From positions 1 through 64,000 of the forward strand of contig JAFRTM010000022.1 in assembly GCA_017439185.1 (NCBI GenBank): DNA of 64,000 nt, given 5' to 3'. Made by a program: the position numbers and the translations under genes. How positions within the stretch are numbered: position 1 is the first letter of the stretch; each line of letters opens with the position of its first letter. Shown piece by piece: positions 1 to 64,000 of the stretch. The notes beneath the pieces are model-generated. The model was given only the letters and a program-made list of their open reading frames with translations, was not told the DNA's origin and made no database searches. The DNA comes from Bacteroidales bacterium. GTDB lineage: Bacteria > Bacteroidota > Bacteroidia > Bacteroidales > P3.

Positions 1-2
1 CC

Positions 3-1583
3 AAAAGCCTCACAGCGCGGCTGATGGACGAGAACACCGGAGTGCCGACCAATGTCAACTATGCCTACGGCTACACCTACAACAATGCCAAGCCCCACAC
101 TGTGAGGGAGGTACGGGACAGCTACAGCAATGATATGCACCTGCTGGAATGGGACGCCAACGGAAATCTGCAGTACTATTACTTCAAGAGTCCCGAGATG
201 GAACGGTGGCACTGCTGGGACGAGGACAACCGCCTGCAGGCGACCAGCGATAACCACAACACGGCATTTTATCAGTATGGTGCCGACGGCAACCGCGCTT
301 TGAAGCTCAGCGGCGAAAGTCAGCAGATGAGCAACAACGGCAACTACCACTACTTCGCGCAACTCAACCAGGTCACACTCTACCCGTCGCCGCATATAGT
401 AGTGGACGGACATGGCTATACCAAGCACTATTATGCCGACAATGAGCGGATATGCAGCCGGATAGGCGGAGGCGGCATTGAAGGGCTGTACTTGCCCACC
501 GACTCGGTGACAGCCAGGATGTTGAAGTATAAGCCGGCAGAAAACGCCATGCAAGCCGCACAGGCAGGCCAGTGTGCCATGGCAAGTGTCAGTGTGCCGT
601 CAAACACCTTGGGAATAATGGCCGACATGCAGACTGTGCAATCTGCCGAAAATGACATCTATTTTGTCCACAGCGACCACCTCGGCAGTGCCAGCTGGGT
701 GACCAACCTCAGCGGTCAGCCGATACAGCACCTGCAGTACCTGCCTTACGGAGAGAGCTATATAGACCAAAGGAGTAGTACCTTCCATGAGAGATACACC
801 TTTACGGGCAAAGAAAAAGACTCAGAATCAGGCTATTACTACTTCGGTGCGAGGTACTTTATGCCAAACTTGAGTATCTGGAACTCGGTGGATCCGATGG
901 CTGACAAGTACCCCAGTTTAAGCCCGTACAACTACTGCGCCTGGAATCCGATGAAGTTGGTTGATCCTAATGGAGAAGAAATAGTCATTAAGGATGGGAA
1001 TAATACATACTACTACAAGAATGGCTCTGTTTATTTAAAGCATGGAAGAGTTCCCGTGGATAGAATGTTAGGGAAGGAGGCCAGCATAATAAAGAACAAC
1101 CTTGACAAAATGTTGAAGCATACATCTGGAAAGAAAGTGATTAAGCGGTTAACGATGAGTAAACAGCTGTACACTATTGCAGCAGATGGGAAAACTGGAG
1201 AAGGAAACTATAGTGCCAGAAGAAATAAAGTAACTTTGGTCGGAGGTGAATCGAATACATTAGAAGCTCTGTCACATGAAATTTTTCATGCATATCAAGA
1301 CGATTACGGAAGAAAACCAAGAACTGTTTATAACGAGGTTGAGGCCTATGTCTTTAGCAGCATGATATCCAATAAACTGGCTGCTGGCATCAAGAGTACG
1401 AATAATAGCGAATACAATACTCATGGATTGAATTTGATAAAGGGGTTTAATAGTGAAAGTTTTAACTACCTAGTTAGTCATTTCCGGAGGGATTCTTCCG
1501 CTAATTTTAAGGGTACTTATAACGGATATGGTTATAACCCAGGCAGCTATACTCTTGGTCAAAGTTTATTAAAAGACTTATAA
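3..1583 (+). CDS. RHS-repeat protein with C-terminal zincin-like metallopeptidase tip (5' end lies outside the window)
   Basis: The frame is open to the left edge, so the first ATG at 24 is internal and the gene begins before the window. The N-terminal part carries YD/RHS repeats. At about 650-965 comes the RHS core, with YFVHSDHLGSASWVT, LPYGE, FTGKEKDSESGYYYFGARYF and the closing NPMKLVDPNGEE. In this family the core marks the end of the shell, and the tip that follows is a variable toxin. The tip (about 970-1583) contains HEIFHAYQ (HExxH at 1275-1289) and a downstream NEVEAY that could supply the third, glutamate zinc ligand, so a zincin-type peptidase is likely. Its target is unknown. The tip is clearly richer in A+T than the core, as expected for an exchanged toxin module. 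A lipoprotein gene starts 4 bases after the stop and is probably the immunity gene. Confidence 0.85.
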   Translation, partial: KSLTARLMDENTGVPTNVNYAYGYTYNNAKPHTVREVRDSYSNDMHLLEWDANGNLQYYYFKSPEMERWHCWDEDNRLQATSDNHNTAFYQYGADGNRALKLSGESQQMSNNGNYHYFAQLNQVTLYPSPHIVVDGHGYTKHYYADNERICSRIGGGGIEGLYLPTDSVTARMLKYKPAENAMQAAQAGQCAMASVSVPSNTLGIMADMQTVQSAENDIYFVHSDHLGSASWVTNLSGQPIQHLQYLPYGESYIDQRSSTFHERYTFTGKEKDSESGYYYFGARYFMPNLSIWNSVDPMADKYPSLSPYNYCAWNPMKLVDPNGEEIVIKDGNNTYYYKNGSVYLKHGRVPVDRMLGKEASIIKNNLDKMLKHTSGKKVIKRLTMSKQLYTIAADGKTGEGNYSARRNKVTLVGGESNTLEALSHEIFHAYQDDYGRKPRTVYNEVEAYVFSSMISNKLAAGIKSTNNSEYNTHGLNLIKGFNSESFNYLVSHFRRDSSANFKGTYNGYGYNPGSYTLGQSLLKDL

Positions 1584-1587
1584 AAGT

Positions 1588-2157
1588 ATGAAATCCATTC
1601 TTAAGATAATAGGATACTTTGCTTTGTTTACTACATTGTGGTCGTGTGGTTGTAATCAGAGTGAGATGGACTCCGACGTGGTTGAGGATTATTTCGAAGT
1701 TGATGTTTTGGTGCCAAATGAAGAAACCTTTTCCGAAATAGGTGAAAAAACTTCTAACTGGACATTTTATTGTCTCCTTGATGACAAAGACTCTATCTGT
1801 ATGCATATAGAGTGTTTTGCCATTTGGAACGTGTCACGTAATAAAGACCCCCATGCGATAAAAATCATAGAGGTAGATACGAGTTGGTTCTATTTGACTA
1901 TTCATGACGGATCAGAGTATATTATGAGTTGGCGTAATCAGTCAGACAGACCTCTATTATGGGCTATAAAAACAATATTGGATACAAGCACATACTCTTT
2001 GGTTTGTATAAATCATGATTACGTTTCTCCTCAAACCTTATTAAATGATTATATCGATTCTGTTGTGGAAACGAAAATCTCTTTTAAAATGTGTTTTAAA
2101 AAAGATGATATTCCTATTGTTCCAGATATGCAGTCCGGAACTTCCCAGAAAAACTAA
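1588..2157 (+). CDS. lipoprotein, probable immunity protein of the RHS toxin
   Basis: This 189-residue protein starts 4 bases after the RHS stop codon, so the two are almost certainly cotranscribed. It opens with a lipoprotein signal (MKSILKIIGYFALFTTLWSC) whose lipobox Cys is residue 20. The mature part is acidic and soluble and belongs to no family I recognise. A small gene directly after an RHS tip normally encodes the cognate immunity protein; that is established for polymorphic toxins and is inference here. A lipid anchor would place it in the periplasm or on the outer membrane, which suggests the toxin acts, or must be neutralised, in the envelope. Low GC like the toxin tip supports transfer of the pair as a unit. 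Confidence 0.65.
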   Translation: MKSILKIIGYFALFTTLWSCGCNQSEMDSDVVEDYFEVDVLVPNEETFSEIGEKTSNWTFYCLLDDKDSICMHIECFAIWNVSRNKDPHAIKIIEVDTSWFYLTIHDGSEYIMSWRNQSDRPLLWAIKTILDTSTYSLVCINHDYVSPQTLLNDYIDSVVETKISFKMCFKKDDIPIVPDMQSGTSQKN

Positions 2158-2194
2158 GCTTGGATTGCAGAGGGATTTCATTTGACGAAAACTC

Positions 2195-2309
2195 TGCTAT
2201 TTTATTCGTTTTTCGTATCTTTTTTCCTGGTGGAAAGAAGATACTTGGACTCAAAAATATACAAAAAAACTTCGTTTTTCTTGCTATTTTATTCGTTTTT
2301 CGTATCTTT
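2195..2309 (+). repeat. 28-bp direct repeat carrying a promoter-like box (2195-2222 and 2282-2309)
   Basis: Two perfect 28-base copies, beginning TGCTATTTTATTCG and ending CGTATCTTT, lie 87 bases apart. Each ends in TATCTTT. Only the second copy is followed by G, completing the TAnnTTTG consensus; the first continues TTTTCC. The layout looks like a duplicated promoter in which only the proximal copy is intact. Confidence 0.8.
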
Positions 2310-2310
2310 G
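2303..2310 (+). promoter_or_regulatory. Bacteroidota -7 promoter element TATCTTTG
   Basis: TATCTTTG followed by CA matches the Bacteroidota -7 consensus TAnnTTTG. A TTG at 2281-2283 lies at about the right distance for the -33 element. The ATG of the next gene is 11 bases downstream, so this box probably decides that start (2322). Confidence 0.6.
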
Positions 2311-2321
2311 CAGTCCCGATT

Positions 2322-2612
2322 ATGAAGAAAAATATAGCCATAATAGTGATGCTGGCGTTGTACGCGGCGGTGTGGAGCCAGGAGGTGAGCTATCCCTGCC
2401 AGAAGCTGATGGAGACGGTGCAGAACGCGGAGCAGGAGACGGTGTCGATGCGCTACGCCACGCTGTACGCCATGCCGCTGGTGACTATAAACCGCGGGGG
2501 ATATACGAAGCATTATTTCGAAGGCGGCCACCGGGTGTGTACGGCTGTCGGGGGCGGCTTCGGCGGGGTGGACTGGAGCGCGGTGGAGGAGCAGGCAGGA
2601 AGTGAAAATTGA
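2322..2612 (+). CDS. short exported RHS-related protein, probably a truncated RHS gene
   Basis: This 96-residue protein starts at the ATG just after a good -7 box; a longer in-frame reading from 2160 would run across the promoter and is unlikely. Residues 1-20 (MKKNIAIIVMLALYAAVWSQ) form a signal peptide. Near the C-terminus GYTKHYFEGGHRVCTAVGGG resembles GYTKHYYADNERICSRIGGG in the upstream RHS protein (around 413-475). The rest is too short for a repeat shell or a toxin. It could be an RHS gene with a large internal deletion, or a silent cassette. Codons are unusually G-ending compared with the neighbouring toxin tip. Downstream lies repetitive non-coding DNA. Confidence 0.5.
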   Translation: MKKNIAIIVMLALYAAVWSQEVSYPCQKLMETVQNAEQETVSMRYATLYAMPLVTINRGGYTKHYFEGGHRVCTAVGGGFGGVDWSAVEEQAGSEN

Positions 2613-2752
2613 AAGTGGATATGTTGATATGTTAAAAGTGGGCAGTGGCCAGTGGGCAGTAGTCAGTGGGAGAATCTATAGAATCAATAGAAACTATAGA
2701 AATGATAGGGGGGATAGTGGCTATAGGGACTATAGTGGGCAATGGTCGGAGG

Positions 2753-3157
2753 TTTGCTCTTCGAGCAAGACGTTTCCTTGGCTTTGTTTCGTAAGACCCA
2801 TTCTTGACTCGGCATAGAAATGACTTTCTCTGCTCTCGTTTTGGAATGGGGCCGGTAATGTAAGCGAGTTTCCATTACTCTCGCTTATCGGAAACGGCCA
2901 GTGGTCAGTGGGCAGTTAAAATTGAAAATTGAAAGTTTTTTGCTGCGCAAAAGACGTTATCTCGACTTTGTTTCGCAAGACCCATTCTTGACTCGGCATA
3001 GAAATGACTTTCTCTGCTCTCGTTTTGGAATGGGCTCGGCAATGTAAGCGAGCTTACATTACTCTCGTTTTTCGGAAACGGTTTTTGCTGCGCAAAAGAC
3101 GTTTTCTTGGCTTCGGCAATGTAAGCGAGCTTCCATTGCTCTCGCTTTTCGGAAACG
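2753..3157. repeat. three structured direct-repeat units (A 2753-2896, B 2936-3080, C 3082-3157)
   Basis: Units A and B are about 145 bases and nearly identical over their centre (TTGACTCGGCATAGAAATGA and flanks); C lacks about 70 internal bases. Each begins with a small perfect hairpin: TTGCTC-TTC-GAGCAA in A, TTTTGC-TGC-GCAAAA in B and C. Each ends with a second one, TAAGCGAG paired with CTCGCTTA in A, before CGGAAACG. The stem bases of the first hairpin differ between units but still pair. The surrounding gap (2613-3222) also holds degenerate AGTGG-CAGT and AAAATTGAAA tracts. I see no supported gene in the gap. Confidence 0.7.
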
Positions 3158-3222
3158 TTGAAAGTGGTCAGTGGGAGGTAGTGTGCCGCCGGCACACATG
3201 GTTACCGGACTCCACTCAATAA

Positions 3223-6117
3223 TCAGTGTTTCAGGTTGGCGTAGAGTATTTCTATCGGGTGGTGGGCTTTTACGCCTGTGCCGTCGAGTATCTGCTGGCG
3301 GCAGGAGGTGCCGGGAGCGGATACCAGTGCTGGCGTGCCTTTGGCGGCCACCGCGCGGCGCACGGTGGGGAAGAGTACCTGCTCGCCTATCGCCAACGAG
3401 GTCTTGTAATGCTCCTTCTCATAGCCGAACGACCCCGCCATACCGCAGCAGCCACTGGGGATGCGGTGGACCACGGCCCCTGGGAGCAGGGAGAACATCT
3501 CCACCGTCTTCTCGACGCCTACGAGCGCTTTCTGGTGACAGTGGCCATGGAGCCAAATCTCCAGCGGGCGGTCGCTGAAATCACGGGCGGTGATGTTGCC
3601 TTTCGCCACCTCGCGCACCAGGAACTCGTCGTAGAGCAGGGCGTTGGCCGCAAGCCTCCGGGCGTCGGAACGCATAGAGGGAGGGACGAGGTCGGGGTAC
3701 TCGTCGCGGAACGAGAGGATGCAGGAGGGCTCTATGCCGACGAGCGGGGTCTCGGAGGAGACGAGGTCTTTGAGCAGTTCCACGTTTCGCACGGCGAAGC
3801 GCCTGGCCAGCTTGAGGCAGCCTTTGGATATGGCGGCGCGGCCGCTCTCCACATGGCGAGGGATTTCGACCTGATAGCCCAGCCTGGTCAGCAGGCGGGC
3901 GAAAGTCAAGCCGATCTCCGCCTCCTGATAGTTGGTGAACTCGTCGGCGAAGAGATAGACCTTGCCTTTGCTCGGCTTGGCGCCACGGCACTGGCGGGAG
4001 ACGAGCTGGCGCATGGTGTAGCGGCTGAGCGACGGGATGGAGCGCTTGGACGAGAAGCGCACGATTCCCTTTATCACCGACGACGACAGGCTCCACGACG
4101 CCATCAGGTTATAGAGCGGGCGGACCAGGTGGCCCAGCCTTTCCACGTAAGCCATGCGCGCCACCATCCACGACCGCAGCGGAGTGCCGTGGCGGTCGTA
4201 GATTTGCTGGAGGAGCTCGCTGCGAATCTTTGTCATATCGACGTTGGACGGGCATTCGCCCCGGCACCCTTTGCAGGCCAGGCAGCTGTCGAGCATGGCC
4301 TTGACCTCCTGCGAGGAGAGGGTGCGCCCTTCGATGCCGTTGGTGAGCACCTCGCGCAATATGTTGGCCCTGGCCCGGGTGGAGAAGAGCTCGTCGTGAG
4401 TGACCTTGTAGGCGGGGCAGAGGACGCCGCCCATTGCCGACGACTTGCGGCAGTCGCCCGCCCCGTTGCACTGCTCGATAGAGCACATCAGGGCATGGCA
4501 CTGGGAGCTTACGCCGCTGGCCCCTTCCACCTGGCACTCGTCGAAGGCGGCACGCCAGTTGTAATAGGTCTTGAGGAGCTGCTGTCCGGCTTTGTAGGGC
4601 TGGTTCGCGGCAAAGCGCAGCGAGGTGTCCATAGGCGGGGTATCGACAATCTTGCCGCGGTTGAACACCCCGTCGGGGTCCCAGCAGGATTTAAGCTGGC
4701 GCATGAGCTGGTAGCACTCTTCGCCATAGACCAGCGGTATGAACTCGCCGCGCAGCCGGCCGTCGCCATGTTCGCCGCTGAGGCTGCCGTGGTGTTTCTT
4801 GACCAGGAGGGCGGTCTCGTAGGCCACCTGGCGGAAGAGGTCGCGGTCGTGGGGGGTCTTGATGTTCAGTATCGGGCGCAGGTGGAGCTCGCCGGTGCCG
4901 ATATGGCCATAATAGACACAGCGGAGGCCGAGACGGTCGAGCATAGAGCGGAAATCGGCCATATAAGCCGGCAGGCGGTCGGGGGAGACGGCGGTGTCCT
5001 CGATAACGCCAATAGGCTTGGCGTCGCCCTTCATGCCGCTGAGCACGCCGAGACCAGCCTTGCGCAGCGCCCAGACACGCTGTATGTCGTCGCCATAGAC
5101 GCGGGTGTTGCAGTAGGCGAGGCCGCTCTGGGTGACCTCGTGCTCGAAGGCCGAAGCCTGGAGTTCCATGTCGTCGCCGTTGAACTCGGCGATGATGATG
5201 GCGGCGGGATTGCCGTTGACGAAGAAGCGGTTGCGGTCCTGCGCCCTGTTGTTGCGGCAGAGGTCGAGGATCTGTCCGTCCATCAGCTCCACCGCCACGG
5301 GGTGGTGCCGCAGGGCTGCGAGATTGGCCAAGAAACTGTCTTCGAGAGAGTTGCAGTGGGCACAGACCACCATAGTATTGTTTGGCGGCAGCGGGTCGAG
5401 CGACAGCGTCAGCTCGGTGACGAAGGCGAGAGTGCCCTCCGAGCCTGCCAGAAGCTTACATATATCTATGCCTTGTTCAATAGCCTCGTCGATGGCGTAG
5501 CCGCAGCTGCGACGGCGAAGGCTGCGGTCGGGGTAGTTGTCGGTAATCTGCCGGCATATCTTTTCGTCGGACTGCCAAGTTTCCAGCTGGTCATAGATGC
5601 GATGCCAGAGGTCGCTGCCATTGCGGTCGGAGGTGTCGAACTCCGAGCCGTCGGAGAGGACCCCTTTCACCGATATCACGTGATGGCGTGTGCTGCCGTA
5701 GATGAGCGAATGCGAGCCGCACGAGTTGTTGCCGAACATGCCGCCGATGCAGCAGCGGTTGCTCGTAGAGGTCTCGGGGCTGAAGAAGAGGCCGTAGGGC
5801 TTCAGCGCGAGGTTCAGCTCGTCACGCACCACGCCAGGCTGGAGCCTCACCCAACGCTCTTGGGCGTTGATTTCAAGTATCTTGGTGAAGTGTTTGCTGA
5901 TATCCACTACGATGCCGCTGCCCACCACCTGACCCGCTATAGAAGTGCCTGCGGCACGCGGGATGAGGCAAGTGTCCAGCTGCCGGGCTTTGGCAATCAA
6001 GGCTTTGATGTCCTTCACCGACTCGGGATAGGCCACGCCGAGAGGTAGCTCACGGTAGGCGCTGGCGTCGGTGGCGTAGGCTATACGATGACTATTGTCT
6101 GTGAGGATCTGCACCAT
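3223..6117 (-). CDS. FAD-linked and 4Fe-4S-containing D-2-hydroxyacid dehydrogenase (YdiJ/Dld2-like)
   Basis: This 964-residue protein fuses a GlcD-type FAD-binding dehydrogenase (about residues 1-480; PRAAGTSIAGQVVGSGIVVD, GGMFGNNSCGSHS, SGEHGDGRLRGEF) to an iron-sulfur and CCG-type C-terminal half. CLACKGCRGECP (near residue 612) is a 4Fe-4S ligand set, an earlier Cys cluster is near 540, and GCCGMAGSFG (near 890) is the cysteine-rich redox motif. Such proteins oxidise D-lactate, glycolate or D-2-hydroxyglutarate and pass electrons to the membrane quinone pool. It begins 4 bases after the preceding glycosyltransferase gene and closes the ligase/WbpB/WbpE operon. The WbpB/WbpE reaction pair makes D-2-hydroxyglutarate, so that substrate is favoured here by context. 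The substrate is inference; the enzyme class is secure. Confidence 0.88.
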   Translation of the reverse strand: MVQILTDNSHRIAYATDASAYRELPLGVAYPESVKDIKALIAKARQLDTCLIPRAAGTSIAGQVVGSGIVVDISKHFTKILEINAQERWVRLQPGVVRDELNLALKPYGLFFSPETSTSNRCCIGGMFGNNSCGSHSLIYGSTRHHVISVKGVLSDGSEFDTSDRNGSDLWHRIYDQLETWQSDEKICRQITDNYPDRSLRRRSCGYAIDEAIEQGIDICKLLAGSEGTLAFVTELTLSLDPLPPNNTMVVCAHCNSLEDSFLANLAALRHHPVAVELMDGQILDLCRNNRAQDRNRFFVNGNPAAIIIAEFNGDDMELQASAFEHEVTQSGLAYCNTRVYGDDIQRVWALRKAGLGVLSGMKGDAKPIGVIEDTAVSPDRLPAYMADFRSMLDRLGLRCVYYGHIGTGELHLRPILNIKTPHDRDLFRQVAYETALLVKKHHGSLSGEHGDGRLRGEFIPLVYGEECYQLMRQLKSCWDPDGVFNRGKIVDTPPMDTSLRFAANQPYKAGQQLLKTYYNWRAAFDECQVEGASGVSSQCHALMCSIEQCNGAGDCRKSSAMGGVLCPAYKVTHDELFSTRARANILREVLTNGIEGRTLSSQEVKAMLDSCLACKGCRGECPSNVDMTKIRSELLQQIYDRHGTPLRSWMVARMAYVERLGHLVRPLYNLMASWSLSSSVIKGIVRFSSKRSIPSLSRYTMRQLVSRQCRGAKPSKGKVYLFADEFTNYQEAEIGLTFARLLTRLGYQVEIPRHVESGRAAISKGCLKLARRFAVRNVELLKDLVSSETPLVGIEPSCILSFRDEYPDLVPPSMRSDARRLAANALLYDEFLVREVAKGNITARDFSDRPLEIWLHGHCHQKALVGVEKTVEMFSLLPGAVVHRIPSGCCGMAGSFGYEKEHYKTSLAIGEQVLFPTVRRAVAAKGTPALVSAPGTSCRQQILDGTGVKAHHPIEILYANLKH

Positions 6118-6121
6118 AGAA

Positions 6122-7348
6122 TCAAGAGGTTATAGCTTTTATGAAGCGAGCGGCGAGAGTGGAGTATTCCAGGTTGGCCACCGCGTAGTCGTAGCCCCTT
6201 CGCCCCATCGTGGACCTCTCCTCGACGCCCATCTGCGAGAGCTGGCGGATGGCACGGGTCACCTTCTCAACATTCTCGGCCTCGACCTGGATGCCGCAGC
6301 CGCAGCGTTCCACCACGCTCTCCGGCTCGTCGACCGACATCACTATCGGCTTCGAGGAGAGCATATAGTCCGTCATCTTGTTGAACGACGTGCCGTAACG
6401 GTGGAGTTCCGAGTGGACGCCACCCATATAGCATATATCGAAATTCTCTATCACCTTTGGAATCAGCTGCTTGTCGACCGCAGGGAGGAAATAGACGTTG
6501 GCCAGCTCCTTGGCGTGCGAGAGCTTTATGAGGTCCTCTTTCTGTGTGCCTTGGCCGACGAGGACGAAGGCAAGGCGCTTGTTCCCCCGCAGCTGGTCGG
6601 CCGCCTCGATGAACACATGCATGGCCGTAGAAGCCGTGTGGCCGCCCACGTAGCCGACCACCATACGGCCCTCCTTCTTTATCTGCTGGAACAGCGCGCT
6701 ATGCTCGGAAGGCAGTGCCAGTTTCTCCACATCGCGCCATTCCTCGGCCAGATAGCCGTTGGGGACACAGGCGAAGCGCTTGCTGTCGAGCCCGTGGCGC
6801 TGCATGTGAGGGAACGCCTTGTCCAGCATCGAGACCACCTTGTCGCAATGCCTGTAGGCGTAGTTCTCGGCCTGCTGCAGGAGCCATATAAAAGGATGAT
6901 ATTTGGAATAGCCGCCTATCAACATCGGCGAGAGCGGCCACAGGTCGTGCACCTCATAGACGAGCTTCGCGTTATATTGCCGGGCTATTTTCCTTGCAGG
7001 GTAGATGTCAAATGGGTAAGTGGAGGAGGCGATGACCGCGTCGGGTACAAATCCGCCGAGATAGGACTTACTGTTCATCCACAGCTTGGCGACAAACTGC
7101 AACATCGACAGAACTCTCTTCAGTCCGTTGCCTTTATATTCCAGGGTCTTGATCCAGTGATAGAGGACACCGTCGAGGTTTTCGCTTCCGGATCGTTCCG
7201 GCTGCCGCTTGCGCAAGTGGGAGAAGGTGCCGCCGAGGATGAGCACCTTGTGGCCCGCCTTGACCCATTCCCGCGACATATAGTAAGGGCGGAACTCCAT
7301 CCCATACTTAGGAGCGCCGGCGTAATGATTAATGAGCAGTATGTTCAT
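6122..7348 (-). CDS. GT4-family glycosyltransferase
   Basis: This 408-residue GT-B fold protein has a WbuB-like layout. The N-terminal acceptor half starts MNILLINHYAGAPKYGMEFR and contains LVYEVHDLWPLSPM; the C-terminal nucleotide-sugar half contains GYVGGHTASTAMHVFIEAAD and the late acidic motif VDEPESVVE. There are no membrane segments, so it should act at the inner face of the cytoplasmic membrane, adding a sugar to the lipid-linked repeat unit. The gaps to the genes on either side are 4-5 bases, which indicates one transcript with the second glycosyltransferase and the WbpE-like aminotransferase. The sugar it transfers cannot be read from sequence; a di-amino uronic acid or a fucosamine-type sugar would fit the company it keeps. 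Confidence 0.85.
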   Translation of the reverse strand: MNILLINHYAGAPKYGMEFRPYYMSREWVKAGHKVLILGGTFSHLRKRQPERSGSENLDGVLYHWIKTLEYKGNGLKRVLSMLQFVAKLWMNSKSYLGGFVPDAVIASSTYPFDIYPARKIARQYNAKLVYEVHDLWPLSPMLIGGYSKYHPFIWLLQQAENYAYRHCDKVVSMLDKAFPHMQRHGLDSKRFACVPNGYLAEEWRDVEKLALPSEHSALFQQIKKEGRMVVGYVGGHTASTAMHVFIEAADQLRGNKRLAFVLVGQGTQKEDLIKLSHAKELANVYFLPAVDKQLIPKVIENFDICYMGGVHSELHRYGTSFNKMTDYMLSSKPIVMSVDEPESVVERCGCGIQVEAENVEKVTRAIRQLSQMGVEERSTMGRRGYDYAVANLEYSTLAARFIKAITS

Positions 7349-7353
7349 AACAA

Positions 7354-8463
7354 TTAGTTAATGGCCTTTTCGACGACCGAAGAGTATATATCAAACAGTA
7401 TCTTCTCTTGGGTTGACCAAGAATAGTATTTCTCAACAGCCTGTCGGCCATTGTCTCCCTTTTGCCGTGCTATTTCCTTGTTTTCCATAAAGAAGTTTAT
7501 TGCCTTGGCGATGGCGTTGACGTCATGGGGATCTATGCACACGCCACAATCGTTACCTTCGATAATTTCCTTCCAGATATCAAAATCAGTCGCTATCACG
7601 GGAATGCCCGCTTGCATATACTCAAATATCTTCAACACGCCAAGAGATCCTTTTCTGTATCCGACATTAGGCAAATAGTCAAGCAACGCCAGGCCGGCCG
7701 TAGATGCCTGTATATAGGAGGCGCACTCAGAATGGGGCAATACCCCGTCGTAAGAAACCTTATCCCAGTTGGGCAAGGCTTTCAACGTGTCCATGTAACT
7801 TATCGGATCGCACAGACCTGCCACACGGTATTTTACATTCAGTCCCGTCAGTGCATTGATAATGTTTTCATGCATGTATTTCGCACTGACGCCACCAGTA
7901 AAACAAATGCTGTCCTCCCATTTGCGATTGTCCTGTGTTGTGGCTATTACGGGGAAATTGGTCACCTGGAAGGTTTTGCTGTTTATTTTCCGGAGTCTGT
8001 CGACAATAACAGGGGTTACGCTGATGATCGCATCGAATCTTTTCAGCGCATAGGCCTCGTAGCATGCATAAAGTCTGGAGAAAATCTTTGCTATAGGTCT
8101 TGGCAGCCATTCTTTTGTGAGTAGCTGTTGCGGCACGTCTTCGTGGGAGTCGAATATCACGATCTTGCCTTTTCTCTTGAGCCTCAACCCTACAGGCAAA
8201 AGTTCGGGATCATGGAGATGATAGCTAACAGCATCGATGGAAAGCGCCTTCTTCAATATTTCCCGCTGATGGAAGAGTCTTTTAATACGGCCTTTCGGTA
8301 TCTTGAGACCCGCCATGTTGACTCCGTTCTTGACAGTGTCCTCCACATTGGGCGCAATAAGCCACACTTCATATTTTTTTGCCAAAGAGCAGCACTCTTT
8401 GTGGAAGATCCTGACATCATACGGCGGATGGACAGAGGTTATATGGCAGACTCTTATCGGCAT
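7354..8463 (-). CDS. GT4-family glycosyltransferase
   Basis: This 369-residue glycosyltransferase has an N-terminal half with ITSVHPPYDVRIFHKEC, YHLHDPELLPVGL and IFDSHEDVPQ. The C-terminal half has VSAKYMHENIINAL, GSLGVLKIFEYMQAGIPVIA and the sugar-nucleotide loop region before the stop. The family transfers sugars from UDP or GDP donors to lipid-linked oligosaccharides in the cytoplasm. Its first codons overlap the end of the upstream aminotransferase gene by 10 bases, a strong sign of translational coupling. The gene is noticeably richer in A+T than the aminotransferase before it, as is common for glycosyltransferases exchanged between surface-polysaccharide loci. Its position beside WbpB/WbpE homologues suggests it handles the amino sugar they make. 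Confidence 0.83.
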   Translation of the reverse strand: MPIRVCHITSVHPPYDVRIFHKECCSLAKKYEVWLIAPNVEDTVKNGVNMAGLKIPKGRIKRLFHQREILKKALSIDAVSYHLHDPELLPVGLRLKRKGKIVIFDSHEDVPQQLLTKEWLPRPIAKIFSRLYACYEAYALKRFDAIISVTPVIVDRLRKINSKTFQVTNFPVIATTQDNRKWEDSICFTGGVSAKYMHENIINALTGLNVKYRVAGLCDPISYMDTLKALPNWDKVSYDGVLPHSECASYIQASTAGLALLDYLPNVGYRKGSLGVLKIFEYMQAGIPVIATDFDIWKEIIEGNDCGVCIDPHDVNAIAKAINFFMENKEIARQKGDNGRQAVEKYYSWSTQEKILFDIYSSVVEKAIN

Positions 8464-9602
8464 TCTTTGATGTACTGTTGTAGTTTTTCAATTATGTAAT
8501 CCTGCGTCTCTTTCGTCAGCTCCGTGTGCATCGGCAGCGAGAGCACCCTGTCGGCGCATTCCTTCGCGTTGGCCAGTTCGCTGCCCTTTCTCACTATCGG
8601 CTTGAAGGCCTCCTGCTCCTGCAGCGGCAACGGGTAATATATCATGCTCGGTATCCCCTGCTCCGAAAGATATTTCTTCAGGTCGTCGCGCCTGCCCTCG
8701 TTGACCAGCAACGTGTATTGATGGTAGACGTGCATACTAAAATTCTTCTCCACCGGTGTCGCGAACAGCCTTTCTTCGGGGTCGATCTGTCTGATAGCCT
8801 GGGTGTAGTACTTTGCCGCGTTATGACGCGCTACACAGTATTCGTCGAGGTGGCGCAGCTTGACGTCAAGGATTGCCGCCTGGATAGTGTCGAGACGGCT
8901 GTTGCACCCGATCACCGAGTGGTAATACTTCACCTTCTGACCGTGGTTGGCAATCATCCTCAGCTTGCCGGCGAGTTCCTGGTCGCTGGTGAATATAGCT
9001 CCTCCGTCGCCGTAGCAGCCCAGGTTCTTGGAAGGGAAGAACGAGGTGCAGCCGATGGTGCCTATCGTGCCGGTCTTCGCTACCTTGCCGTCCCTGAAAC
9101 GGTAACTGCCACCCAGCGACTGGGCGTTGTCCTCTATCACATACAGGCCGTATTGCCGCGCGATTTCCATTATCGGCTCCATGTCGCTGCTCTGTCCGAA
9201 GAGGTGCACCGGTATGATGGCTTTGGTCTTAGGGGTTATGGCCTCGCGCAAGGCGTCGAGCGAGATATTGAAGGTGCGGTAATCCACGTCCACCATCACC
9301 GGCGTGAGCTGCAGCAGCCCTATCACCTCGGCCGAAGCCACGTAGGTGAAAGCCGGCACGATCACCTCGTCGCCGGGCTTCAGCCCCAGCGCCATCAGCG
9401 CTATCTGCAGCGCGTCGGTGCCGTTGGCACACGGTATCACCTCGCTTCCGCCGAGATATTGGCTCAGGTGCTCGCCGAAATTCTTGACCGCCGGTCCGTT
9501 GATGAACTGGCAACTGTCTATCACCTCGCGGATTCCCTGGTCGATCTCGTCCTTTATCTTAAGATACTGACCGTGGAGGTCAACCATCTGTATCTTGTCC
9601 AT
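8454..9602 (-). CDS. DegT/DnrJ/EryC1/StrS aminotransferase, WbpE/WlbC type
   Basis: This 382-residue PLP-dependent sugar aminotransferase has the family landmarks VIPCANGTDALQIALMALG, EVIVPAFTYVASAEVI, the Asp of VIEDNAQSLG that contacts the cofactor, and the Schiff-base Lys in FFPSKNLGCYGDGG. The opening MDKIQMVDLHGQYLKIKDEI is typical of WbpE/WlbC, which converts UDP-3-keto-GlcNAc-uronate to the 3-amino sugar using glutamate. The WbpB/WlbA-type dehydrogenase that makes the 3-keto substrate is encoded 18 bases upstream, which makes this assignment stronger than family membership alone. The downstream glycosyltransferase gene overlaps its 3' end by 10 bases. The acetyltransferase (WbpD) and the 6-dehydrogenase (WbpA) of the pathway are not in this window. 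Confidence 0.85.
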   Translation of the reverse strand: MDKIQMVDLHGQYLKIKDEIDQGIREVIDSCQFINGPAVKNFGEHLSQYLGGSEVIPCANGTDALQIALMALGLKPGDEVIVPAFTYVASAEVIGLLQLTPVMVDVDYRTFNISLDALREAITPKTKAIIPVHLFGQSSDMEPIMEIARQYGLYVIEDNAQSLGGSYRFRDGKVAKTGTIGTIGCTSFFPSKNLGCYGDGGAIFTSDQELAGKLRMIANHGQKVKYYHSVIGCNSRLDTIQAAILDVKLRHLDEYCVARHNAAKYYTQAIRQIDPEERLFATPVEKNFSMHVYHQYTLLVNEGRRDDLKKYLSEQGIPSMIYYPLPLQEQEAFKPIVRKGSELANAKECADRVLSLPMHTELTKETQDYIIEKLQQYIKECR

Positions 9603-9620
9603 TATGTGTGTTTTTGTTCG

Positions 9621-10601
9621 TTAGTATTTCATGTCGTCCCATCCGAAGGGATGCTGCGAGAGCGGCAGCTTCGCCAGCGGGTGGTAGTCGCCCTTCAGCC
9701 CTACCGGAGTGGCGTTGCGGATGTCGTGCACGATCTCGATGCAAGGGCGAGCCTCACTGATGCGGAAGCCGCGTCCGGCTAGTATCTCCTCGTAGCTCTT
9801 GGTGTGGAGCTCGGTGAAGCCCTGGCTGAACTCAAACTCCTCGCCGTCGATATTCAGCGTGCGGTAGGTGCGTTTCTCGCCCTCCACGGCGTTCGGGGGC
9901 AGACAGTCGGCGTTGATGCTCAGGAAGTAGCGCACCCGGGCCTGTTTCAGCCTCAGGAATCCCGCCACCCGGTCGAAGCTCATCACATGGACGATGTTCT
10001 CCTCCACCGGTCCGAAGATCCATTGCAGCATGTCGTAGAAATGGACACCGATGTTGGTGGCCACGCCGCCGCTCTTGTGCACGTCGCCTTTCCACGAGGT
10101 GTAGTACCAGTTGCCGCGCGAGGTGATGTAGGTGAGGTCGATATCATAGACCTTGTCCTTCGGACCTTCCTCCACCTTCTTCTTCAGTGCGGCGATGCGG
10201 TCGTGGAGCCGCAGCTGCAGTATGTTGTAGGCCTTGTGGCCCGTCTCCTGCTCCACCTTCTCGAGAGCGTCGATGTTCCAAGGGTTCAGCACCACAGGCT
10301 TCTCGCATATCACGTCGGCGCCGAGACGGAGGCCGTAGCGAATAAAGGCGTCGTGGGTGTAGTTGGGCGTGCACACCGAGAGCCAATCGATGTTCCTCTC
10401 GGTCCCTTTCACCTTGTTGCAGAAGCGGTCGAAGAGTTCCTGCTCCACGAAAAAGGAGCACTGCGGGAACGAGCTGTCGAGGCGTCCCACGCTGTCAAAC
10501 TTGTCGTAGGCAGCCACCAGATTGTTGCCGGTGTCGGCGATGGCTTTCAGATGGCGCGGTGCTATGTATCCTGCTGCACCTATCAATGCGAAGTTCTTCA
10601 T
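9621..10601 (-). CDS. Gfo/Idh/MocA dehydrogenase, WbpB/WlbA type (UDP-GlcNAc-uronate 3-dehydrogenase)
   Basis: This 326-residue protein opens MKNFALIGAAGYIAPRHLKA, an unusually diagnostic start shared with WbpB and WlbA, where it forms the NAD-binding loop. CEKPVVLNPWNI is the family EKP motif, and GGVATNIGVHFYDML is the sugar-binding helix with the catalytic His and Asp. WbpB oxidises C3 of UDP-GlcNAc-uronate. It holds its NADH and recycles it by reducing 2-oxoglutarate to D-2-hydroxyglutarate, working as a pair with WbpE, which regenerates 2-oxoglutarate from glutamate. The WbpE homologue follows after 18 bases and the O-antigen ligase precedes it by 10, all on one strand. Length and motifs are complete. 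The exact sugar product is inferred from this pairing. Confidence 0.87.
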   Translation of the reverse strand: MKNFALIGAAGYIAPRHLKAIADTGNNLVAAYDKFDSVGRLDSSFPQCSFFVEQELFDRFCNKVKGTERNIDWLSVCTPNYTHDAFIRYGLRLGADVICEKPVVLNPWNIDALEKVEQETGHKAYNILQLRLHDRIAALKKKVEEGPKDKVYDIDLTYITSRGNWYYTSWKGDVHKSGGVATNIGVHFYDMLQWIFGPVEENIVHVMSFDRVAGFLRLKQARVRYFLSINADCLPPNAVEGEKRTYRTLNIDGEEFEFSQGFTELHTKSYEEILAGRGFRISEARPCIEIVHDIRNATPVGLKGDYHPLAKLPLSQHPFGWDDMKY

Positions 10602-10611
10602 TGTATGATAT

Positions 10612-11922
10612 TTATGTGTTTTCTATTGTTTCGTTGTTTGTCGTTTTCCAGTTGCTTCCTGCCATAAGGCTGAAGAAGAAGCAGAAGAAGGTGATGCCCA
10701 TCTGGCGCTCGAATATCGACTCGAAGAGCGCCGAGAGGACCACGATTAGGAGGAAGGTGAGGAAGAGGTAGTTGCGGGAGCGCAGGCAGCCGATGGTAGG
10801 GCTCACAAAGACGGTGAGTAGTATCAGCAGGCCCGGTATGCCCGTCGCCAGAAGTGTGTCGAGAAACTGGTTGTGCGGGTTGTAACGATGGCTCAACAAC
10901 TTCTCGGCTCCCATCGCTTCGTACTTTTGCGTCAGCACGTCGATGCGGTCGCCGGCACCAACGCCGAACGGCATATTTTCTTTGATTGTATTGACGGCCA
11001 CGCTTGTTATTGCATAGCGGTCGTCGCTGTAGTTGTGGGAGAGGGCGTTCTCCACCGTCGAGAGGAGGCGGTTGTGCGAGTTGGGAATCAGCAGCAGGGT
11101 GGCCCCAATGCTGCCAAGCAGCAAGACTATCATCAACGAGCCCACAAGATAGCGTTTATATCTTGCTATCAGCACTATGGCGAAGCCGAGGAACATTATC
11201 ACGAAGCCGAGGATGCCCGCCCGCGACTGCACCAGGAACAAGTCGGCGACCAGTGCCAGGAGGTAGGAGGCAAAGAGGAGGCAAGTTGTAAGTTTTAAGT
11301 TGTAAGTTTTAAGTTGTAAGTTTTTCGCTGTGGATAGACGTTGCTTTGATTTCAGGTTGAGCAGGCGGTAGGCGATATACGCCAAGGCGAGCAATATGTA
11401 CATCGAGAGGTAGCTGTGGTGCATGGGGTCGAAGCGCACGCCCGTAAAAGCATGAACGTCAACAGCCCCTGAAGAAAAATTCTTGATAAGGACTATCGCT
11501 CGCCACAGGAATCTTATAACCACAGCCGTGGCCATAACCTGCAGCAGGCCGAACAGATGGTTGCGCTTGTGCCATTTCCAGTCGAAGAGGCACATAAGCA
11601 GCGGGAAAGCGGCGAAGAGCAGTATCTTGTTCACCTCGGCCTTGCCTTCGGCCATGTTCTCGGTATAGAGCAGGCTGAGGGCGTATACCGCTGGCAGCAA
11701 GGCCATTGCGGCAAATCCTATCTTGGACCAGAGGGTCAGGTTGCCGTTGCCCACCTTGCGCTCTTTGACGGCGATCACTATGGCCCACAGCAACACCGCC
11801 AATAGCACGTAATAGGCTATGTGCCAGGAAAATGGCAGCACACCGGCGACAACGAGCAAGAGCGCATATTCCACCCTGTGCCATGCGTCGAGTGGGGCGA
11901 AGAGGTTGCGTGCATTACTCAT
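10612..11922 (-). CDS. O-antigen ligase / Wzy-type membrane protein
   Basis: This is a polytopic membrane protein of about 436 residues. The signature HNQFLDTLLATGIPGL and the preceding SRAGILGFVIMF are typical of the O-antigen ligase (WaaL/Wzy_C) family, which joins polymerised O-antigen to lipid A-core, or polymerises repeat units, at the periplasmic face. I chose the ATG at 11922 (MSNARNLFAPL); an in-frame ATG at 11961 would add 13 residues reaching into a leader hairpin. Between two membrane segments the gene contains three 14-bp tandem repeats (11283-11324), read as KNLQLKTYNLKLTT. It is the first gene of a six-gene operon. As a separate Wzy-like gene lies at 15.8-17.1 kb, ligase is the likelier role. 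Confidence 0.75.
   Translation of the reverse strand: MSNARNLFAPLDAWHRVEYALLLVVAGVLPFSWHIAYYVLLAVLLWAIVIAVKERKVGNGNLTLWSKIGFAAMALLPAVYALSLLYTENMAEGKAEVNKILLFAAFPLLMCLFDWKWHKRNHLFGLLQVMATAVVIRFLWRAIVLIKNFSSGAVDVHAFTGVRFDPMHHSYLSMYILLALAYIAYRLLNLKSKQRLSTAKNLQLKTYNLKLTTCLLFASYLLALVADLFLVQSRAGILGFVIMFLGFAIVLIARYKRYLVGSLMIVLLLGSIGATLLLIPNSHNRLLSTVENALSHNYSDDRYAITSVAVNTIKENMPFGVGAGDRIDVLTQKYEAMGAEKLLSHRYNPHNQFLDTLLATGIPGLLILLTVFVSPTIGCLRSRNYLFLTFLLIVVLSALFESIFERQMGITFFCFFFSLMAGSNWKTTNNETIENT
11283..11324. repeat. three tandem 14-bp repeats inside the O-antigen ligase gene
   Basis: The unit AAGTTGTAAGTTTT occurs three times without interruption. Three copies total 42 bases and keep the frame; gain or loss of one copy would shift it. 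The repeat falls in a loop between predicted membrane helices. Confidence 0.85.
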
Positions 11923-11939
11923 TGTCAGACTTTTATATT

Positions 11940-11993
11940 TTACAGGGAAGATGCTGGCCAAGCCATAGGCTTGGGGACTTGTCCCCTATTCAT
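11940..11993 (-). promoter_or_regulatory. structured leader of the ligase operon, with a 17-codon open frame
   Basis: Between the -7 box and the ligase start lie two perfect adjacent hairpins, GGGGAC-AA-GTCCCC (11973-11986) and AAGCC-TAT-GGCTT (11960-11972), as read on the minus strand. The first ATG after the promoter (11993) opens a 17-residue frame (MNRGQVPKPMAWPASSL) that ends at 11940. Whether it is translated is unknown. The layout could allow leader-dependent control of the operon. Confidence 0.45.
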
Positions 11994-11998
11994 AACTG

Positions 11999-12006
11999 CA
12001 AAATTA
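11999..12006 (-). promoter_or_regulatory. -7 promoter element TAATTTTG for the ligase-to-dehydrogenase operon
   Basis: TAATTTTG followed by CA on the minus strand fits the TAnnTTTG consensus. No clear TTTG stands at -33. It is the only good match upstream of the six-gene leftward operon (11.9 to 3.2 kb). Confidence 0.5.
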
Positions 12007-12293
12007 CAGAAAATAGTTTAATTATAACTTATTTTGTGATTTTTTCTGTTCCGCCGTTGCGCTATCGTACTTGGATACAGCTACATACGCCACCGCTCGC
12101 TTTCTCTGGCATGATTGATTTATACGTACATTTTGCTGCCATTTTTTAGAAATCGTCACTTTTTATATAATTATTCTTAGATAAGACATTGTCGGCAATA
12201 TCTGTCGGCCCGACCCTTTCATACAATACCGGGCAACTTTGGAGAAACACAACTCATAGATTATCAAAACGTTGTCATCCAAATATAAAAAAA

Positions 12294-12327
12294 TTTGTTG
12301 CGAAATAGAAAAATTGTCGTATCTTTG
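12294..12327 (+). promoter_or_regulatory. promoter (-33 TTTGTTG, -7 TATCTTTG) of the rightward aminotransferase/transferase pair
   Basis: TTTGTTG (12294-12300) stands 19 bases before TATCTTTG (12320-12327), the standard Bacteroidota arrangement. The transcript would carry an 80-90 base leader with a perfect GACAGA/TCTGTC stem (12348-12353 with 12362-12367). The rest of the divergent region (12007-12293) is A+T-rich and I see no gene in it. Confidence 0.65.
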
Positions 12328-12417
12328 CACTTGAAAAATGGTCGCCCGACAGATTATGGGTTCTGTCTGTCAGGTGAGCAGAAGGCATAACCAGGACCCG
12401 CCCGTAACCGCTTACCC

Positions 12418-13677
12418 ATGAAGGTACCGTTTTCCCCTCCTGATATGACCGACCGGGAGATCCAAGAGGTGAGAGAGACCATCCTCTCGGGCTGGATCAC
12501 CACCGGGCCGCGTACCAAGAAACTCGAACAGCAGATCTCCGACTACGTCCATACCGACAAGACGGTATGCCTCAATTCCGCCACCGCCTCGATGGAAATG
12601 GTGCTGCACCTCCTGGGTGTCGGCGAAGGCGACGAGGTGATCGTCCCGGCCTATACCTATACGGCCACCGCCAGCGTGGTCTGCCACGTAGGGGCCAGGC
12701 TGGTCATGGTCGATTCCCAGAAAGACAGCGTGGAGATGGACTACGACCAACTGGAGGCGGCCATCACCGAGCGGACCAAGGTGATCGTGCCGGTGGACCT
12801 CTGCGGCATCGTGGCCGACTATGGGCGGGTGTATGAGATTGTCGAGAAGAAGAAAGCCCTGTTCCGTCCGTCCAACGCCCTGCAGGCCAAGATCGGACGT
12901 GTAGTGGTCTCGGCCGACTGCGCCCACTCCTTCGGCGCCATGCGCGACGGGAAGATGGCAGGGGAAATCGCCGACTTCAGCTCGTTCAGCTTCCATGCTG
13001 TGAAGAACTTCACCACCGCCGAAGGCGGCGCCATGACGTGGCGTCTGTCGTTCGGAGGCGAGACGGTTCCTTCCGATGTGGACTATATGCCACTGGTGGC
13101 GAAGAAAGAGGGCGAGACCTGGAACGAGCTGCTTTACCGCATCGCGCAGCTTTTCTCCCTCCACGGGCAGAACAAGGACGCCCTGGCCAAGACCAAACTC
13201 GGCACCTGGGAATACGACATCATAGGACCTTGGTACAAGTGCAACATGACCGACATCATGGCCGCCTTGGGACTGGCTCAGATGGAGCGCTACCCCGACC
13301 TGCTGAAACGCCGGTACGAGATCGTGGAACGATACAACTCCGCACTGAAAGGCCTGCCCGTGGCAGTCCTCGACCATAAGGGGCCTAACCACTGCTCCTC
13401 CCATCACCTCTACCTGGTTCGCCTGCTGGGCAAGACCCGCGAAGAGGCCAACCGCGTCATCGAGCAGATGGCCGAACGCGACATCGCCACCAACGTGCAC
13501 TACAAGCCGCTTCCACTGATGACAGCCTACAAAGCCCTGGGCTTCGACATCAAAGACTACCCCAACGCCTACCGCCTCTATGAGAACGAGGTGACCCTGC
13601 CGCTCCACACCTGCCTCTCCGACGAAGCGGTCGATTACGTAATCTCCAACTTTGTAGATATCGTCAAGCATCTGTGA
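12418..13677 (+). CDS. DegT/DnrJ/EryC1/StrS aminotransferase (PglE/PseC-like)
   Basis: This 419-residue PLP-dependent nucleotide-sugar aminotransferase contains ILSGWITTGPRTKKLEQQI, LNSATASMEMVLHLLGVGEG, EVIVPAYTYTATASV, the cofactor Asp in VSADCAHSFGA, and the Schiff-base Lys in FSFHAVKNFTTAEGG. The GWITTGP and HAVKNFTTAEGG patterns group it with enzymes that aminate C4 of UDP-4-keto-6-deoxy sugars, so a 4-amino-4,6-dideoxy sugar (bacillosamine-type) is a reasonable product, though the partner dehydratase and acetyltransferase are not in the window. It overlaps the initiating transferase gene by 4 bases, so the sugar it makes may be the first one loaded onto undecaprenyl phosphate. Codon choice is strongly C/G-ending. 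Confidence 0.82.
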   Translation: MKVPFSPPDMTDREIQEVRETILSGWITTGPRTKKLEQQISDYVHTDKTVCLNSATASMEMVLHLLGVGEGDEVIVPAYTYTATASVVCHVGARLVMVDSQKDSVEMDYDQLEAAITERTKVIVPVDLCGIVADYGRVYEIVEKKKALFRPSNALQAKIGRVVVSADCAHSFGAMRDGKMAGEIADFSSFSFHAVKNFTTAEGGAMTWRLSFGGETVPSDVDYMPLVAKKEGETWNELLYRIAQLFSLHGQNKDALAKTKLGTWEYDIIGPWYKCNMTDIMAALGLAQMERYPDLLKRRYEIVERYNSALKGLPVAVLDHKGPNHCSSHHLYLVRLLGKTREEANRVIEQMAERDIATNVHYKPLPLMTAYKALGFDIKDYPNAYRLYENEVTLPLHTCLSDEAVDYVISNFVDIVKHL

Positions 13678-14261
13678 AACGGCTGTTCGACATAGTGGCC
13701 AGCGGACTGGGACTCATCTTCCTGAGCCCCCTCTTCCTAGTCCTCGCCGTCTGGATCAAGCTCGACTCCCCCGGCCCCGTCTTCTACCGCCAGGTGCGCG
13801 TAGGCCGACACAATAGGGATTTCCGCATCTTCAAGTTCCGCTCCATGCGTGTCGGGGCCGACAAAGGCAGTCTGGTCACAATTGGCGGGCACGACCCTCG
13901 CATCACGCGCTCCGGCTACTTCATCCGCAAGTTCAAACTCGACGAGTTCCCCCAGCTGATCAACGTGTTCCGCGGCGAGATGAGCCTCGTGGGGCCACGA
14001 CCCGAAGTGCGGCATTACGTCGATTACTGGACTCCCGAGCAGATGCACGTCCTCGACGTGCGGCCAGGCATCACCGACCCCGCCTCCATCAAGTACCGCA
14101 ACGAGAACGAGCTGATGGAGAAAGCTGAAGACCCCGAACGGTACTATATCGAAGTCATCATGCAGGAAAAGATCAAGCTGTATCTCGAATACGTCAACCA
14201 CCACACCTTCTGGGGCGACATCGGCCTGATATTCCAAACCCTGTGGAGCATTGTGAAATAG
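13674..14261 (+). CDS. initiating sugar-phosphate transferase (PglC/WcaJ-type phosphoglycosyl transferase)
   Basis: This 195-residue protein is the short, PglC-like form of the monotopic phosphoglycosyl transferases. Residues 1-30 form the re-entrant membrane helix (LFDIVASGLGLIFLSPLFLV). Then come SPGPVFYRQVRVG, FRIFKFRSMRVGADKG, the catalytic region RKFKLDEFPQLINVFRGEMS (Asp-Glu dyad) and LVGPRPE, followed by DVRPGITDPASIKYR. It moves a sugar phosphate from a UDP-sugar to undecaprenyl phosphate and so starts each repeat unit. The start is GTG at 13674, overlapping the aminotransferase stop codon (GTGA), which implies translational coupling and a shared amino-sugar substrate. Confidence 0.9.
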   Translation: MKRLFDIVASGLGLIFLSPLFLVLAVWIKLDSPGPVFYRQVRVGRHNRDFRIFKFRSMRVGADKGSLVTIGGHDPRITRSGYFIRKFKLDEFPQLINVFRGEMSLVGPRPEVRHYVDYWTPEQMHVLDVRPGITDPASIKYRNENELMEKAEDPERYYIEVIMQEKIKLYLEYVNHHTFWGDIGLIFQTLWSIVK

Positions 14262-14345
14262 CAAAAGGGAAGCCGGCTGTAAATTGATTTGTGATTGAGT
14301 GCGCTCTCCCTCCCTTGTACATCGGAAATATCCTATCTTTAACTC

Positions 14346-14508
14346 CTTGTTACCGTAGCCGTACCCAAAACGGGAGCAATACGGGAGCAAAAGGGGAGCA
14401 AAACCAATAGACTACTATGAGACTATCTATCAAGAACATATCACCTGACTTGTCACCGCATAAAAACCATTGGGCAGACCCTCGTGCTTGGGGAAGTTTT
14501 TCCCCATT
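14346..14508. repeat. interspersed repeat, locus 1: module A (14346-14413) and module B (14447-14508)
   Basis: Module A (68 bases, starting CTTGTTACCGTAGCCGTACC and holding three GGGAGCAA units) is nearly identical to 52365-52432. Module B (62 bases) matches the reverse complement of 52291-52352. So B lies on the opposite side of A, and inverted, in the two places. It fills most of the 277-base gap between the convergent transferase and flippase genes. I see no gene in that gap. Confidence 0.8.
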
Positions 14509-14538
14509 AATAGCACATACCTCTCTCGCCTTCTACCG

Positions 14539-15825
14539 CTACGCCTTCACGCCCTTGGAATAATGATATGTAAGCAATATACTTATTAGGTACGCCAATC
14601 CACGCAGAAGCGAAAAGAGTATCATTGTCGCGACCATCGATTTAAGCCACAGCCCTCCTATCAGCAATGCTGCCAACGTGGATGCCACAAAAAACACTTG
14701 CCAATAGAACAGCGCCTTCAACTTTTCGACTACTATAAATATGCCGCTGAGAGAATTTGACACAAACGACAACGCCATGCCAATACTTAGATACTGCGCA
14801 TATTGCCCCGCTCTGTACCACTGATGTCCCATAAACAACTCCATCAACTGCGGCAAAAACCACACAAACACTCCCAACGCCACAATCGCCATAAGCGACA
14901 ACACCAGAGTGACCTTTTTGAATATCCCTAAACAATTGCCGTTCGCCCTGTACTCTTCATTGGCCCGCTGACGGAACACGTCTCTCACCGCCCCGCTTAC
15001 AACTGTTATTGGAATCGCAAACAGCGCCATCGCATTGGCAAAGTATCCCACCTCGGTTTTGTCAAAATACGCAGCTATCAGCAACACGGGCAACTGCATG
15101 CCTATCGTATTCAGCAACTGCCCTGGCATAGTGTATTTGGGAAATTCGGAATACTTCACGGCACTGCTTTTCATATCCTTCACCGTCACCCCCTTGAACG
15201 TATCCCTATCCCGCACATAGCCCCTTACCGCACAACCTATCGCAGATATTATACGTCCCAATGTATCGCCTATCACCAGGCCTTGCGGGACCACCTTCCA
15301 CAATCCAAACAAAGCCTTGCTGACCACTATAGCGCCAGAATTCACTATTTTGTTAGCCGACAATCCTTTGAAGTATTTCTCCCGCACGCACCACTCGTTG
15401 TAAACATTGAACACCACTATCGAAAATGCCGATATAGGACATATTATCAGCCATCGGCTCAAACCCGGCTCCTTCAACCAACCACATAATAAATCATCCA
15501 ACACAAACTGCATCAGCAAATAGGCAACCACAAGAAAAACAAAAGACACTGCCAACGACAGCAACGCCAGACTGCCTGCCTCTCGCTTGCTGTCGGCTAT
15601 CAGTATGCCGCTTTCGTATTTCCCGGTCGAGACCACCACCAATATTGAAGTTATCGATGTGATTGTCGCCAACAGACCGAACTCCTCCACCGTGAATATA
15701 CGCCCCAGCAAAGGGTAAAACAGAAACGGCAGCACCTGCGCCACAGCCACCCCTCCCGAAAGAGTTAGACTGTTCCTGAGGAAGTCCGTCTTAAAAAATC
15801 GCCCTATCTGGTTTTTCAATTTCAT
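14539..15825 (-). CDS. polysaccharide flippase (Wzx-like)
   Basis: This 428-residue protein has about twelve hydrophobic segments and the typical flippase N-terminus (SLTLSGGVAVAQVLPFLFYP, then LGRIFTVEEFGLLATITSI). It would move the undecaprenyl-linked repeat unit from the cytoplasmic to the periplasmic face. Length and hydrophobic profile are normal for the MOP-type flippases. It is the last gene of a leftward wzz-wzy-wzx operon and overlaps the polymerase-like gene by 4 bases. Wzx sequences diverge widely, so the assignment rests on the N-terminal pattern, topology and context rather than on a catalytic motif. Confidence 0.8.
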   Translation of the reverse strand: MKLKNQIGRFFKTDFLRNSLTLSGGVAVAQVLPFLFYPLLGRIFTVEEFGLLATITSITSILVVVSTGKYESGILIADSKREAGSLALLSLAVSFVFLVVAYLLMQFVLDDLLCGWLKEPGLSRWLIICPISAFSIVVFNVYNEWCVREKYFKGLSANKIVNSGAIVVSKALFGLWKVVPQGLVIGDTLGRIISAIGCAVRGYVRDRDTFKGVTVKDMKSSAVKYSEFPKYTMPGQLLNTIGMQLPVLLIAAYFDKTEVGYFANAMALFAIPITVVSGAVRDVFRQRANEEYRANGNCLGIFKKVTLVLSLMAIVALGVFVWFLPQLMELFMGHQWYRAGQYAQYLSIGMALSFVSNSLSGIFIVVEKLKALFYWQVFFVASTLAALLIGGLWLKSMVATMILFSLLRGLAYLISILLTYHYSKGVKA

Positions 15826-17090
15826 TGGTCTGTCCGTTTGGCCATAAAAAACATTGCAACAAGCATCAATAATATGCCGCCGTGCGTAAGCAGTGTGGTG
15901 AACAAGGCACTATTCAGAAATGTCATCACCAACAATAACACCATTCCAAAAAATATCCCTTCGACTTTAAGGGCATCGAAAAACTTCACCACCATTGCCG
16001 CTATTACCATATACAGCAACGCCCCTATATGCCCGAAATTCATAAACCCATCGGCGATTATACCCGTATTGCAATGGGTTATCGTACGATTATACATCAT
16101 CAATCCCATCAGATAGGCTGGCTCCACGTCGTATGGATAATCGTTTATTGAACTCAGGAAACTATGTGAAAGCATCAACGGCGATTCATCGAAAAACCCA
16201 AAATAATTGCTCGCCACCTGCGCGGGTATAAAGAACATCCTCCGCACCGCTATCGACTCTACCAGCAGATTTTCACTCACTAGATTTACAGCCGCCGACA
16301 GCAAGACAAGCGCCAACCCTCCATACAATATCAGCCCGGCTTTTGCCTTATGGTTTTTGAAAAAATAGAATATGAGTACTACAAATATCGAGAAAAATAC
16401 CGACTTGTGAGGATTTGCCAAAAACAAATACAGCATTCCAACTATCCCTCCAACCAAAAACACGACATTTCTCTTCTTTATGCCATACACTATCAGCAGT
16501 GGCAGCATGACCTTCGTCAGTGGCCCCAATAAATATGCTGTAAATATATTGCCGTGGGCGTTCGCTTGAGTCCTCATCTCGTATATATCCTTCCCCATCC
16601 CGAATGCTTCAAAATTGATATTCAACCGATAAGCCACAACAAAAGGTACAATCATCAAAAGCGTAATCACTGGCAACAACCACCTCTGGTGCTTATATCC
16701 CACTCGCGGAGTGGCTATCGTCGGCAACTCTAGCGCATTGGACCCTATGAGGTAAACAAAAACCAAGGCATACAATGGCACCCACACACTTCCCCCGCCA
16801 ACCATATACAATATCGTCGTGGGCACCGCGAAAAACATCGCCACAAATATACTTATCGCATAGCTAAAGTCACTCTTCGGCGGCACAGCAAATAACCTTA
16901 TCGCCATAAGCCCCAGCAAAAACACTCCCACTACTATTGTAACACAATCTGTCCTGTAGTCAAATCCGGCACTATAATATTTCCCATACACAAATCTCAC
17001 ATACTCCTCCACCATGAAGAGCATAAAAAGAACGAAAGCCAGAGCATGGCCTCGACGATTTGCTATCAGTTTTTCAATCATCTCTCTCAT
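15822..17090 (-). CDS. O-antigen polymerase-like membrane protein (Wzy-like)
   Basis: This 422-residue protein has about eleven hydrophobic segments (for example ITLLMIVPFVVAYRL, SIFVVLIFYFF, MVLLLVMTFLNSALF). Wzy polymerases have no conserved primary motif; they are recognised by many membrane segments plus position between wzx and a chain-length regulator, exactly as here. It would join repeat units in the periplasm. The 4-base overlap with the flippase gene and the 17-base overlap with the chain-length gene show tight coupling. The gene is richer in A+T than the operon to its left. An unrelated membrane protein cannot be excluded, but the context makes polymerase the best call. Confidence 0.7.
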   Translation of the reverse strand: MREMIEKLIANRRGHALAFVLFMLFMVEEYVRFVYGKYYSAGFDYRTDCVTIVVGVFLLGLMAIRLFAVPPKSDFSYAISIFVAMFFAVPTTILYMVGGGSVWVPLYALVFVYLIGSNALELPTIATPRVGYKHQRWLLPVITLLMIVPFVVAYRLNINFEAFGMGKDIYEMRTQANAHGNIFTAYLLGPLTKVMLPLLIVYGIKKRNVVFLVGGIVGMLYLFLANPHKSVFFSIFVVLIFYFFKNHKAKAGLILYGGLALVLLSAAVNLVSENLLVESIAVRRMFFIPAQVASNYFGFFDESPLMLSHSFLSSINDYPYDVEPAYLMGLMMYNRTITHCNTGIIADGFMNFGHIGALLYMVIAAMVVKFFDALKVEGIFFGMVLLLVMTFLNSALFTTLLTHGGILLMLVAMFFMAKRTDQ

Positions 17091-17814
17091 TCAATACATT
17101 TGCCGTACCTGCCAATACTATATACACAAGCATCAGCACAATCGCCCCCGCCAATGCCATCACAATCACCAACCATCGTGGAACCGTCCTGCTCGCCTCT
17201 TCACACTGCCCTTCGTTCAGCACCTGCACATAATTATTCGTTTTCGAAGTATCGGAGCCAAGATAATCCAATATGGTTCCACACTCGCATATCATATCCT
17301 CTTTACCTTTCAGTCGAAGGCTATCGGCTTTTGACAACACCGTCATAGTATCAACCTCAAGCATCATATTGTCAACTATCTGACCATATAAAATCTTCTT
17401 CTCGCTACGTATTTCTTCTCCCCTCCTGTTAACCGAGTCCCGCAATATCTCATACACCTCCTTTGCTAATTGCTCCGCCTCAACCTTATCCTCCTTTCTA
17501 GCCCTTATCGTAAACTTCCCCGTTTTATCAACCTTTATCTTAACATCCTTGTTATTGCCATATAAGCTGTCCAGCCATCTTTCCCACTTCGGTGCATCTA
17601 TATTATTAATTTCCGAGAGAACATTATCTGGTTTTTCTTTATTCAGCCTGAAATTAATTAACCGCACCTCATATTTTGACTCCCACATTGGCGACGCAGG
17701 AAGCCTCAAACTCTCATATATAGATAGTCCTGCCACTATAACCAGCAACAATATACACCACCATTTATAGCGTAAAAATGCTACTTTACAATACCTTATG
17801 AATTTCATTTCCAT
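17074..17814 (-). CDS. Wzz-like chain-length regulator
   Basis: This 246-residue protein has a membrane segment near each end (WCILLLVIVAGLSIYES at the N-terminus and WLVIVMALAGAIVLMLVYIV at the C-terminus), enclosing a charged, helix-rich periplasmic region. That is the topology of Wzz, which controls the length distribution of polymerised O-antigen. I moved the start to the ATG at 17814 (MEMKFIRYCK), because a consensus -7 box (17829-17836) lies inside the longer frame that would begin at 17871. It is the first gene of the wzz-wzy-wzx operon and overlaps wzy by 17 bases. The Tyr-kinase domain found in some capsule versions is absent. Confidence 0.75.
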   Translation of the reverse strand: MEMKFIRYCKVAFLRYKWWCILLLVIVAGLSIYESLRLPASPMWESKYEVRLINFRLNKEKPDNVLSEINNIDAPKWERWLDSLYGNNKDVKIKVDKTGKFTIRARKEDKVEAEQLAKEVYEILRDSVNRRGEEIRSEKKILYGQIVDNMMLEVDTMTVLSKADSLRLKGKEDMICECGTILDYLGSDTSKTNNYVQVLNEGQCEEASRTVPRWLVIVMALAGAIVLMLVYIVLAGTANVLNERDD

Positions 17815-17828
17815 TGCTTTTGAAAAGG

Positions 17829-17858
17829 CAAAGATACTAACTTTTTCCTTTCCAACAA
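17829..17858 (-). promoter_or_regulatory. promoter of the wzz-wzy-wzx operon
   Basis: On the minus strand TATCTTTG (17829-17836) follows a TTTG by 19 bases, the standard spacing. The ATG chosen for wzz is 14 bases downstream, so the leader is very short. This box decides the start codon of wzz. Confidence 0.7.
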
Positions 17859-17972
17859 ATTTTTCCTGCAATTCTTTTCCAACAACTCTAATTAAATACT
17901 ACCAGATTTTCTTGCCAGCCCTCATATATAAGTACACTTATACACCTCTCTTTTACTTACTTTACCATAGAT

Positions 17973-19781
17973 TCACTTTAACGCATTATATTTTCTTCTA
18001 GCTTCCTCGGCATACACGCTATTGTTATAATCCAGTATTACTTTCTCATAGCATTCCTTTGCTTTATCCGGGCGCCCAAGAAGTTCTTCGTTCAGTTCTC
18101 CACGCATCATAAGAGCCTTATCGGCCAACACATCGTCACCATACATCTTCACCAGACGCTCCAGCAGTTCGTCGGCCTCCTCATAGCGCCCTTGCTTCAT
18201 CCTGATTTTTGCCTCCTGCATCAGCACCTCATCGAATATCGGGTGGGACAAGGCACGCGTCTTTACCGCCTCGAACGCCACCCATGCCGAGTCGAGCATG
18301 TTCCGATAAAGCAGCAGGTCGGCAGTGGCATAATAGCTTAGAACCTCGTATGTGCTGTCGTCATCCATATTGTCGCTGATCAGCAGAGACAACTCCATCG
18401 CGTCGTTAGCCACCAGCTTACTCGTGGAGGCGCGCAGGACCTCCAGCTGCGATTTCGCCCACTCAAAATCGTGGTTGAAATAAGACAGGCGTGCGTTTCT
18501 GAACTTTGCCTGAGCTCCTATCACATCGTTCTTGTTGGCTTTTTCCACCTGCATGTACATCAGCGACGCATCCCAGACCTCGCCGGCAAAGAGGAGCAAG
18601 TCGCCCAGCTCCAGCTTCACCTCGCTCGCTATCTTATTAGACAGACGAGGTATCTCTAGCACGTCGTCCAACATATCCGCCGCCTTCTGTACCTCGCCAC
18701 CGTAATAGGCTGTCAGTTCGGCATAGTTTCTCATCAGCCTTACCGTCTCCTCTTTCTTTCCCAATTCGACGATAGTCCGCTCATACTCACCCCTCAGCGA
18801 CTCATACTCCTTTTTCGGCAGCTGGTAGTTCTTGTTTAGCCGCTCGAACTTCACCGCCAGAAGTCCCACCCGGCTGTCATAATAATAAGGATTCTCCTCC
18901 CCTTTCTTCATTATCAAGCCGTAGCACTCTGCCGCCACTGCGTATTCCCCGTTCTTATGGGCTATGGTTCCCACCTTATATAACGGCTCGCCCTGCAATT
19001 CCGCAAAGCGTGCATCGACAGCCTTCGCCTGAGCCGCCGCGAAGGCAAAATCCTTCTCTTGCAGAGAGAACCATATCAGCATATCCAGGTAAGTCTTGTT
19101 GCCAGGATCGCCTTGTACCCTGTTTACCAGAGTCCGTCTCAGTCCCTCGGACAACCCTTTGTCACCCGTCTGATTCAACGCCCTCTGCAAGGTTACCTGC
19201 ACCGACGACAACGAACCGGGAGACCGGTCAAGCAGATCAAAATACTCGCCCATCATCTTCTCGTAATTGCCCATCTTCTCGTATAATGCAGCCAGCTCGT
19301 TGATATAAGCATATTTGTTGCCGGTCTTCTCCCTCACCTTCAAATAGCACTTCTCGCCCCAGTTCAGTTTTCCCGCCCCTTCGAACGCCGTGACCAGGTC
19401 CGCCAACTGCTGTTGATTGCCGCTCAACTTATTTACCGCTTCGTTATAAGCCTTGTCGGCCTTCTTCCCCTCACCCAGCTTCTCATAGACGCCACCCAGG
19501 TCTACATACAGGTAAAGGTCGTTCCCGTTCTGCTTCATCCGTTTCTCCACCAGTTTCTCCGCCGCCTTGTAGTCCTGCTTGCCCATATATGTGCGGTAAA
19601 GCATCTGGTAATAGTATTTGTTCGCCGTCTGTTTGTAGAGACCCTCATAGAGTTCCGCCGCCTGCTCGTATTCCCCGTTGTTGAAATAATGGTTAGCCAA
19701 CTGTTCCTTAGTCTGCTGCCCGAACAACGCAATGCCAGGCAACAGCAACAAGAACAACATATATAGGGCGATTCGCTTCAT
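17973..19781 (-). CDS. exported tetratricopeptide-repeat protein
   Basis: This protein is about 602 residues from the ATG at 19781; an in-frame ATG at 19793 lies at the T-tract of a terminator and is unlikely. Residues 1-22 (MKRIALYMLFLLLLPGIALFG) form a signal peptide, so it is periplasmic or outer-membrane associated. The rest is helical, with many TPR-type units such as ANHYFNNGEYEQAAELYEGL and the closing GRPDKAKECYEKVILDYNNS. TPR arrays act as protein-docking scaffolds; the partner is not evident. The gene begins only 11 bases past the U-tract of the terminator that follows two tRNA-Lys genes, with no promoter box between, so read-through may feed it. Confidence 0.75.
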   Translation of the reverse strand: MKRIALYMLFLLLLPGIALFGQQTKEQLANHYFNNGEYEQAAELYEGLYKQTANKYYYQMLYRTYMGKQDYKAAEKLVEKRMKQNGNDLYLYVDLGGVYEKLGEGKKADKAYNEAVNKLSGNQQQLADLVTAFEGAGKLNWGEKCYLKVREKTGNKYAYINELAALYEKMGNYEKMMGEYFDLLDRSPGSLSSVQVTLQRALNQTGDKGLSEGLRRTLVNRVQGDPGNKTYLDMLIWFSLQEKDFAFAAAQAKAVDARFAELQGEPLYKVGTIAHKNGEYAVAAECYGLIMKKGEENPYYYDSRVGLLAVKFERLNKNYQLPKKEYESLRGEYERTIVELGKKEETVRLMRNYAELTAYYGGEVQKAADMLDDVLEIPRLSNKIASEVKLELGDLLLFAGEVWDASLMYMQVEKANKNDVIGAQAKFRNARLSYFNHDFEWAKSQLEVLRASTSKLVANDAMELSLLISDNMDDDSTYEVLSYYATADLLLYRNMLDSAWVAFEAVKTRALSHPIFDEVLMQEAKIRMKQGRYEEADELLERLVKMYGDDVLADKALMMRGELNEELLGRPDKAKECYEKVILDYNNSVYAEEARRKYNALK

Positions 19782-19791
19782 CTTACCATAC

Positions 19792-19818
19792 AAAAAAACG
19801 CGGACTTCCCTATCCGCG
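19792..19818 (-). terminator. intrinsic terminator after the tRNA-Lys pair
   Basis: Read on the minus strand, CGCGGA and TCCGCG form a 6-bp stem with an 8-base loop, followed directly by seven T. It lies 13 bases beyond the 3' end of the second tRNA and just ahead of the TPR gene start. Confidence 0.75.
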
Positions 19819-19831
19819 CTTCTTTCCTTTG

Positions 19832-19904
19832 TGACTAAGCTGGGATTCGAACCCAGGACCCCATCCTTAAAAGGGATGTGCTCTACCTGCTGAGCTACTT
19901 AGTC
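19832..19904 (-). tRNA. tRNA-Lys (anticodon TTT), second copy in transcription order
   Basis: This 73-base tRNA has acceptor stem GACTAAG/CTTAGTC, D-arm AGCTCAGCAGGTAGAGC, anticodon loop CTTTTAA and T-arm GGTTCGAATCC. The 3' CCA is not encoded. It is identical to the copy 20 bases upstream. Confidence 0.97.
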
Positions 19905-19924
19905 CCCTACTTTCTTTTACTCTG

Positions 19925-19997
19925 TGACTAAGCTGGGATTCGAACCCAGGACCCCATCCTTAAAAGGGATGTGCTCTACCTGCTGAGCTACTTAGTC
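19925..19997 (-). tRNA. tRNA-Lys (anticodon TTT), first copy in transcription order
   Basis: This tRNA has the same 73-base sequence and cloverleaf as its neighbour at 19832-19904. The spacer of 20 bases indicates a single precursor. Transcription would start from the TACCTTTG box at 20015-20022. Confidence 0.97.
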
Positions 19998-20014
19998 CTC
20001 TTTTTTTGAACGTG

Positions 20015-20046
20015 CAAAGGTACGAATATTTTTTATTCCCACCAAA
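20015..20046 (-). promoter_or_regulatory. promoter of the tRNA-Lys pair
   Basis: On the minus strand TTTG (20043-20046) and TACCTTTG (20015-20022) are 20 bases apart, matching the Bacteroidota consensus. The first tRNA begins 18 bases downstream. Confidence 0.7.
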
Positions 20047-20175
20047 AAAAATATTCCCTACCCATCATAACAATCTGTGTATTCGTCTTTTACGCTTTTC
20101 CTTATTTTCAGTTTTCTGCCTCTATTTGTACCTTCCCGATGGCTATTTTCCCTTTTTTTGCACTTTCCCTGACAC

Positions 20176-20628
20176 TCAATATTCGCCCTTTTTCATCCTG
20201 CGATCCATTTCCTTCTCCTTTAGGCTGTCGCGCTTGTCGTGGAGTTTCTTACCTTTCGCCAACGAAATCTTGAGTTTTGCATAACCCCGCTCGTCGATGA
20301 ACAGCAATACCGGAATTATGGTGAAGCCTTTCTCCTTGGTCTTGTTCTGCAGCTTACGCAGCTCTTTCCTCGTCAGCAAAAGTTTGCGGTCGCGCTTGGC
20401 CGCATGGTTGAGCCATGTGCCGAAGCGATATTCAGATATGTGCATCTGCCTCACGAAGAGTTCGTTGCCTATAAAGACGCAGTAGGCATCGGTAAGGTTA
20501 GCCCTCCCGTCCCTGAGCGACTTGATTTCCGTCCCGGTCAGCACCATTCCCGCCGTGTATTCATCAATAAGAAAATACTGATAGGCAGCCTTTTTGTTCT
20601 TTATCTCTATTACGTTTGTGTTTTTCAT
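20176..20628 (-). CDS. smpB: SsrA-binding protein SmpB
   Basis: This 150-residue protein is full length for SmpB. It shows the conserved core [50 protein letters not shown] and [19 protein letters not shown], and a basic C-terminal tail ([14 protein letters not shown]). SmpB binds tmRNA and delivers it to stalled ribosomes so that the incomplete protein is tagged for degradation. The tail enters the empty mRNA channel. Its start overlaps the dus stop codon by 4 bases, so the two are one transcription unit driven from the box at 21604-21611. Nothing is unusual apart from this pairing with dus. Confidence 0.97.
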
Positions 20629-21593
20629 ATCTTCTCCAGAGTTGCCGTTTCTATAATGTTTCTTGCCTCGGCTTCAGTCTTTGCCTCCATAAGTCGGATT
20701 CTCGTTTCCCTTACCCCTTTCAATCCTTTGAAATAGCCGGCATAGTGCCGTTTCATCTCAATGAGTCCCACCCGCTCGCCGTCAGATTCCACCAATTCCC
20801 TCAAATGCCTCATGCACACAGACTTCCTTTCCTCTATGCCGATGATGCGTTTCTCCTTTCCGTCAAGCAGGCGACGAGACTGCTCGAAAATCCACGGGTT
20901 GCCTACCGCACCGCGACCAATCAGCACGCCATCGACACCATAACGTTTCCATTTCTCCACCACCTGCTCAGCTTCCGTGAGGTCGCCGTTGCCCAGAATC
21001 GGGATCTTCATGCGCGGGTTGTTCTTCACCTCGCCGATAAGAGTCCAGTCGGCCTCGCCGCCGTACATCTGAGTCTTGGTTCTTCCGTGGATGCTCAACA
21101 TCGCCACGCCAACATCCTGCAGAGCCTCGGCCAGTTCCGCTATAATCTTGTGGCGCTCGTCGTAACCCAGACGAGTCTTTACGGTGACCGGCACCTTTGC
21201 CCGCTTCACCACCGCCGCCGTGGTCCTCAGCAAGCGCTCCGGCTCCTGCAATGCGCCGCTGCCGGCACCTTTGCCGGCCACCTTGCGCACAGGGCAGCCC
21301 CAGTTGAGGTCTATGAAATCGGGGTGCCTCTCTTCCACCACCTCGACACACTTCAGCAGCTCATCCTCGTTGGCACCGAATATCTGTATGCCCACCGGCC
21401 GCTGACGCTCCTCGAAATCCATCTTGCGCTTGCTCTTCTCGGCGGCGTGGTTTATGCCTTCCGCACTGATAAATTCCGTTATGACCATATCGGCCCCCAT
21501 CTCGCGGCAGAGCCGTCTGAAAGGGTTGTTGGTCACGTCGTCCATCGGCGAAAGACCTAATATACAGTTCGTTCTGTCAAAAAACTTTCTCAT
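20625..21593 (-). CDS. tRNA-dihydrouridine synthase
   Basis: This 322-residue FMN-dependent TIM-barrel enzyme reduces specific uridines of the tRNA D-loop. It has the opening [26 protein letters not shown], the active-site Cys in [47 protein letters not shown] and the phosphate-binding [18 protein letters not shown]. It overlaps smpB by 4 bases downstream. A consensus -7 box lies 10 bases before its ATG. Which uridine it modifies cannot be told; Bacteroidota usually have one or two Dus paralogues of this general type. Confidence 0.93.
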
Positions 21594-21603
21594 CTTTCCG
21601 TTG

Positions 21604-21611
21604 CAAAGATA
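21604..21611 (-). promoter_or_regulatory. -7 promoter element TATCTTTG of dus-smpB
   Basis: TATCTTTG followed by CA on the minus strand, 10 bases before the dus ATG, gives an extremely short leader. No convincing TTTG stands at -33. Confidence 0.6.
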
Positions 21612-21680
21612 ATAATTTTTTTTCTTTTACGTTATATTTATACAACGACTAATAAAATTGAAGTTTTAACAGCAGCCATT

Positions 21681-22697
21681 ATGATAGAGCACGGACTCCG
21701 CTCGATAGAGCCACTCATCTCCCGCCGGCATGCCGCCGGCGACAGCCTCTTCCTGGTACTTGACCACAACACACGTTTGCTCTGTCTGCCCAAACTCCTT
21801 GAAGCCATTCCATGGCTGTTAGAAGTCCCGGTGCTGGAAGTGCCCGCCGGAGAGCAAGCCAAACGACTCGACACCGCGCAACTGCTATGGAACGGCCTTG
21901 CCTCGGCCGACCGCCACTCGCTGATTCTCAACCTGGGAGGCGGCACGGTGTCCGACCTCGGGGGATTCGTGGCGGCGTCGCTTCTCCGCGGGATAGACTA
22001 TATCAACATACCGACCACCCTCCTCGCCATGGTCGATGCCTCCATCGGAGGCAAGGTGGCGGTGAACCTTGACAACCTGAAGAACCGTATAGGATTCTTC
22101 CACAACCCCTTAGCCGTATGCCTCGACCCGGTGTTCCTCGCCACGCTGCCGGAGCTGCAATATAAGGCAGGACTTGCCGAAGCCCTCAAGACCTTCCTCC
22201 TCGACCCAGAGAACCAGGAGCTTGGCGACAAGTGGCTTGAGAGTTTCAACAAGCTCACCATCGACGAGCTTATACTGCGCTCGGCGACTTACAAACAGAA
22301 ACTTGTAGAACAGGACCCCTACGACCGCGGCGAGCGGCAGCAACTGAACTTGGGCCATACCTTCGGGCACGCCATAGAGTCGCTTGCCCTAAGCAAAGGA
22401 GAGGAGATGCCCCACGGCATCGCTGTAGCTATGGGCATTCTGCCGGCGATGAGACTTTCGCAAAAGTTTTTCGGACTTTCCGAATCTGTGGCAGACCACT
22501 ACAGATTATGGCTCACGCAGCAGGAGATTAGCCTGCCCCATTATAGCGACGAGGAGCGGCGGCGACTGCTGGAGTATATACACTCCGACAAAAAGAATTG
22601 CCATAACCAGGTTCGCTGCACCTTGCTGGCCGGCATCGGCAAGGCACAAATCTCAGTTCCCGTGGAAGACGAGCAGATTATTGCGGCGCTCGGCTGA
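21681..22697 (+). CDS. aroB: 3-dehydroquinate synthase
   Basis: This 338-residue enzyme makes the second intermediate of the shikimate pathway, converting DAHP to 3-dehydroquinate with NAD and a divalent metal. The landmarks are LNLGGGTVSDLGGFVAASLL (NAD site), IPTTLLAMVDASIGGKVAVN, the conserved KNRIGFFHNP, and the metal-binding LNLGHTFGHAIES. The N-terminal region is slightly shorter than in many AroB proteins, but all catalytic segments are present. It is divergent from dus, with 87 bases between the two starts; the best promoter candidate there, TATATTTA, is a weak match. No other aromatic pathway gene is adjacent. Confidence 0.93.
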   Translation: MIEHGLRSIEPLISRRHAAGDSLFLVLDHNTRLLCLPKLLEAIPWLLEVPVLEVPAGEQAKRLDTAQLLWNGLASADRHSLILNLGGGTVSDLGGFVAASLLRGIDYINIPTTLLAMVDASIGGKVAVNLDNLKNRIGFFHNPLAVCLDPVFLATLPELQYKAGLAEALKTFLLDPENQELGDKWLESFNKLTIDELILRSATYKQKLVEQDPYDRGERQQLNLGHTFGHAIESLALSKGEEMPHGIAVAMGILPAMRLSQKFFGLSESVADHYRLWLTQQEISLPHYSDEERRRLLEYIHSDKKNCHNQVRCTLLAGIGKAQISVPVEDEQIIAALG

Positions 22698-23188
22698 TTA
22701 CATATTTTCCCCTCACAATAGCGAATCCTCTATTTGTTTTACCCTGCTTCCAAGAAGATATTTTTCGACACTTGGCCAGTCGGGGAAGTCTTCAAGTGTG
22801 GATTTTTTTTGAGGGGGAAGGGGGGGGCCGGGGTGGGGGAAAGTGTTTAGAGAAGGGGAATACGTGTCGGGTGTACGCATAATATGGGGATTTTGAGGAT
22901 AAGTAGATGATAATCAGTGGAGTTACGGTTGTGTTACTTTTTTTGATAAAAAGTTGAGGGAGGGGCGATTTTAGGTAAATGCTAAGTTGCTGATACATAG
23001 GACACAAATAGGTATCAACTCTATGTGAAGTCTATGATGAGATTAGTAATCAGTTGCCAGTTGTCAGTAATAAGTTTTGGGGTGGGGTGGTTTTGGTGGG
23101 GTGGGAGGCAATATTTTGGGGATTGGTGCGTTATATTATATATAATGTATAAGGAGCTCCCGGTGGAGGGCCTTGAAAATGTAATTGT
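22698..23188. other. intergenic region with G-quadruplex-capable G tracts
   Basis: No gene is supported in this 491-base gap. The plus strand holds two G-run clusters. At 22813-22839, four runs of 4-8 G are separated by 1-2 bases. At 23079-23105 there are four runs of 3-4 G, with another G-run at about 23118. Both fit the pattern for intramolecular G-quadruplexes. No TAnnTTTG box is evident ahead of the GH97 gene that follows. Confidence 0.6.
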
Positions 23189-25252
23189 ATGACTATGAAA
23201 AGGTTTGATTTTATCAGTCATTTTTCTCGCCTCAGCATACAAACAGGCTTGTCTGCCTTCGGCCTACGAAAAAGGTTGATATTGATGTCGATAATGGTTG
23301 TGACGCTGGTGGTGGAGGCCAAGGCGGAAGAATATAGGCTTGCCTCGCCCGACGGACGGGTGGTGACGAATATAGTGGCGACGGATGGAGTGGTGACGTA
23401 TGCCGTTGAATATGAGGGAGAAAAGCTGCTTTTGCCGTCGGCAGTGGGGCTGGACTTTGTGCAAGGGGGCAAGAGATTTAATCGGTTGACAGTCAAGGGT
23501 GTTACGAAGCGTATGGTGGACCAGATGATAGTGGAGCCGTCGTGCCGTCAGTCTATGCTGAAGGCGAGCTGCAACGAGCTGAGGCTGGAGATGAAGGAGG
23601 GTGTTGCCGTGGTGTTCAGGGCTTATAATGAGGGTGTTGCGTATCGCTTCGAGTGGAAGGGGAAGCCCGGGAGGGTGAATAAGGAGGGGGTGGAGTATGT
23701 GTTCGCGAGGGACTGGCCGGCGCGGGTGCCGTATGTTATGCAATTTGACTCGACCAACCGTGAGGTGCAGTATTGTACCTCGTTCGAGAACCAGTATAAG
23801 ACGCTGCGCCTTACGGAGATGGACCCGCGGCGGCTGTGCTTCCTGCCGCTGCTGGTGGAGGCCGACAGGGGTGTAAAGGTGTGTATTACAGAGTCGGCGT
23901 TGCTTGACTACCCTGGGCTTTACCTGCACGGGACCGGGGAGTCGGGAAGACTGGAAGGGGAGCATGCGCCACTGCCCAAGAGGGTGGAGCAGGGCGGCTG
24001 GGGAAGGCTACAGCTGGTGGTGAAGGAGAGGGAGGAATATATAGCCGAGATGGACAAGGGAAAGGTGATGCCGTGGAGAATAATGATGGTGGTGCCAGAC
24101 AGCAAGGGTCTGGCAATGAACAATATGAGCTACCTGCTGGCAGAGCCGTCAAGAGTCAGCGACCAGAGCTGGATAAAGCCGGGGAAGTCGGCATGGGAAT
24201 GGTGGAACAGCTGGAATATCGGAGGAGTGAAATTCGAGGCGGGAATCAACAACGAGACGTACAAGCACTATATAAATTTTGCGGCAACCTACGGTCTGGA
24301 ATATATCGTCATGGACGAAGGGTGGTCGGTGGGCAACGAGGCCGACCTGTTCAAGGTGGTGCCCGAGTTAGACTTGCCGATGCTGGTGGAGTATGCCGAG
24401 AAGATGGGTGTGGGAATCATACTCTGGGCGGGCTACTATTCGTTTGCGAGGGATATGGAGCGGGTGTGCAAGCATTACAGCGAGATGGGTATCAAGGGTT
24501 TCAAGATAGACTTCATGAACCGAGACGACCAACTGGCGGTGGATTTCTACAGGCAAGCAGCGGAGATGTGTGCGAAATACCACCTGGTGGTGGATTTCCA
24601 CGGGGCTTTCAAGCCGGCAGGATTTACCCGGACATACCCTAACGTACTGAATTTCGAAGGCGTGTTCGGCCTTGAGCAGATGCGCTGGGCAGGACTGGAA
24701 TGGGACCAGATGCAATACGATGTGGAGATTCCTTTCATCCGGCAGGCGGCCGGCCCGATGGACTACACGCCCGGGGCAATGCTCAACGGGGCACGAGGGG
24801 CATACCGCCCGAACGGGATGGAGCCGATGAGCCAAGGGACGAGATGCCACCAGCTGGCGCTGTATGTGGTGCTTGATGCCCCACTGACGATGTTGTGCGA
24901 CTCGCCGACGAATTACGACCACGAACCCACCTTTACCCGTTTCATGGCCAGAATTCCGACGATGTGGGACGAGACACGAGTGCTGCAAGGCGAGGTGGGC
25001 GAATACATAGTTACCGCACGGCGGAAAGGAAAGACATGGTATGTCGGCGGCATCACCAACTGGGAGGCACGCGACATAGAGCTGGACCTCGGCGAATTGG
25101 GAGCCTGCAGCTCGGTAGAGCTATACAGCGACGGAGCCAACGCCCACCGGAGGGGTTCGGATTACTACTACAAGGCTATGGACGTTCCTTCCGCTCCTAT
25201 GAAAATCCACATGGCCCCCGGAGGAGGATTCGTGGCGAAGATTGGGCTATAG
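23189..25252 (+). CDS. GH97-family glycoside hydrolase (alpha-glucosidase/alpha-galactosidase)
   Basis: This 687-residue protein has a signal peptide ending near residue 46 (MVVTLVVEAKA-EE), preceded by an unusually long basic leader; a start at M3 is equally possible. The N-terminal beta-sandwich (LASPDGRVVTNIVATDGVVT) and the catalytic barrel (SAWEWWNSWNIGGVKFEAG, YIVMDEGWS, GFKIDFMNRDDQ, DYTPGAMLN) are GH97 hallmarks. The family removes terminal alpha-linked glucose or galactose in the periplasm. Asp441 stands in KIDF, and the motif DFHGAFKP has Gly472 after His. As I recall the family, retaining members use an Asp nucleophile and lack the base Glu of SusB-like inverting enzymes, so this looks like the retaining, galactosidase-like clade. 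No SusC/SusD genes are nearby. Confidence 0.88.
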   Translation: MTMKRFDFISHFSRLSIQTGLSAFGLRKRLILMSIMVVTLVVEAKAEEYRLASPDGRVVTNIVATDGVVTYAVEYEGEKLLLPSAVGLDFVQGGKRFNRLTVKGVTKRMVDQMIVEPSCRQSMLKASCNELRLEMKEGVAVVFRAYNEGVAYRFEWKGKPGRVNKEGVEYVFARDWPARVPYVMQFDSTNREVQYCTSFENQYKTLRLTEMDPRRLCFLPLLVEADRGVKVCITESALLDYPGLYLHGTGESGRLEGEHAPLPKRVEQGGWGRLQLVVKEREEYIAEMDKGKVMPWRIMMVVPDSKGLAMNNMSYLLAEPSRVSDQSWIKPGKSAWEWWNSWNIGGVKFEAGINNETYKHYINFAATYGLEYIVMDEGWSVGNEADLFKVVPELDLPMLVEYAEKMGVGIILWAGYYSFARDMERVCKHYSEMGIKGFKIDFMNRDDQLAVDFYRQAAEMCAKYHLVVDFHGAFKPAGFTRTYPNVLNFEGVFGLEQMRWAGLEWDQMQYDVEIPFIRQAAGPMDYTPGAMLNGARGAYRPNGMEPMSQGTRCHQLALYVVLDAPLTMLCDSPTNYDHEPTFTRFMARIPTMWDETRVLQGEVGEYIVTARRKGKTWYVGGITNWEARDIELDLGELGACSSVELYSDGANAHRRGSDYYYKAMDVPSAPMKIHMAPGGGFVAKIGL

Positions 25253-25263
25253 CCATAAACCTG

Positions 25264-25299
25264 CGTATCTGCTTGTTAATTAAGCACAAATAAGATACG
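25264..25299 (+). terminator. stem-loop after the GH97 gene
   Basis: CGTATCT (25264-25270) pairs with AGATACG (25293-25299), and inside it TGCTT pairs with AAGCA. It lies 12 bases past the stop codon. The following GGGGG lacks a T-tract, so a role in termination is only likely from position. Confidence 0.45.
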
Positions 25300-25324
25300 G
25301 GGGATAAAAAATATTCATTTTTTC

Positions 25325-25355
25325 TTGCAAAGTTCACAGAATGTTGCTATCTTTG
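25325..25355 (+). promoter_or_regulatory. promoter directly abutting the start codon of the T9SS cargo gene
   Basis: TTG (25325-25327) and TATCTTTG (25348-25355) are 20 bases apart. The ATG at 25360 is only 4 bases beyond the -7 box, so the transcript should have almost no leader. Confidence 0.7.
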
Positions 25356-25359
25356 CGTT

Positions 25360-26523
25360 ATGAAAATTCTGTGCAGATATATAATTATATTACTGATTGT
25401 ATGTTGTTTGGGTAATATTTCACGTGGTCAGAGCCGGGATAAAGGAGACTATGCACCTCCCGTGGCGGCCACCGTTGCCAATTTCCCGATGGCGTTGAAG
25501 GGAACCTCCTCGATTTTCTATATGAACGGCACCTACTGGACTGCCAACGACCACGGCGACCTTATTATATATAATATAGACTCCACCACCGGCGAAATTC
25601 TGAGGGTGATTCCCTTTGACATAGAAATAGAGGATATGGAGGAAATAGCGCAAGACGCTGACTACATATATTTTGGCGACTTCGGTGACAACCTCGGAGA
25701 ACGCGACAACCTCAGAATCTTCCGCCTCAACAAGGGCGACATTGCTTCCGGCATCTTCGACTTCGACACAATCGAATTCTGGTACCCCGAACGCAACCGC
25801 TGGAACCGCCGCAACTATGACTGCGAATCTTTCGTGGTGGGAGACAGCAACTTCTACCTCTTCACCAAACGATGGAACTCCCTCGACTGCGAGGTATACT
25901 CCATACCCAAACGGGTAGGCGAGTGGCGGGCAAACCTCCTGGGCTCCTTCGCGAGCGACGGGCTTGTCACAGGATGCTGTTATCTTCCACAGTTTCAGCT
26001 GCTCACACTCTGCGGCTACAACACTTCCTGCAAGCCGTTCGTCATTATAATATACGACATCGAGAGCGAAAACTTCCTTGACGCCAAGAAGTTGCATGTG
26101 GAGCTGGGCAACGAACAGGGAGTGCAGACAGAGGCCATCATATCGCATGACGGCATACATTACTATCTTACCAACGAATATCTTGCACTCGTAAGCTCCT
26201 ACACACCGCCACGCCTCCTGAACCTGGACCTCAGCCCATTTCTCGAGGACTACGTCAACGGCACCGGAGAGGTCCACCGCCTTGCAATCGCAGAAACGCC
26301 ATGTCAGCAACTCGGAGTCTTTCCCAATCCGACAACTCGATGGCTCAACATCTCGGGAGCAGAAGGCTGCAAAATATCGATTTACAACATGCGAGGGCAA
26401 TGCGTTGGCGAGGCTTTTGACCAGCAACGGTTAGACCTCTCCTCTCTTCCCTCGGGATGCTATACTCTGGTAGCCACCGCTCCCGACGGGACCATGCGGC
26501 GCACCACCATAGCCAAACAATAA
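25360..26523 (+). CDS. exported beta-propeller-like protein with T9SS C-terminal sorting domain
   Basis: This 387-residue protein opens with a signal peptide (MKILCRYIIILLIVCCLGNI). The central part (about 40-300) has recurring blade-like segments such as MNGTYWTANDHGDLIIYNID and YFGDFGDNLGERDNLRIFRL, suggesting a beta-propeller, but I recognise no enzymatic motif. The last ~75 residues form a type A T9SS sorting domain: GVFPNPTTRWLNISG, ISIYNMRGQCVGE and LSSLPSGCYTLVATAPDG, ending in a basic TIAKQ. It should therefore cross the outer membrane by the type IX system and be displayed or released. It stands alone between a GH97 gene and a convergent gene, with its own promoter and a shared terminator. 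Confidence 0.78.
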   Translation: MKILCRYIIILLIVCCLGNISRGQSRDKGDYAPPVAATVANFPMALKGTSSIFYMNGTYWTANDHGDLIIYNIDSTTGEILRVIPFDIEIEDMEEIAQDADYIYFGDFGDNLGERDNLRIFRLNKGDIASGIFDFDTIEFWYPERNRWNRRNYDCESFVVGDSNFYLFTKRWNSLDCEVYSIPKRVGEWRANLLGSFASDGLVTGCCYLPQFQLLTLCGYNTSCKPFVIIIYDIESENFLDAKKLHVELGNEQGVQTEAIISHDGIHYYLTNEYLALVSSYTPPRLLNLDLSPFLEDYVNGTGEVHRLAIAETPCQQLGVFPNPTTRWLNISGAEGCKISIYNMRGQCVGEAFDQQRLDLSSLPSGCYTLVATAPDGTMRRTTIAKQ

Positions 26524-26525
26524 AA

Positions 26526-26555
26526 AATGGCAGAGACTTTTATCGCTCTGCCATT
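26526..26555. terminator. bidirectional terminator between convergent genes
   Basis: AATGGCAGAG (26526-26535) and CTCTGCCATT (26546-26555) form a perfect 10-bp stem with a 10-base loop. A-rich sequence lies on its left and T/A-rich sequence on its right. It lies between the stop codons of the T9SS cargo gene and the 1,525-residue protein gene. Confidence 0.8.
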
Positions 26556-26563
26556 AATATTAT

Positions 26564-29500
26564 CTATTCCTCGTCATCTTCTTCCGGTTCCTCTTCTTCT
26601 TCGTCTTTGTCATCCTCCTCTTCCTCGTCGCCGAAAGAGCCGCCAGGCACACCAGTGCTGACATCCTGTCCGAACTTCAACAGGAAGTTTGGAACCTCGT
26701 TACGCGAAGTGCCGAGCTTATAGCTGAAGGTCCCCTCTTTCTTCTCTATGAGGCGTTTGTCGGCGGGGAGGGTCTTGAGCTGGTCGGCCCACACCCCGAC
26801 GCTGGTCTGCACTGTCATACTTTTGTGGCCCGAATCATAGGAGAAATAGTACCAGTGGTCGGCGGCCACCTGGAGGTAGAGGGTGAGCTTGGTAACGTCG
26901 CCGCGAGTCTGCAGCTGCAGCTTCACACGTGTGGCGAGGTTCAGTTGCTGCTTGCCGATGGCCAGCAACGAAGTCACGCCGTCATAGTAATAACCCAACA
27001 CCGGCGAGAACTGCCAGTCGATATGTCCTAACAAGATAGTGCTCTCGAGCGATTTAGGCATCTTGTCCATCTGGCCGGCGGTGACATAGTCGGAGTAATA
27101 GGCCGAGCCTTTCTCGTCGCCTTCGTAGAAGATGAGAGCACGGCGGAGGATGTCGTTGTCGGTGGTGGCGGCGGAGAGCCGCAAGTCGTCGATTATCTGC
27201 TGAGTCATAGCCTCTACGAGCTTGTCGTCCATAGGGAAGGAGAATCCAAACACCGTGTTGAGCGTAAACTCGTTTCCGCGCGTGTTCACCGTCCCTTCGC
27301 CATAGGCCACAATCTTGGTGAGGCCGGTTTTCACGTTGAAGTTGACCGGGCCTTCGCCGGTGACCAGACATTTGTCTGTATTAAGCGTCAGATAACGGTC
27401 CACCACCTCGTCGGGATTTTCCTGCTTGGCGGCTTTGGCTATCATATAGGTCTTGGCCTTGTTGTCGTAGCTCAGCTGGCCCCACGCGCTCATCAGCTCG
27501 TTGTCGGCGGCCCGCTCTTTGGTGAGGAAGGCAGGATAGGGCGAACGGGAGGTGGGAGCCATCAGGATCGAAGCGGTGATGCGCTCGCCTTTCCAGTCGG
27601 TAGGCACTTCGGGCACGGTCACCCTTATGTCCTCGGGGTCTGTGTATGCGGCATAGGCCAGCAGTCCCACTTCGTGCTCGGTGGTGCAGGTGTGCAGCAG
27701 TCTCACGCCTCCGTCGAAGTAGTAGTGCATCGTGTCGGCTTCGACTCTCACCTTCCCGGCGAAGCCGAACGCGCTACTCAGCGTGAAGTTGTCGTTGTCG
27801 CTTATAAAGCCGTTCCCGACAGTCATGCCTTTGGCATTGGGCGCCACATCGGTAAGCTGGATTTTCTGTTTCTTCTTGTCTTCGTCAACATAGTCGATGA
27901 ATCCCTTGGCGGCATATTCTTTGCCACTGGCTATCTGCACGTCGGCATCATATATCAAATGATATTTGTTCTCGCGCGAAGCCAGTATCTGCGATTTGGT
28001 AAGATGGTCTATTGCTCCGCCTTTGCGTATATGCAGGGTGTCGCCGCCAGGTGCTATGGCCGCGTCGGCCACGTTTACCTGATAGACTCCGGTGCACTTC
28101 ATCTCGGCAAGGTCATATTGGTAATCGGCCTTCAGCGCGTTGAACTTCAAACTGTCGAGTTTGCTGCCCGTGCTTACGAACGTAGCGCCCGGCATTGTCT
28201 CGTATTCCACCCTGTCGCGCAGCGGCTTAGACTCCATTCCTTGCGAGGAGGAACTCTTGCTGTTCGAGAGTGCGAGCAGCTGCTGGTCTATGCCCCATGT
28301 GAAACGGTCCACATAGGCCGCATAGTTCATCACCGGCAACTCGGTGCGTTCCAGTGGCGCATTGGAGGTAAACTCGGCTTGGCGAGTCTTGTAATCCACG
28401 TGCGACTTCATATTGTTGGCATGGAATGCCACGTTGTTGTATCTGAGCGAGTGGAGGGTAAACTCTGTCACCTGTGCGTCCATGTCCATTGTGTGCAACG
28501 CAAACAGCGGCGAGGCCAGCTCGCCCTCTTTTATCGTTGCTATGCCGCCGCCGGTGGCTCCGTTGGGATGCAGCGTGACGTGTCCCTGCAACGTAGCGTC
28601 GTCATGATACATCTTGAACGGGGTTCCTTTCATCACCTGCGCCACTCTCATCGAGTCGCCGTAGGGATACCACCTCTCGTTGGTCTTGCCGTTCCTAATG
28701 TCTGGGAAACCGCCGGCCTCGACCACATAGAACGTGTCGGTCACCGCCATCATCGAGTCGGGGTGGAACATGATGCTCTTCGACTTGGTCACCGAGGTCA
28801 GATAGTCCAGTTGCCCACGGCCGCGGAATCCTTTGTAGCTCAAATCTATCGTCTGGTGGAATGTTCCTTTGCCTCCATAGGCGGGCATTCCGTTCTTGCC
28901 GGTCTTTATCACGAAGCCGAGCGAGTAGTCGGGCTGCACCTTCAGCGGCTCCACTATCTCGGGGAATATTCCTGCCGACGTCAGCGAGCCGTTGAGTATC
29001 AGGCTGTCCGTCGGGAAGTCGGCGAGGCTCTTCAGCACAAACGGCTGCAGGGTATAGTAGAACTTGTCGCGACGGTAAACTCCTTTCTCTATGAACGGCC
29101 GGTCGTAATACACAAAACTCTTCTCCCTGCTGTTGAATATCGGGTAGTCTTGGTTCTTCTTCAAGCCGTTGTGGTTGTCTGACTTGTCTATCTGTATGTC
29201 ACCCACCAGCTGGTAAAGCGGCGTGTACACTATATGTTCCTTGCTCGGGTCTTTGAAGTCGGTGACGAAGAAGTACAGCGAGTCTATCTTCGGCAGGTCG
29301 AGACTGAACTTCTCGTAGAAGAACGTCGCATCGGTCACGTGCATCACAAACCTTCCCACGTTGATCTTGCCCGAGAACTCGATGTCCCTGTTCTTGTGCA
29401 CCACCAGGTCTCCATTCTTAGGATACACCGCCACCGCCTGGCTGTCGCTCACCACGAATTTCTCCACTCCTCTCACCCGCAGGTCGTTGCTCTTCAGGTC

Positions 29501-31141
29501 CAGCGTGGCGTTCGACCCTCTCGTGGCCGACTCCAGCGTCAGCGCGTCATAGTCGTGCTCTTTCGATTTGTTGTAAGCCTTGTAGAAATCTACCAACTTG
29601 TCCTGCACGTAGGCGCGGTCCAACGCCTCGTTGTATGTCACCAGGCCGGCCTTCGCCAGCGTGTGCATCATCAGCCGCGCCTGCACCACGTCGAGACCTA
29701 TACTCTTGGCAAAGTCGTCGATCTTGAACTCATACGTCATCCCGTGGTCTCTCATAAAGCGGTAAACTCTCACCACGGGGCTCACCTCTTCGATTCCCTG
29801 TATCTGACGGTATTTTTTGTAGGCATAATAGTTGCTCGACTCAAACGTCGAGAACGACTCTCCTCCTCCACTTCCTATCATCGAAAACACCAGCTCGTCG
29901 GCGTCCATCTTCCACTCTATCTGCTCACTGAACAAATCCAGGTTATGGTAACTGTCCACATACGGGCTGTAGAAATTCCTCTTCGAGTCGTTCACAAACG
30001 TCACCTTCCGCTCCCCTACCACATATCGCGCTATCACTCCGTCATTGTATATCGAGTCCTCGCCTATATAAATCTTCACCGCCGCCCGGTCGCTCGCTAT
30101 CTGCGTACTCGTGATCGTGAACTTCACCGACTTCACCGTGGCAAACACTTTCCCTCCTCTCCTGAATACCAGAGTCGCCGGGTTCTTCGTGTCCGACGTC
30201 ACAAACTTTGCACCGTTCATCATGAAACTGCCGCTGTAGTCCACTCCCTCCACTATGTTCTTCATCTCGAAATCTTTCTGGTACGACCGGAACTTGGGAT
30301 ACATATACTTCTCCGGCGCCATCTGCGCACTCAGCGCCTCCTCCACCCTTCCCATTATCGGCGTCGTGAAATATTTCGTGTTCGTGAACATCACCGAGTC
30401 GGCCGTAAACTTCGGAAACTTCGTCACCGCCTCGTAATCTTTCAGCATCGCCCAGCACACCGTCGTCGGCAGCCCCGTGCGGTCCCAGTTCAGCCGTCCT
30501 CCGTTGCCGAACCACTTGTGGTCGAAATAGTAGTACTTGCCGGTCGTGCCGTATATTGTGCCGTTATCCTTGTCCGAACTGTAGTAAAGCTCCATCGCCT
30601 TCGGAAACGTCACCACTATATTCTTCCCTTCCAGCCCAAGCCGGTACTCCACCCCGGCCTGCGCCTGCCACAGCGACGTCCTCGCGTCGTTCAGCATCCT
30701 CTCCTTCTCCAACTTCTCGCTGAAATCCACAAAATCCGTGAAATCCTTCACCTTCTTGTTCCTCCCTTGGATAAACTCCAGACAGTCCATCCACGCACCG
30801 AAATTGGCCTTCCCGCTCGTACCCATCAGACACGTCACCTCTATAAAATGCTCCACGTCGGGAAACTGCTTCACCCTCAGCTTCTGCAGCGTCACACACA
30901 CATCTTTGTACCTCACCTGCGTCCGCTCGTCCCATCCCTTGTATATCGGCTCAAACTTGCCTATCAGCTTCGCGTCTGCCTTCTTCCGGTCGTCCTGACT
31001 TGTCGCCTGGTCCAGGTACATCAGCAACTCCGCCGGCAGATTCTCGTACGTGAACGTCACCCCCACAGGCTTCTTCTGCCCCATCGCGGCAACCGCCCAC
31101 ACCAACGCCACCACCACTACTACAAATCTCTTTATCTTCAT
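26564..31141 (-). CDS. very large exported protein of unknown function with acidic tail
   Basis: From the ATG at 31141 (MKIKRFVVVVVALVWAVAAM, a signal peptide) this is 1,525 residues; the longer frame to 31186 would add 15 residues and spoil the signal. The mature part has no family I recognise. It is a long series of beta-rich segments with many short extended strands (for example VFATVKSVKFTITSTQIASD, HVTLHPNGATGGGIATIKEG), plus a helical patch near 485-560. The last 24 or so residues are nearly all Asp and Glu (SFGDEEEEDDKDEEEEEPEE and on). There is no T9SS sorting domain and no lipobox, so it is probably periplasmic or outer-membrane associated. It is a single-gene unit ending at a strong bidirectional terminator. 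Confidence 0.7.
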   Translation of the reverse strand: MKIKRFVVVVVALVWAVAAMGQKKPVGVTFTYENLPAELLMYLDQATSQDDRKKADAKLIGKFEPIYKGWDERTQVRYKDVCVTLQKLRVKQFPDVEHFIEVTCLMGTSGKANFGAWMDCLEFIQGRNKKVKDFTDFVDFSEKLEKERMLNDARTSLWQAQAGVEYRLGLEGKNIVVTFPKAMELYYSSDKDNGTIYGTTGKYYYFDHKWFGNGGRLNWDRTGLPTTVCWAMLKDYEAVTKFPKFTADSVMFTNTKYFTTPIMGRVEEALSAQMAPEKYMYPKFRSYQKDFEMKNIVEGVDYSGSFMMNGAKFVTSDTKNPATLVFRRGGKVFATVKSVKFTITSTQIASDRAAVKIYIGEDSIYNDGVIARYVVGERKVTFVNDSKRNFYSPYVDSYHNLDLFSEQIEWKMDADELVFSMIGSGGGESFSTFESSNYYAYKKYRQIQGIEEVSPVVRVYRFMRDHGMTYEFKIDDFAKSIGLDVVQARLMMHTLAKAGLVTYNEALDRAYVQDKLVDFYKAYNKSKEHDYDALTLESATRGSNATLDLKSNDLRVRGVEKFVVSDSQAVAVYPKNGDLVVHKNRDIEFSGKINVGRFVMHVTDATFFYEKFSLDLPKIDSLYFFVTDFKDPSKEHIVYTPLYQLVGDIQIDKSDNHNGLKKNQDYPIFNSREKSFVYYDRPFIEKGVYRRDKFYYTLQPFVLKSLADFPTDSLILNGSLTSAGIFPEIVEPLKVQPDYSLGFVIKTGKNGMPAYGGKGTFHQTIDLSYKGFRGRGQLDYLTSVTKSKSIMFHPDSMMAVTDTFYVVEAGGFPDIRNGKTNERWYPYGDSMRVAQVMKGTPFKMYHDDATLQGHVTLHPNGATGGGIATIKEGELASPLFALHTMDMDAQVTEFTLHSLRYNNVAFHANNMKSHVDYKTRQAEFTSNAPLERTELPVMNYAAYVDRFTWGIDQQLLALSNSKSSSSQGMESKPLRDRVEYETMPGATFVSTGSKLDSLKFNALKADYQYDLAEMKCTGVYQVNVADAAIAPGGDTLHIRKGGAIDHLTKSQILASRENKYHLIYDADVQIASGKEYAAKGFIDYVDEDKKKQKIQLTDVAPNAKGMTVGNGFISDNDNFTLSSAFGFAGKVRVEADTMHYYFDGGVRLLHTCTTEHEVGLLAYAAYTDPEDIRVTVPEVPTDWKGERITASILMAPTSRSPYPAFLTKERAADNELMSAWGQLSYDNKAKTYMIAKAAKQENPDEVVDRYLTLNTDKCLVTGEGPVNFNVKTGLTKIVAYGEGTVNTRGNEFTLNTVFGFSFPMDDKLVEAMTQQIIDDLRLSAATTDNDILRRALIFYEGDEKGSAYYSDYVTAGQMDKMPKSLESTILLGHIDWQFSPVLGYYYDGVTSLLAIGKQQLNLATRVKLQLQTRGDVTKLTLYLQVAADHWYYFSYDSGHKSMTVQTSVGVWADQLKTLPADKRLIEKKEGTFSYKLGTSRNEVPNFLLKFGQDVSTGVPGGSFGDEEEEDDKDEEEEEPEEDDEE

Positions 31142-31257
31142 AACAATATAGTTTTTCAAATTAAATAAATATAAAGAGTAACGCAAAAAAACTCCTTTTA
31201 TTGTGTCGCCCCTCCAAAACTCCTCTCGCCGGCGGTGCTATAAGTATTAAACCACGC

Positions 31258-31279
31258 GGCAAGCTTTCTTCCGCTTGCC
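31258..31279. other. perfect stem-loop in the gap between two leftward genes
   Basis: GGCAAGC (31258-31264) and GCTTGCC (31273-31279) pair across an 8-base loop. It lies 39 bases beyond the stop codon of the thioredoxin-like lipoprotein gene. There is no T-tract, so its role is unclear. Confidence 0.45.
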
Positions 31280-31317
31280 TCATATCAAAATGTGAAAATC
31301 TTCGGGTGAGTTGGAAA

Positions 31318-32058
31318 TTAATTGCACCCATCTGGGGTGCAGATTCTATGCTTGCGTGGATATTCACCCATATCTGACCAGTCGGACGTATCACAGCGGT
31401 CAAAGTCGAGCTCGGTAACACTCCTCAGCTTTTTCAATAGAGTATCACTACAAGTGTCATTGTCGAGCAGGAAGTCTATCCAGTTGACGTTACCCACTAC
31501 AACCGTGCCGTCGGCATAGCGACGGTACTCGGTTTTCAGTCTGCCCTGTGGATTTACCACAAAAAGGCAAGGTATGCCGAAAATTACATCTTCCAGCTCC
31601 GGCTGGCGGTCAAATACATATTTCGCAATGTTAAGGTATCGGTCGTCAGCTGTTGAGGAGAAACGCGAATCGTCGTCGCGAAGATAGTACATATAAGGAG
31701 TCTCTATGCCGAACCGTTTCAAAAACTTGGTGTTGTCGTATTTCAACGACGAGCAGTCGTTCAACACAAAATACCAGCGGACATGAGACGTATCAGCATT
31801 CCACAGTTTACTGTAAGTCATCTTCATTTGCTCATGGCAAGGTTCACAACAATGACTGTAAATAGCCACAACCTTGTAGTGTACCGTGTCGTCCATTATC
31901 AGGTGCTTTAACCCCTCGACTGTCAGCGGACTTTGGTCGGTGTATTTATAAGCGTTGGCTATGTCACGTGGGCTTTCAATACAGACCTGTATCAAACCGC
32001 AACCACAGAAAATAAGGGATGCAATCGAAAGAAGGGAAAAGAAGAACGGTCTTTTCAT
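31318..32058 (-). CDS. thioredoxin-like lipoprotein
   Basis: This 246-residue protein has a lipoprotein signal (MKRPFFFSLLSIASLIFCGC; the lipid-modified Cys is residue 18 or 20). Around residues 64-77 AIYSHCCEPCHEQM contains a CxxC motif (CEPC) in the position of the thioredoxin active site, and IFGIPCLFVVNPQGRLKTEY has the cis-Pro and the strand typical of TlpA/AhpC-like folds. It probably reduces or isomerises disulfides, or acts as a peroxidase-like protein, in the envelope. The C-terminus carries two further Cys. A 66-base gap with the remnant 3' end of an FGE-like gene separates it from the FISUMP gene upstream. A second thioredoxin-like gene lies at 35.6-36.8 kb. Confidence 0.7.
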   Translation of the reverse strand: MKRPFFFSLLSIASLIFCGCGLIQVCIESPRDIANAYKYTDQSPLTVEGLKHLIMDDTVHYKVVAIYSHCCEPCHEQMKMTYSKLWNADTSHVRWYFVLNDCSSLKYDNTKFLKRFGIETPYMYYLRDDDSRFSSTADDRYLNIAKYVFDRQPELEDVIFGIPCLFVVNPQGRLKTEYRRYADGTVVVGNVNWIDFLLDNDTCSDTLLKKLRSVTELDFDRCDTSDWSDMGEYPRKHRICTPDGCN

Positions 32059-32063
32059 TGTAT

Positions 32064-32099
32064 TTCCACTGTTATCTTGTCGTCCTGGCGATGCAGCGG
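32064..32099 (-). pseudogene. remnant 3' end of an FGE-like gene
   Basis: These 36 bases match 33925-33960 with one mismatch. There the sequence encodes the last residues, RCIARTTR and stop, of the FGE-like protein. Here the same eight codons and stop (32072-32098) survive with no gene in front, in the gap between two other genes. It is a relic of a second FGE-like gene or of a recombination at gene ends. Confidence 0.75.
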
Positions 32100-32124
32100 G
32101 TAATCGTTTTCATCTTTTCCTCGT

Positions 32125-33684
32125 TTATTCGTCGCGGACTAAACGGACTGTACGACCTTGGGAGCGGTCTCCGTTACCGCAGATATAGAGGTAACTGTCT
32201 GTATAACTTATGTCGTATGGCATACCACCGCCAGCGGTAGCTGACCAATAGAATCCGCCTGAACCTGCCGAGACAGCGTTAATTCCTACTCTGCGGCCAG
32301 CGGCCGGAAGGAAGATAACGCCAGCCTGCTCAAGTAACTCCCAGTCTTTTTCGTTGTATATGTTGTCGGCAAAGAACGCCTGTAAACCGGAAGTGGTGGG
32401 TGTCACATTGATTCCGGTAGGGATTGCTACACCTGATGGATGAACATAGGTGTCAGGAAAGAGCATTAAGCCTGCCACGTCGCACACTGTAGCTTTGGCA
32501 TAGCGGGCGTTTGTGGTGTTGCCCACAGTGGAACATCTGCGGGTTCTGAGCAGATAGACCCATTCGTCTTTGGTCAGTGTGCGCCACATTTCAGGACGAT
32601 TACCCCCATTGGAAATGGCGTTGTAAACACCCCAATCGGCGTAGTTGTAGTTTCCGGTCATGCTGGTGGAGGCGTTGCCTGATATGCAGTAGTGTCCGGT
32701 GTTTCCGCTGGTAGAATAAGGCTGGTAGGCCGTGGTTCCCCCTTGCCAGCCGCTGGTGCCCCAGCCGAACATATCGATCCATCCCTCATAGTCGTCTGCA
32801 ATATTGGTGTTTTCGGTGCCGACGAAGAGATATTGCTTGTTGGCAAAACGCCAAGTACCGTTGGCTTCGTTACCGTCGGCCACGGTGTGGGAGCCAACGG
32901 TGGTGTACTGAAGATTACCCCTGGAGAATCGGACAGAACTGGTATCTGATACAGAAAAGGTTTTGAAATGAGCTCCATTCTCGTCAAAAATGTTGGATGA
33001 TGGCTGTGTCGAAGAAAAAATGAGGATTTTTTCGCCACCGTCACCTAAGGTTTCTGAAATAGGATAGGAATACCACGTTTCGTCATCGGCATAGCGATAG
33101 GCTTGGTAGTACATCTCGTCGTTTGCGGCGAAGGTTTCAGTGCAGTTCTCTTTTGGGACTTGTAGTGAGATGGTATTTATTGTAAGAGAGTTGGATTGGC
33201 TTCGTGAGATGTTGTGGATTTTTGTAGTGGCAATACCATCTGATATACTCACTCTTAATATTGCTATTTGCGGCTCACTCAGAGAGATGTTTATGAGGTG
33301 TTGGCCGGCGGGGAGGTGTCCGGAATAACTTGAGATGGGCACACCTGTCAGACTGATTACTTCTACTGTGACTTTTTCGCTTTTGGCGAGGCGGAGCATG
33401 CTGCTGCAACGTCCTTTGAAAGGGTTTGGGTAGGTGTGAAATAGTTGTATCATATCTATTTCGGCGGTGACTATTGACTCTTCGTTGTCGCCGAGGGTAA
33501 TGGTCAATGTGGTGTCAGGGTATGTCAATGTGTGGTTCCAGCCTCTGGTAAGGTTCGCTACCTGTACTCGGTCAAAGGGATGGTAAGTGCCGTTGTCGGC
33601 CTGGCAAGTAAACTTGAGTGTTACTTCCTGGGAGACTGCCATGCAGGCAAACATTGTGGCCAGCAAGAAAATGATGTTTTTCAT
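32125..33684 (-). CDS. exported FISUMP-type surface protein with an internal T9SS-sorting-like domain
   Basis: This 519-residue protein has a signal peptide (MKNIIFLLATMFACMAVSQE). Residues about 80-158 resemble a T9SS sorting domain (TYPNPFKGR, VEVISLTGVPISS, GHLPAGQHLINIS), yet these normally stand at the C-terminus. From about 255 on it is a FISUMP-like module: VRFSRGNLQYTTVG, GTWRFANKQYLFVG, GWIDMFGWGTSGWQGG, DWGVYNAISNGGNRPEMWRT, LTKDEWVYLL and the closing GRTVRLVRDE. The module closely parallels that of the protein at 36.8-38.3 kb, so the two are paralogues. The function of this module is unknown; such proteins are thought to be displayed on the surface. It leads the leftward run toward the thioredoxin-like lipoprotein. 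Confidence 0.7.
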   Translation of the reverse strand: MKNIIFLLATMFACMAVSQEVTLKFTCQADNGTYHPFDRVQVANLTRGWNHTLTYPDTTLTITLGDNEESIVTAEIDMIQLFHTYPNPFKGRCSSMLRLAKSEKVTVEVISLTGVPISSYSGHLPAGQHLINISLSEPQIAILRVSISDGIATTKIHNISRSQSNSLTINTISLQVPKENCTETFAANDEMYYQAYRYADDETWYSYPISETLGDGGEKILIFSSTQPSSNIFDENGAHFKTFSVSDTSSVRFSRGNLQYTTVGSHTVADGNEANGTWRFANKQYLFVGTENTNIADDYEGWIDMFGWGTSGWQGGTTAYQPYSTSGNTGHYCISGNASTSMTGNYNYADWGVYNAISNGGNRPEMWRTLTKDEWVYLLRTRRCSTVGNTTNARYAKATVCDVAGLMLFPDTYVHPSGVAIPTGINVTPTTSGLQAFFADNIYNEKDWELLEQAGVIFLPAAGRRVGINAVSAGSGGFYWSATAGGGMPYDISYTDSYLYICGNGDRSQGRTVRLVRDE

Positions 33685-33932
33685 AATATATATATATGCC
33701 TAAAGGTTATAAGTTGTGTTATTTTATTGTATTAAACGTATAAATGAGTCAAACTATTACATGAGATGAAAAAAATTATGGTTGGTGTGTTCTGTGAATA
33801 GGAATGTTTTTCCGTTCAGTGATGATGTGGTGTATATATTATTAAGAGACATCATATAAATAATGGAAGGTTAGGAATGCGTGAAGCTCTATATCAACGC
33901 TATATCAACTCTATGGTTGGGCTATTCCACTA

Positions 33933-34535
33933 TTATCTTGTCGTCCTGGCGATGCAGCGGAAACCGTGCGGTGCTGCAGGGACCTCTTTGGCTGGCGAGG
34001 TGGAGAGGAGCTCTGGCACGTTGTCGTGCAGTCCGTTCACACGCCCGTTTCTCTTCGCTTTGACTGGAGCTCCCGGCATGCGGTTAGAGGCCTTGACTTT
34101 GTCTGACGCTATGGCATAGTCGCTTGCCGAGGGCAGCGAAAACACCACAGGGCGACCTTTCGGCTGGTAACTTTTATTGCCACTGCATTTTTCCGTACGC
34201 CAAGCGCAGTAGGCCTCGCATTGTTCGCGGCTCAACCCCACGACAGGGCAGTGGCGGTACTGGCTGTTGAGCGCGACCTGATGCTTGACTCTCTCGTAGC
34301 CGCATCCATAGAGGGCGGTAAAGGCTGAGCTGTCGGGCAAAAGCGCCTGCCGTTGAGGGGAGCCTGCGCCGTAGCGGTTCGAGATATCCCAGTCATATTC
34401 CAGCCAAGCCTCAATACTCACTTCGGCCACGTCGATATACACTCCGTCGGCGATCTTTGCCATATACGGAATCCTCTGCCCGAAGGCAAAAACAGTGCTG
34501 ACAACCAGCATGGTAAATAAGAAAGTCTTTTTCAT
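33933..34535 (-). CDS. exported FGE/SUMF1-like protein, short form
   Basis: This 200-residue protein with a signal peptide (MKKTFLFTMLVVSTVFAFGQ) contains parts of the formylglycine-generating-enzyme-like fold. VYIDVAEVSIEAWLEYDWD is the first strand pattern, CPVVGLSREQCEAYCAWRTE is the characteristic WxxAxxYCxW-like helix, and APHGFRCIARTTR is the usual terminal GFR motif. Typical family members are 250-350 residues, and the central substrate loop here is short, so it may be inactive or serve a structural role, as many surface-displayed relatives do. Its last 9 codons are duplicated at 32.07 kb. Immediately upstream lies the relic 3' end of a FISUMP gene, so this gene sits in a stretch reshaped by recombination. 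Confidence 0.65.
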   Translation of the reverse strand: MKKTFLFTMLVVSTVFAFGQRIPYMAKIADGVYIDVAEVSIEAWLEYDWDISNRYGAGSPQRQALLPDSSAFTALYGCGYERVKHQVALNSQYRHCPVVGLSREQCEAYCAWRTEKCSGNKSYQPKGRPVVFSLPSASDYAIASDKVKASNRMPGAPVKAKRNGRVNGLHDNVPELLSTSPAKEVPAAPHGFRCIARTTR

Positions 34536-34540
34536 AACTA

Positions 34541-34586
34541 TTTGAATTTAATGTTCTTTTTGAATTTAATGTTCTTTGACGGGGCG
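34541..34586 (-). pseudogene. remnant 3' end of a FISUMP gene, with an 18-bp tandem duplication
   Basis: On the minus strand CGCCCCGTCAAAGAACATTAA reads RPVKEH and stop, matching the RPVKEH end of the intact FISUMP lipoprotein at 38.8 kb. The 18 bases TTTGAATTTAATGTTCTT are present twice (34541-34558 and 34559-34576). The homology stops at 34586, where a different remnant begins on the plus strand. Confidence 0.65.
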
Positions 34587-34733
34587 GAAAGAAAATATCT
34601 ATTCGAAGTAGGTGGGAGAAACAAGGACTTTTCGCAGATCAAGGACATTGAAAACAGCTTTGTAGCGGCGGACGAAATCGAAACAGGCTTTGGCAACAAG
34701 ATACCGCTCTGGCTGTTCGGGATGATGTATTAG
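34587..34733 (+). pseudogene. remnant C-terminus of a DUF4143-type AAA ATPase
   Basis: Forty-eight codons encode YLFEVGGRNKDFSQIKDIEN, then SFVAADEIETGFGNKIPLWL and FGMMY before a stop. This is the highly conserved end of the AAA ATPases with a DUF4143 domain common in Bacteroidota. Nothing of the preceding ~350 residues is present, and the codons before 34587 belong to another gene relic on the opposite strand. It is the 3' stump of a deleted gene. Confidence 0.75.
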
Positions 34734-34774
34734 AATTCCTAAATCTGCAAAATAAAAAATCCGAAGAATCAGTA

Positions 34775-35473
34775 TTATCTGTCCCCATAAGGATCCCATG
34801 AGCAACCTGGATAGAGCCTCAACGTGTCTTTAAAATCATCATAGTACCAAAACAATGTGTCTCCATTATAGGTAATCATTAGAAAATCAGCATCTCTACT
34901 CCACTTGGCAGAGCTCTGCTGTTCACTGTTCTGGCTGCGGATATGCAGGAATTGCCAGTAACCGTTGCTGTCGGTAACTACCGAGCCGAGCTGCCAATAG
35001 CCTGCATCGGATGAATAGTAAGGTTGCGTTCCGACGAATGTCAACACCGCACCACCGATAGGATTGGTCATCGTGCTGTCAGAATAAAGAAATCCGTGGT
35101 ACTCGTAATCCGTCTTCTTCCCGAAGCACGCTGTCATCAATAGTGTGGCTGCCAGAAGACTATACAACAATACTTTGCGCTTCATTTTTCCCATTCGTTC
35201 TGCATCCATACCTTCATTCTTTTTTTCGTTCTTTTTCATCTGTTTCTCAAACCAGTTCTGCACCCAGAAGGCGAAGCCGAAGCCAACCCACAGGAACAAG
35301 AAGATAAAGATGAAAGGATAGAGCTTGTACTCCACATGGTGGAACAGGCAGTTCACCAGCGGCAGCCCGAAATACATGAACAAACCAAAAAACGTGGAGG
35401 TGATATAGTACGAGGCTATACGGTGCTCCATCTTCCATTGACCGTATTTGGTCGGTTTAAATGCTTTTTTCAT
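34775..35473 (-). CDS. membrane protein joined in frame to a lipoprotein-like domain
   Basis: This 232-residue frame has two unlike halves. Residues 1-90 form a small membrane protein with two hydrophobic segments (YYITSTFFGLFMYFGLPLV and YPFIFIFLFLWVGFGFAF) and a Lys/Glu-rich tail. At residue 97 (ATG at 35185) MKRKVLLYSLLAATLLMTAC begins a textbook lipoprotein signal with lipobox Cys 116. The mature part (about 120-232) looks like a carboxypeptidase-regulatory-like beta-sandwich (YEYHGFLYSDSTMTNPIGGA, VVTDSNGYWQFLHIR). Either two proteins are made from two starts in one frame, or a fusion has trapped the lipoprotein signal inside. Family-wise such lipoproteins are usually separate. The upstream gap to the TlpA-like gene is 96 bases. 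Confidence 0.55.
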   Translation of the reverse strand: MKKAFKPTKYGQWKMEHRIASYYITSTFFGLFMYFGLPLVNCLFHHVEYKLYPFIFIFLFLWVGFGFAFWVQNWFEKQMKKNEKKNEGMDAERMGKMKRKVLLYSLLAATLLMTACFGKKTDYEYHGFLYSDSTMTNPIGGAVLTFVGTQPYYSSDAGYWQLGSVVTDSNGYWQFLHIRSQNSEQQSSAKWSRDADFLMITYNGDTLFWYYDDFKDTLRLYPGCSWDPYGDR

Positions 35474-35569
35474 TATTGATGGATTAAGTTTAGTAAAACA
35501 AATTTACAAATTTTTGCGAATAACGTGCTTGAAATTTCAAATTTTGAGAATAGTTAGCCTGAAAGGTTC

Positions 35570-36799
35570 TTACCGTCCGATTACTCCTTTCACCTCTTCA
35601 AGGCTTTCAAGTTTCACCAGTTTCTTCTTCTGTACATTCACCAGCACCAGGCAGGGGTATGACTTTATGCTGAAGATGTCAGTCAACCCTTTGGCGTGGT
35701 ACATGTATCGGTTCAGGCCGTAACGTCCCACCACCGGCAGCAGCGATTCGGTGCTGGCGGCAAGCGGGTTGACGTACATAAGCTTCACCTTGTGCTCCTC
35801 AAGCCATGCCAGGCTCACCTCCGCCGAGTCAGAGGACATCTTCTGAATGCTCCTGAGGCACGGCTTGCAGCCCGTGAACCAGAAGTCCAGCAAAACCCAG
35901 CCTTGCTCCTTGCGCAGCGAGGTGGTGTCGCCTCCAAAAGAGACAATCGGATAGTCGAGAAACTCATTCGTAAGATCCACGTTTGTCGCTTTCAGTCGTC
36001 TCACACTGGGCGGCAGGTTGTCGGTGTTATTATGTCTTGAATATCCAATGTAGCGCACGTCGTTGGTGTCGAACATCTTCATAGCCTCGGTACAGTCGTC
36101 GTGGCTTATGGTCATGGCGATGTCGTATATGCCGAAATCCGCAGCTCCGTTGTTATCCATGTTTGCGGGTGTGGCCACAATGCGCACGAGTGACTCGGTC
36201 AGATTGTCGTAATAATATGTCACATCCCAGGCAAACGGAATGTCGAATTCTTTTGTTGCTTCGTTGTAGTTGTGTCTCGATGTATCTATCATGTGCAACA
36301 CTGTGTATTCATCGCCTTCGATGATAGTGTCGTGCATGCTGTCAAAGCGGAACCAGTCGAACGACGATTGGTTTGGCAAGATTTGATTTACCAGTGGAAT
36401 GAAAAAACGCACCACATCGTGCAGAAATGTTTCTCGGTAATAGCTATAACTGTATGAATAGGGTGTGTCGGCTTTCTTCTGCCCCACCATAATCTCCTTG
36501 TTGCGATGGTTGACATTCACGAATTCCTTCCTTCCAAAGAACCATGCGTTATCGCCTGTTTTAGATACCACAGCTTTCCCCTTTGGCATACGATAGATTA
36601 CGTATTCGTGCGGAGGGAATCCTTCTGCCTTGTCGTTGCTGTTCTCGACGGTGAGGGTAAAAGTGGTGTATTTGTTCTGTATAAAGGGATTGAGTATATT
36701 CTTAGCATAGAAAGCCTGTGCCGACGGAGTCTCCTGTGCCCATCCGCACGCGGCCGTCAGGACTAATGCAATCCCTATAAAACACTTCTTCGCTATCAT
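35570..36799 (-). CDS. exported TlpA-family thioredoxin-like protein
   Basis: This 409-residue protein has a signal peptide (MIAKKCFIGIALVLTAACGW, cleaved near WAQ; an alternative lipobox TAAC is possible). The N-terminal two thirds is a beta-rich region of unknown role. At about residues 297-409 GWVLLDFWFTGCKPCLRSIQ contains the thioredoxin-like active site CKPC, followed by KLMYVNPLAAS and IKSYPCLVLVNVQKKKLVKL with the cis-Pro strand. TlpA-like proteins with an N-terminal accessory domain are common exported thiol-disulfide oxidoreductases in Bacteroidota. The start of this gene is 17 bases beyond the FISUMP gene, on the same strand, so it may be cotranscribed with that surface protein. Confidence 0.75.
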   Translation of the reverse strand: MIAKKCFIGIALVLTAACGWAQETPSAQAFYAKNILNPFIQNKYTTFTLTVENSNDKAEGFPPHEYVIYRMPKGKAVVSKTGDNAWFFGRKEFVNVNHRNKEIMVGQKKADTPYSYSYSYYRETFLHDVVRFFIPLVNQILPNQSSFDWFRFDSMHDTIIEGDEYTVLHMIDTSRHNYNEATKEFDIPFAWDVTYYYDNLTESLVRIVATPANMDNNGAADFGIYDIAMTISHDDCTEAMKMFDTNDVRYIGYSRHNNTDNLPPSVRRLKATNVDLTNEFLDYPIVSFGGDTTSLRKEQGWVLLDFWFTGCKPCLRSIQKMSSDSAEVSLAWLEEHKVKLMYVNPLAASTESLLPVVGRYGLNRYMYHAKGLTDIFSIKSYPCLVLVNVQKKKLVKLESLEEVKGVIGR

Positions 36800-36816
36800 G
36801 TTGTTGTTTTTTTAAT

Positions 36817-38328
36817 TTACGGCAATGCTGTCAGGTCGCGGACAAGACGTACGCTCAAACCATAACTATTGGAATTCGTGGTAGTCGCTGACAATGTCGA
36901 TGTGGAAAATTTCAATTGGCGTGCAGCATAGTTCGTGCCACCCGAATAGGTTGAAGACCAGTACTGACCCAAACTGCCTATGCTGGAAACATCGTGACCG
37001 CTCCTATAACCACAGGCGGGAAGAAAAACTGCACCTACGGTCTCAAGCAGTCCCCACTCCTCGGCTGTGAAGGTGTTGGTGGTGAAATCGGATGCAGTTA
37101 TGGTAATTGGAACTCCGTCAACCTCTCCCCACGCATCGGGTAGCAGTATAAGACCTGGCATACCGAAAACCGTCGCAAGCGCTCTCAGATTCGATGCGTT
37201 TTCTCTTTCGTTCAGAATGTAAGCCCACTCTTCTCCGCTCAATGTACGGAATAGTCCTGCACTGTCTCCTCCGTTACTGATGGCGTTGTATATTCCCCAG
37301 TCATTGGATGTCCCAGCTATGGAACTGCGAACATATTCAAGATTAGATGCACTTGACGTGTATGGATACCTGCTCGTCCCATATCCAAACAAGTCTATCC
37401 AGCCGTCGTAGGTCTCCGAGATGTTGGCGTTGGCGGTGCCGACCATGTCGTATTGGTGTTCGGCGAAACGCCATGTGCCGGTCGAGGCTTTGTACTGCAG
37501 GTTGCCACGAGAGAAGGCCACGCGGTTGGCTACCGAGATGCTGAAGACCCCTGGCAAGGCTCCTTCCGTGTCGGCTGGGCTGCTGTCGTAAGGATGCAGG
37601 TGGATGGTGTCATAGACCAGGCTGTCGTGAAGATAAACACGCACGCTGTCGTGCAGATGGACTATCACGCTGTCGCGGATATGCACCACCGTGCTGTCTA
37701 AGATGTTCACCACCACGCTATCACGTATGAAGATGCTGTCGTGGACCACCGTACTGTCATGTACATATACCACCACGCTGTCGCGCACAAGCACGGTGTC
37801 ATGCATAATCAGTGTGTCGTGTATTATTGTGCCGAGTGCCACATTGTCTATATATTCGTGCAACACCGCCGAGAGGCTGTCGCCAAGGTGCTGTGCGTCT
37901 ATGCCCGAGCCTCCGTCGGCTGAATGGGCGGAATACAGAGCGTAAGGTACCGACATCAGCTGCTGCACCGTTTCAAGCCTATAGTTCTCTCCTCCATCGG
38001 GGTCAATCTGCGACCGCAGGAACCATGGCCCGTCAGCCCAGTCCACACAGTCGGAAAACGGGCAGTTCACCAGTCCCATGCCCTGACCTGCTATCACGGT
38101 GAATAGGCCGCCCGCATCGGTGGTGGGGTAGTGCAGTTCGGCATAGCCTTCAGTGCCACTTGCAGAGCCTTTTATAAAGCTCAGCTTCACGCTCACCGTG
38201 CGATTGGACACGGCCGTGCCGTCGGCATTGCGCACTACGGCCTGGTATGTGAAACCCTGCGGAGCCTGCGCCCACAGGAGCGTGGCGCTCAAAAGAGTTA
38301 GGATTAATGTTAATAGAACCTTTTTCAT
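36817..38328 (-). CDS. exported FISUMP-type surface protein with a His-Asp-Ser repeat stalk
   Basis: This 503-residue protein has a signal peptide (MKKVLLTLILTLLSATLLWA). Residues 20-160 resemble the N-terminal module of Bacteroidota tail-fibre-like or surface proteins (GFTYQAVVRNADGTAVSNRT, RSQIDPDGGENYR, VPYALYSAHSA). At 165-246 comes a repeat of VHDS/VRDS-type units. At about 263-503 a FISUMP-like module follows: AFSRGNLQYKASTGTWRFAE, GWIDLFGYGTSRY, DWGIYNAISNGGDS and LSVRLVRDLT. The module is a clear paralogue of the one at 32.1-33.7 kb. The start overlaps the upstream T9SS-domain gene by 4 bases. I infer a surface-exposed, stalked protein; the ligand is unknown. Confidence 0.72.
   Translation of the reverse strand: MKKVLLTLILTLLSATLLWAQAPQGFTYQAVVRNADGTAVSNRTVSVKLSFIKGSASGTEGYAELHYPTTDAGGLFTVIAGQGMGLVNCPFSDCVDWADGPWFLRSQIDPDGGENYRLETVQQLMSVPYALYSAHSADGGSGIDAQHLGDSLSAVLHEYIDNVALGTIIHDTLIMHDTVLVRDSVVVYVHDSTVVHDSIFIRDSVVVNILDSTVVHIRDSVIVHLHDSVRVYLHDSLVYDTIHLHPYDSSPADTEGALPGVFSISVANRVAFSRGNLQYKASTGTWRFAEHQYDMVGTANANISETYDGWIDLFGYGTSRYPYTSSASNLEYVRSSIAGTSNDWGIYNAISNGGDSAGLFRTLSGEEWAYILNERENASNLRALATVFGMPGLILLPDAWGEVDGVPITITASDFTTNTFTAEEWGLLETVGAVFLPACGYRSGHDVSSIGSLGQYWSSTYSGGTNYAARQLKFSTSTLSATTTNSNSYGLSVRLVRDLTALP
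37591..37836 (-). repeat. coding repeat of VHDS/VRDS units
   Basis: About 82 residues made of short units such as VVYVHDSTVVHDSIFIRDSV, in which D-S (or D-T) recurs every 6-10 residues, flanked by V/I and His or Arg. The spacing suits an extended beta-helix or stalk. The DNA units (CACGACAGC-like) are in frame, so copy changes would alter length, not frame. Confidence 0.75.
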
Positions 38329-38786
38329 CGTTTAGTTATTTTGTAAGTTGATATTCTGTTGTCTGCATTCACTTTCAGGATATACGCCCCGGCAGCGTAT
38401 GGGCTCATGTCGAGCCGCAGCGTAGCGGACTCCCAGGCGGATGTCACTAGCTTCCGTCCGTCAGAGTAGTAGAGTTCCACCGAGAGAGGCTTGTCCGTAT
38501 AGTCACGCTGCAGTGTCACGCCGTCGCTGGTGGGGTTGGGGAAGATGCTCACCGCTATGCCCTGTGCTTCACTGATGCTCTCCACCCTGTAGATGGCAGG
38601 CTGAATGACACCCTCATGCGCTGATTTGGAGTCATTAGAGGCGTTGAGCGTCGCAGGCTGACCCACGCTGTACGAAAACGACCCGACAGCCCCCGCTGCT
38701 GTGCCTCCCGTAGTGGTTACGGCTGTCTGCGCCATAACCAGCGACGAGAGCAGCACCAACGCTGTCAGTAAGAATGTCTTTTCCAT
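38325..38786 (-). CDS. small exported protein with T9SS sorting domain
   Basis: This 153-residue protein has a signal peptide (MEKTFLLTALVLLSSLVMAQ), a short linker rich in Gly, Ala and Thr (TGGTAAGAVGSFSYSVGQPA, a repeat often seen before sorting domains), and a type A T9SS sorting domain (ISIFPNPTSDGVTLQRD, LYYSDGRKLV, DMSPYAAGAYILKV, ISTYKITKR). There is almost no cargo between signal and sorting domain, so it may serve as a carrier or partner of the protein encoded next. The 4-base overlap with the FISUMP gene downstream suggests the two are made together. The 2-base gap to the upstream FISUMP lipoprotein gene puts all three in one unit. Confidence 0.75.
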   Translation of the reverse strand: MEKTFLLTALVLLSSLVMAQTAVTTTGGTAAGAVGSFSYSVGQPATLNASNDSKSAHEGVIQPAIYRVESISEAQGIAVSIFPNPTSDGVTLQRDYTDKPLSVELYYSDGRKLVTSAWESATLRLDMSPYAAGAYILKVNADNRISTYKITKR

Positions 38787-38788
38787 AA

Positions 38789-39493
38789 CTATTTGATTTT
38801 ATGTTCTTTTACTGGGCGGATGGAGAAGCCGTAGTATCGCTCGCAGCCGCCAGTACGCAAGCCTGTTGAACCGAAGTTGAGTTCGTGCGCGGTGTTCGGC
38901 ATAAGAAGGTCGAGCGACGATGACCAATAGTTGCCTATCTTGTCGCTGTCGGTGGACGAATCGTCGTACCAGAATCCTGTGGCGGGCAGGAACAGACTGT
39001 TGCCGTTGGCCGCGGTGAGCAGGTATCCTCTGACACCTTTCTGTCGTGTCCATTCAGCCGAAGTATTGTCGATCAGTTCCTGCCATTCGGCGTTGGTCGG
39101 CAGGCGAGCCCCATCGCCCAGCAGGGCTGTGGCGGCATCGTCAGCCGACTCAAGTACGGTGAGGCTATCGACGAGACCTTTGGCTTGCTGCGTGTTGTAT
39201 TTGTTAAGGGTATAAATCCCGTTCTCATGGTTGTAGTAGGAGTAGGTTGTCAGGCTGTACTCGTTTTTCGGCATCGTCTCGCCCCAGGCGTAGTATTCGC
39301 CACACTTTTCGGGAGATGAGGCGCCGAGATTGCAGCAAGCCCACAGCAATCCGCTTGGCAAGCCTAAATCGACCCATTCAGATTCCGCCGTTCTGTTCTC
39401 CGCGTCGGTTGTCTTGGCGTTCTTGTTTTTGCAGCCAGAAAGCATGCCAACTGTAAGTGCCGCAAGGCACATCATGATTAGTGCTTTTTTCAT
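38789..39493 (-). CDS. FISUMP-family lipoprotein
   Basis: This 234-residue protein has a lipobox signal (MKKALIMMCLAALTVGMLSGC; lipid-modified Cys 21). A classic FISUMP module follows: WVDLGLPSGLLWACCNLGAS, EYYAWGETMPKNEY, LGDGARLPTNAEWQELIDNT, LLTAANGNSLFLPATGFWYD, IGNYWSSSLDL and the terminal YGFSIRPVKEHK. These modules are named after Fibrobacter succinogenes major paralogous proteins and are widespread on Bacteroidota surfaces; their activity is unknown. Its 3' end has a relic copy at 34.55 kb, which implies that another member of the family once stood there. It is the first gene of a three-gene set with the T9SS carrier and the stalked FISUMP protein. Confidence 0.8.
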   Translation of the reverse strand: MKKALIMMCLAALTVGMLSGCKNKNAKTTDAENRTAESEWVDLGLPSGLLWACCNLGASSPEKCGEYYAWGETMPKNEYSLTTYSYYNHENGIYTLNKYNTQQAKGLVDSLTVLESADDAATALLGDGARLPTNAEWQELIDNTSAEWTRQKGVRGYLLTAANGNSLFLPATGFWYDDSSTDSDKIGNYWSSSLDLLMPNTAHELNFGSTGLRTGGCERYYGFSIRPVKEHKIK

Positions 39494-39539
39494 AGATTTG
39501 TATGATTCCTTGTGATTAGACTTTTGTGGATATTATTTT

Positions 39540-41375
39540 TCAGTCAATCTTTACCACCTTGTGGCGGGAAGTACCCTTGTCGGTCGAAAGGATCAGGTAA
39601 TACACTCCGGCTGGCAGGTTTGAGAGGTCGATGCCCTCCGACGTGGAGCTTACTTTATGCTTGCCGCCGCGCGTATCGTAAATCTCGGCGGCTGTTATCT
39701 TCTCATTTCCTGCGCCTATGTGCAGCTGACCGCTCGTCGGGTTGGGATAAACGCTGACTGCCGACGGCTGCCCGAGGCTATCCTTCCTTATCCCCATTCC
39801 GCAGTCTTCTACATATTTTTCGCCATACTGTCCCCAATATTCATCAGCCAGCCAGGCATCCATGCTCCCGCAAGGGATTATGATGCTGTCGAGTCTTCCC
39901 GCTTCGGAAAGTGCTCCATGACCTGTAGTGGCCGGCGGCAAACCCACGGCAAACCGCATACTTCCTATATTGGCACCGGTAAACACGTGGGACCCGATGG
40001 TGTCCAGCTGGCTCCTCACCGTCACCCTCTCTAGAAAGCTCTGACACGCACCGAATGCCCCGTCGCCTATCTTCTTCAGTGTCGCCGGCAGGTCGAGACT
40101 CGTGAGCTTCATTGCCCAGAAGGCTCCCTCGCCAATCTCTTCCACAGCATTGCCCCACGTGATGCTGGCGAGCCGTGGGTCGGAGTTGAACGCCTCGGCT
40201 GGTATCACCTTCAGAGAGTCGGGTATCGCGATGGAGGTAAGCTTCATACACCAGGCAAAGGCCTTCTCCCCCATCCTCTGCAGCGTCTGCGGCATCGTCA
40301 CGCTGGTAAGGTAATTGTTCTCGGCGAAAGCTCGGACTCCTATCGACTTCATGTGGGCCGGCAGTGCTATGCTAGTGAAGGTGCAGCCGCTGAAGCAGTT
40401 GTCGAGGATGTCGGTCACCCCGGCCGGAATACTGATATTCTTCACCCAAGTGTTGTTCTCAAATCCCCCAAGCACCTTGACATTGGGGTTCACTGTCACC
40501 GTCTCCCCCGACTTGTGGCACGAAACCAGCGTGTCATATCCGGCGCTGTACAGCATCAGTCCGTCCAGCACATAATGGCTGTTGCCGTCGGCGATGCCCA
40601 GGTTCGTCAGCTGCGGGCAGTAACTGAACGGGCAGATGCCAATGCGCGTCACCGTCGAGGGGATCACTATGTTGTTGACCGCTGAGCAGCAGTTGAAGGC
40701 AAAATTGCCGATGCTAACTAAGCCTTCGGGCAGCGAGACCGACGTGGCATTTGCGTTGAAGCCGAACACCTGCCTGCCGAGATGCCGCACGAACGTCGGC
40801 ACGTTGATAACTCCCGAAACCCCGTCGGGTACTATGCAGAGCGTGAGGCTGTCCTTGCTGTAAAGCCATCCGTCTATGGAACGGTAACGTGGGTTCTCCT
40901 CATCAACCGTGATACTCGTCAGGTTCCTCGCCCAGAACGTAGCCTCGCCATATTCCTCGAACTTCGCCGGCAAATGCAGCGACGTGACATTTGAATAAAG
41001 AAAAGCTTGGTCCCCAAGACTTCTTAACGAGTCGGGCAACTGCAGCGACGTGAAGCTACAGTTGTAGAAACAGTATGCCCCGATGCTGCGGATAGTGGCA
41101 GGCAGACTCAGGCTCGTCACTCCCGTGCAACTCTCGAACGCCGACGCTCCCAACGCCGTCACCGTATATGTCTCTCCTTCATACTCCACCGTCTGCGGGA
41201 TGGTGATGGCACCGCTGTAACCACTGTTCAGCAGATAACCATAATTCTCCACCTCCACGGACCTCCCCTCTTCCGAGGTAACACCATAGACGATACCGTT
41301 CGATTCAAAAAGCACCTCTTGTCCAATAGCGCTACAGCAGAGGCAAACCATCAAAAATGTAAGGATCTTTTTCAT
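39540..41375 (-). CDS. BspA-like leucine-rich-repeat surface protein with T9SS sorting domain
   Basis: This 611-residue protein has a signal peptide (MKKILTFLMVCLCCSAIGQE). Most of it is made of BspA-type leucine-rich repeats of about 23 residues (SLPATIRSIGAYCFYNCSFT, ALPAHMKSIGVRAFAENNYL, TMPQTLQRMGEKAFAWCMKL), broken by a YSKDSLTLCIVPDG-type insert. The last ~75 residues are a type A T9SS sorting domain (SVYPNPTSGQLHIGAG, LSNLPAGVYYLILSTDKG, VVKID). Proteins of this type are displayed on the surface and often bind host or partner-cell proteins; that role is family knowledge, not visible here. It is alone on its strand, with 46 bases before the FISUMP lipoprotein gene. Confidence 0.88.
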   Translation of the reverse strand: MKKILTFLMVCLCCSAIGQEVLFESNGIVYGVTSEEGRSVEVENYGYLLNSGYSGAITIPQTVEYEGETYTVTALGASAFESCTGVTSLSLPATIRSIGAYCFYNCSFTSLQLPDSLRSLGDQAFLYSNVTSLHLPAKFEEYGEATFWARNLTSITVDEENPRYRSIDGWLYSKDSLTLCIVPDGVSGVINVPTFVRHLGRQVFGFNANATSVSLPEGLVSIGNFAFNCCSAVNNIVIPSTVTRIGICPFSYCPQLTNLGIADGNSHYVLDGLMLYSAGYDTLVSCHKSGETVTVNPNVKVLGGFENNTWVKNISIPAGVTDILDNCFSGCTFTSIALPAHMKSIGVRAFAENNYLTSVTMPQTLQRMGEKAFAWCMKLTSIAIPDSLKVIPAEAFNSDPRLASITWGNAVEEIGEGAFWAMKLTSLDLPATLKKIGDGAFGACQSFLERVTVRSQLDTIGSHVFTGANIGSMRFAVGLPPATTGHGALSEAGRLDSIIIPCGSMDAWLADEYWGQYGEKYVEDCGMGIRKDSLGQPSAVSVYPNPTSGQLHIGAGNEKITAAEIYDTRGGKHKVSSTSEGIDLSNLPAGVYYLILSTDKGTSRHKVVKID

Positions 41376-41747
41376 AATATTAGATATTTAGATGATTGTC
41401 AGAATAACACCCTATTAGACGCACCAAAAATGAAAAATATTACAAAACACGATTTTTTTTTCAAAAACACTCTTTTTCCTCAAACCAACAGCGTCTCTTC
41501 CTCATTATTTCTCCTCCCAAATCTCACTTCTGCACAACCAACAACTTCGGCCACCTTAAACCAAATGTTAAAAACTCTTAACAACATTCCAAAACCGAAC
41601 ACGAACCACAGTCGAATTTGATATTAATGTGTGTCCTATGTGTGTCCTATGGGCTCTTTACCGAAAACAAGTGTTAAAAATAGTTAAATCCACTCTCCCG
41701 ATATTCCCTCTCTCTCCTCCCAAAAAACAAAAATATAGAAAAAAATA
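41376..41747. other. A/T/C-rich divergent intergenic region without a gene
   Basis: I see no gene or clear RNA in these 372 bases. The plus strand is poor in G. A short tandem duplication (TGTGTCCTA twice, near 41631-41649) is the only repeat noticed. The promoter of the holB operon lies just downstream. Confidence 0.5.
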
Positions 41748-41777
41748 TTGTGGATACAATAATATTTAGTATTTTTG
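41748..41777 (+). promoter_or_regulatory. promoter of the holB-ricT-gldH operon
   Basis: TTG (41748-41750) stands 19 bases before TATTTTTG (41770-41777), which is followed by CA. The holB ATG chosen at 41798 is 20 bases downstream. An alternative in-frame start at 41750 would begin inside this promoter and is rejected. Confidence 0.7.
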
Positions 41778-41797
41778 CAAATTCAAATAATAGTGCA

Positions 41798-42925
41798 ATG
41801 CAGTTCAAAACAATTACAGGTCAGCGAGTTCTGATAAACCGCCTTACCGAAATCATCGACAAAGGCCGCGTCAGCCATGCCCAGATGTTCCTTGGCGACA
41901 TGGGCTACGGCACCCTCGCCCTCGCCCTCGCCTACGCTCAATACCTCTCCTGCGAGAACCGCCAGCACTACGACAACCCCTCCGAACACGACGGCCTCCG
42001 CGCCGACTCCTGCGGCCACTGCCCCAACTGCCAGAAATACCAGCAACTCGTGCACCCAGACCTCCACCTCTACTTCCCCACCACCACCAATTCGCACATC
42101 AAAAAAGAACCCGACTGTAGCAAATTCATCAACCAGTTCCAGAACTTCCTCCTCGACACCAACGCCTACGCCTACCTCAACGACTGGTATCTCACCAGCG
42201 GCGCCGAAAGCAAACAAGGCCTCTACCACGAAGCCGACATCCAGGAACTCAACAGAAATTTCACCCTCACAACCTACGAACACGGCTACAAAATCTACAT
42301 CTTCTGGTACCCCGAACTGATGTCGGTCAAAATCGCCAACGAACTCCTCAAAAGCCTCGAAGAACCCTACGACAACACTCTCATGCTCTTCGCTGCCGAA
42401 GACGACTCCCGCATCCTGGAGACCATCAAAAGCCGACTACAGATCATCCGCGTCGGCAAAATCCTCGACGCCAACCTCTCCGAAGAAGCCGAAGGCAACG
42501 CCATAAAGCAAAAGCTCCTCGAACAGGGCGAATCCGACAAGGCTCTCCTCGGCCAGATGTTCGTCAGCTGGATGCGACTGCTCTTCAAACTCAATATGGA
42601 ATCTCTCTCCTCATGGGTGGACCAGGCTACTGCCATGACCCGCGAACAGCAGAAACACTTCCTCCGCTACTCCATGGACCAGATCGACCGCTCCCTCCGC
42701 CACACTGCAACCGCCGGCGCCATGCAGGCCGACCTCGCCACGGGCGACGAACGCTTCGACCAGATGTTCCCTGCCATGGTAACAGTCAACAACGCAAGCG
42801 CCATCAACGACGCCATCAACGACGCCATACAGGCCATATCCCTCAACTGCTACAGCAAAGTGGTCCTGATGAACCTCTCCTTCAAACTCAGCATACTCAT
42901 CAAAAACCGCAACAAAAAACAATAA
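41798..42925 (+). CDS. holB: DNA polymerase III subunit delta-prime
   Basis: This 375-residue clamp-loader subunit is read from the ATG after the promoter (MQFKTITGQRVLINRLTEII). It has an AAA+ N-terminal domain in which the P-loop is degenerate (FLGDMGYGTLALALA has no Lys), as usual for delta-prime, which does not hydrolyse ATP. The zinc module is DSCGHCPNCQ with an earlier Cys. YPELMSVKIANELLKSLEEP matches the sensor/SRC region common to DnaX and HolB (NAAANALLKTLEEP-like). It loads the sliding clamp as part of the replisome. It heads an operon whose order, holB-ricT-gldH, is shared by many Bacteroidota as far as I recall. The gap to ricT is 16 bases. Confidence 0.88.
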   Translation: MQFKTITGQRVLINRLTEIIDKGRVSHAQMFLGDMGYGTLALALAYAQYLSCENRQHYDNPSEHDGLRADSCGHCPNCQKYQQLVHPDLHLYFPTTTNSHIKKEPDCSKFINQFQNFLLDTNAYAYLNDWYLTSGAESKQGLYHEADIQELNRNFTLTTYEHGYKIYIFWYPELMSVKIANELLKSLEEPYDNTLMLFAAEDDSRILETIKSRLQIIRVGKILDANLSEEAEGNAIKQKLLEQGESDKALLGQMFVSWMRLLFKLNMESLSSWVDQATAMTREQQKHFLRYSMDQIDRSLRHTATAGAMQADLATGDERFDQMFPAMVTVNNASAINDAINDAIQAISLNCYSKVVLMNLSFKLSILIKNRNKKQ

Positions 42926-42941
42926 CAAACACTCTGACAAC

Positions 42942-44573
42942 ATGAACAACGACAACAACAATAAAGACACTAATCTCGAGCCCAAATCACAACAACAGGC
43001 TCCTCCTGCCGACAAGCAGCAGAACCGCCCTCCCGACGATGCCGACAACAACATCGCCTCGGCCGAGGAAATAGCTGCCGAAGCCCGTCGCCAGGCCGAG
43101 CGCCGCGCTCAACGAAAAAACACACAGCAAAACAAAAACTCCGACGAGGAGGAAGAATGGCGCGAATCCGGCGCAAGGCCCGAAGACCTCATCGACCCCT
43201 ACGCCGAACCCGACCCCTCCATCCCTTGGGTTCAATACAAGGAAAACAACTACGTGATGCGCGGCTGCCACAGCTGCCCCAAAGCCTACGAACCCGTTAG
43301 CGAATGGGAACGCAACAGCTGCAGCAAACTCTCCACATACAACTGGATGGCCAACATCCACCAACCTTCCGAAAACCAGTTCAACGTCGTGGAAGTTCGT
43401 TTCAAGAACAACCGCAAGGACTATTTCCGCCTGCCCGACGGCCTGAGTGTCGTCGAAGGTGACCTGGTCGCTGTCGAAGGCATGCCCGGCCACGATGTGG
43501 GCATCGTAAGCCTCACCGGCGAAGTGTGTCGCGTACGCATGAAAAACCGCCACATCGACCCTGACGGCGAATCGGTGAAAAAACTCTACCGCCGCGCCAA
43601 GGCTGCTGACATCGAGAAATGGGCCGAAGCCATCAGCGAAGAGCCTCAAGCCGTGCTGAAAACTCGCAAAATAGCCGAAAGCCTCGGCCTCGAGATGAAA
43701 GTAAACGACGTCGAGATGCAGGGCGACCGCAGCAAAGCCATCTTCTACTACACTGCCGACGACCGCGTCGATTTCCGCCAACTCATAAAAGTGCTCGCCG
43801 AGACTTTCCACGTCCGTGTCGAGATGAAACAGATAGGCGTTCGCCAGGAAGCCGGGAAGGTGGGCGGCATCGGCACCTGTGGCCGCGAACTCTGCTGCTG
43901 CACCTGGCTCACAAACTTCAAGACGGTGACCACCAACGCGGCCAAGATGCAACAGATACTCCCCAACCCGCAAAAGCTGGCTGGCCATTGCGGCAAACTG
44001 AAATGCTGCCTCAACTTTGAATACGAAGTCTATGCCGACGCCATGAAGAAATTTCCTCCCGCCGGCATCTCCATACGCTTCAAGAAAGGCCTCGCCCTAT
44101 ACAAGAAGACCGACGTCTTCCGCGGCATCATGTGGTACGCCTATGAGGGCGAGAACGACCTCTACGCCATCGAGGCCGAGAGCGTGAAGAAGATTATCGA
44201 GATGAACCGCAACCAGCAGTATCCCGAGAAACTCGAAGACTTCCAGGTCGAACTGATGTCCACCAGCGCCCTCGAGCAGGAAACCTCCAATGCCGAATTC
44301 GAACGCGAACTGCGCCGTATGGCCGAAGGGGGCAACGGCGTGGTCGAAGACGACGAGAAACAGGACAACCGCAGGCCTTCCAATAACCGCGACAACAACC
44401 GCCGGCCCGACAACAACAACCGTCCTCAGCGGCGCGACAACCCTCGCAACAACCAAGGTCCCAACAACCGCCGCCAAGACAATCAGCCGCGCAACCGACA
44501 AGGCAATCAGCCCAACCGCCGCAACAACAACGATTCACGCAACAAGCAAAACAACAACAACCCACAACAATGA
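42942..44573 (+). CDS. ricT: PSP1/RicT-family protein with Asn/Arg-rich tail
   Basis: This 543-residue protein has a charged, Gln/Asn-rich N-terminus (about 1-60), the PSP1 domain (about 130-390) and a long low-complexity tail (about 465-543) made almost wholly of Asn, Arg, Gln, Asp and Pro. The PSP1 core has the Cys set GGIGTCGRELCCCTWL followed by GHCGKLKCCLNFEYEVY, which in Bacillus RicT helps bind iron-sulfur clusters in the RicAFT complex that affects RNA processing. The partners RicA and RicF are not nearby. The family link is firm, but the RNA-maturation role is known only from Firmicutes. The stop overlaps the gldH start (ATGA), so the two are translationally coupled. Confidence 0.85.
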   Translation: MNNDNNNKDTNLEPKSQQQAPPADKQQNRPPDDADNNIASAEEIAAEARRQAERRAQRKNTQQNKNSDEEEEWRESGARPEDLIDPYAEPDPSIPWVQYKENNYVMRGCHSCPKAYEPVSEWERNSCSKLSTYNWMANIHQPSENQFNVVEVRFKNNRKDYFRLPDGLSVVEGDLVAVEGMPGHDVGIVSLTGEVCRVRMKNRHIDPDGESVKKLYRRAKAADIEKWAEAISEEPQAVLKTRKIAESLGLEMKVNDVEMQGDRSKAIFYYTADDRVDFRQLIKVLAETFHVRVEMKQIGVRQEAGKVGGIGTCGRELCCCTWLTNFKTVTTNAAKMQQILPNPQKLAGHCGKLKCCLNFEYEVYADAMKKFPPAGISIRFKKGLALYKKTDVFRGIMWYAYEGENDLYAIEAESVKKIIEMNRNQQYPEKLEDFQVELMSTSALEQETSNAEFERELRRMAEGGNGVVEDDEKQDNRRPSNNRDNNRRPDNNNRPQRRDNPRNNQGPNNRRQDNQPRNRQGNQPNRRNNNDSRNKQNNNNPQQ

Positions 44574-45049
44574 ACACCCGACTGACCATATTTTCTGTCC
44601 TACTGGTATCTATCCTCGCGCTGACTGCTTGCAATCACGCCACTTTCTTCTCCGACCACCAGCGTGTCGACGAAGAGGGATGGAATATGAATGACGACTT
44701 GCGCTTCGATGTGGACATCAAGGACACTTCCCGCATGTACGACTTCTACATCGACGTCCGCAACCTCTCCGACTATCCCTACTCCAACCTCTTCCTCTTC
44801 ATCACCACCACCTTCCCCGACCATGCCGTCCGTCGCGATACTCTCGAATGCCCGCTCGCCGATGTCTATGGCAACTGGTACGGCAAGGGCGCCGGCAAAT
44901 ACATCGATGGACGCTACCCTCTCCACGGCCGCGTCTTATTCCCTCAATCGGGTACCTACTGCTTCCAAATCGCCCACGCCATGCGCGACACCAACATAAC
45001 GGGCATCAAAAATATCGGACTCCACATCGAATATTCCAACAATCAATAA
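44570..45049 (+). CDS. gldH: gliding motility-type lipoprotein GldH
   Basis: This 159-residue protein has a lipoprotein signal (MNTRLTIFSVLLVSILALTAC, Cys 21). The GldH family features follow: DLRFDVDIKDTSRMYDFYID, VRNLSDYPYSNLFLFITTTF, DTLECPLADVYGNWYGKGAG and YCFQIAHAMRD near the end. GldH is required for gliding in Flavobacterium and is found in many non-gliding Bacteroidota as well, so it is not proof of motility; with the T9SS cargo genes in this window it does support a T9SS/gliding-type envelope system. It overlaps ricT by 4 bases and is followed after 15 bases by the penicillin-binding protein gene. Confidence 0.9.
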   Translation: MNTRLTIFSVLLVSILALTACNHATFFSDHQRVDEEGWNMNDDLRFDVDIKDTSRMYDFYIDVRNLSDYPYSNLFLFITTTFPDHAVRRDTLECPLADVYGNWYGKGAGKYIDGRYPLHGRVLFPQSGTYCFQIAHAMRDTNITGIKNIGLHIEYSNNQ

Positions 45050-45064
45050 ACAACGGCAAATAAT

Positions 45065-47359
45065 ATGAAACAGACAGGCTCCAACAAGAAAAACTCTCGC
45101 CTCTACTCAGTCCTCTGGGGTTGTTTCTGCGCTCTCTGGGTTGGCGTCATCCTTTTCTTCTCCATGCTCTCGGCTGGATGCCTCGGCCCCATGCCTTCTT
45201 TTGAAGAGCTCGAGAACCCTCAGAGCATGCAAGCGTCGGAAGTCATTTCCTGCGACGGACAAGTGCTCGGCTACATCGGTCTCCAGAACCGCTCCGACGT
45301 ACGCTACGAGGACATCTCTGAAAACGTCATAAACGCTCTCATCGCTACCGAGGATGTCCGTTTCTACAGCCACTCGGGAATCGACACCCGAAGCCTAGGC
45401 CGTGTTCTTTTCAAGACTCTCATCGGTCGCCACAGCAGCAGCGGCGGCGGAAGCACCATCACTCAGCAACTGGCCAAGAACCTCTTCCCTCGCGAAAAGA
45501 AAAGCAAGCTGGGTACCGTAAAGGCCAAATTCAAAGAATGGATAGTGGCTGTGAAACTTGAGCACCGCTACTCCAAGAAGGAGATAATCACCATGTATCT
45601 CAACACGGTCGATTTCGGCAGCAACGCTTTCGGCATAAAAGCTGCCGCCCGCACGTTCTTCGGCAAATCCCCCAAGGATCTCACCGTCGAGGAAGCCGCC
45701 GTATTGGTAGGTCTCCTGAAAGCTCCGACCACCTACAGCCCGGCCCTCCATCCCGACAACTCTCTGCGTCGCCGCAACGTGGTCCTCAGTCAGATGCACA
45801 ACTACGACTACCTCAACGACACCGAATATGACTCCTTGAAGGCTCTGCCTATCAATATGTCGCGTTATACTCCCCAGAGCCACAACGACGGCTTGGCTAC
45901 CTATTTCCGCGAATATGTGCGTGCCGAGCTGAAGGAGTGGTGCAAGCACCAGCGCAAATCCGACGGCACTCCCTACGATGTCCACAAAGACGGCTTACGC
46001 ATCTACACCACCATCGACAGCCGCATTCAGACTTACGCCGAAGAGGCCGTCCGCAAACACCTCAGCGAAGAAATCCAGCCCGCCTTCGACAAAGAACTCT
46101 CCCGCCGCAAAGGCCAGAATCCTTTCTGCCGGCTCTCCGAGAAGCAGCAGGACCATCTCCTGCGCCAAGCCATGCGCGGCAGCGACCGCTACTACCAACT
46201 GAAGCAGAGCGGCATGAAAGAGGAGGCAATACGCAAAGAGTTCGACAAGAAAGTCGAGATGTCGGTGTTTACATGGAAAGGCCTGAAAGACACTGTTATG
46301 TCCCCTTGGGACTCTCTCCTCTACTACAAGAAATTCATCAACGTGGGACTTATGTCCGTTGAACCGGGCACTGGCTATGTGAAGGCTTATGTCGGCGGCA
46401 TCAACTACCGCTACTTCAAATACGACAACGTGCAGAGCCATCGCCAAGTGGGCTCCACTTTCAAACCGTTCGTCTACACTATGGCCATACAGGATCTGGG
46501 CATGACGCCCGACACTCAAGTGCCTAACGCCGAAGTGTGCTTCGACAACGGCTCGGGCGGCACCTGGTGTCCCCGCAACTCTTCCCACGCTCGTGAGGGC
46601 GAGATGGTGACATTGAAATGGGCTCTCGCCAACTCCATCAACTGGATATCGGCATATCTGATGAAACAGGGCTCTCCTGAACAGGTCATCGCTATTGCCC
46701 GCAAGATGGGTGTCAAAAGCGACATACCGGCTGTGCCAGCTATCAGCGTCGGTACTCCCGAGATAACCGTGGCCGAGATGGCTGGCGCCATGGCCACCTT
46801 CGCCAACAACGGCGAATATGTCGAGCCCATCTGCATCCTTCGTATCGAAGACAAGCACGGCAAAGTGCTGGCACGCTTCACCCCCGAACGCCACGAAGCC
46901 ATATCTCCTCGCACTGCCTACCTGATGCTTTCTCTCATGCAGGGCGTCGTGTCGAGCGGTACCGGTTGCCGACTCAATTACAAATACAAACTCAACCAGT
47001 ATTCCACCGCCATTGCCGGCAAGACTGGCACAACCCAGAACAACTCCGACGCCTGGTTTATGGGCATCACTCCCAAACTGGCAACTGCCGTGTGGACTGG
47101 CGGCGAAGTCCGTGCCATCCACTTCCGCAATATGACTTACGGACAAGGTGCTGCACAGGCTCTCCCCATCTTTGCTTATCTCATGCAAGGGGTCTATAGC
47201 GACCAGTCTCTTAGGTTCCCACGCACTGGCTTCAACAAGCCGTCGAACATCAACGACGAAGACATCGAAGGCTCTGCTTTCCAGGCTGAGGTTGAAGCCG
47301 AGAACACCACTCGCTACACCGACCAGACCGATGTTGCCACCGACGAATCTATATGGTAG
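45065..47359 (+). CDS. bifunctional penicillin-binding protein 1A (class A PBP)
   Basis: This 764-residue protein has an N-terminal membrane anchor (LWGCFCALWVGVILFFSML). The GT51 transglycosylase domain (about 70-250) has ATEDVRFYSHSGID with the catalytic Glu, GGGSTITQQLAKNLF, and RYSKKEIITMYLNTVDFG. The transpeptidase domain (about 410-690) has the active-site Ser464 in GSTFKPF, a Ser-x-Asn motif in LANSINWISA, and KTGTTQ (Lys653). It polymerises and cross-links peptidoglycan in the periplasm. All motifs are intact. An insert between the two domains is rich in charged residues, as is typical of the Bacteroidota versions. It overlaps rlmN by 7 bases. Confidence 0.95.
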   Translation: MKQTGSNKKNSRLYSVLWGCFCALWVGVILFFSMLSAGCLGPMPSFEELENPQSMQASEVISCDGQVLGYIGLQNRSDVRYEDISENVINALIATEDVRFYSHSGIDTRSLGRVLFKTLIGRHSSSGGGSTITQQLAKNLFPREKKSKLGTVKAKFKEWIVAVKLEHRYSKKEIITMYLNTVDFGSNAFGIKAAARTFFGKSPKDLTVEEAAVLVGLLKAPTTYSPALHPDNSLRRRNVVLSQMHNYDYLNDTEYDSLKALPINMSRYTPQSHNDGLATYFREYVRAELKEWCKHQRKSDGTPYDVHKDGLRIYTTIDSRIQTYAEEAVRKHLSEEIQPAFDKELSRRKGQNPFCRLSEKQQDHLLRQAMRGSDRYYQLKQSGMKEEAIRKEFDKKVEMSVFTWKGLKDTVMSPWDSLLYYKKFINVGLMSVEPGTGYVKAYVGGINYRYFKYDNVQSHRQVGSTFKPFVYTMAIQDLGMTPDTQVPNAEVCFDNGSGGTWCPRNSSHAREGEMVTLKWALANSINWISAYLMKQGSPEQVIAIARKMGVKSDIPAVPAISVGTPEITVAEMAGAMATFANNGEYVEPICILRIEDKHGKVLARFTPERHEAISPRTAYLMLSLMQGVVSSGTGCRLNYKYKLNQYSTAIAGKTGTTQNNSDAWFMGITPKLATAVWTGGEVRAIHFRNMTYGQGAAQALPIFAYLMQGVYSDQSLRFPRTGFNKPSNINDEDIEGSAFQAEVEAENTTRYTDQTDVATDESIW

Positions 47360-48387
47360 AACCCACTAAATGCAACCTGTTCGGTAGCACATTTGCTGAG
47401 ATTCAGGACTTGTGCTCCTCGCTTGGCTTCCCCCGTTTCTCTGCCAAGCAGATCTGCCAGTGGCTCTATGGCAAAAATGTCAGCGACATCCAGTCTATGA
47501 CCAACCTGTCGCTTCTGCAACGTTCCCGTCTGAGCGAGGTGGCCACCATAGAAAAGATGCAGCCGGTCGATTGCCAGATATCTTGTGACGGCACAAAGAA
47601 GTATCTCTTTGCCGCTCATAACGGTTACGTCGAAACAGTATATATTCCCGACGGCGACCGTGCCACTCTCTGCATCTCCTGCCAGGTGGGCTGCCGTATG
47701 GGCTGCCACTTCTGCGTCACGGGCAGCCAGGGATTCCATGGCAACCTCTCTGCCGCCGAAATACTTTCGCAGCTGTTTTCCATTCCCGAGTTCTCTTCCA
47801 TCAGCAATATCGTATATATGGGTATGGGCGAACCGATGGACAACTACGACAATGTCCTGCAGTCCCTGCAGGTGATCACTTCCGACTGGGGTCTTGCCTG
47901 GAGTCCTCACCGCATCACGGTGAGCAGCGTCGGCATCATCCCTGCTGTCGAACGGCTCATCGCCGACAGCCAATGCCACATCGCCATTAGCCTGCACAAC
48001 CCTTTCCCCGACGAACGGCAATCTATCATGCCGATGCAGAAGGCCTATCCTATAGCCCAGTTGGTGGAAATGCTGAAGAAATACGACTGGAGCGGACAAC
48101 GGCGTGTCTCGTTTGAATATACCATGTTCGACGGCCTCAACGACAGCACTCGCCACGCCCAAGCTCTGGTAAAACTCCTCAACGGACTCCTCTGCCGCGT
48201 CAACCTCATACGCTTTCACTCTTCTCCCGACACTCCGTTCCGTACAGCAAAAAAACAGACGATGGAAAACTTCCGCGACTACCTCAACGACCACTCCCTT
48301 CGTTGCACCATCCGAGCTTCGCGCGGCGAAGACATCATGGCTGCCTGTGGCCTTCTCGCAGGCAAATCCAATTCCGACAATTTATAA
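47353..48387 (+). CDS. rlmN: dual-specificity rRNA/tRNA adenine C2-methyltransferase RlmN
   Basis: This 344-residue radical-SAM enzyme methylates C2 of A2503 in 23S rRNA and A37 in some tRNAs. The cluster motif CRMGCHFC has Cys at 114, 118 and 121 in the spacing Cx3Cx2C. SCQVGCRMGCHFCVTG, VYMGMGEPMDNYDNVLQSL and LAISLHNP-like (HIAISLHNPFPDERQSIMPM) are hallmark segments. The C-terminal RASRGEDIMAACGLL contains the Cys that forms the methyl-Cys/RNA crosslink partner. The start ATG lies within the last codons of the PBP gene (7-base overlap), so translation is coupled. The nitroreductase gene follows after 12 bases. Confidence 0.95.
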   Translation: MVEPTKCNLFGSTFAEIQDLCSSLGFPRFSAKQICQWLYGKNVSDIQSMTNLSLLQRSRLSEVATIEKMQPVDCQISCDGTKKYLFAAHNGYVETVYIPDGDRATLCISCQVGCRMGCHFCVTGSQGFHGNLSAAEILSQLFSIPEFSSISNIVYMGMGEPMDNYDNVLQSLQVITSDWGLAWSPHRITVSSVGIIPAVERLIADSQCHIAISLHNPFPDERQSIMPMQKAYPIAQLVEMLKKYDWSGQRRVSFEYTMFDGLNDSTRHAQALVKLLNGLLCRVNLIRFHSSPDTPFRTAKKQTMENFRDYLNDHSLRCTIRASRGEDIMAACGLLAGKSNSDNL

Positions 48388-48399
48388 ATACCCTTTGAT

Positions 48400-49029
48400 A
48401 TGAAAACTTTAAGAATTCTCTTCTCGTTCCTTTTCATCGTGTCCATAGTCACCGGCGCACAAGCCCAGAGCAAGGCCGGAAAAGCCGCTTTGGAAAACAT
48501 CCACCAACGTAAGAGTGTCCGCACCTATTCCGACAAGAAGATTCCCGACAATGTGATGACCGAGTTGCTGCGTGCGGCCATGGCAGCCCCTACGGGCATG
48601 AACGTCCAGCCGTGGCATTTCATAGTGCTCACCGACACCTCCCAGTATGACCGCATCTTTGCCGGCAACTTCAACATGCGTATGTTCAAGGAATCGGCTG
48701 CTGTAGTGATACTCTGTGCCGACACTACCTATATGCGCCCCACCCGCGACAACCCCAACGGACCAGCTGTATTACAGATAAACCGCATCTGGCGCGACGA
48801 TATGGGTGCCTGCACCGAGAATTTCCTCCTCGCCTGCGAGGCCTACGGTCTTGGCGCCTGCTGGACCGCCTGCTACCCGTTCCCTGACCGTATGAATTCT
48901 ATAAAAGAGACTCTCAACCTTCCTCCTACGGTAGTTCCCTACAGCGTGGTGCCCGTCGGCTATCCCCGTCTCAACGAGAAACCAAAAGACAAGTGGAAAC
49001 CCGAAAAAATCCACTACGGCCGTTGGTAG
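48400..49029 (+). CDS. exported nitroreductase-family protein
   Basis: This 209-residue protein has a clear signal peptide (MKTLRILFSFLFIVSIVTGA, cleaved near AQAQ). It is followed by a nitroreductase fold: IHQRKSVRTYSDKKIPD, ELLRAAMAAPTGMNVQPWHF, DDMGACTENFLLACEAYGLG, ACWTACYPFPD and VVPVGYP. Such enzymes bind FMN and use NAD(P)H to reduce nitro compounds or quinones. Export is odd, because flavin and nicotinamide cofactors are cytoplasmic, but exported members are common in Bacteroidota. It ends the holB operon and converges on manA, with 38 bases between the two stop codons. Confidence 0.87.
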   Translation: MKTLRILFSFLFIVSIVTGAQAQSKAGKAALENIHQRKSVRTYSDKKIPDNVMTELLRAAMAAPTGMNVQPWHFIVLTDTSQYDRIFAGNFNMRMFKESAAVVILCADTTYMRPTRDNPNGPAVLQINRIWRDDMGACTENFLLACEAYGLGACWTACYPFPDRMNSIKETLNLPPTVVPYSVVPVGYPRLNEKPKDKWKPEKIHYGRW

Positions 49030-49067
49030 CCGACCGCTCCTTTCTTATCTGAAAAAGGCTGTTACTG

Positions 49068-50189
49068 TCAATGCTCATGACAGTGGCAATCGTCATCGCC
49101 ACAATCGCAATGGCTATGTCCGTGACCGCAATGGCAGTCTTCCTCGTCTGAGTCCTCTCCGGTAAACTCTGCCAGCCAGTCGAATCCCTCTACTCTGTCG
49201 GGACCCACATATTGCTTGGGGTCCACATACACCTCCAGCAGTTTTGCCGTCCCTTGGGCGAAAAGCTCCACGTTGTCCACCATTGCCGGCAACAACACGC
49301 ATTCTCCAGCGTGTATCGGCTCTATACTCTCCAGCGCCTTCACCGCAGCGATGCCGTCTATACATATATACACCACGAACGAGTCCAGGTCCGAGAAATC
49401 TTTTCTCATCGGCTTGTCCAGCACTATCAAGCTTGTGGTGAATTCGGGGGTGTCCACCAGTTTCGCTGTCCTGTTGGGCTCATAGTCGTACCTCGTCTTG
49501 GCCTCTTTTGTCGGGTGGAAATCTATTGCCGCCAAAGCCTCCGCGGTGTGCAACTCACGCAGGTTCCCTTTGGCGTCTTTCCGGTTGTAGTCATATATCC
49601 TATAGGTGCAGTCCGACGTCTGCTGTATCTCCGCCACCATCAGCCCCTTCCCCAGCGCGTGCACCCGTCCGGCAGGTATGTGGTACACGTCGCCGGCCTG
49701 CGGTCTCTCTTCGTTTAATATCGTCTCAATCTTCCCCAGCCTCAAAAACTCTTCATATTCCTCCTGCGTCACCTCGGTCTTGAATCCGTCTATTATCTTG
49801 GACCCCTCTTCCGCCTGCATCACATACCACATCTCGCTTTTCCCGTTCTCCATACCCCTCGAGCGCGCCAGCACATCATCGGGATGTACCTGTATCGACA
49901 GGTCTTCCGCCGCATCTATTATCTTTATCAGCAGCGGAAAATCGGTGCCGAAATGCTTGTAGTTGGCTTCGCCCACCAGATCGCCCATGAATATCTCCAG
50001 CAGCTCGCTGAGGTTGTTCCCCTCGAGGGCCCCGCCAGCCACCACCGACTCGTTGTCTTTCACGCCCGACAATATCCACATCTCCCCACAGTTCTCCAGG
50101 GGCGAATAGTCAAAACCGAGCCCGGCTATCCGGTTTCCTCCCCATATTTTATTTTTGAATAACGGCAAAAATTTCAACGGATACAGCAT
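49068..50189 (-). CDS. manA: class I mannose-6-phosphate isomerase with Cys/His-rich tail
   Basis: This 373-residue protein opens MLYPLKFLPLFKNKIWGGNR, the usual start of Bacteroidota ManA. It has DFPLLIKIIDAAEDLSIQVH followed by PDD (metal-binding Gln and His), GKSEMWYVMQAEEGSKII (metal Glu) and HIPAGRVHALGKGLMVAEIQ (His ligand). It interconverts fructose-6-phosphate and mannose-6-phosphate, feeding GDP-mannose and GDP-fucose synthesis. The last ~27 residues (DSDEEDCHCGHGHSHCDCGD and on) are an extra tail with many Cys and His, absent from ordinary ManA proteins and likely able to bind metal. It follows lepA after 36 bases on the same strand. Confidence 0.9.
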   Translation of the reverse strand: MLYPLKFLPLFKNKIWGGNRIAGLGFDYSPLENCGEMWILSGVKDNESVVAGGALEGNNLSELLEIFMGDLVGEANYKHFGTDFPLLIKIIDAAEDLSIQVHPDDVLARSRGMENGKSEMWYVMQAEEGSKIIDGFKTEVTQEEYEEFLRLGKIETILNEERPQAGDVYHIPAGRVHALGKGLMVAEIQQTSDCTYRIYDYNRKDAKGNLRELHTAEALAAIDFHPTKEAKTRYDYEPNRTAKLVDTPEFTTSLIVLDKPMRKDFSDLDSFVVYICIDGIAAVKALESIEPIHAGECVLLPAMVDNVELFAQGTAKLLEVYVDPKQYVGPDRVEGFDWLAEFTGEDSDEEDCHCGHGHSHCDCGDDDCHCHEH

Positions 50190-50225
50190 AATCTTTCTCT
50201 TTTCTTTGTGACTGACTATTGGTGT

Positions 50226-52001
50226 TTAATCCAGTTTCAACACGGCCAGGAACGCGCTCTGAGGTACCTCCACGTTACCCACTTGTCTCATTCTCTTCTT
50301 TCCCTCTTTCTGTTTCTCCAGCAACTTGCGCTTTCGCGTGATATCGCCGCCATAGCACTTCGCCGTGACGTCCTTCCTCACCTGCCTCACCGTCTCCCTC
50401 GCTATTATTTTGCTGCCTATGGCCGCCTGTATCGCCACATCGAACTGTTGCCTCGGTATCAGATCTTTCAGCTTCTCGCACATCCTCCTCCCTATTCCGT
50501 AGGCGTTGTCCACGTATGTCAGCGTGCTCAGCGCGTCAACGGGGTCTCCGTTCAGCAATATCTCCAGCTTCACAAGCTTCGACGGCTTGTAGCCGTTCAG
50601 GTAATAGTCGAACGACGCATAACCCTTCGAGATGGACTTCAGCTTGTCGTAGAAGTCAAACACCACCTCGCCCAACGGCAGGTCGAACGTGATTTCTATC
50701 CTGTCGGTGGTCAGGTAGTTCTGGTTCTTGAGTATTCCCCGCTTGTCCATACACAGCTTGATCACAGGCCCTATATAGTCGGCTTTCGTGATTATCTGGG
50801 CGTGGATATATGGCTCATACACCTCGCTGATATTGTTCGGCTCCGGCATGCCCGAGGGGTTATACACGTCGATCTCCATGCCGTTCGTCAGCTTCACCTT
50901 ATACTGCACATTGGGTACCGTCGTTATCACGTCCATGTTGAACTCCCTCTCCAGCCTCTCCTGCACTATCTCCATGTGCAGCAGTCCCAGGAAGCCGCAC
51001 CTGAAACCGAATCCCAACGCCAGCGAGCTCTCCGGCTCGAAAGTCAGCGACGCATCGTTCAGCTGCAGCTTTTCTATGCTCGCCCTCAACTCCTCGTAGT
51101 CGTCCGTGTCCACCGGATAAACTCCCGCAAACACCATCGGCTTCACACTCTCGAAGCCCTCTATCGCCTTCTCGCACGGCGCCTGCACATGCGTTATCGT
51201 GTCTCCCACCCTCACCTCGCTGCTCGTCTTTATGCCGCTGATTATGTAGCCTACGTCGCCGGCCTTCATCTCTTTCCTCGGCTCCATGTTCAGTCTCAGC
51301 ACTCCTATCTCGTCGGCGTGGTACTCCTTGCCCGTGCTCACAAACTTCACCCAGTCGTTCGTCTTCAGCGTGCCGTTCATGATCCTGAAATAACTGATAA
51401 TGCCCCTGAACGGGTTAAACACCGAGTCGAACACCAGGGCCTGCAACGGGGCGCTCTCGTCACCCTTCGGCGCCGGAATCCTCTTCACTATGGCCTCCAG
51501 TATCTCCCCCACTCCTTCGCCCGTCTTGGCGCTGCACGCCAATATCTCCTCCCTTCCGCATCCCAGCAGGTCCATTATCTCGTCAGCCACCTCCTCCACC
51601 ATCGCACTGTCCAGGTCTATCTTATTCATCACAGGGATAATCTCCAAGTCGTTCTCCAACGCCAGGTACAGGTTCGATATCGTCTGAGCCTGTATTCCCT
51701 GCGTGGCGTCCACCACCAGCAACGCACCCTCACACGCCGCTATCGACCGGCTCACCTCATACGAGAAGTCCACATGGCCGGGAGTGTCTATCAGATTCAG
51801 CACATACTCCCCATAGTTCATCTGTATCGCGTGGCTCTTTATCGTGATGCCCCTCTCCTTCTCCAGGTCCATATCGTCCAGCACCTGCGCCTGCATATCC
51901 CTCGCCGACACAGTCTTCGTCATCTCCAGAAGCCTGTCCGCCAACGTGCTCTTCCCGTGGTCGATGTGTGCTATAATGCAAAAATTCCTAATATTCTTCA
52001 T
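50226..52001 (-). CDS. lepA: elongation factor 4 (LepA)
   Basis: This 591-residue translational GTPase has [19 protein letters not shown] (G1), [15 protein letters not shown] (G2), [20 protein letters not shown] (G3), [15 protein letters not shown] (G4) and the SAKTGEGV G5 region. The LepA-specific C-terminal domain includes [20 protein letters not shown] and ends [18 protein letters not shown]-like ([20 protein letters not shown]). It acts on stalled ribosomes and in initiation, and is membrane-associated under normal conditions. Length is standard. The upstream gap of 466 bases holds an interspersed repeat. manA follows on the same strand. Confidence 0.97.
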
Positions 52002-52290
52002 ATCAAATTATAACGCAAAAAACATATAATTATTGTACGCACGCACAAAAAACTTTCCATGTAGACTCAACTCCCCAATATACATTCTATTGACTCTATA
52101 CTTCATCCTCCTCCCTCTATCTGGAGAATCCGCACCGTCTGTTTCGGACACATTCCCCTTTATTTTTTCCTTTCACTATGTCACACCAAACACAGCCCAT
52201 CCACAGCCTTGCCTTAGACATACCTCAGACCTGACCCCAGCCTCCTCATCCCCCCTAAAGGAGGATGAAGGTGAGCGTCTGCCTCCCAAA

Positions 52291-52432
52291 AATGGGGGAA
52301 AACTTCCCCAAGCACGAGGGGCTGCCCAGTGCTTTTTATGCGGCGACAAGTCGGGCGGTATATTCTTGTTACCGTATCCGTACCCAAAACGGGAGCAAAC
52401 GGGGAGCAAACGGGGAGCAAAACCAATAGACT
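52291..52432. repeat. interspersed repeat, locus 2: module B (52291-52352) and module A (52365-52432)
   Basis: The counterpart of the repeat at 14346-14508: module A is in the same orientation, module B in the opposite orientation and on the other side of A. The pair fills the centre of the gap between the secreted nuclease-like gene and lepA. The flanks (52002-52290) include TAAAGGAGGATGAAGGTGAG but no supported gene. Confidence 0.8.
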
Positions 52433-52467
52433 CCCTTATGGCCATCTATTACCCCACCACCACGGCC

Positions 52468-53304
52468 TTACAGCCTAACCACAATCTCAATAGGATAATG
52501 GTCCGAAATATACGGCACGCCGTAGTCTCCGTCGAGTGTGCGGAACGACTCCACCTTCAACCCTCTGACAAAGAAATGGTCGATTACGGCGCCCTTCCCC
52601 TTGCCGAAAGCATTGTAAGTGTCTTTCTGGCTGGTGGTGGCTGTCATCTCACGGGCGGGCCTGAATCCTACGTCATAGAAACTCTGGAATATCGTGTCGT
52701 CAATGGTGGAGTTCATGTCTCCCCCTATGATGGCGGCGCAGGCTAGAGCGCGTCGGGAACCCGTGAAACTCGAGGCTATGAGTTTAGTCTCCTCGCTGCG
52801 CGCCGTCTTGCCCACATGGTCGAGGTGTGTGTTGTAATAATAGAAATCCCTGTTCGTCTGCTTCTCGATGAAGCACACCCGGGTGACTGTGCGGCGGCAG
52901 GCGGCGTCCCATCCCAGCGAAGGCTCTAACGGCGTGTCGCTGAGCCACACGGTTTGATAGGATTCCACCTCCAGGCGCGAGGTGTCATAATAGATAGCCA
53001 TAAACTCTCCTGCCTCCTTGCCGTCGTCTCTGCCCACGCCCACACGCTGATAGGCCGGCAATGCGCTGTCAAGATACCTCAGCTGGTCGATCAGCGCCTC
53101 CTGCAACCCTATGGCCGCCGGCTTCTCTTCGTTGATCATCTTCACCACCGCAGCCTTACGGTAGGGCCACCCGTTCTCCCCGTCAATATTGTTCCACGAA
53201 TTGTAACGGATGTTGAAAGATATAATCTTCAACTCCTGGGCCACAGCCCCTTGCACTATGGCAAACAAAAATATTAACACCAAGATTTTGTAAATGTGTT
53301 TCAT
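52468..53304 (-). CDS. exported endonuclease/exonuclease/phosphatase-family protein
   Basis: This 278-residue protein has a signal peptide (MKHIYKILVLIFLFAIVQGA, cleaved near AVAQ). The EEP fold residues are in place: ISFNIRYNSWNNIDGENGWP (metal Asn), IGLQEALIDQL (metal Glu), YNTHLDHVGKTARSEE (His-Asp region), IIGGDMNSTIDD (Asp-x-Asn) and ISDHYPIEIVVRL (catalytic Asp-His). It hydrolyses a phosphodiester or phosphomonoester outside the cytoplasm; the substrate could be nucleic acid, phospholipid or sugar phosphate, and the motifs alone do not decide. It starts 14 bases after the end of hsdR on the same strand, so it may share the restriction-locus transcript, though a defence role for an exported enzyme seems unlikely. 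Confidence 0.85.
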   Translation of the reverse strand: MKHIYKILVLIFLFAIVQGAVAQELKIISFNIRYNSWNNIDGENGWPYRKAAVVKMINEEKPAAIGLQEALIDQLRYLDSALPAYQRVGVGRDDGKEAGEFMAIYYDTSRLEVESYQTVWLSDTPLEPSLGWDAACRRTVTRVCFIEKQTNRDFYYYNTHLDHVGKTARSEETKLIASSFTGSRRALACAAIIGGDMNSTIDDTIFQSFYDVGFRPAREMTATTSQKDTYNAFGKGKGAVIDHFFVRGLKVESFRTLDGDYGVPYISDHYPIEIVVRL

Positions 53305-53318
53305 AATGGTCTATATAT

Positions 53319-55868
53319 TCATTTCACTATTAATTCATTTGCTATCAGTTCCGCCTGTTTCAATACCGTGTCGGTGGCCAACTGCTCCATGTCGGGCGGA
53401 TAGCCAAACTTGCGCAACAGCCGCTTCACAGCCACTTTCATCTTGGCTCGCACGGTAGTCTTAATGGTCCAGTCGATGGTCGAGTTCTTGCGGATGGTCT
53501 CAGTGAGCACCACAGCCAGCTCGCGCAGCTTCTCCTTGCCCATCAGCTCCAAGGCACTCTCGTTGTCGGCCACGGCAGTGTAGAAAGCGTATTCGTAAGG
53601 TTCTAGACCCATCTCCTGTGCCGTGCTGTCACTCTCTACGATGTGTTTGCTCAGCTTTATCAACTCATCTATAACTTCCGCTGCAGAGATTATCTTGTTG
53701 TGGTAACGGGTGATAGCGCCGTCGAGCATCTCCATCAGCGTGCGTCCCTCGACGAGGTTGGTCTTCATGCGACTCTTTATCTCGTCGTTCAGCAGCTTGC
53801 GCAGCACCTCAAGGGCGATATTCTTGTGCTCCATGTCTTTCAGCCCCAGCAGGAACTCCTCGGAGAGGATGGAGATGTCTGGTTTCTTGATGCCTGCGGC
53901 ATCGAAAAGGTCTATCACCTGCTCCGACACCAGAGCACTGTCTATCACCTGCCTAATGGTGGTTTCTATCTCTTCATTGGTGCGCCCACCCGGCTTGGCG
54001 TCGAACTTGCAGAGGCGTGCCTTGACGGCTTGGAAGAAGGAGACTTCGTCTTTCACCTCCATGGCTGCCTCGTGTGGCACCGAGAGGGCGAAGGCTTTGC
54101 CCAAGGCTGTTACTTCGTTGACGAACCGTTTCTTGCCATCGTCCAAACCCAGCACAAAGTCTTCTGTCTTGAGTATCCACGACAGTTTGCCGGAGGTGTC
54201 GGCTGAGAAGTATTGCTTGTAATCGAGCCCGTGGAGCATCTGCTGCACCACCTCCATTTTCTCCTGCATCAGGGTCACTGCCTGTTCCTGCTGCTGGGTG
54301 GGGTCACCCTTGCCGCCGCTGTCGGAATAGAACGAGAGCGCCTCGCGCAGGTCAGAGGCGATGCCGAGGTAGTCCACCACCAAACCGCCGGGCTTGTCTT
54401 TATAGACGCGGTTCACGCGGGCGATGGCCTGCATCAGGTTGTGTCCTTGCATTGGTTTGTCGATATAGAGGGTATGCAGGCAGGGCACGTCGAAGCCGGT
54501 GAGCCACATATCGCGCACTATCACCAGCTTCAGCTCGTCGTCGGGGTCTTTCATTCGTTCCGCCAGAGTATGACGGTCGGCCTTGGTGGTGTGGTGCTTG
54601 GCGATGGCGGGACCGTCGCTGGCCGAGGTGGTCATCACCACCTTGATGGCTCCCTTCCGCAGGTCGTCGCTGTGCCACTCAGGGCGCAGCTTCACAATCT
54701 CGTCGTATAACTCTACAGCAATGCGGCGGCTCATGGCCACCACCATAGCTTTGCCTTCGAACACCTGCTGGCGTGCCTCGAAGTGTTCCACGATGTCGCG
54801 GGCGATATTCTTTACCCTGTTGGGGCTGCCGATAAGAGCCTCCAGCTGTGTCCACTTGGCTTTGGCTTTCTGCACATCGTCCATCTCGTCCACCTGCAGT
54901 TCTTTGTCGAGGTCTTCCACCAGCTTGCGTCCTTCGGCGCTCAACTCCACCTTGGCCAGACGGCTCTCGTAGTAGATACGCACCGTGGCGCCGTCTTCCA
55001 CCGCCTGTGCAATGTCATAGACGTCGATGTAGTTGCCGAAGACGGCAGGGGTGTTCTTGTCGCTCAGCTCTATGGGCGTGCCGGTGAAGCCGATATAGGT
55101 GGCGTTGGGCAGCGCGTCGCGCAGGTATTTGGCGAAGCCGTACTTGATTTCGGAGCCTACCACCTCGTCGGCCTCGTTGCGCACCTCTTTGGTCTTGGCG
55201 CCGAAGCCATACTGCGTACGGTGCGCCTCGTCGGCTATCACCACCACATTGTTGCGGTCGGTAAGCCTGTCGTATTGGTTACCCTCCTCGGGCTGGAATT
55301 TCTGTATGGTAGTGAAAACCACGCCGCCCGACTGCACTTGCAGCAGGCGTTTCAAGTGCTCGCGGCTGTCGGCCTGGACAGGCGTCTGGCGTAACAGTTG
55401 CTTGGAGGCCACGAAGGTCTCGAAGAGCTGGTCGTCGAGGTCGTTACGGTCGGTGATGACCACCACGGTGGGGTTGTTCAGCCGCTGCACAATCTTGCTA
55501 GTGTAGAACACCATCGAGAGCGACTTGCCGCTGCCCTGCGTGTGCCACACCACACCGGCACGATGGTCTCCGGTCTGCTGTTCCTTGACGGTCTTGAATC
55601 CGAAGTTCAGTGGCGACTCTGTTGCCCGGGGCAGTGTACTGTTGATACCCGTGGCCCTCAACGTGGACTCCACGGCCTTGTTGACAGCATAGTATTGGTG
55701 GTAGGCCGCCACTTTCTTCACCGTGGTGATGGTCAACTGGCCAGTGGCCTTGTCTTCGTGCTTGTCTTTCTCGAAGACGGTGAAGGCGCGCACCAGGTCA
55801 AGCAGTGTCTCTTTGTTCAACATACCGCGAAGCAGCACCTCCAGCTCGCCCACCAGATGCGAAGCCAC
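53319..55868 (-). CDS. hsdR: type I restriction enzyme subunit HsdR, C-terminal part (frameshifted)
   Basis: This 849-residue part of the ATP-dependent motor subunit contains the helicase domains: [20 protein letters not shown] (Walker A), [15 protein letters not shown] (DEAH box), [27 protein letters not shown] and [11 protein letters not shown] (motif VI). The C-terminal helical region that contacts HsdM/HsdS follows. The GTG at 55868 where the open frame is usually drawn is not a genuine start: the frame runs on upstream as [20 protein letters not shown], in line with the HsdR N-terminal part encoded in another frame. One missing base near 55934-55940 separates the two. If the frameshift is real, the nuclease and the motor are no longer in one protein. 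Confidence 0.85.
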
Positions 55869-55906
55869 GGTTTCGCCGTCCTCGCTCTTCCAGGCCGCAT
55901 AGCGGC

Positions 55907-56533
55907 TCAGCCCTGCCGACAGCGAGCCGGCGCGGGCCCCAGGCCATCGGAGATAACAATCAGTTCATTGTAGATGAACAGCGACGGTATCTGTGACTTG
56001 TAGGTCTCTATCTGTTTGTAGGCGGCGGTGATGGTAGCCTCCTCGTCGGCGGCATTCTTCAACTCCATCACCACCAGCGGCAGGCCGTTGACGAACAGCA
56101 CCACATCGGGCCGCAGGTTGTGGCCGTTCTCCACGACGGTGAACTGGTTGACCACCGTGAAGTCGTTGTTCCACGGGTCGTCGAAGTCTACCAGCCACAC
56201 CTTCTTGCCGTGCTCCTCGCCCTGCTCATAGACTGACACCGTCACCCCCTGCGTCAGCAGGTCGTGGAACTGCTCGTTGTCGGCCAGCAGGTCGGTGGAG
56301 CCGATGCGTAGCACCGTCTTGACGGCCTCGTCGAGTACCGCAGCAGGCAGCGACGGGTTGAGCCTCAGCACCGCCGCCTCCAGTTTCTCGCGCAGCACCA
56401 TCTTGCCCAACGATGTCCGCATAGGCGACTGCCCATCCGGCGCGATATCAGGGCCGTAGAGGTATTCATACCCACGGCTCTGCAGTATCTCGATGGTCAT
56501 CTGCTCAATATCCGATTCCGTCAGCTTGGTCAT
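55907..56533 (-). CDS. hsdR: type I restriction enzyme subunit HsdR, N-terminal nuclease part (frameshifted)
   Basis: These 208 residues form the R-subunit nuclease domain. It begins [20 protein letters not shown] and includes the PD-(D/E)xK residues in [20 protein letters not shown] (Asp, then Glu-Leu-Lys) and [16 protein letters not shown]. After ISDGL the frame breaks. The expected [13 protein letters not shown] is found only in the next frame, and the present frame ends [10 protein letters not shown]-stop. The start codon overlaps the Fic gene stop by 4 bases (56530-56533), so it is coupled to Fic. Joined with the downstream part it would be about 1,070 residues, the normal HsdR length. 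The restoring base could be an A (CTGGAGGCC) or a G. Confidence 0.85.
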
Positions 56534-57564
56534 AGGTCCCTAGGTTTTTCTATTATTCTCCAATATCCGTTCTTGTCTGCACCCTCTCTGATTATTAATT
56601 GTTTCTTTGTCAACGATGATAGAATCCTCTCCACTTGTCTTTGACTGATATTTATAGTCTCTGCCAATTGTTTTGCTGTTATATGATTATTCCTGCCAAT
56701 CCAATCGAGCACCTTCCGTTCATTTGCACCGACATTTACTCCGACATTTGCACCGACATTTGCAGGTGCATTAAGCGGTTCACCTTTATGTTGCAGTACA
56801 GACTTATGTATCTCTTCCAGCATAAAGTCGATGAAGGGACCGCAATCGCCCTGCTTGGTACTCTGGGCGATGGCGTCATAGTAGGCCTGCTGGTTGGAAT
56901 AGACCATGTTCTCCACCGGCAGGTGCGCAAAAGCAGGGTGCCAGCGGCTGAGGATGAGCGACTGCCACAGGCGGCCCATTCGGCCGTTGCCATCGATAAA
57001 GGGATGGATAAACTCGAACTCATAGTGGAACACGCAGCTGCGCACCAGCAGGTGGTCGTCGGCATTCTTCAGCCAGCCGAACAGGTCGGACATCAGCCCA
57101 TGCACCCTGTCGGCCGGAGGTGCCATGTGTACCAGGCCACTCTCGGAATAGACGCCTACGCCGCCCCTGCGGAAATGGCCTGCGTCGTCTGTCAAGGCCG
57201 ACATCATCAGTCCGTGAGCCCGCAATAGGTCGTCCATCGAGAAGGGGTCGAGCTTTTCAAACTCGTCATACACCCGTATGGCGTTCTTCACCTCCTGAAT
57301 CTCGCGGATGGGTGCCACCACCGTCTTACCGTCGAGGATGTCCGCCACCTCGCTCTCCAAAAGATGGTTGCCCTCTATGGCCAACGAGCTATGGATAGTC
57401 TTGATGCGGTTGACCTTGCGCAGCCGCAGGGCGTCGCTCTGCTCCATACGGATAGCAAATCGCTCCATCTGCGCAGCGATATCCGCCACCAGTCCCACCG
57501 CCTTCGCCGACAGCGTGAATGGCGGCTTGTATCCATTATATGTCTTTGTCTTCTTTACGGTCAT
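56530..57564 (-). CDS. Fic-domain protein (class II, N-terminal inhibitory motif) with winged-helix tail
   Basis: This 344-residue protein has the Fic motif HPFIDGNGRMGR (His187) and the inhibitory SLAIEGN at residues 60-66 (S/T-x3-E-G/N), which places it in class II, where the motif blocks ATP binding until it is displaced. A linker of ANVG units (about 267-281) leads to a winged-helix domain (VLDWIGRNNHITAKQLAETI, VERILSSLTKKQLIIREG) that may bind DNA. Fic enzymes transfer AMP or other phosphate groups to target proteins. The gene overlaps hsdR by 4 bases, and Fic genes are a known frequent guest of type I restriction loci. Whether it modifies Hsd proteins is unknown. GC is high, like hsdR and unlike the genes upstream of it. 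Confidence 0.88.
   Translation of the reverse strand: MTVKKTKTYNGYKPPFTLSAKAVGLVADIAAQMERFAIRMEQSDALRLRKVNRIKTIHSSLAIEGNHLLESEVADILDGKTVVAPIREIQEVKNAIRVYDEFEKLDPFSMDDLLRAHGLMMSALTDDAGHFRRGGVGVYSESGLVHMAPPADRVHGLMSDLFGWLKNADDHLLVRSCVFHYEFEFIHPFIDGNGRMGRLWQSLILSRWHPAFAHLPVENMVYSNQQAYYDAIAQSTKQGDCGPFIDFMLEEIHKSVLQHKGEPLNAPANVGANVGVNVGANERKVLDWIGRNNHITAKQLAETINISQRQVERILSSLTKKQLIIREGADKNGYWRIIEKPRDL
56721..56766 (-). repeat. 12-bp coding repeat (ANVG units) in the Fic gene linker
   Basis: About 3.5 copies of GCAAATGTCGGT encode ANVGANVGVNVGAN between the Fic domain and the winged helix. The unit is a multiple of three, so copy change would alter linker length only. Confidence 0.8.
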
Positions 57565-57678
57565 AATTCATCTATTTTTGTAGTTCTCCCTTCTACGATC
57601 CTTCTATGTGGGTTCGGTGATCCTTCGGCGATGGTTCGGTGAAATGTCGGTGGAACATTTGAAACATATGTTTCCCTT

Positions 57679-60090
57679 TTACTTTCTTTTATGTGAACCA
57701 GCTTCTGTAATTCTTTTTATGTAATTTTGTTTCTTTTTCCCAACCTTTTGAAGTTCTTTTTCTAGTTTTTCATTCCTATTTTCCTGTTCTTCATGTTTGG
57801 TTTTTATATCCTCATAACGCTCAATCATCTTTTCGGCAGTAGGAATTAATTTGTATCCTTTACTTTGTATCTCTTTGGCAAGTTTCACAAAATCATCCAA
57901 ATCCTTCTCTGAACCCGACTCTGCCTTTTCCATAACCTTATTTGATTCATCATAATCGCACTCATTAGAGAACACATCTTCTTGGGTCATTAGGTTGTGT
58001 ATTTCTTTCTTCAGATCCCTTTTCAGTCTAGGTAGTTCTTTCCCTCTCAAATCCACACCTACATCAATTAACAATTTAATTCCATCCCAATTTTGATTTA
58101 CTGCCTCCGCTAAAAATGGATTCCCTAAAAGATTAATTATTGCCTTGTTTGAAGAGTCAAACAACCCAATCTCAGATAACAATGCAACAAGAACTTTTGG
58201 TTTTGATACTACTGAACTATAAAGTTTAAGGTCCTTAGCACATCGCAATGCGCGACTTGAGTTTGTCACAAGATAAGCATTTCCAGACAACATTTTTTTG
58301 TTGGTTTCCAGAATACTCTTATTTAGTTCCCTAGCCATCAAATACAGTTCGGCATCTGTTTTTGCAATTCGCCAATTTTCCTCACTCGTTCTATATGCAG
58401 CCTTGGGTGTTTTTAAAGTCTCTTCATAAATCAACTGAGTCAATCTATCACAGTCCGTTTCGTTGATATTCACGTTATTAATAATCTCATCATCTCCTAT
58501 AACAATTCCCTTGGGCAACCTTTCTTCCATTACTTCAATCATAAAATCATATGAATCGTCAGGTTCGTATACATTCTGCATATAAGTAGAAAATGACTCA
58601 ACTGAATAGTCTTGATCATTCCGAAGAGCCCTAATATAATAGTCTATTACAAAAACATTAGATAATTTTTCATAAACTATAACCTCATCTATTGAAATAA
58701 AGGCGTTTCTAAAATAATTATAGTTTCTTCTGGCGAAACTGGCGTGAACAACAACTTCTTCAACAACACTTCTAGGAATGTACACCTTACAGCCATTATT
58801 CAACAACTCTTTCAGAAGAATCGAATATATTTCACTATATGTGCCGTATTTAACCAAACAATTAAGGACAAAATCTGTATCCAATATATATATTTTATCC
58901 GCGAATGTTTTTTTCTGGAATCCAGCCAACATTGGATCCAATCTCATTATCTGTGTTCCAATAAAAGCTCTCGCCCATAATAGCACTGTCTGAAATTGTT
59001 CATTGGTTGGCTCACTTAATATTTCACCTAAGCCATAGACCAAACAATCACCCAGCTCTGGTTGAAGACCATCAGTTAACAGATCTACTAATTCTTTTTG
59101 CCGCACCATACTGGGAACTATGCTATCTTCACTGATGGCCAAATCTTGACCATAATATTTGAAGAACAACTTAAATGTTTTTTGTATATTGTTCCACATC
59201 AAACCTTCTTCGCCTTCACTCAAAGGTATTCCTACTGCAAGATCTCGAACTCTTGTAATTACATCACTTATTAAAGCATTTGTACATTGTTCTAAATGAG
59301 AAACACCTTCCATCATTTTCGACTTCGCGCTCTTAGAGGCTGTGTAATTTTCTCCTGTACAATTAATAAGATTATCTTTTTTCAGCCTTTCTAACGACGC
59401 CCTTACTTGTGATTCATCAAGAATCCGTCCAAATTCCTTGTGAAATTCATCAACTATTTCACCTTTGGATAAACCATCCTGATGAATTGAGATTAGTGCT
59501 AATAAAGATTTATCAAACAACGATTTCTTTTGAGTATTATCTTTAAGTTTCGGAGAAAGAGAAAACATTAGCGTGCTTTTGATCATTGAGTTAGCGAGTA
59601 AACTTTCTCCTTCTTCGGAAAAAAAATCTCTTTTTAAAAAGTCATTTTCTATTTGCGTCTTAATATCAGGGAAATATCTTTTAATAATCTCTTCGTGTTG
59701 ACTCATGACGGAAACGAATGTTGACAAATCGTATATCTGTAATGTTTTAGAATTATCCAATCTGAATTTAGTCTCTAGTCCCTTAATATTATTAACAGGC
59801 CGGGAGGTCACAAATACTAATTCATCAAATTCAACTTCGTTATTATTCAGTTTTTTTAATGTTTTTTGAATTTTGGCATTTGTGTCTTTTTGCATAGTAA
59901 ACTGGAACACGCGAGTTGTTCGTGACTCATCTATATATATGTCAGAGCTTATAGCGTCAATACCATCATCTTTAAACCCTCCTACTTTTTTTAAGCGAGA
60001 GAACCCATAATGTCCCATTATTTCCAAGCACAGCTGCTCGAATTTAAAGAAATCAGTATAATTACTTAATGCAAGTTCAATTATATCCAT
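57679..60090 (-). CDS. putative dual-nuclease protein: Mrr-like N-terminus, winged helix, PIN-like C-terminus
   Basis: This 803-residue protein is not one I recognise as named. Residues 1-130 look like an Mrr/type IV restriction endonuclease fold: MGHYGFSRLKKVGGFKDDGI-D (acidic DDGID at 41-45) and VFQFTMQKD, where Q-x-T replaces the usual Q/E-x-K, so activity is uncertain. Residues about 190-260 fit a winged helix (LLALISIHQDGLSKGEIVDE). Residues about 400-640 fit a PIN-like nuclease: YILDTDFVLN (Asp404/406), SVVEEVVVHA (Glu444/445), TDAELYLMA (Asp579) and AYLVTNSSRAL. The C-terminus ends in a charged coiled coil (EEQENRNEKLEKELQKVGKK). It lies between hsdS and fic in a strongly AT-rich block, suggesting acquisition as a defence gene. 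The domain calls are by pattern only. Confidence 0.6.
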   Translation of the reverse strand: MDIIELALSNYTDFFKFEQLCLEIMGHYGFSRLKKVGGFKDDGIDAISSDIYIDESRTTRVFQFTMQKDTNAKIQKTLKKLNNNEVEFDELVFVTSRPVNNIKGLETKFRLDNSKTLQIYDLSTFVSVMSQHEEIIKRYFPDIKTQIENDFLKRDFFSEEGESLLANSMIKSTLMFSLSPKLKDNTQKKSLFDKSLLALISIHQDGLSKGEIVDEFHKEFGRILDESQVRASLERLKKDNLINCTGENYTASKSAKSKMMEGVSHLEQCTNALISDVITRVRDLAVGIPLSEGEEGLMWNNIQKTFKLFFKYYGQDLAISEDSIVPSMVRQKELVDLLTDGLQPELGDCLVYGLGEILSEPTNEQFQTVLLWARAFIGTQIMRLDPMLAGFQKKTFADKIYILDTDFVLNCLVKYGTYSEIYSILLKELLNNGCKVYIPRSVVEEVVVHASFARRNYNYFRNAFISIDEVIVYEKLSNVFVIDYYIRALRNDQDYSVESFSTYMQNVYEPDDSYDFMIEVMEERLPKGIVIGDDEIINNVNINETDCDRLTQLIYEETLKTPKAAYRTSEENWRIAKTDAELYLMARELNKSILETNKKMLSGNAYLVTNSSRALRCAKDLKLYSSVVSKPKVLVALLSEIGLFDSSNKAIINLLGNPFLAEAVNQNWDGIKLLIDVGVDLRGKELPRLKRDLKKEIHNLMTQEDVFSNECDYDESNKVMEKAESGSEKDLDDFVKLAKEIQSKGYKLIPTAEKMIERYEDIKTKHEEQENRNEKLEKELQKVGKKKQNYIKRITEAGSHKRK

Positions 60091-60126
60091 ATTATTTAAT
60101 CTAATTATTATGTTTGCTATTTAATA

Positions 60127-61359
60127 TTATCCGATTTTCACTTCGCCCGACATTAGACGTGGCAGCAATGTGTCGCGCTGGGCGGAGAGAATGAGGATTT
60201 GTTTCTTATTAGTGTTTATCTTGTTAAAATAAGGTTTGACCTTCTCTACAAATTCTATCACCAATTTCTCATCTGTCGGCACAGGCCAACCCAAATCATC
60301 ATATAAAGCGGCCTTGTAGTTTAAGTTATGTATTCCGGAACTTCCATTCTCTAAATTAAAGAATTCACCTTGTTTATGCAAGTGACGAAAATAGCAATAT
60401 ACAAAGTATGTGTAGTCTTCTTTTACACGTAATAATCTACAAAAATTTGAAAACACAATAGGGTAATCGAACAATTGCTTTACTCCTTCATTAATATATG
60501 CCACTCTGCCTGTGGAGCAAGTATCCGTACCGCCAGATATTTCTAGGATAATATCTCCATTGTTCGGCTTGATTTTCTCGTATTTGCTTGGCTTTACATA
60601 TCGAAGAGGTGTTCTTGTCGCAATCCCATCATTCAAATCTGCAACATCTGCACCCCTTAGGCATCGTACAGGCATATTGCTTTCGCCTTCAGGTACCTCT
60701 GTTCCCCATTCACCACCTATTGTTTCAATAACATAATCTCCCAGTTTGCCTTCTTTCCAGGTGGGGTCGGGGTTTTCGATGAAGTAGTGGCGGAAGAGGG
60801 TTTCGGCGAGGGCTTCGAGGGTCGCGTTCTCTCGATTCAACAAATCTATCTTGTCATCCAACGAACTCAACACCCCCGCTATACGTTTCTGCTCCTCTAA
60901 CGATGGTAGAGATATAGGCATTGAGGCAAATGTTTGGGCATTTATATTACCCCTTGTCGCCCCATTATCGACTGCGCGAATCCAATCGTAATATTCTTGA
61001 GAATGAGTGTATGCTTTAAGAATATATGGGCAAACTTTCTCTGGATTCAGACTAAACTTGATAAGGAATCCTGCATACACAAGCTCACCATCCTTTCCAT
61101 CATAGAAATAAGACCTTCCTACACTCGCACCTGTTCTTGCAAATACAATATCATTGGGTTTTAAAAGGTACTCCTTTGCTTTCACATCGCCTACCGACTT
61201 CAACCCTTGCCTATTTATCGTACCATCATCATTAATATCTGTTATACGCAAATAGGTGTATTTACTGCAATCAAAATCGACTGCAGGTGCAGCAATTCCG
61301 TAATGGCCTTTACCGTCAAGTGTTAATTCTCCCAACTTATATTCTTTCCACTTGCTCAT
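60127..61359 (-). CDS. hsdS: type I restriction specificity subunit HsdS
   Basis: This protein is about 410 residues from the ATG at 61359 (MSKWKEYKLGEL); a start at 61386 would add nine residues. The two half-repeats are clear: TRD1 (TYLRITDINDDGTINR, NDIVFARTGASVGRSYFYDG) then the conserved helix ISLPSLEEQKRIAGVLSSLD and DKIDLLNRENATLEALAETL, followed by TRD2 (LRGADVADLNDGIATRTPLR, GDIILEISGGTDTCSTGRVA) and the closing ILSAQRDTLLPRLMSGEVKI. HsdS picks the bipartite DNA target for methylation and cleavage. The recognition regions are AT-rich, while the central and terminal conserved helices are GC-rich, which suggests TRD exchange. hsdM should lie nearby but is not in the window. Confidence 0.93.
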   Translation of the reverse strand: MSKWKEYKLGELTLDGKGHYGIAAPAVDFDCSKYTYLRITDINDDGTINRQGLKSVGDVKAKEYLLKPNDIVFARTGASVGRSYFYDGKDGELVYAGFLIKFSLNPEKVCPYILKAYTHSQEYYDWIRAVDNGATRGNINAQTFASMPISLPSLEEQKRIAGVLSSLDDKIDLLNRENATLEALAETLFRHYFIENPDPTWKEGKLGDYVIETIGGEWGTEVPEGESNMPVRCLRGADVADLNDGIATRTPLRYVKPSKYEKIKPNNGDIILEISGGTDTCSTGRVAYINEGVKQLFDYPIVFSNFCRLLRVKEDYTYFVYCYFRHLHKQGEFFNLENGSSGIHNLNYKAALYDDLGWPVPTDEKLVIEFVEKVKPYFNKINTNKKQILILSAQRDTLLPRLMSGEVKIG

Positions 61360-61399
61360 AGATGGTTGATTATTTTTTTCAAACATTTATAATTATAAT

Positions 61400-63130
61400 T
61401 CAATTATATTCATTGGATATTTTTTTTATAATACTTATGATGTGTTTGTAAGAATTTGGCAAATTCCTATTATTTGCATTATTTACGATATCATATAAGT
61501 TTATCGGATCTTTTATTGCATTTCTGTATTTAACAAAAAGTGCTTGAGAGTTCCTCGAAGCTACTGGAACATGTAGTTTTTCAAAAAGCATATTTCGCAA
61601 TGCTTCCGATGAAAACAGATCCATCTCAAGGTTAAACCTCATACAAATAATGTTGTATTTTTCTAAAAAACTTAATGCTTTAGTATGATTAGAATTAAGA
61701 AGAGGAAGAATGTTATTTCTATCTTCTTCTTTTGAAATTAATTTGTTTATCATTTTCAATCTTTCAGCATTGCTCGTCCATGTATTGGTATAATGGAAAA
61801 AACCATTTTTATCTCTACTTTTTTCTCTGTCATTATCTACACTATAATCAAGGAAATAATCTTTATCTACTATCCAGCAGTGCGGTATGTTCAGACCTTC
61901 CAATAAAGCAAATACGTATCTCAAATTATTCACACCGCCTAAAGATATAAATGAAATATTAGTATTTGAAAAAATAATACCATTTCTTTCACCGAGTTGC
62001 TCAATAATTTTTGAGTCTGTTGGACTTTCTGTAACAATAATGTAAGAAGAGAAAAAGATTTCGGAATTTTTAAACCCCGCAAATTTATAATAGCTGGGTT
62101 CCTCCAACCCCTCATCTGTAAAAAACGTTTTCTTTAATTGTGTGAGTTGCGTACAAAAGCCACGTTTGCTATGAGACTGTTTCCGAACTAATAAAATATT
62201 AGTATGTCCAAGCTGATCTATAATAACGGGAGAATGGGTAGAAAGAATAATCTGATTTTGGTTTGCTTTATTGTTATTAATAATACTATTAATAAATTGC
62301 CTTTGAGCATGTGGGTGTAAATTAACTTCCGGTTCCTCCAATGCAATAATATAATTAATACCCAATTGATCGGATAAATATTGATAAATGCCAATGATAA
62401 ATAAACTTTGAATTCCACTTCCGCAATAACTAATAGGAAATTCCCTTCCTTTTTCTTCAATAAAAATACCTAAAATATGCATCAAAAGTGTACTATCTAT
62501 ATCTACTGAATTTTTTATCTTTGCAGTCAGATTTGAGGATAAATAATATTTGTTAATTTCTTTGGCTATTTTATTAAATGCATGTTTAGAAATATAATCA
62601 TAAGCCTTTTTGAGTTGAGCAGAAAAGGTATCTCTTTTTTCTGACAATTTTTTCAACGATTCTTCTATGGCCTTATATACTATTGTACCACTAATTAAAG
62701 TTTCGTCATCAATGTTTTGAATGCGATTAATTGGTACTAAGATGAAATCAATATAATCCTTGAGATTACCACCATAGTTTTCATATTTTCCTATAGAAGG
62801 TTTAAATATGTAATAAACCAATTTATTATTCAAAAATTCTTGCTTAATAATTATTTGCCCATGTTCATCCTTAAATGGATCAAATTCGGGGCGATTAACA
62901 TCTGAAAATGTTATTGAAATACTTATTTTCTTTCTTGGAAGATTGCATGTATTTTTCCCTTTAATGAAATCTTCTATATTTTCATGTGGATTAAAGAATG
63001 AATCCAGCGCACTTATTACGTTTGATTTGCCTGCATTGTTTTGACCGACAATGGCAAGTATCTGATCCATGTAAAAAGTGCCATCTAATATTGACCTATA
63101 GTTTTTTATTTCAACTTTGTATATTTTCAT
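61400..63130 (-). CDS. OLD-family ATPase with TOPRIM nuclease domain
   Basis: About 576 residues from the ATG at 63130 (MKIYKVEIKNYRSIL); the frame extends to 63178 but the added residues look untranslated. The N-terminal ABC-type ATPase has LAIVGQNNAGKSNVISALDS (Walker A), a signature-like SYCGSGIQSLFIIGIY, IIALEEPEVNLHPHAQRQF (Walker B) and ILSTHSPVIIDQL (H-loop). The C-terminal TOPRIM nuclease has FSSYIIVTESPTDSKIIEQL, ISLGGVNNLRYVF and CWIVDKDYFLDYS (metal Glu, Gly-Gly, Asp-x-Asp). OLD proteins are metal-dependent nucleases used in phage defence. No UvrD-like partner (GajB) is adjacent, so it resembles a stand-alone OLD rather than Gabija. AT-rich; it precedes hsdS by 13-40 bases. Confidence 0.85.
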   Translation of the reverse strand: MKIYKVEIKNYRSILDGTFYMDQILAIVGQNNAGKSNVISALDSFFNPHENIEDFIKGKNTCNLPRKKISISITFSDVNRPEFDPFKDEHGQIIIKQEFLNNKLVYYIFKPSIGKYENYGGNLKDYIDFILVPINRIQNIDDETLISGTIVYKAIEESLKKLSEKRDTFSAQLKKAYDYISKHAFNKIAKEINKYYLSSNLTAKIKNSVDIDSTLLMHILGIFIEEKGREFPISYCGSGIQSLFIIGIYQYLSDQLGINYIIALEEPEVNLHPHAQRQFINSIINNNKANQNQIILSTHSPVIIDQLGHTNILLVRKQSHSKRGFCTQLTQLKKTFFTDEGLEEPSYYKFAGFKNSEIFFSSYIIVTESPTDSKIIEQLGERNGIIFSNTNISFISLGGVNNLRYVFALLEGLNIPHCWIVDKDYFLDYSVDNDREKSRDKNGFFHYTNTWTSNAERLKMINKLISKEEDRNNILPLLNSNHTKALSFLEKYNIICMRFNLEMDLFSSEALRNMLFEKLHVPVASRNSQALFVKYRNAIKDPINLYDIVNNANNRNLPNSYKHIISIIKKISNEYN

Positions 63131-63220
63131 TTTTCTATTGTTTCTGTAAACTTTCTCAACATTATGTGATTTAATCACCTTCGTTTCTTTTTTTATTTAT
63201 ATTCCTTCCTTTCACTCATA

Positions 63221-63355
63221 TTACAATCTGCTATATAATTCAGATAACTTGTATTCAACCTCATCTATTTGTTGCTGCTTCACACCACTACAGCTAAGCA
63301 TAGACATCATCTTCGCATTTTCAAGTTGTTTTTCCAAACTCTTTATCTGCGCCAT
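63221..63355 (-). CDS. small coiled-coil protein
   Basis: From ATG 63355 this encodes 44 residues (MAQIKSLEKQLENAKMMSML and on) that would form a coiled coil. The same frame runs upstream to a TTG at 63430, which would give 69 residues with a highly charged N-terminus (HEEERPDEKSERGEAEEERY). The ATG overlaps the stop codon of the small membrane protein gene at 63343-63486 (ATGGCGCAGATAA), a typical coupling arrangement. Function unknown. It lies between the DUF1016 gene and the OLD gene on the same strand. Confidence 0.5.
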   Translation of the reverse strand: MAQIKSLEKQLENAKMMSMLSCSGVKQQQIDEVEYKLSELYSRL

Positions 63356-63486
63356 ATATCTTTCTTCCTCCGCTTCTCCTCGTTCCGACTTTTCATCAGG
63401 TCGCTCTTCTTCATGTATACTAACATCCAAATTGTCACAAAGAGCGTCGCAGCGGCAATAATCATTGTAATAGTTCCTTTATCCAT
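63343..63486 (-). CDS. small single-pass membrane protein
   Basis: This encodes 47 residues: MDKGTITMIIAAATLFVTIW, then MLVYMKKSDLMK and a very basic tail ending KRRKKDIWRR. There is one membrane segment with the tail predicted inside. It starts 12 bases after the DUF1016 gene and overlaps the coiled-coil gene in another frame. Together they could be a frameshifted single gene (membrane anchor plus coiled coil) or two coupled genes. Tiny membrane proteins in defence operons are sometimes effectors, but nothing here proves that. Confidence 0.5.
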   Translation of the reverse strand: MDKGTITMIIAAATLFVTIWMLVYMKKSDLMKSRNEEKRRKKDIWRR

Positions 63487-63498
63487 AATCCATCTTTT

Positions 63499-64000
63499 TT
63501 ATCTCAATTCTCTTTCAATATCCTCAATGCTTGGCAGGGTGCTCTTGAAGTCGGCGGGCATCACCTTCGACATTTCAAAGCCAGAGATTCCCAACGGCTG
63601 ATTGTATCCTTCCAGAGAGTATTGTGCGAAGACATTGTCTTTGTCCTTGCATACCAGCAGCCCGATGGTGGCATTGTCGGCAGGTTTCTTCAACAGATGG
63701 TTGACACAAGAGACATAAGCACTCAATTGTCCGAGGTGTCCGGGCTCAAACGAAGTCACCTTCACCTCCACAACCACATATGCCCGCAATTCGACATTAT
63801 AAAACAGCAGGTCAAGGAACTGCTCGGTATCGCCCACCTGTAAACGATATTCTTTACCCATATAGGCAAAACCGTTGCCCAGTTCCAGCAGGAATTTGGT
63901 AATATTATGCAATAACGCCTCTTTCAATTCTTTCTCGTGATATGGCTCGGTCAACCCTGCGAAGTCAAAACAATATGGATCTTTTGTCAACTGTTGCGCC
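63499..64000 (-). CDS. DUF1016/YhcG-type PD-(D/E)xK nuclease (5' end outside window)
   Basis: The frame is open to the right edge (…AQQLTKDPYCFDFAGL), so the usual N-terminal DUF1016 DNA-binding part lies beyond 64000 and the first Met-like codon (TTG, 63990) is internal. The visible ~165 residues are the nuclease domain: LELGNGFAYMGKEYRLQVGD, FLDLLFYNVELRAYVVVEVK (Asp and Glu-Val-Lys of the PD-(D/E)xK site), FEPGHLGQLSAYVSCVNHLL, ATIGLLVCKDKDN and YNQPLGISGFEM. Such proteins accompany type I restriction loci in many bacteria, and their contribution to defence or recombination is poorly defined. The GC content is higher than in the genes that follow. Confidence 0.85.
   Translation of the reverse strand, partial: AQQLTKDPYCFDFAGLTEPYHEKELKEALLHNITKFLLELGNGFAYMGKEYRLQVGDTEQFLDLLFYNVELRAYVVVEVKVTSFEPGHLGQLSAYVSCVNHLLKKPADNATIGLLVCKDKDNVFAQYSLEGYNQPLGISGFEMSKVMPADFKSTLPSIEDIERELR

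Follow-up and report, generated by a model that had tools for sequence, protein, structure and literature searches.

A YdiJ-like FAD/Fe-S protein encoded with WbpB and WbpE, a predicted D-2-hydroxyglutarate dehydrogenase of a Bacteroidales polysaccharide operon

Why should a polysaccharide operon end in a gene for a large FAD/Fe-S dehydrogenase? The question is raised by the window analysed here, a stretch of 64,000 nucleotides from a Bacteroidales genome, in which such a gene closes a tight run of six genes on the minus strand, in the order Wzy-like, WbpB, WbpE, two glycosyltransferases and the FAD/Fe-S protein (Table 1). The initial annotation had placed wbpB, wbpE and the large YdiJ-like gene in one operon, and this is confirmed by the coordinates and by the Pfam and PDB matches. 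The Wzy_C gene forms the start of the run, 10 bp upstream of wbpB, wbpB and wbpE are 18 bp apart, wbpE and the first glycosyltransferase gene overlap by 10 bp, and the two junctions that follow, up to the FAD gene, measure 5 bp and 4 bp. Among characterised members, the best matches of WbpB are the WbpB structures 3oa2 (Table 1) and 3o9z (2e-85), followed by 3q2k at 1.6e-11. Long ORFs on the opposite strand of 3223-10601 (e.g. 3226-6048) were taken as shadow frames, and neither the promoter scan (9 sites vs a shuffled mean of 6.1) nor the terminator scan (4 vs 9.0) was used. D-2-hydroxyglutarate is usually regarded as an incidental product of central metabolism; the organisation of this operon suggests that its removal belongs to a polysaccharide pathway, the FAD/Fe-S protein probably being a dedicated D-2-hydroxyglutarate dehydrogenase that removes the by-product of WbpB.

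Table 1. Genes of the six-gene run, listed from its first to its last gene
Feature	Coordinates	Strand	Evidence and remarks
Wzy_C / O-antigen ligase-polymerase-like protein	10612..11961	-	Pfam PF04932 5.4e-19; first gene of run
WbpB-type UDP-GlcNAcA 3-dehydrogenase (Gfo/Idh/MocA), predicted D-2-hydroxyglutarate source	9621..10601	-	PDB 3oa2 E 2e-112
WbpE-type DegT aminotransferase	8454..9602	-	PDB 3nu7 WbpE E 9e-96; PF01041 5.7e-111
Glycosyltransferase group 1 (GTb)	7354..8463	-	PF00534 4.8e-13
Glycosyltransferase group 4/1 (GTa)	6122..7348	-	PF13692 2.5e-12
YdiJ-like FAD/Fe-S dehydrogenase, 964 aa, predicted D-2-hydroxyglutarate dehydrogenase	3223..6117	-	PF01565, PF02913, Fer4; last gene of run

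In Pfam, the FAD/Fe-S protein scores above cut-off with PF01565, PF02913 and two 4Fe-4S models, and it has the domain order of YdiJ, FAD_binding_4 and FAD-oxidase_C being fused to a 4Fe-4S and GlpC-like CCG half (Cys motifs at 540-556, 612-623 and 890-892). The best NCBIfam model is likewise YdiJ (NF049975), at 588 bits and thus below the equivalog cut-off of 1350; a Shinella plasmid protein scores 1435 on the same model. E. coli YdiJ aligns in a single full-length collinear alignment with 31% identity. Residues R352, H405, H412, E449 and H450, invariant in 102 FAD-protein rows and in E. coli YdiJ, are the equivalents of Arg386, His434, His441, Glu475 and His476 in FAD/Zn 2-hydroxyacid dehydrogenases (human D2HGDH, D-LDH, GlcD), for which residue roles are described in the available part of PMC7801405. 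The human-type D2HGDH set for the C5-carboxylate (Lys401, Tyr432, Asn443) is not found: the Asn443 site holds Arg (Arg414) in 99 rows and Thr in the other 3, E. coli YdiJ having Arg as well, while with the register set by eye the Tyr432 site corresponds to Tyr403 (Tyr in 81/102 rows, His in 21) and the Lys401 site to a hydrophobic residue with Lys/Arg367 close by. Nor does the protein carry at the Asn443 site the hydrophobic residue of GlcD and most D-LDHs (excerpts of PMC7801405), which in E. coli GlcD is Leu. The Asn443-site Arg also occurs in a haloarchaeal relative adjoining an alanine-glyoxylate aminotransferase, and this other context weakens it as a mark of D-2-hydroxyglutarate use; the Arg is therefore no proof of substrate. 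The fold search proved undiscriminating as a substrate test, as D-lactate dehydrogenases and human D2HGDH have the same fold. The AlphaFold model of the protein has a pLDDT of 88.7; in Foldseek, whose rows cover well only residues 1-494, D-lactate dehydrogenases rank above human D2HGDH (rank 16 in one search, 26 in another).

Linkage of the FAD gene to wbpB, defined as the same strand within 8 kb, was followed in a sample of 190 genomes of the family. The initial annotation had looked to co-occurrence of the two genes across genomes, and this is borne out in many family genomes and in several gene orders, 47 of 77 FAD loci being linked (the 77 exclude five FAD fragments, one each in G181 and G182 and three in G178, and count a gene with split matches once). 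Seen from wbpB, the FAD gene is present in at least 44 of the best 80 of 480 stretches, picked by WbpB, always on the wbpB strand (37 downstream, 7 upstream), where it either follows wbpE or adjoins wbpB on the downstream or the upstream side; the figure is a lower bound because several of the 36 FAD-less loci end near wbpB (757 bp downstream of it in L092). The compact forms run wbpA, 2 bp, wbpB, 12 bp, wbpE, 2 bp, FAD in L070; wbpA, 35 bp, wbpB, 18 bp, FAD in L114; and wbpA-wbpB-wbpE-wbpI, 12 bp, FAD in L113. In L058, where 70 bp separate wbpB and wbpE, the FAD gene overlaps wbpE by 4 bp, and in L124 it overlaps wbpB by 1 bp. A similar wbpA-wbpB-DegT-epimerase order is found with the FAD gene absent in L098. 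The genes between and around vary among loci; wbpB stays. A quick FAD-protein tree, built without bootstrap, gives a minimum of 5 order changes among linked rows and 6 linkage changes, and label shuffles on it show only clustering of a kind to be expected from kinship alone.

Within the family, presence of the FAD gene tracks wbpB and not serC. WbpB was found in 74 of 76 FAD genomes vs 79 of 114 FAD-less ones (Fisher p 4e-7, uncorrected for kinship; 17 WbpB-negative genomes were assigned by elimination), and SerC in 68/76 vs 103/114 (p 1), with SerC matches counted at E 0.001, weak ones included, and 38 of the 190 genomes passing the curated SerC cut-off. The only FAD genomes without a WbpB match, G013 and G139, are 76% and 73% complete, and 79 of the 153 WbpB genomes of the family are without the FAD gene. 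In a comparison by eye, every PF02913 match in the 190 genomes (76 places in 75 genomes) falls within an FAD locus, which leaves the FAD gene product as the sole PF02913 protein found. Of the proposal that the wbpB-wbpE operon carries its own dedicated recycling enzyme, the linkage and the co-occurrence thus stand, while D-2-hydroxyglutarate is the substrate that we infer.

A general D-2-hydroxyglutarate dehydrogenase that clears a SerA-type by-product, and whose place in the polysaccharide operon has some other cause, would be an unlikely explanation of these observations. In E. coli and Pantoea, YdiJ has been considered to act alongside SerA (PMC9504171, in part), and the own genome encodes three PF02826 D-2-hydroxyacid dehydrogenases, one of which has PGDH as its best model at a score under the cut-off, so that another source of D-2-hydroxyglutarate is possible. 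In a wider sample of the phylum, WbpB matches at E 1e-40 are absent from 38 of the 65 FAD genomes, a set that includes G193 and G309 (FAD half only) and some matches at 30% identity that are maybe other enzymes; linkage is shown there by the window genome alone, the two genes not being near each other in any of the 26 further genomes that encode both (some drafts, different contigs). However, FAD presence in the family follows WbpB, the FAD gene is missing from 103 of the 171 genomes in which SerC is matched at the permissive threshold, the own genome gave no SerC match (11/14 control genomes positive), and the linkage to wbpB survives order changes.

It is quite improbable that the protein oxidises D-lactate, glycolate or another short 2-hydroxyacid, even though D-lactate dehydrogenases make up most of its nearest solved structures in sequence and in fold, related fused plasmid proteins adjoin glyoxylate-type genes (Halomontanus; Mycobacterium dioxanotrophicus), and glycolate is absent from the acids tried on YdiJ in the available text of PMC9504171. 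Against this stand the Arg shared with YdiJ at the Asn443 site, hydrophobic in GlcD and most D-LDHs (excerpts of PMC7801405, a comparison without the fused Shewanella and Helicobacter D-lactate dehydrogenases), and the absence of any Pfam match to a lactate/glycolate transporter or partner family among the six genes of the run. Oxidation of a sugar intermediate or of the polysaccharide itself would fit the surrounding sugar genes, as well as the sugar substrates known for FAD proteins in the wider fold (DprE1 rows in the fold search). Yet the full 2-hydroxyacid and metal-site residue set, the full-length collinearity with YdiJ, and the constancy of wbpB among varying neighbours make a sugar substrate highly improbable.

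If the FAD/Fe-S protein is the dedicated D-2-hydroxyglutarate dehydrogenase, the operon would help to supply a surface polysaccharide with a UDP-2,3-diamino sugar acid, and would bring its own clean-up enzyme. By homology to the P. aeruginosa enzyme, WbpB would oxidise UDP-GlcNAcA at C3 and transfer the hydride via bound NAD to 2-oxoglutarate, giving D-2-hydroxyglutarate. In the WbpE-type reaction, glutamate is the amino donor for the 3-keto sugar and 2-oxoglutarate is released, as would also be expected of the WbpE encoded here. The YdiJ-like protein would convert D-2-hydroxyglutarate to 2-oxoglutarate on FAD, from which electrons would pass through the 4Fe-4S clusters and the GlpC-like half to an acceptor. 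This recycling would keep 2-oxoglutarate on hand and stop the build-up of D-2-hydroxyglutarate, an inhibitor of P. aeruginosa WbpB (PMC8651671, in part). The further suggestion that the electrons go to the quinone pool is unsupported, no match to MenB, the one menaquinone marker sought, being present in the own genome (92% complete; 11/14 controls positive, including Bacteroides). WbpA (UDP-GlcNAc 6-dehydrogenase) is encoded outside the window at C19:31720 and is 76% identical to the PF03721-type gene that immediately precedes wbpB in L112. The same genome gave no PF02350 match for WbpI (UDP-GlcNAc 2-epimerase type), and the end sugar may accordingly keep the gluco form.

WbpB was matched at E 1e-40 in seven plasmid records. 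In one of them, from Deinococcus (L169), a GlcDEF-type set lies no more than 5 kb away, ordered GlcF-GlcD-GlcE, at the head of a wbpB-acyltransferase-wbpE operon; the other six have no annotated GlcD- or YdiJ-type gene in the stretch shown, the PLSDB tables being incomplete. The Ruegeria WbpB plasmid record carries sarcosine-oxidase-type flavin genes. We tentatively suggest that wbpB and the YdiJ-type Fe-S dehydrogenase could form one module repeatedly kept or rebuilt in rumen and gut Bacteroidales, in which 2-oxoglutarate cycling pulls C3 oxidation forward and electrons exit via the Fe-S half, and that a similar solution could have arisen independently in Deinococcus.

Of the known systems, YdiJ of E. 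coli and Pantoea, active on D-2-hydroxyglutarate alone among the acids tried (PMC9504171, in part), shares with the window protein an FAD half and a GlpC-like Fe-S half, collinearity and identical active-site residues; the limited identity to the E. coli protein and the NCBIfam score below cut-off set the two apart. E. coli ydiJ overlaps menI. In the coupling of SerA to D2HGDH, 2-oxoglutarate is likewise reduced to D-2-hydroxyglutarate and recycled by a dehydrogenase (excerpts of PMC9504171, in which the P. stutzeri D2HGDH is about half the length of YdiJ), but that coupling serves serine synthesis, whereas presence of the window-type FAD gene does not follow serC. The A-LPS of Porphyromonas gingivalis provides a Wbp route in a Bacteroidales, required for surface polysaccharide, but a recycling enzyme is unmentioned in the accessible part of PMC4031482.

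The closest parallel is P. aeruginosa, where the by-product of WbpB is removed by a flavin dehydrogenase, as is predicted here. That enzyme, PA0317, is presumably shorter than the window enzyme and without the Fe-S half, and we take its gene to be located away from the wbp cluster; the window enzyme, in contrast, is YdiJ-like and encoded inside the operon. According to excerpts of PMC8651671, WbpB of strain PAO1 makes D-2-hydroxyglutarate with 2-oxoglutarate as final oxidant, and deletion of PA0317 (D2HGDH) results in less O-antigen. The initial annotation knew of no operon described with such a step; none came up in searches of openly licensed literature, although the metabolic coupling itself has been published for P. 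aeruginosa. If correct, the present assignment would mean that the coupling also operates in anaerobes and that YdiJ-type enzymes have a role beyond serine synthesis, and it would supply a function for what is widely annotated as an 'FAD-binding and (Fe-S)-binding protein'. Support of WbpB by D2HGDH is already known from P. aeruginosa (PMC8651671, in part); the novelty lies in an operon that recurs and includes a YdiJ-type enzyme.

The initial annotation had placed the genes at 3223-10601, and gene calling with Pfam searches confirmed both its calls and its coordinates. The continuous minus-strand run extends from 11961 to 3223 and encodes, in order, a Wzy_C protein, WbpB, the DegT aminotransferase WbpE, a pair of glycosyltransferases and an FAD/Fe-S protein of 964 aa (the FAD protein), with successive junctions of 10, 18, −10, 5 and 4 bp. 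WbpB matched the solved P. aeruginosa WbpB structure at E 2e-112 and a second WbpB structure at 2e-85, other Gfo/Idh/MocA proteins being distant (1.6e-11), and WbpE matched solved WbpE at 9e-96. The UDP-GlcNAc 6-dehydrogenase WbpA lies outside the window and has 76% identity to the dehydrogenase directly ahead of wbpB in a related locus, L112. No match to a WbpI-type epimerase (PF02350), SerC or MenB was found in this genome (GCA_017439185.1), which is 92% complete, so that each absence is tentative. A divergent gene pair adjoins the operon, and an Rhs-like frame is open at the window start.

The FAD protein matches the FAD_binding_4, FAD-oxidase_C and 4Fe-4S models of Pfam, carries cysteine motifs that fit two 4Fe-4S clusters plus a CCG motif, and can be aligned over its full length with E. 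coli YdiJ (31% identity). Its score against the YdiJ model (588 bits) is below the equivalog cut-off of 1350, and by sequence it is YdiJ-like, not a proven YdiJ. The metal and hydroxyacid site (Arg, two His, Glu, His) is invariant in E. coli YdiJ and, counted apart from it, in 102 of 102 sequences comprising the window protein and relatives, identical ones dropped. At the site of human Asn443, a position that binds the distal carboxylate and is taken by a hydrophobic residue in GlcD and most D-lactate dehydrogenases (PMC7801405), Arg is found in 99 of the 102 and in E. coli YdiJ, and Thr in three. This Arg would presumably suit a second carboxylate, but it is present also in a haloarchaeal relative with a different gene context and so does not by itself identify the substrate. 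An AlphaFold model (30 sequences, pLDDT 88.7) shows the fold expected for such an enzyme. Among solved structures, however, D-lactate dehydrogenases come closest to it and human D2HGDH ranks lower, and the fold thus does not settle the substrate. The E. coli and Pantoea YdiJ proteins are reported to oxidise D-2-hydroxyglutarate while being inactive on D-malate, D-lactate and nine other listed compounds, glycolate not among them, and their loss causes D-2-hydroxyglutarate to accumulate in the cells (PMC9504171).

In the proposed mechanism, sugar oxidation by WbpB would be coupled to reduction of 2-oxoglutarate to D-2-hydroxyglutarate. Judged from the GlpC-like half of the FAD protein, a quinone is a plausible acceptor for its electrons; their delivery to the quinone pool, as initially proposed, went unsupported because MenB has no match in the genome. 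In E. coli MG1655, ydiJ overlaps a menaquinone synthesis gene, which hints that YdiJ itself may be linked to a quinone.

Across the 190 genomes of the window's own family, the FAD gene occurs in 76 and WbpB in 153. The two were found together in 74 genomes, FAD alone in two (73% and 76% complete), WbpB alone in 79 and neither in 35 (Fisher p 4e-7, uncorrected for kinship). At 47 of 77 FAD loci, WbpB lies no more than 8 kb from the FAD gene and shares its strand, against a chance expectation, by arithmetic, of about 1% in genomes of about 2.3 Mb. The predicted co-occurrence was thus borne out. Applied to SerC, the same test gave 68 genomes with both, eight with FAD only, 103 with SerC only and 11 with neither (p 1), SerC matches being taken at E 0.001; just 38 genomes exceeded the SerC cut-off. 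Consequently, the FAD gene follows WbpB and not serine synthesis. The window's genome encodes three PF02826 proteins, one with PGDH as best match, below the PGDH cut-off. A PF02913 search of the family gave 76 places in 75 genomes, all within FAD loci when compared by eye, the remaining FAD genome (G111) holding a fragment only; the FAD protein is therefore the sole enzyme of its kind found in the 190 genomes.

A WbpB scan of genome contigs confirmed 480 stretches, of which the 80 best were kept; most are labelled Bacteroidales or a family within that order, with rumen and faeces as frequent sources, and one is labelled Fibrobacter. Of these 80 loci, 44 carry the FAD gene, always on WbpB's strand (37 downstream, seven upstream). 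Gene identities in the compact loci tabulated below, which show typical arrangements, were assigned by cluster, each represented by a single member. In genera g6 and g7 a single gene separates WbpB from the FAD gene, and the sequence covered there showed no WbpE; the intervening gene is FemAB-like in L041, and a gene in the same place in L040, L042, L044 and L050 gave a weak FemAB match in L044. A quick tree of FAD proteins required at least five order changes among linked sequences and six linkage changes. WbpB is the constant partner of the FAD gene, while the surrounding genes vary. The split FAD gene of L035 resembles two subunits and is possibly an assembly frameshift.

Coordinates and gene orders of the features
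Locus	Coordinates (strand)	Feature
Window	11961-3223 (-)	operon
Window	3223-6117 (-)	FAD gene
Window	12418-14261 (+)	second DegT aminotransferase, then short sugar-phosphate transferase (PF02397)
Window	24-1583 (+)	YD-repeat/Rhs-like protein, C-terminal part, judged from sequence; no Pfam match
C19, same genome	31720	WbpA
L070		wbpA-wbpB-wbpE-FAD; gaps 2, 12, 2 bp
L058		wbpB-wbpE-FAD; FAD overlaps wbpE by 4 bp
L114		wbpA-wbpB-FAD
L124		FAD overlaps wbpB by 1 bp
L113		wbpA-wbpB-wbpE-wbpI-FAD
L041	7541-8458	gene between wbpB and FAD
L035 (G053)	9897-11552, 11549-12874	FAD gene as two overlapping ORFs, FAD half and Fe-S half
L119	6041-9679	FAD protein, 1212-aa frame, longer than kin; upstream of wbpB
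L132, E. coli MG1655	3223-6686	ydiJ overlaps menI by 4 bp
L169, Deinococcus radiophilus pRadio1 (NZ_CP086381.1)	7272-14659 (one strand)	glcF, GlcD-like, FAD-binding gene, two others, wbpB, acyltransferase, DegT
L179, Mycobacterium dioxanotrophicus plasmid (NZ_CP020810.1)	3622-7766	YdiJ-like gene overlaps annotated hydroxyacid-oxoacid transhydrogenase by 4 bp

The link has limits. The FAD gene is missing from 79 of the 153 WbpB genomes in the family, roughly half, and locus L098 keeps a similar gene order without it. In a phylum sample of 148 genomes, FAD was found in 65, WbpB in 38 and both in 27; no proximity was seen in the 26 of these besides the window's, though in some draft assemblies FAD and WbpB fall on separate contigs and may yet be neighbours. 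The FAD enzyme thus extends beyond WbpB-linked use, and is helpful in some lineages, not needed everywhere.

Outside the phylum, seven plasmids carrying WbpB were examined. The gene set of Deinococcus radiophilus, one of the seven, may be an independent version of the wbpB-dehydrogenase link, a single, weak case; at the position of Asn443 its GlcD-like protein carries Asn, against Leu in E. coli GlcD. The hydroxyacid-oxoacid transhydrogenase class makes D-2-hydroxyglutarate, and the YdiJ-like/transhydrogenase pair of Mycobacterium dioxanotrophicus has glyoxylate genes close by.

The initial annotation knew of no described operon with a dedicated recycling enzyme of this sort. Literature searches aimed at such an operon, confined to an open-licence collection without most subscription papers, listed none; the coupling of WbpB to a D-2-hydroxyglutarate dehydrogenase is itself already published. 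The window operon encodes a candidate dehydrogenase that would remove the D-2-hydroxyglutarate made by WbpB. In P. aeruginosa, WbpB is reported to convert 2-oxoglutarate to D-2-hydroxyglutarate alongside sugar oxidation and to be inhibited by this product, and deletion of the dehydrogenase PA0317 lowered O-antigen (PMC8651671).
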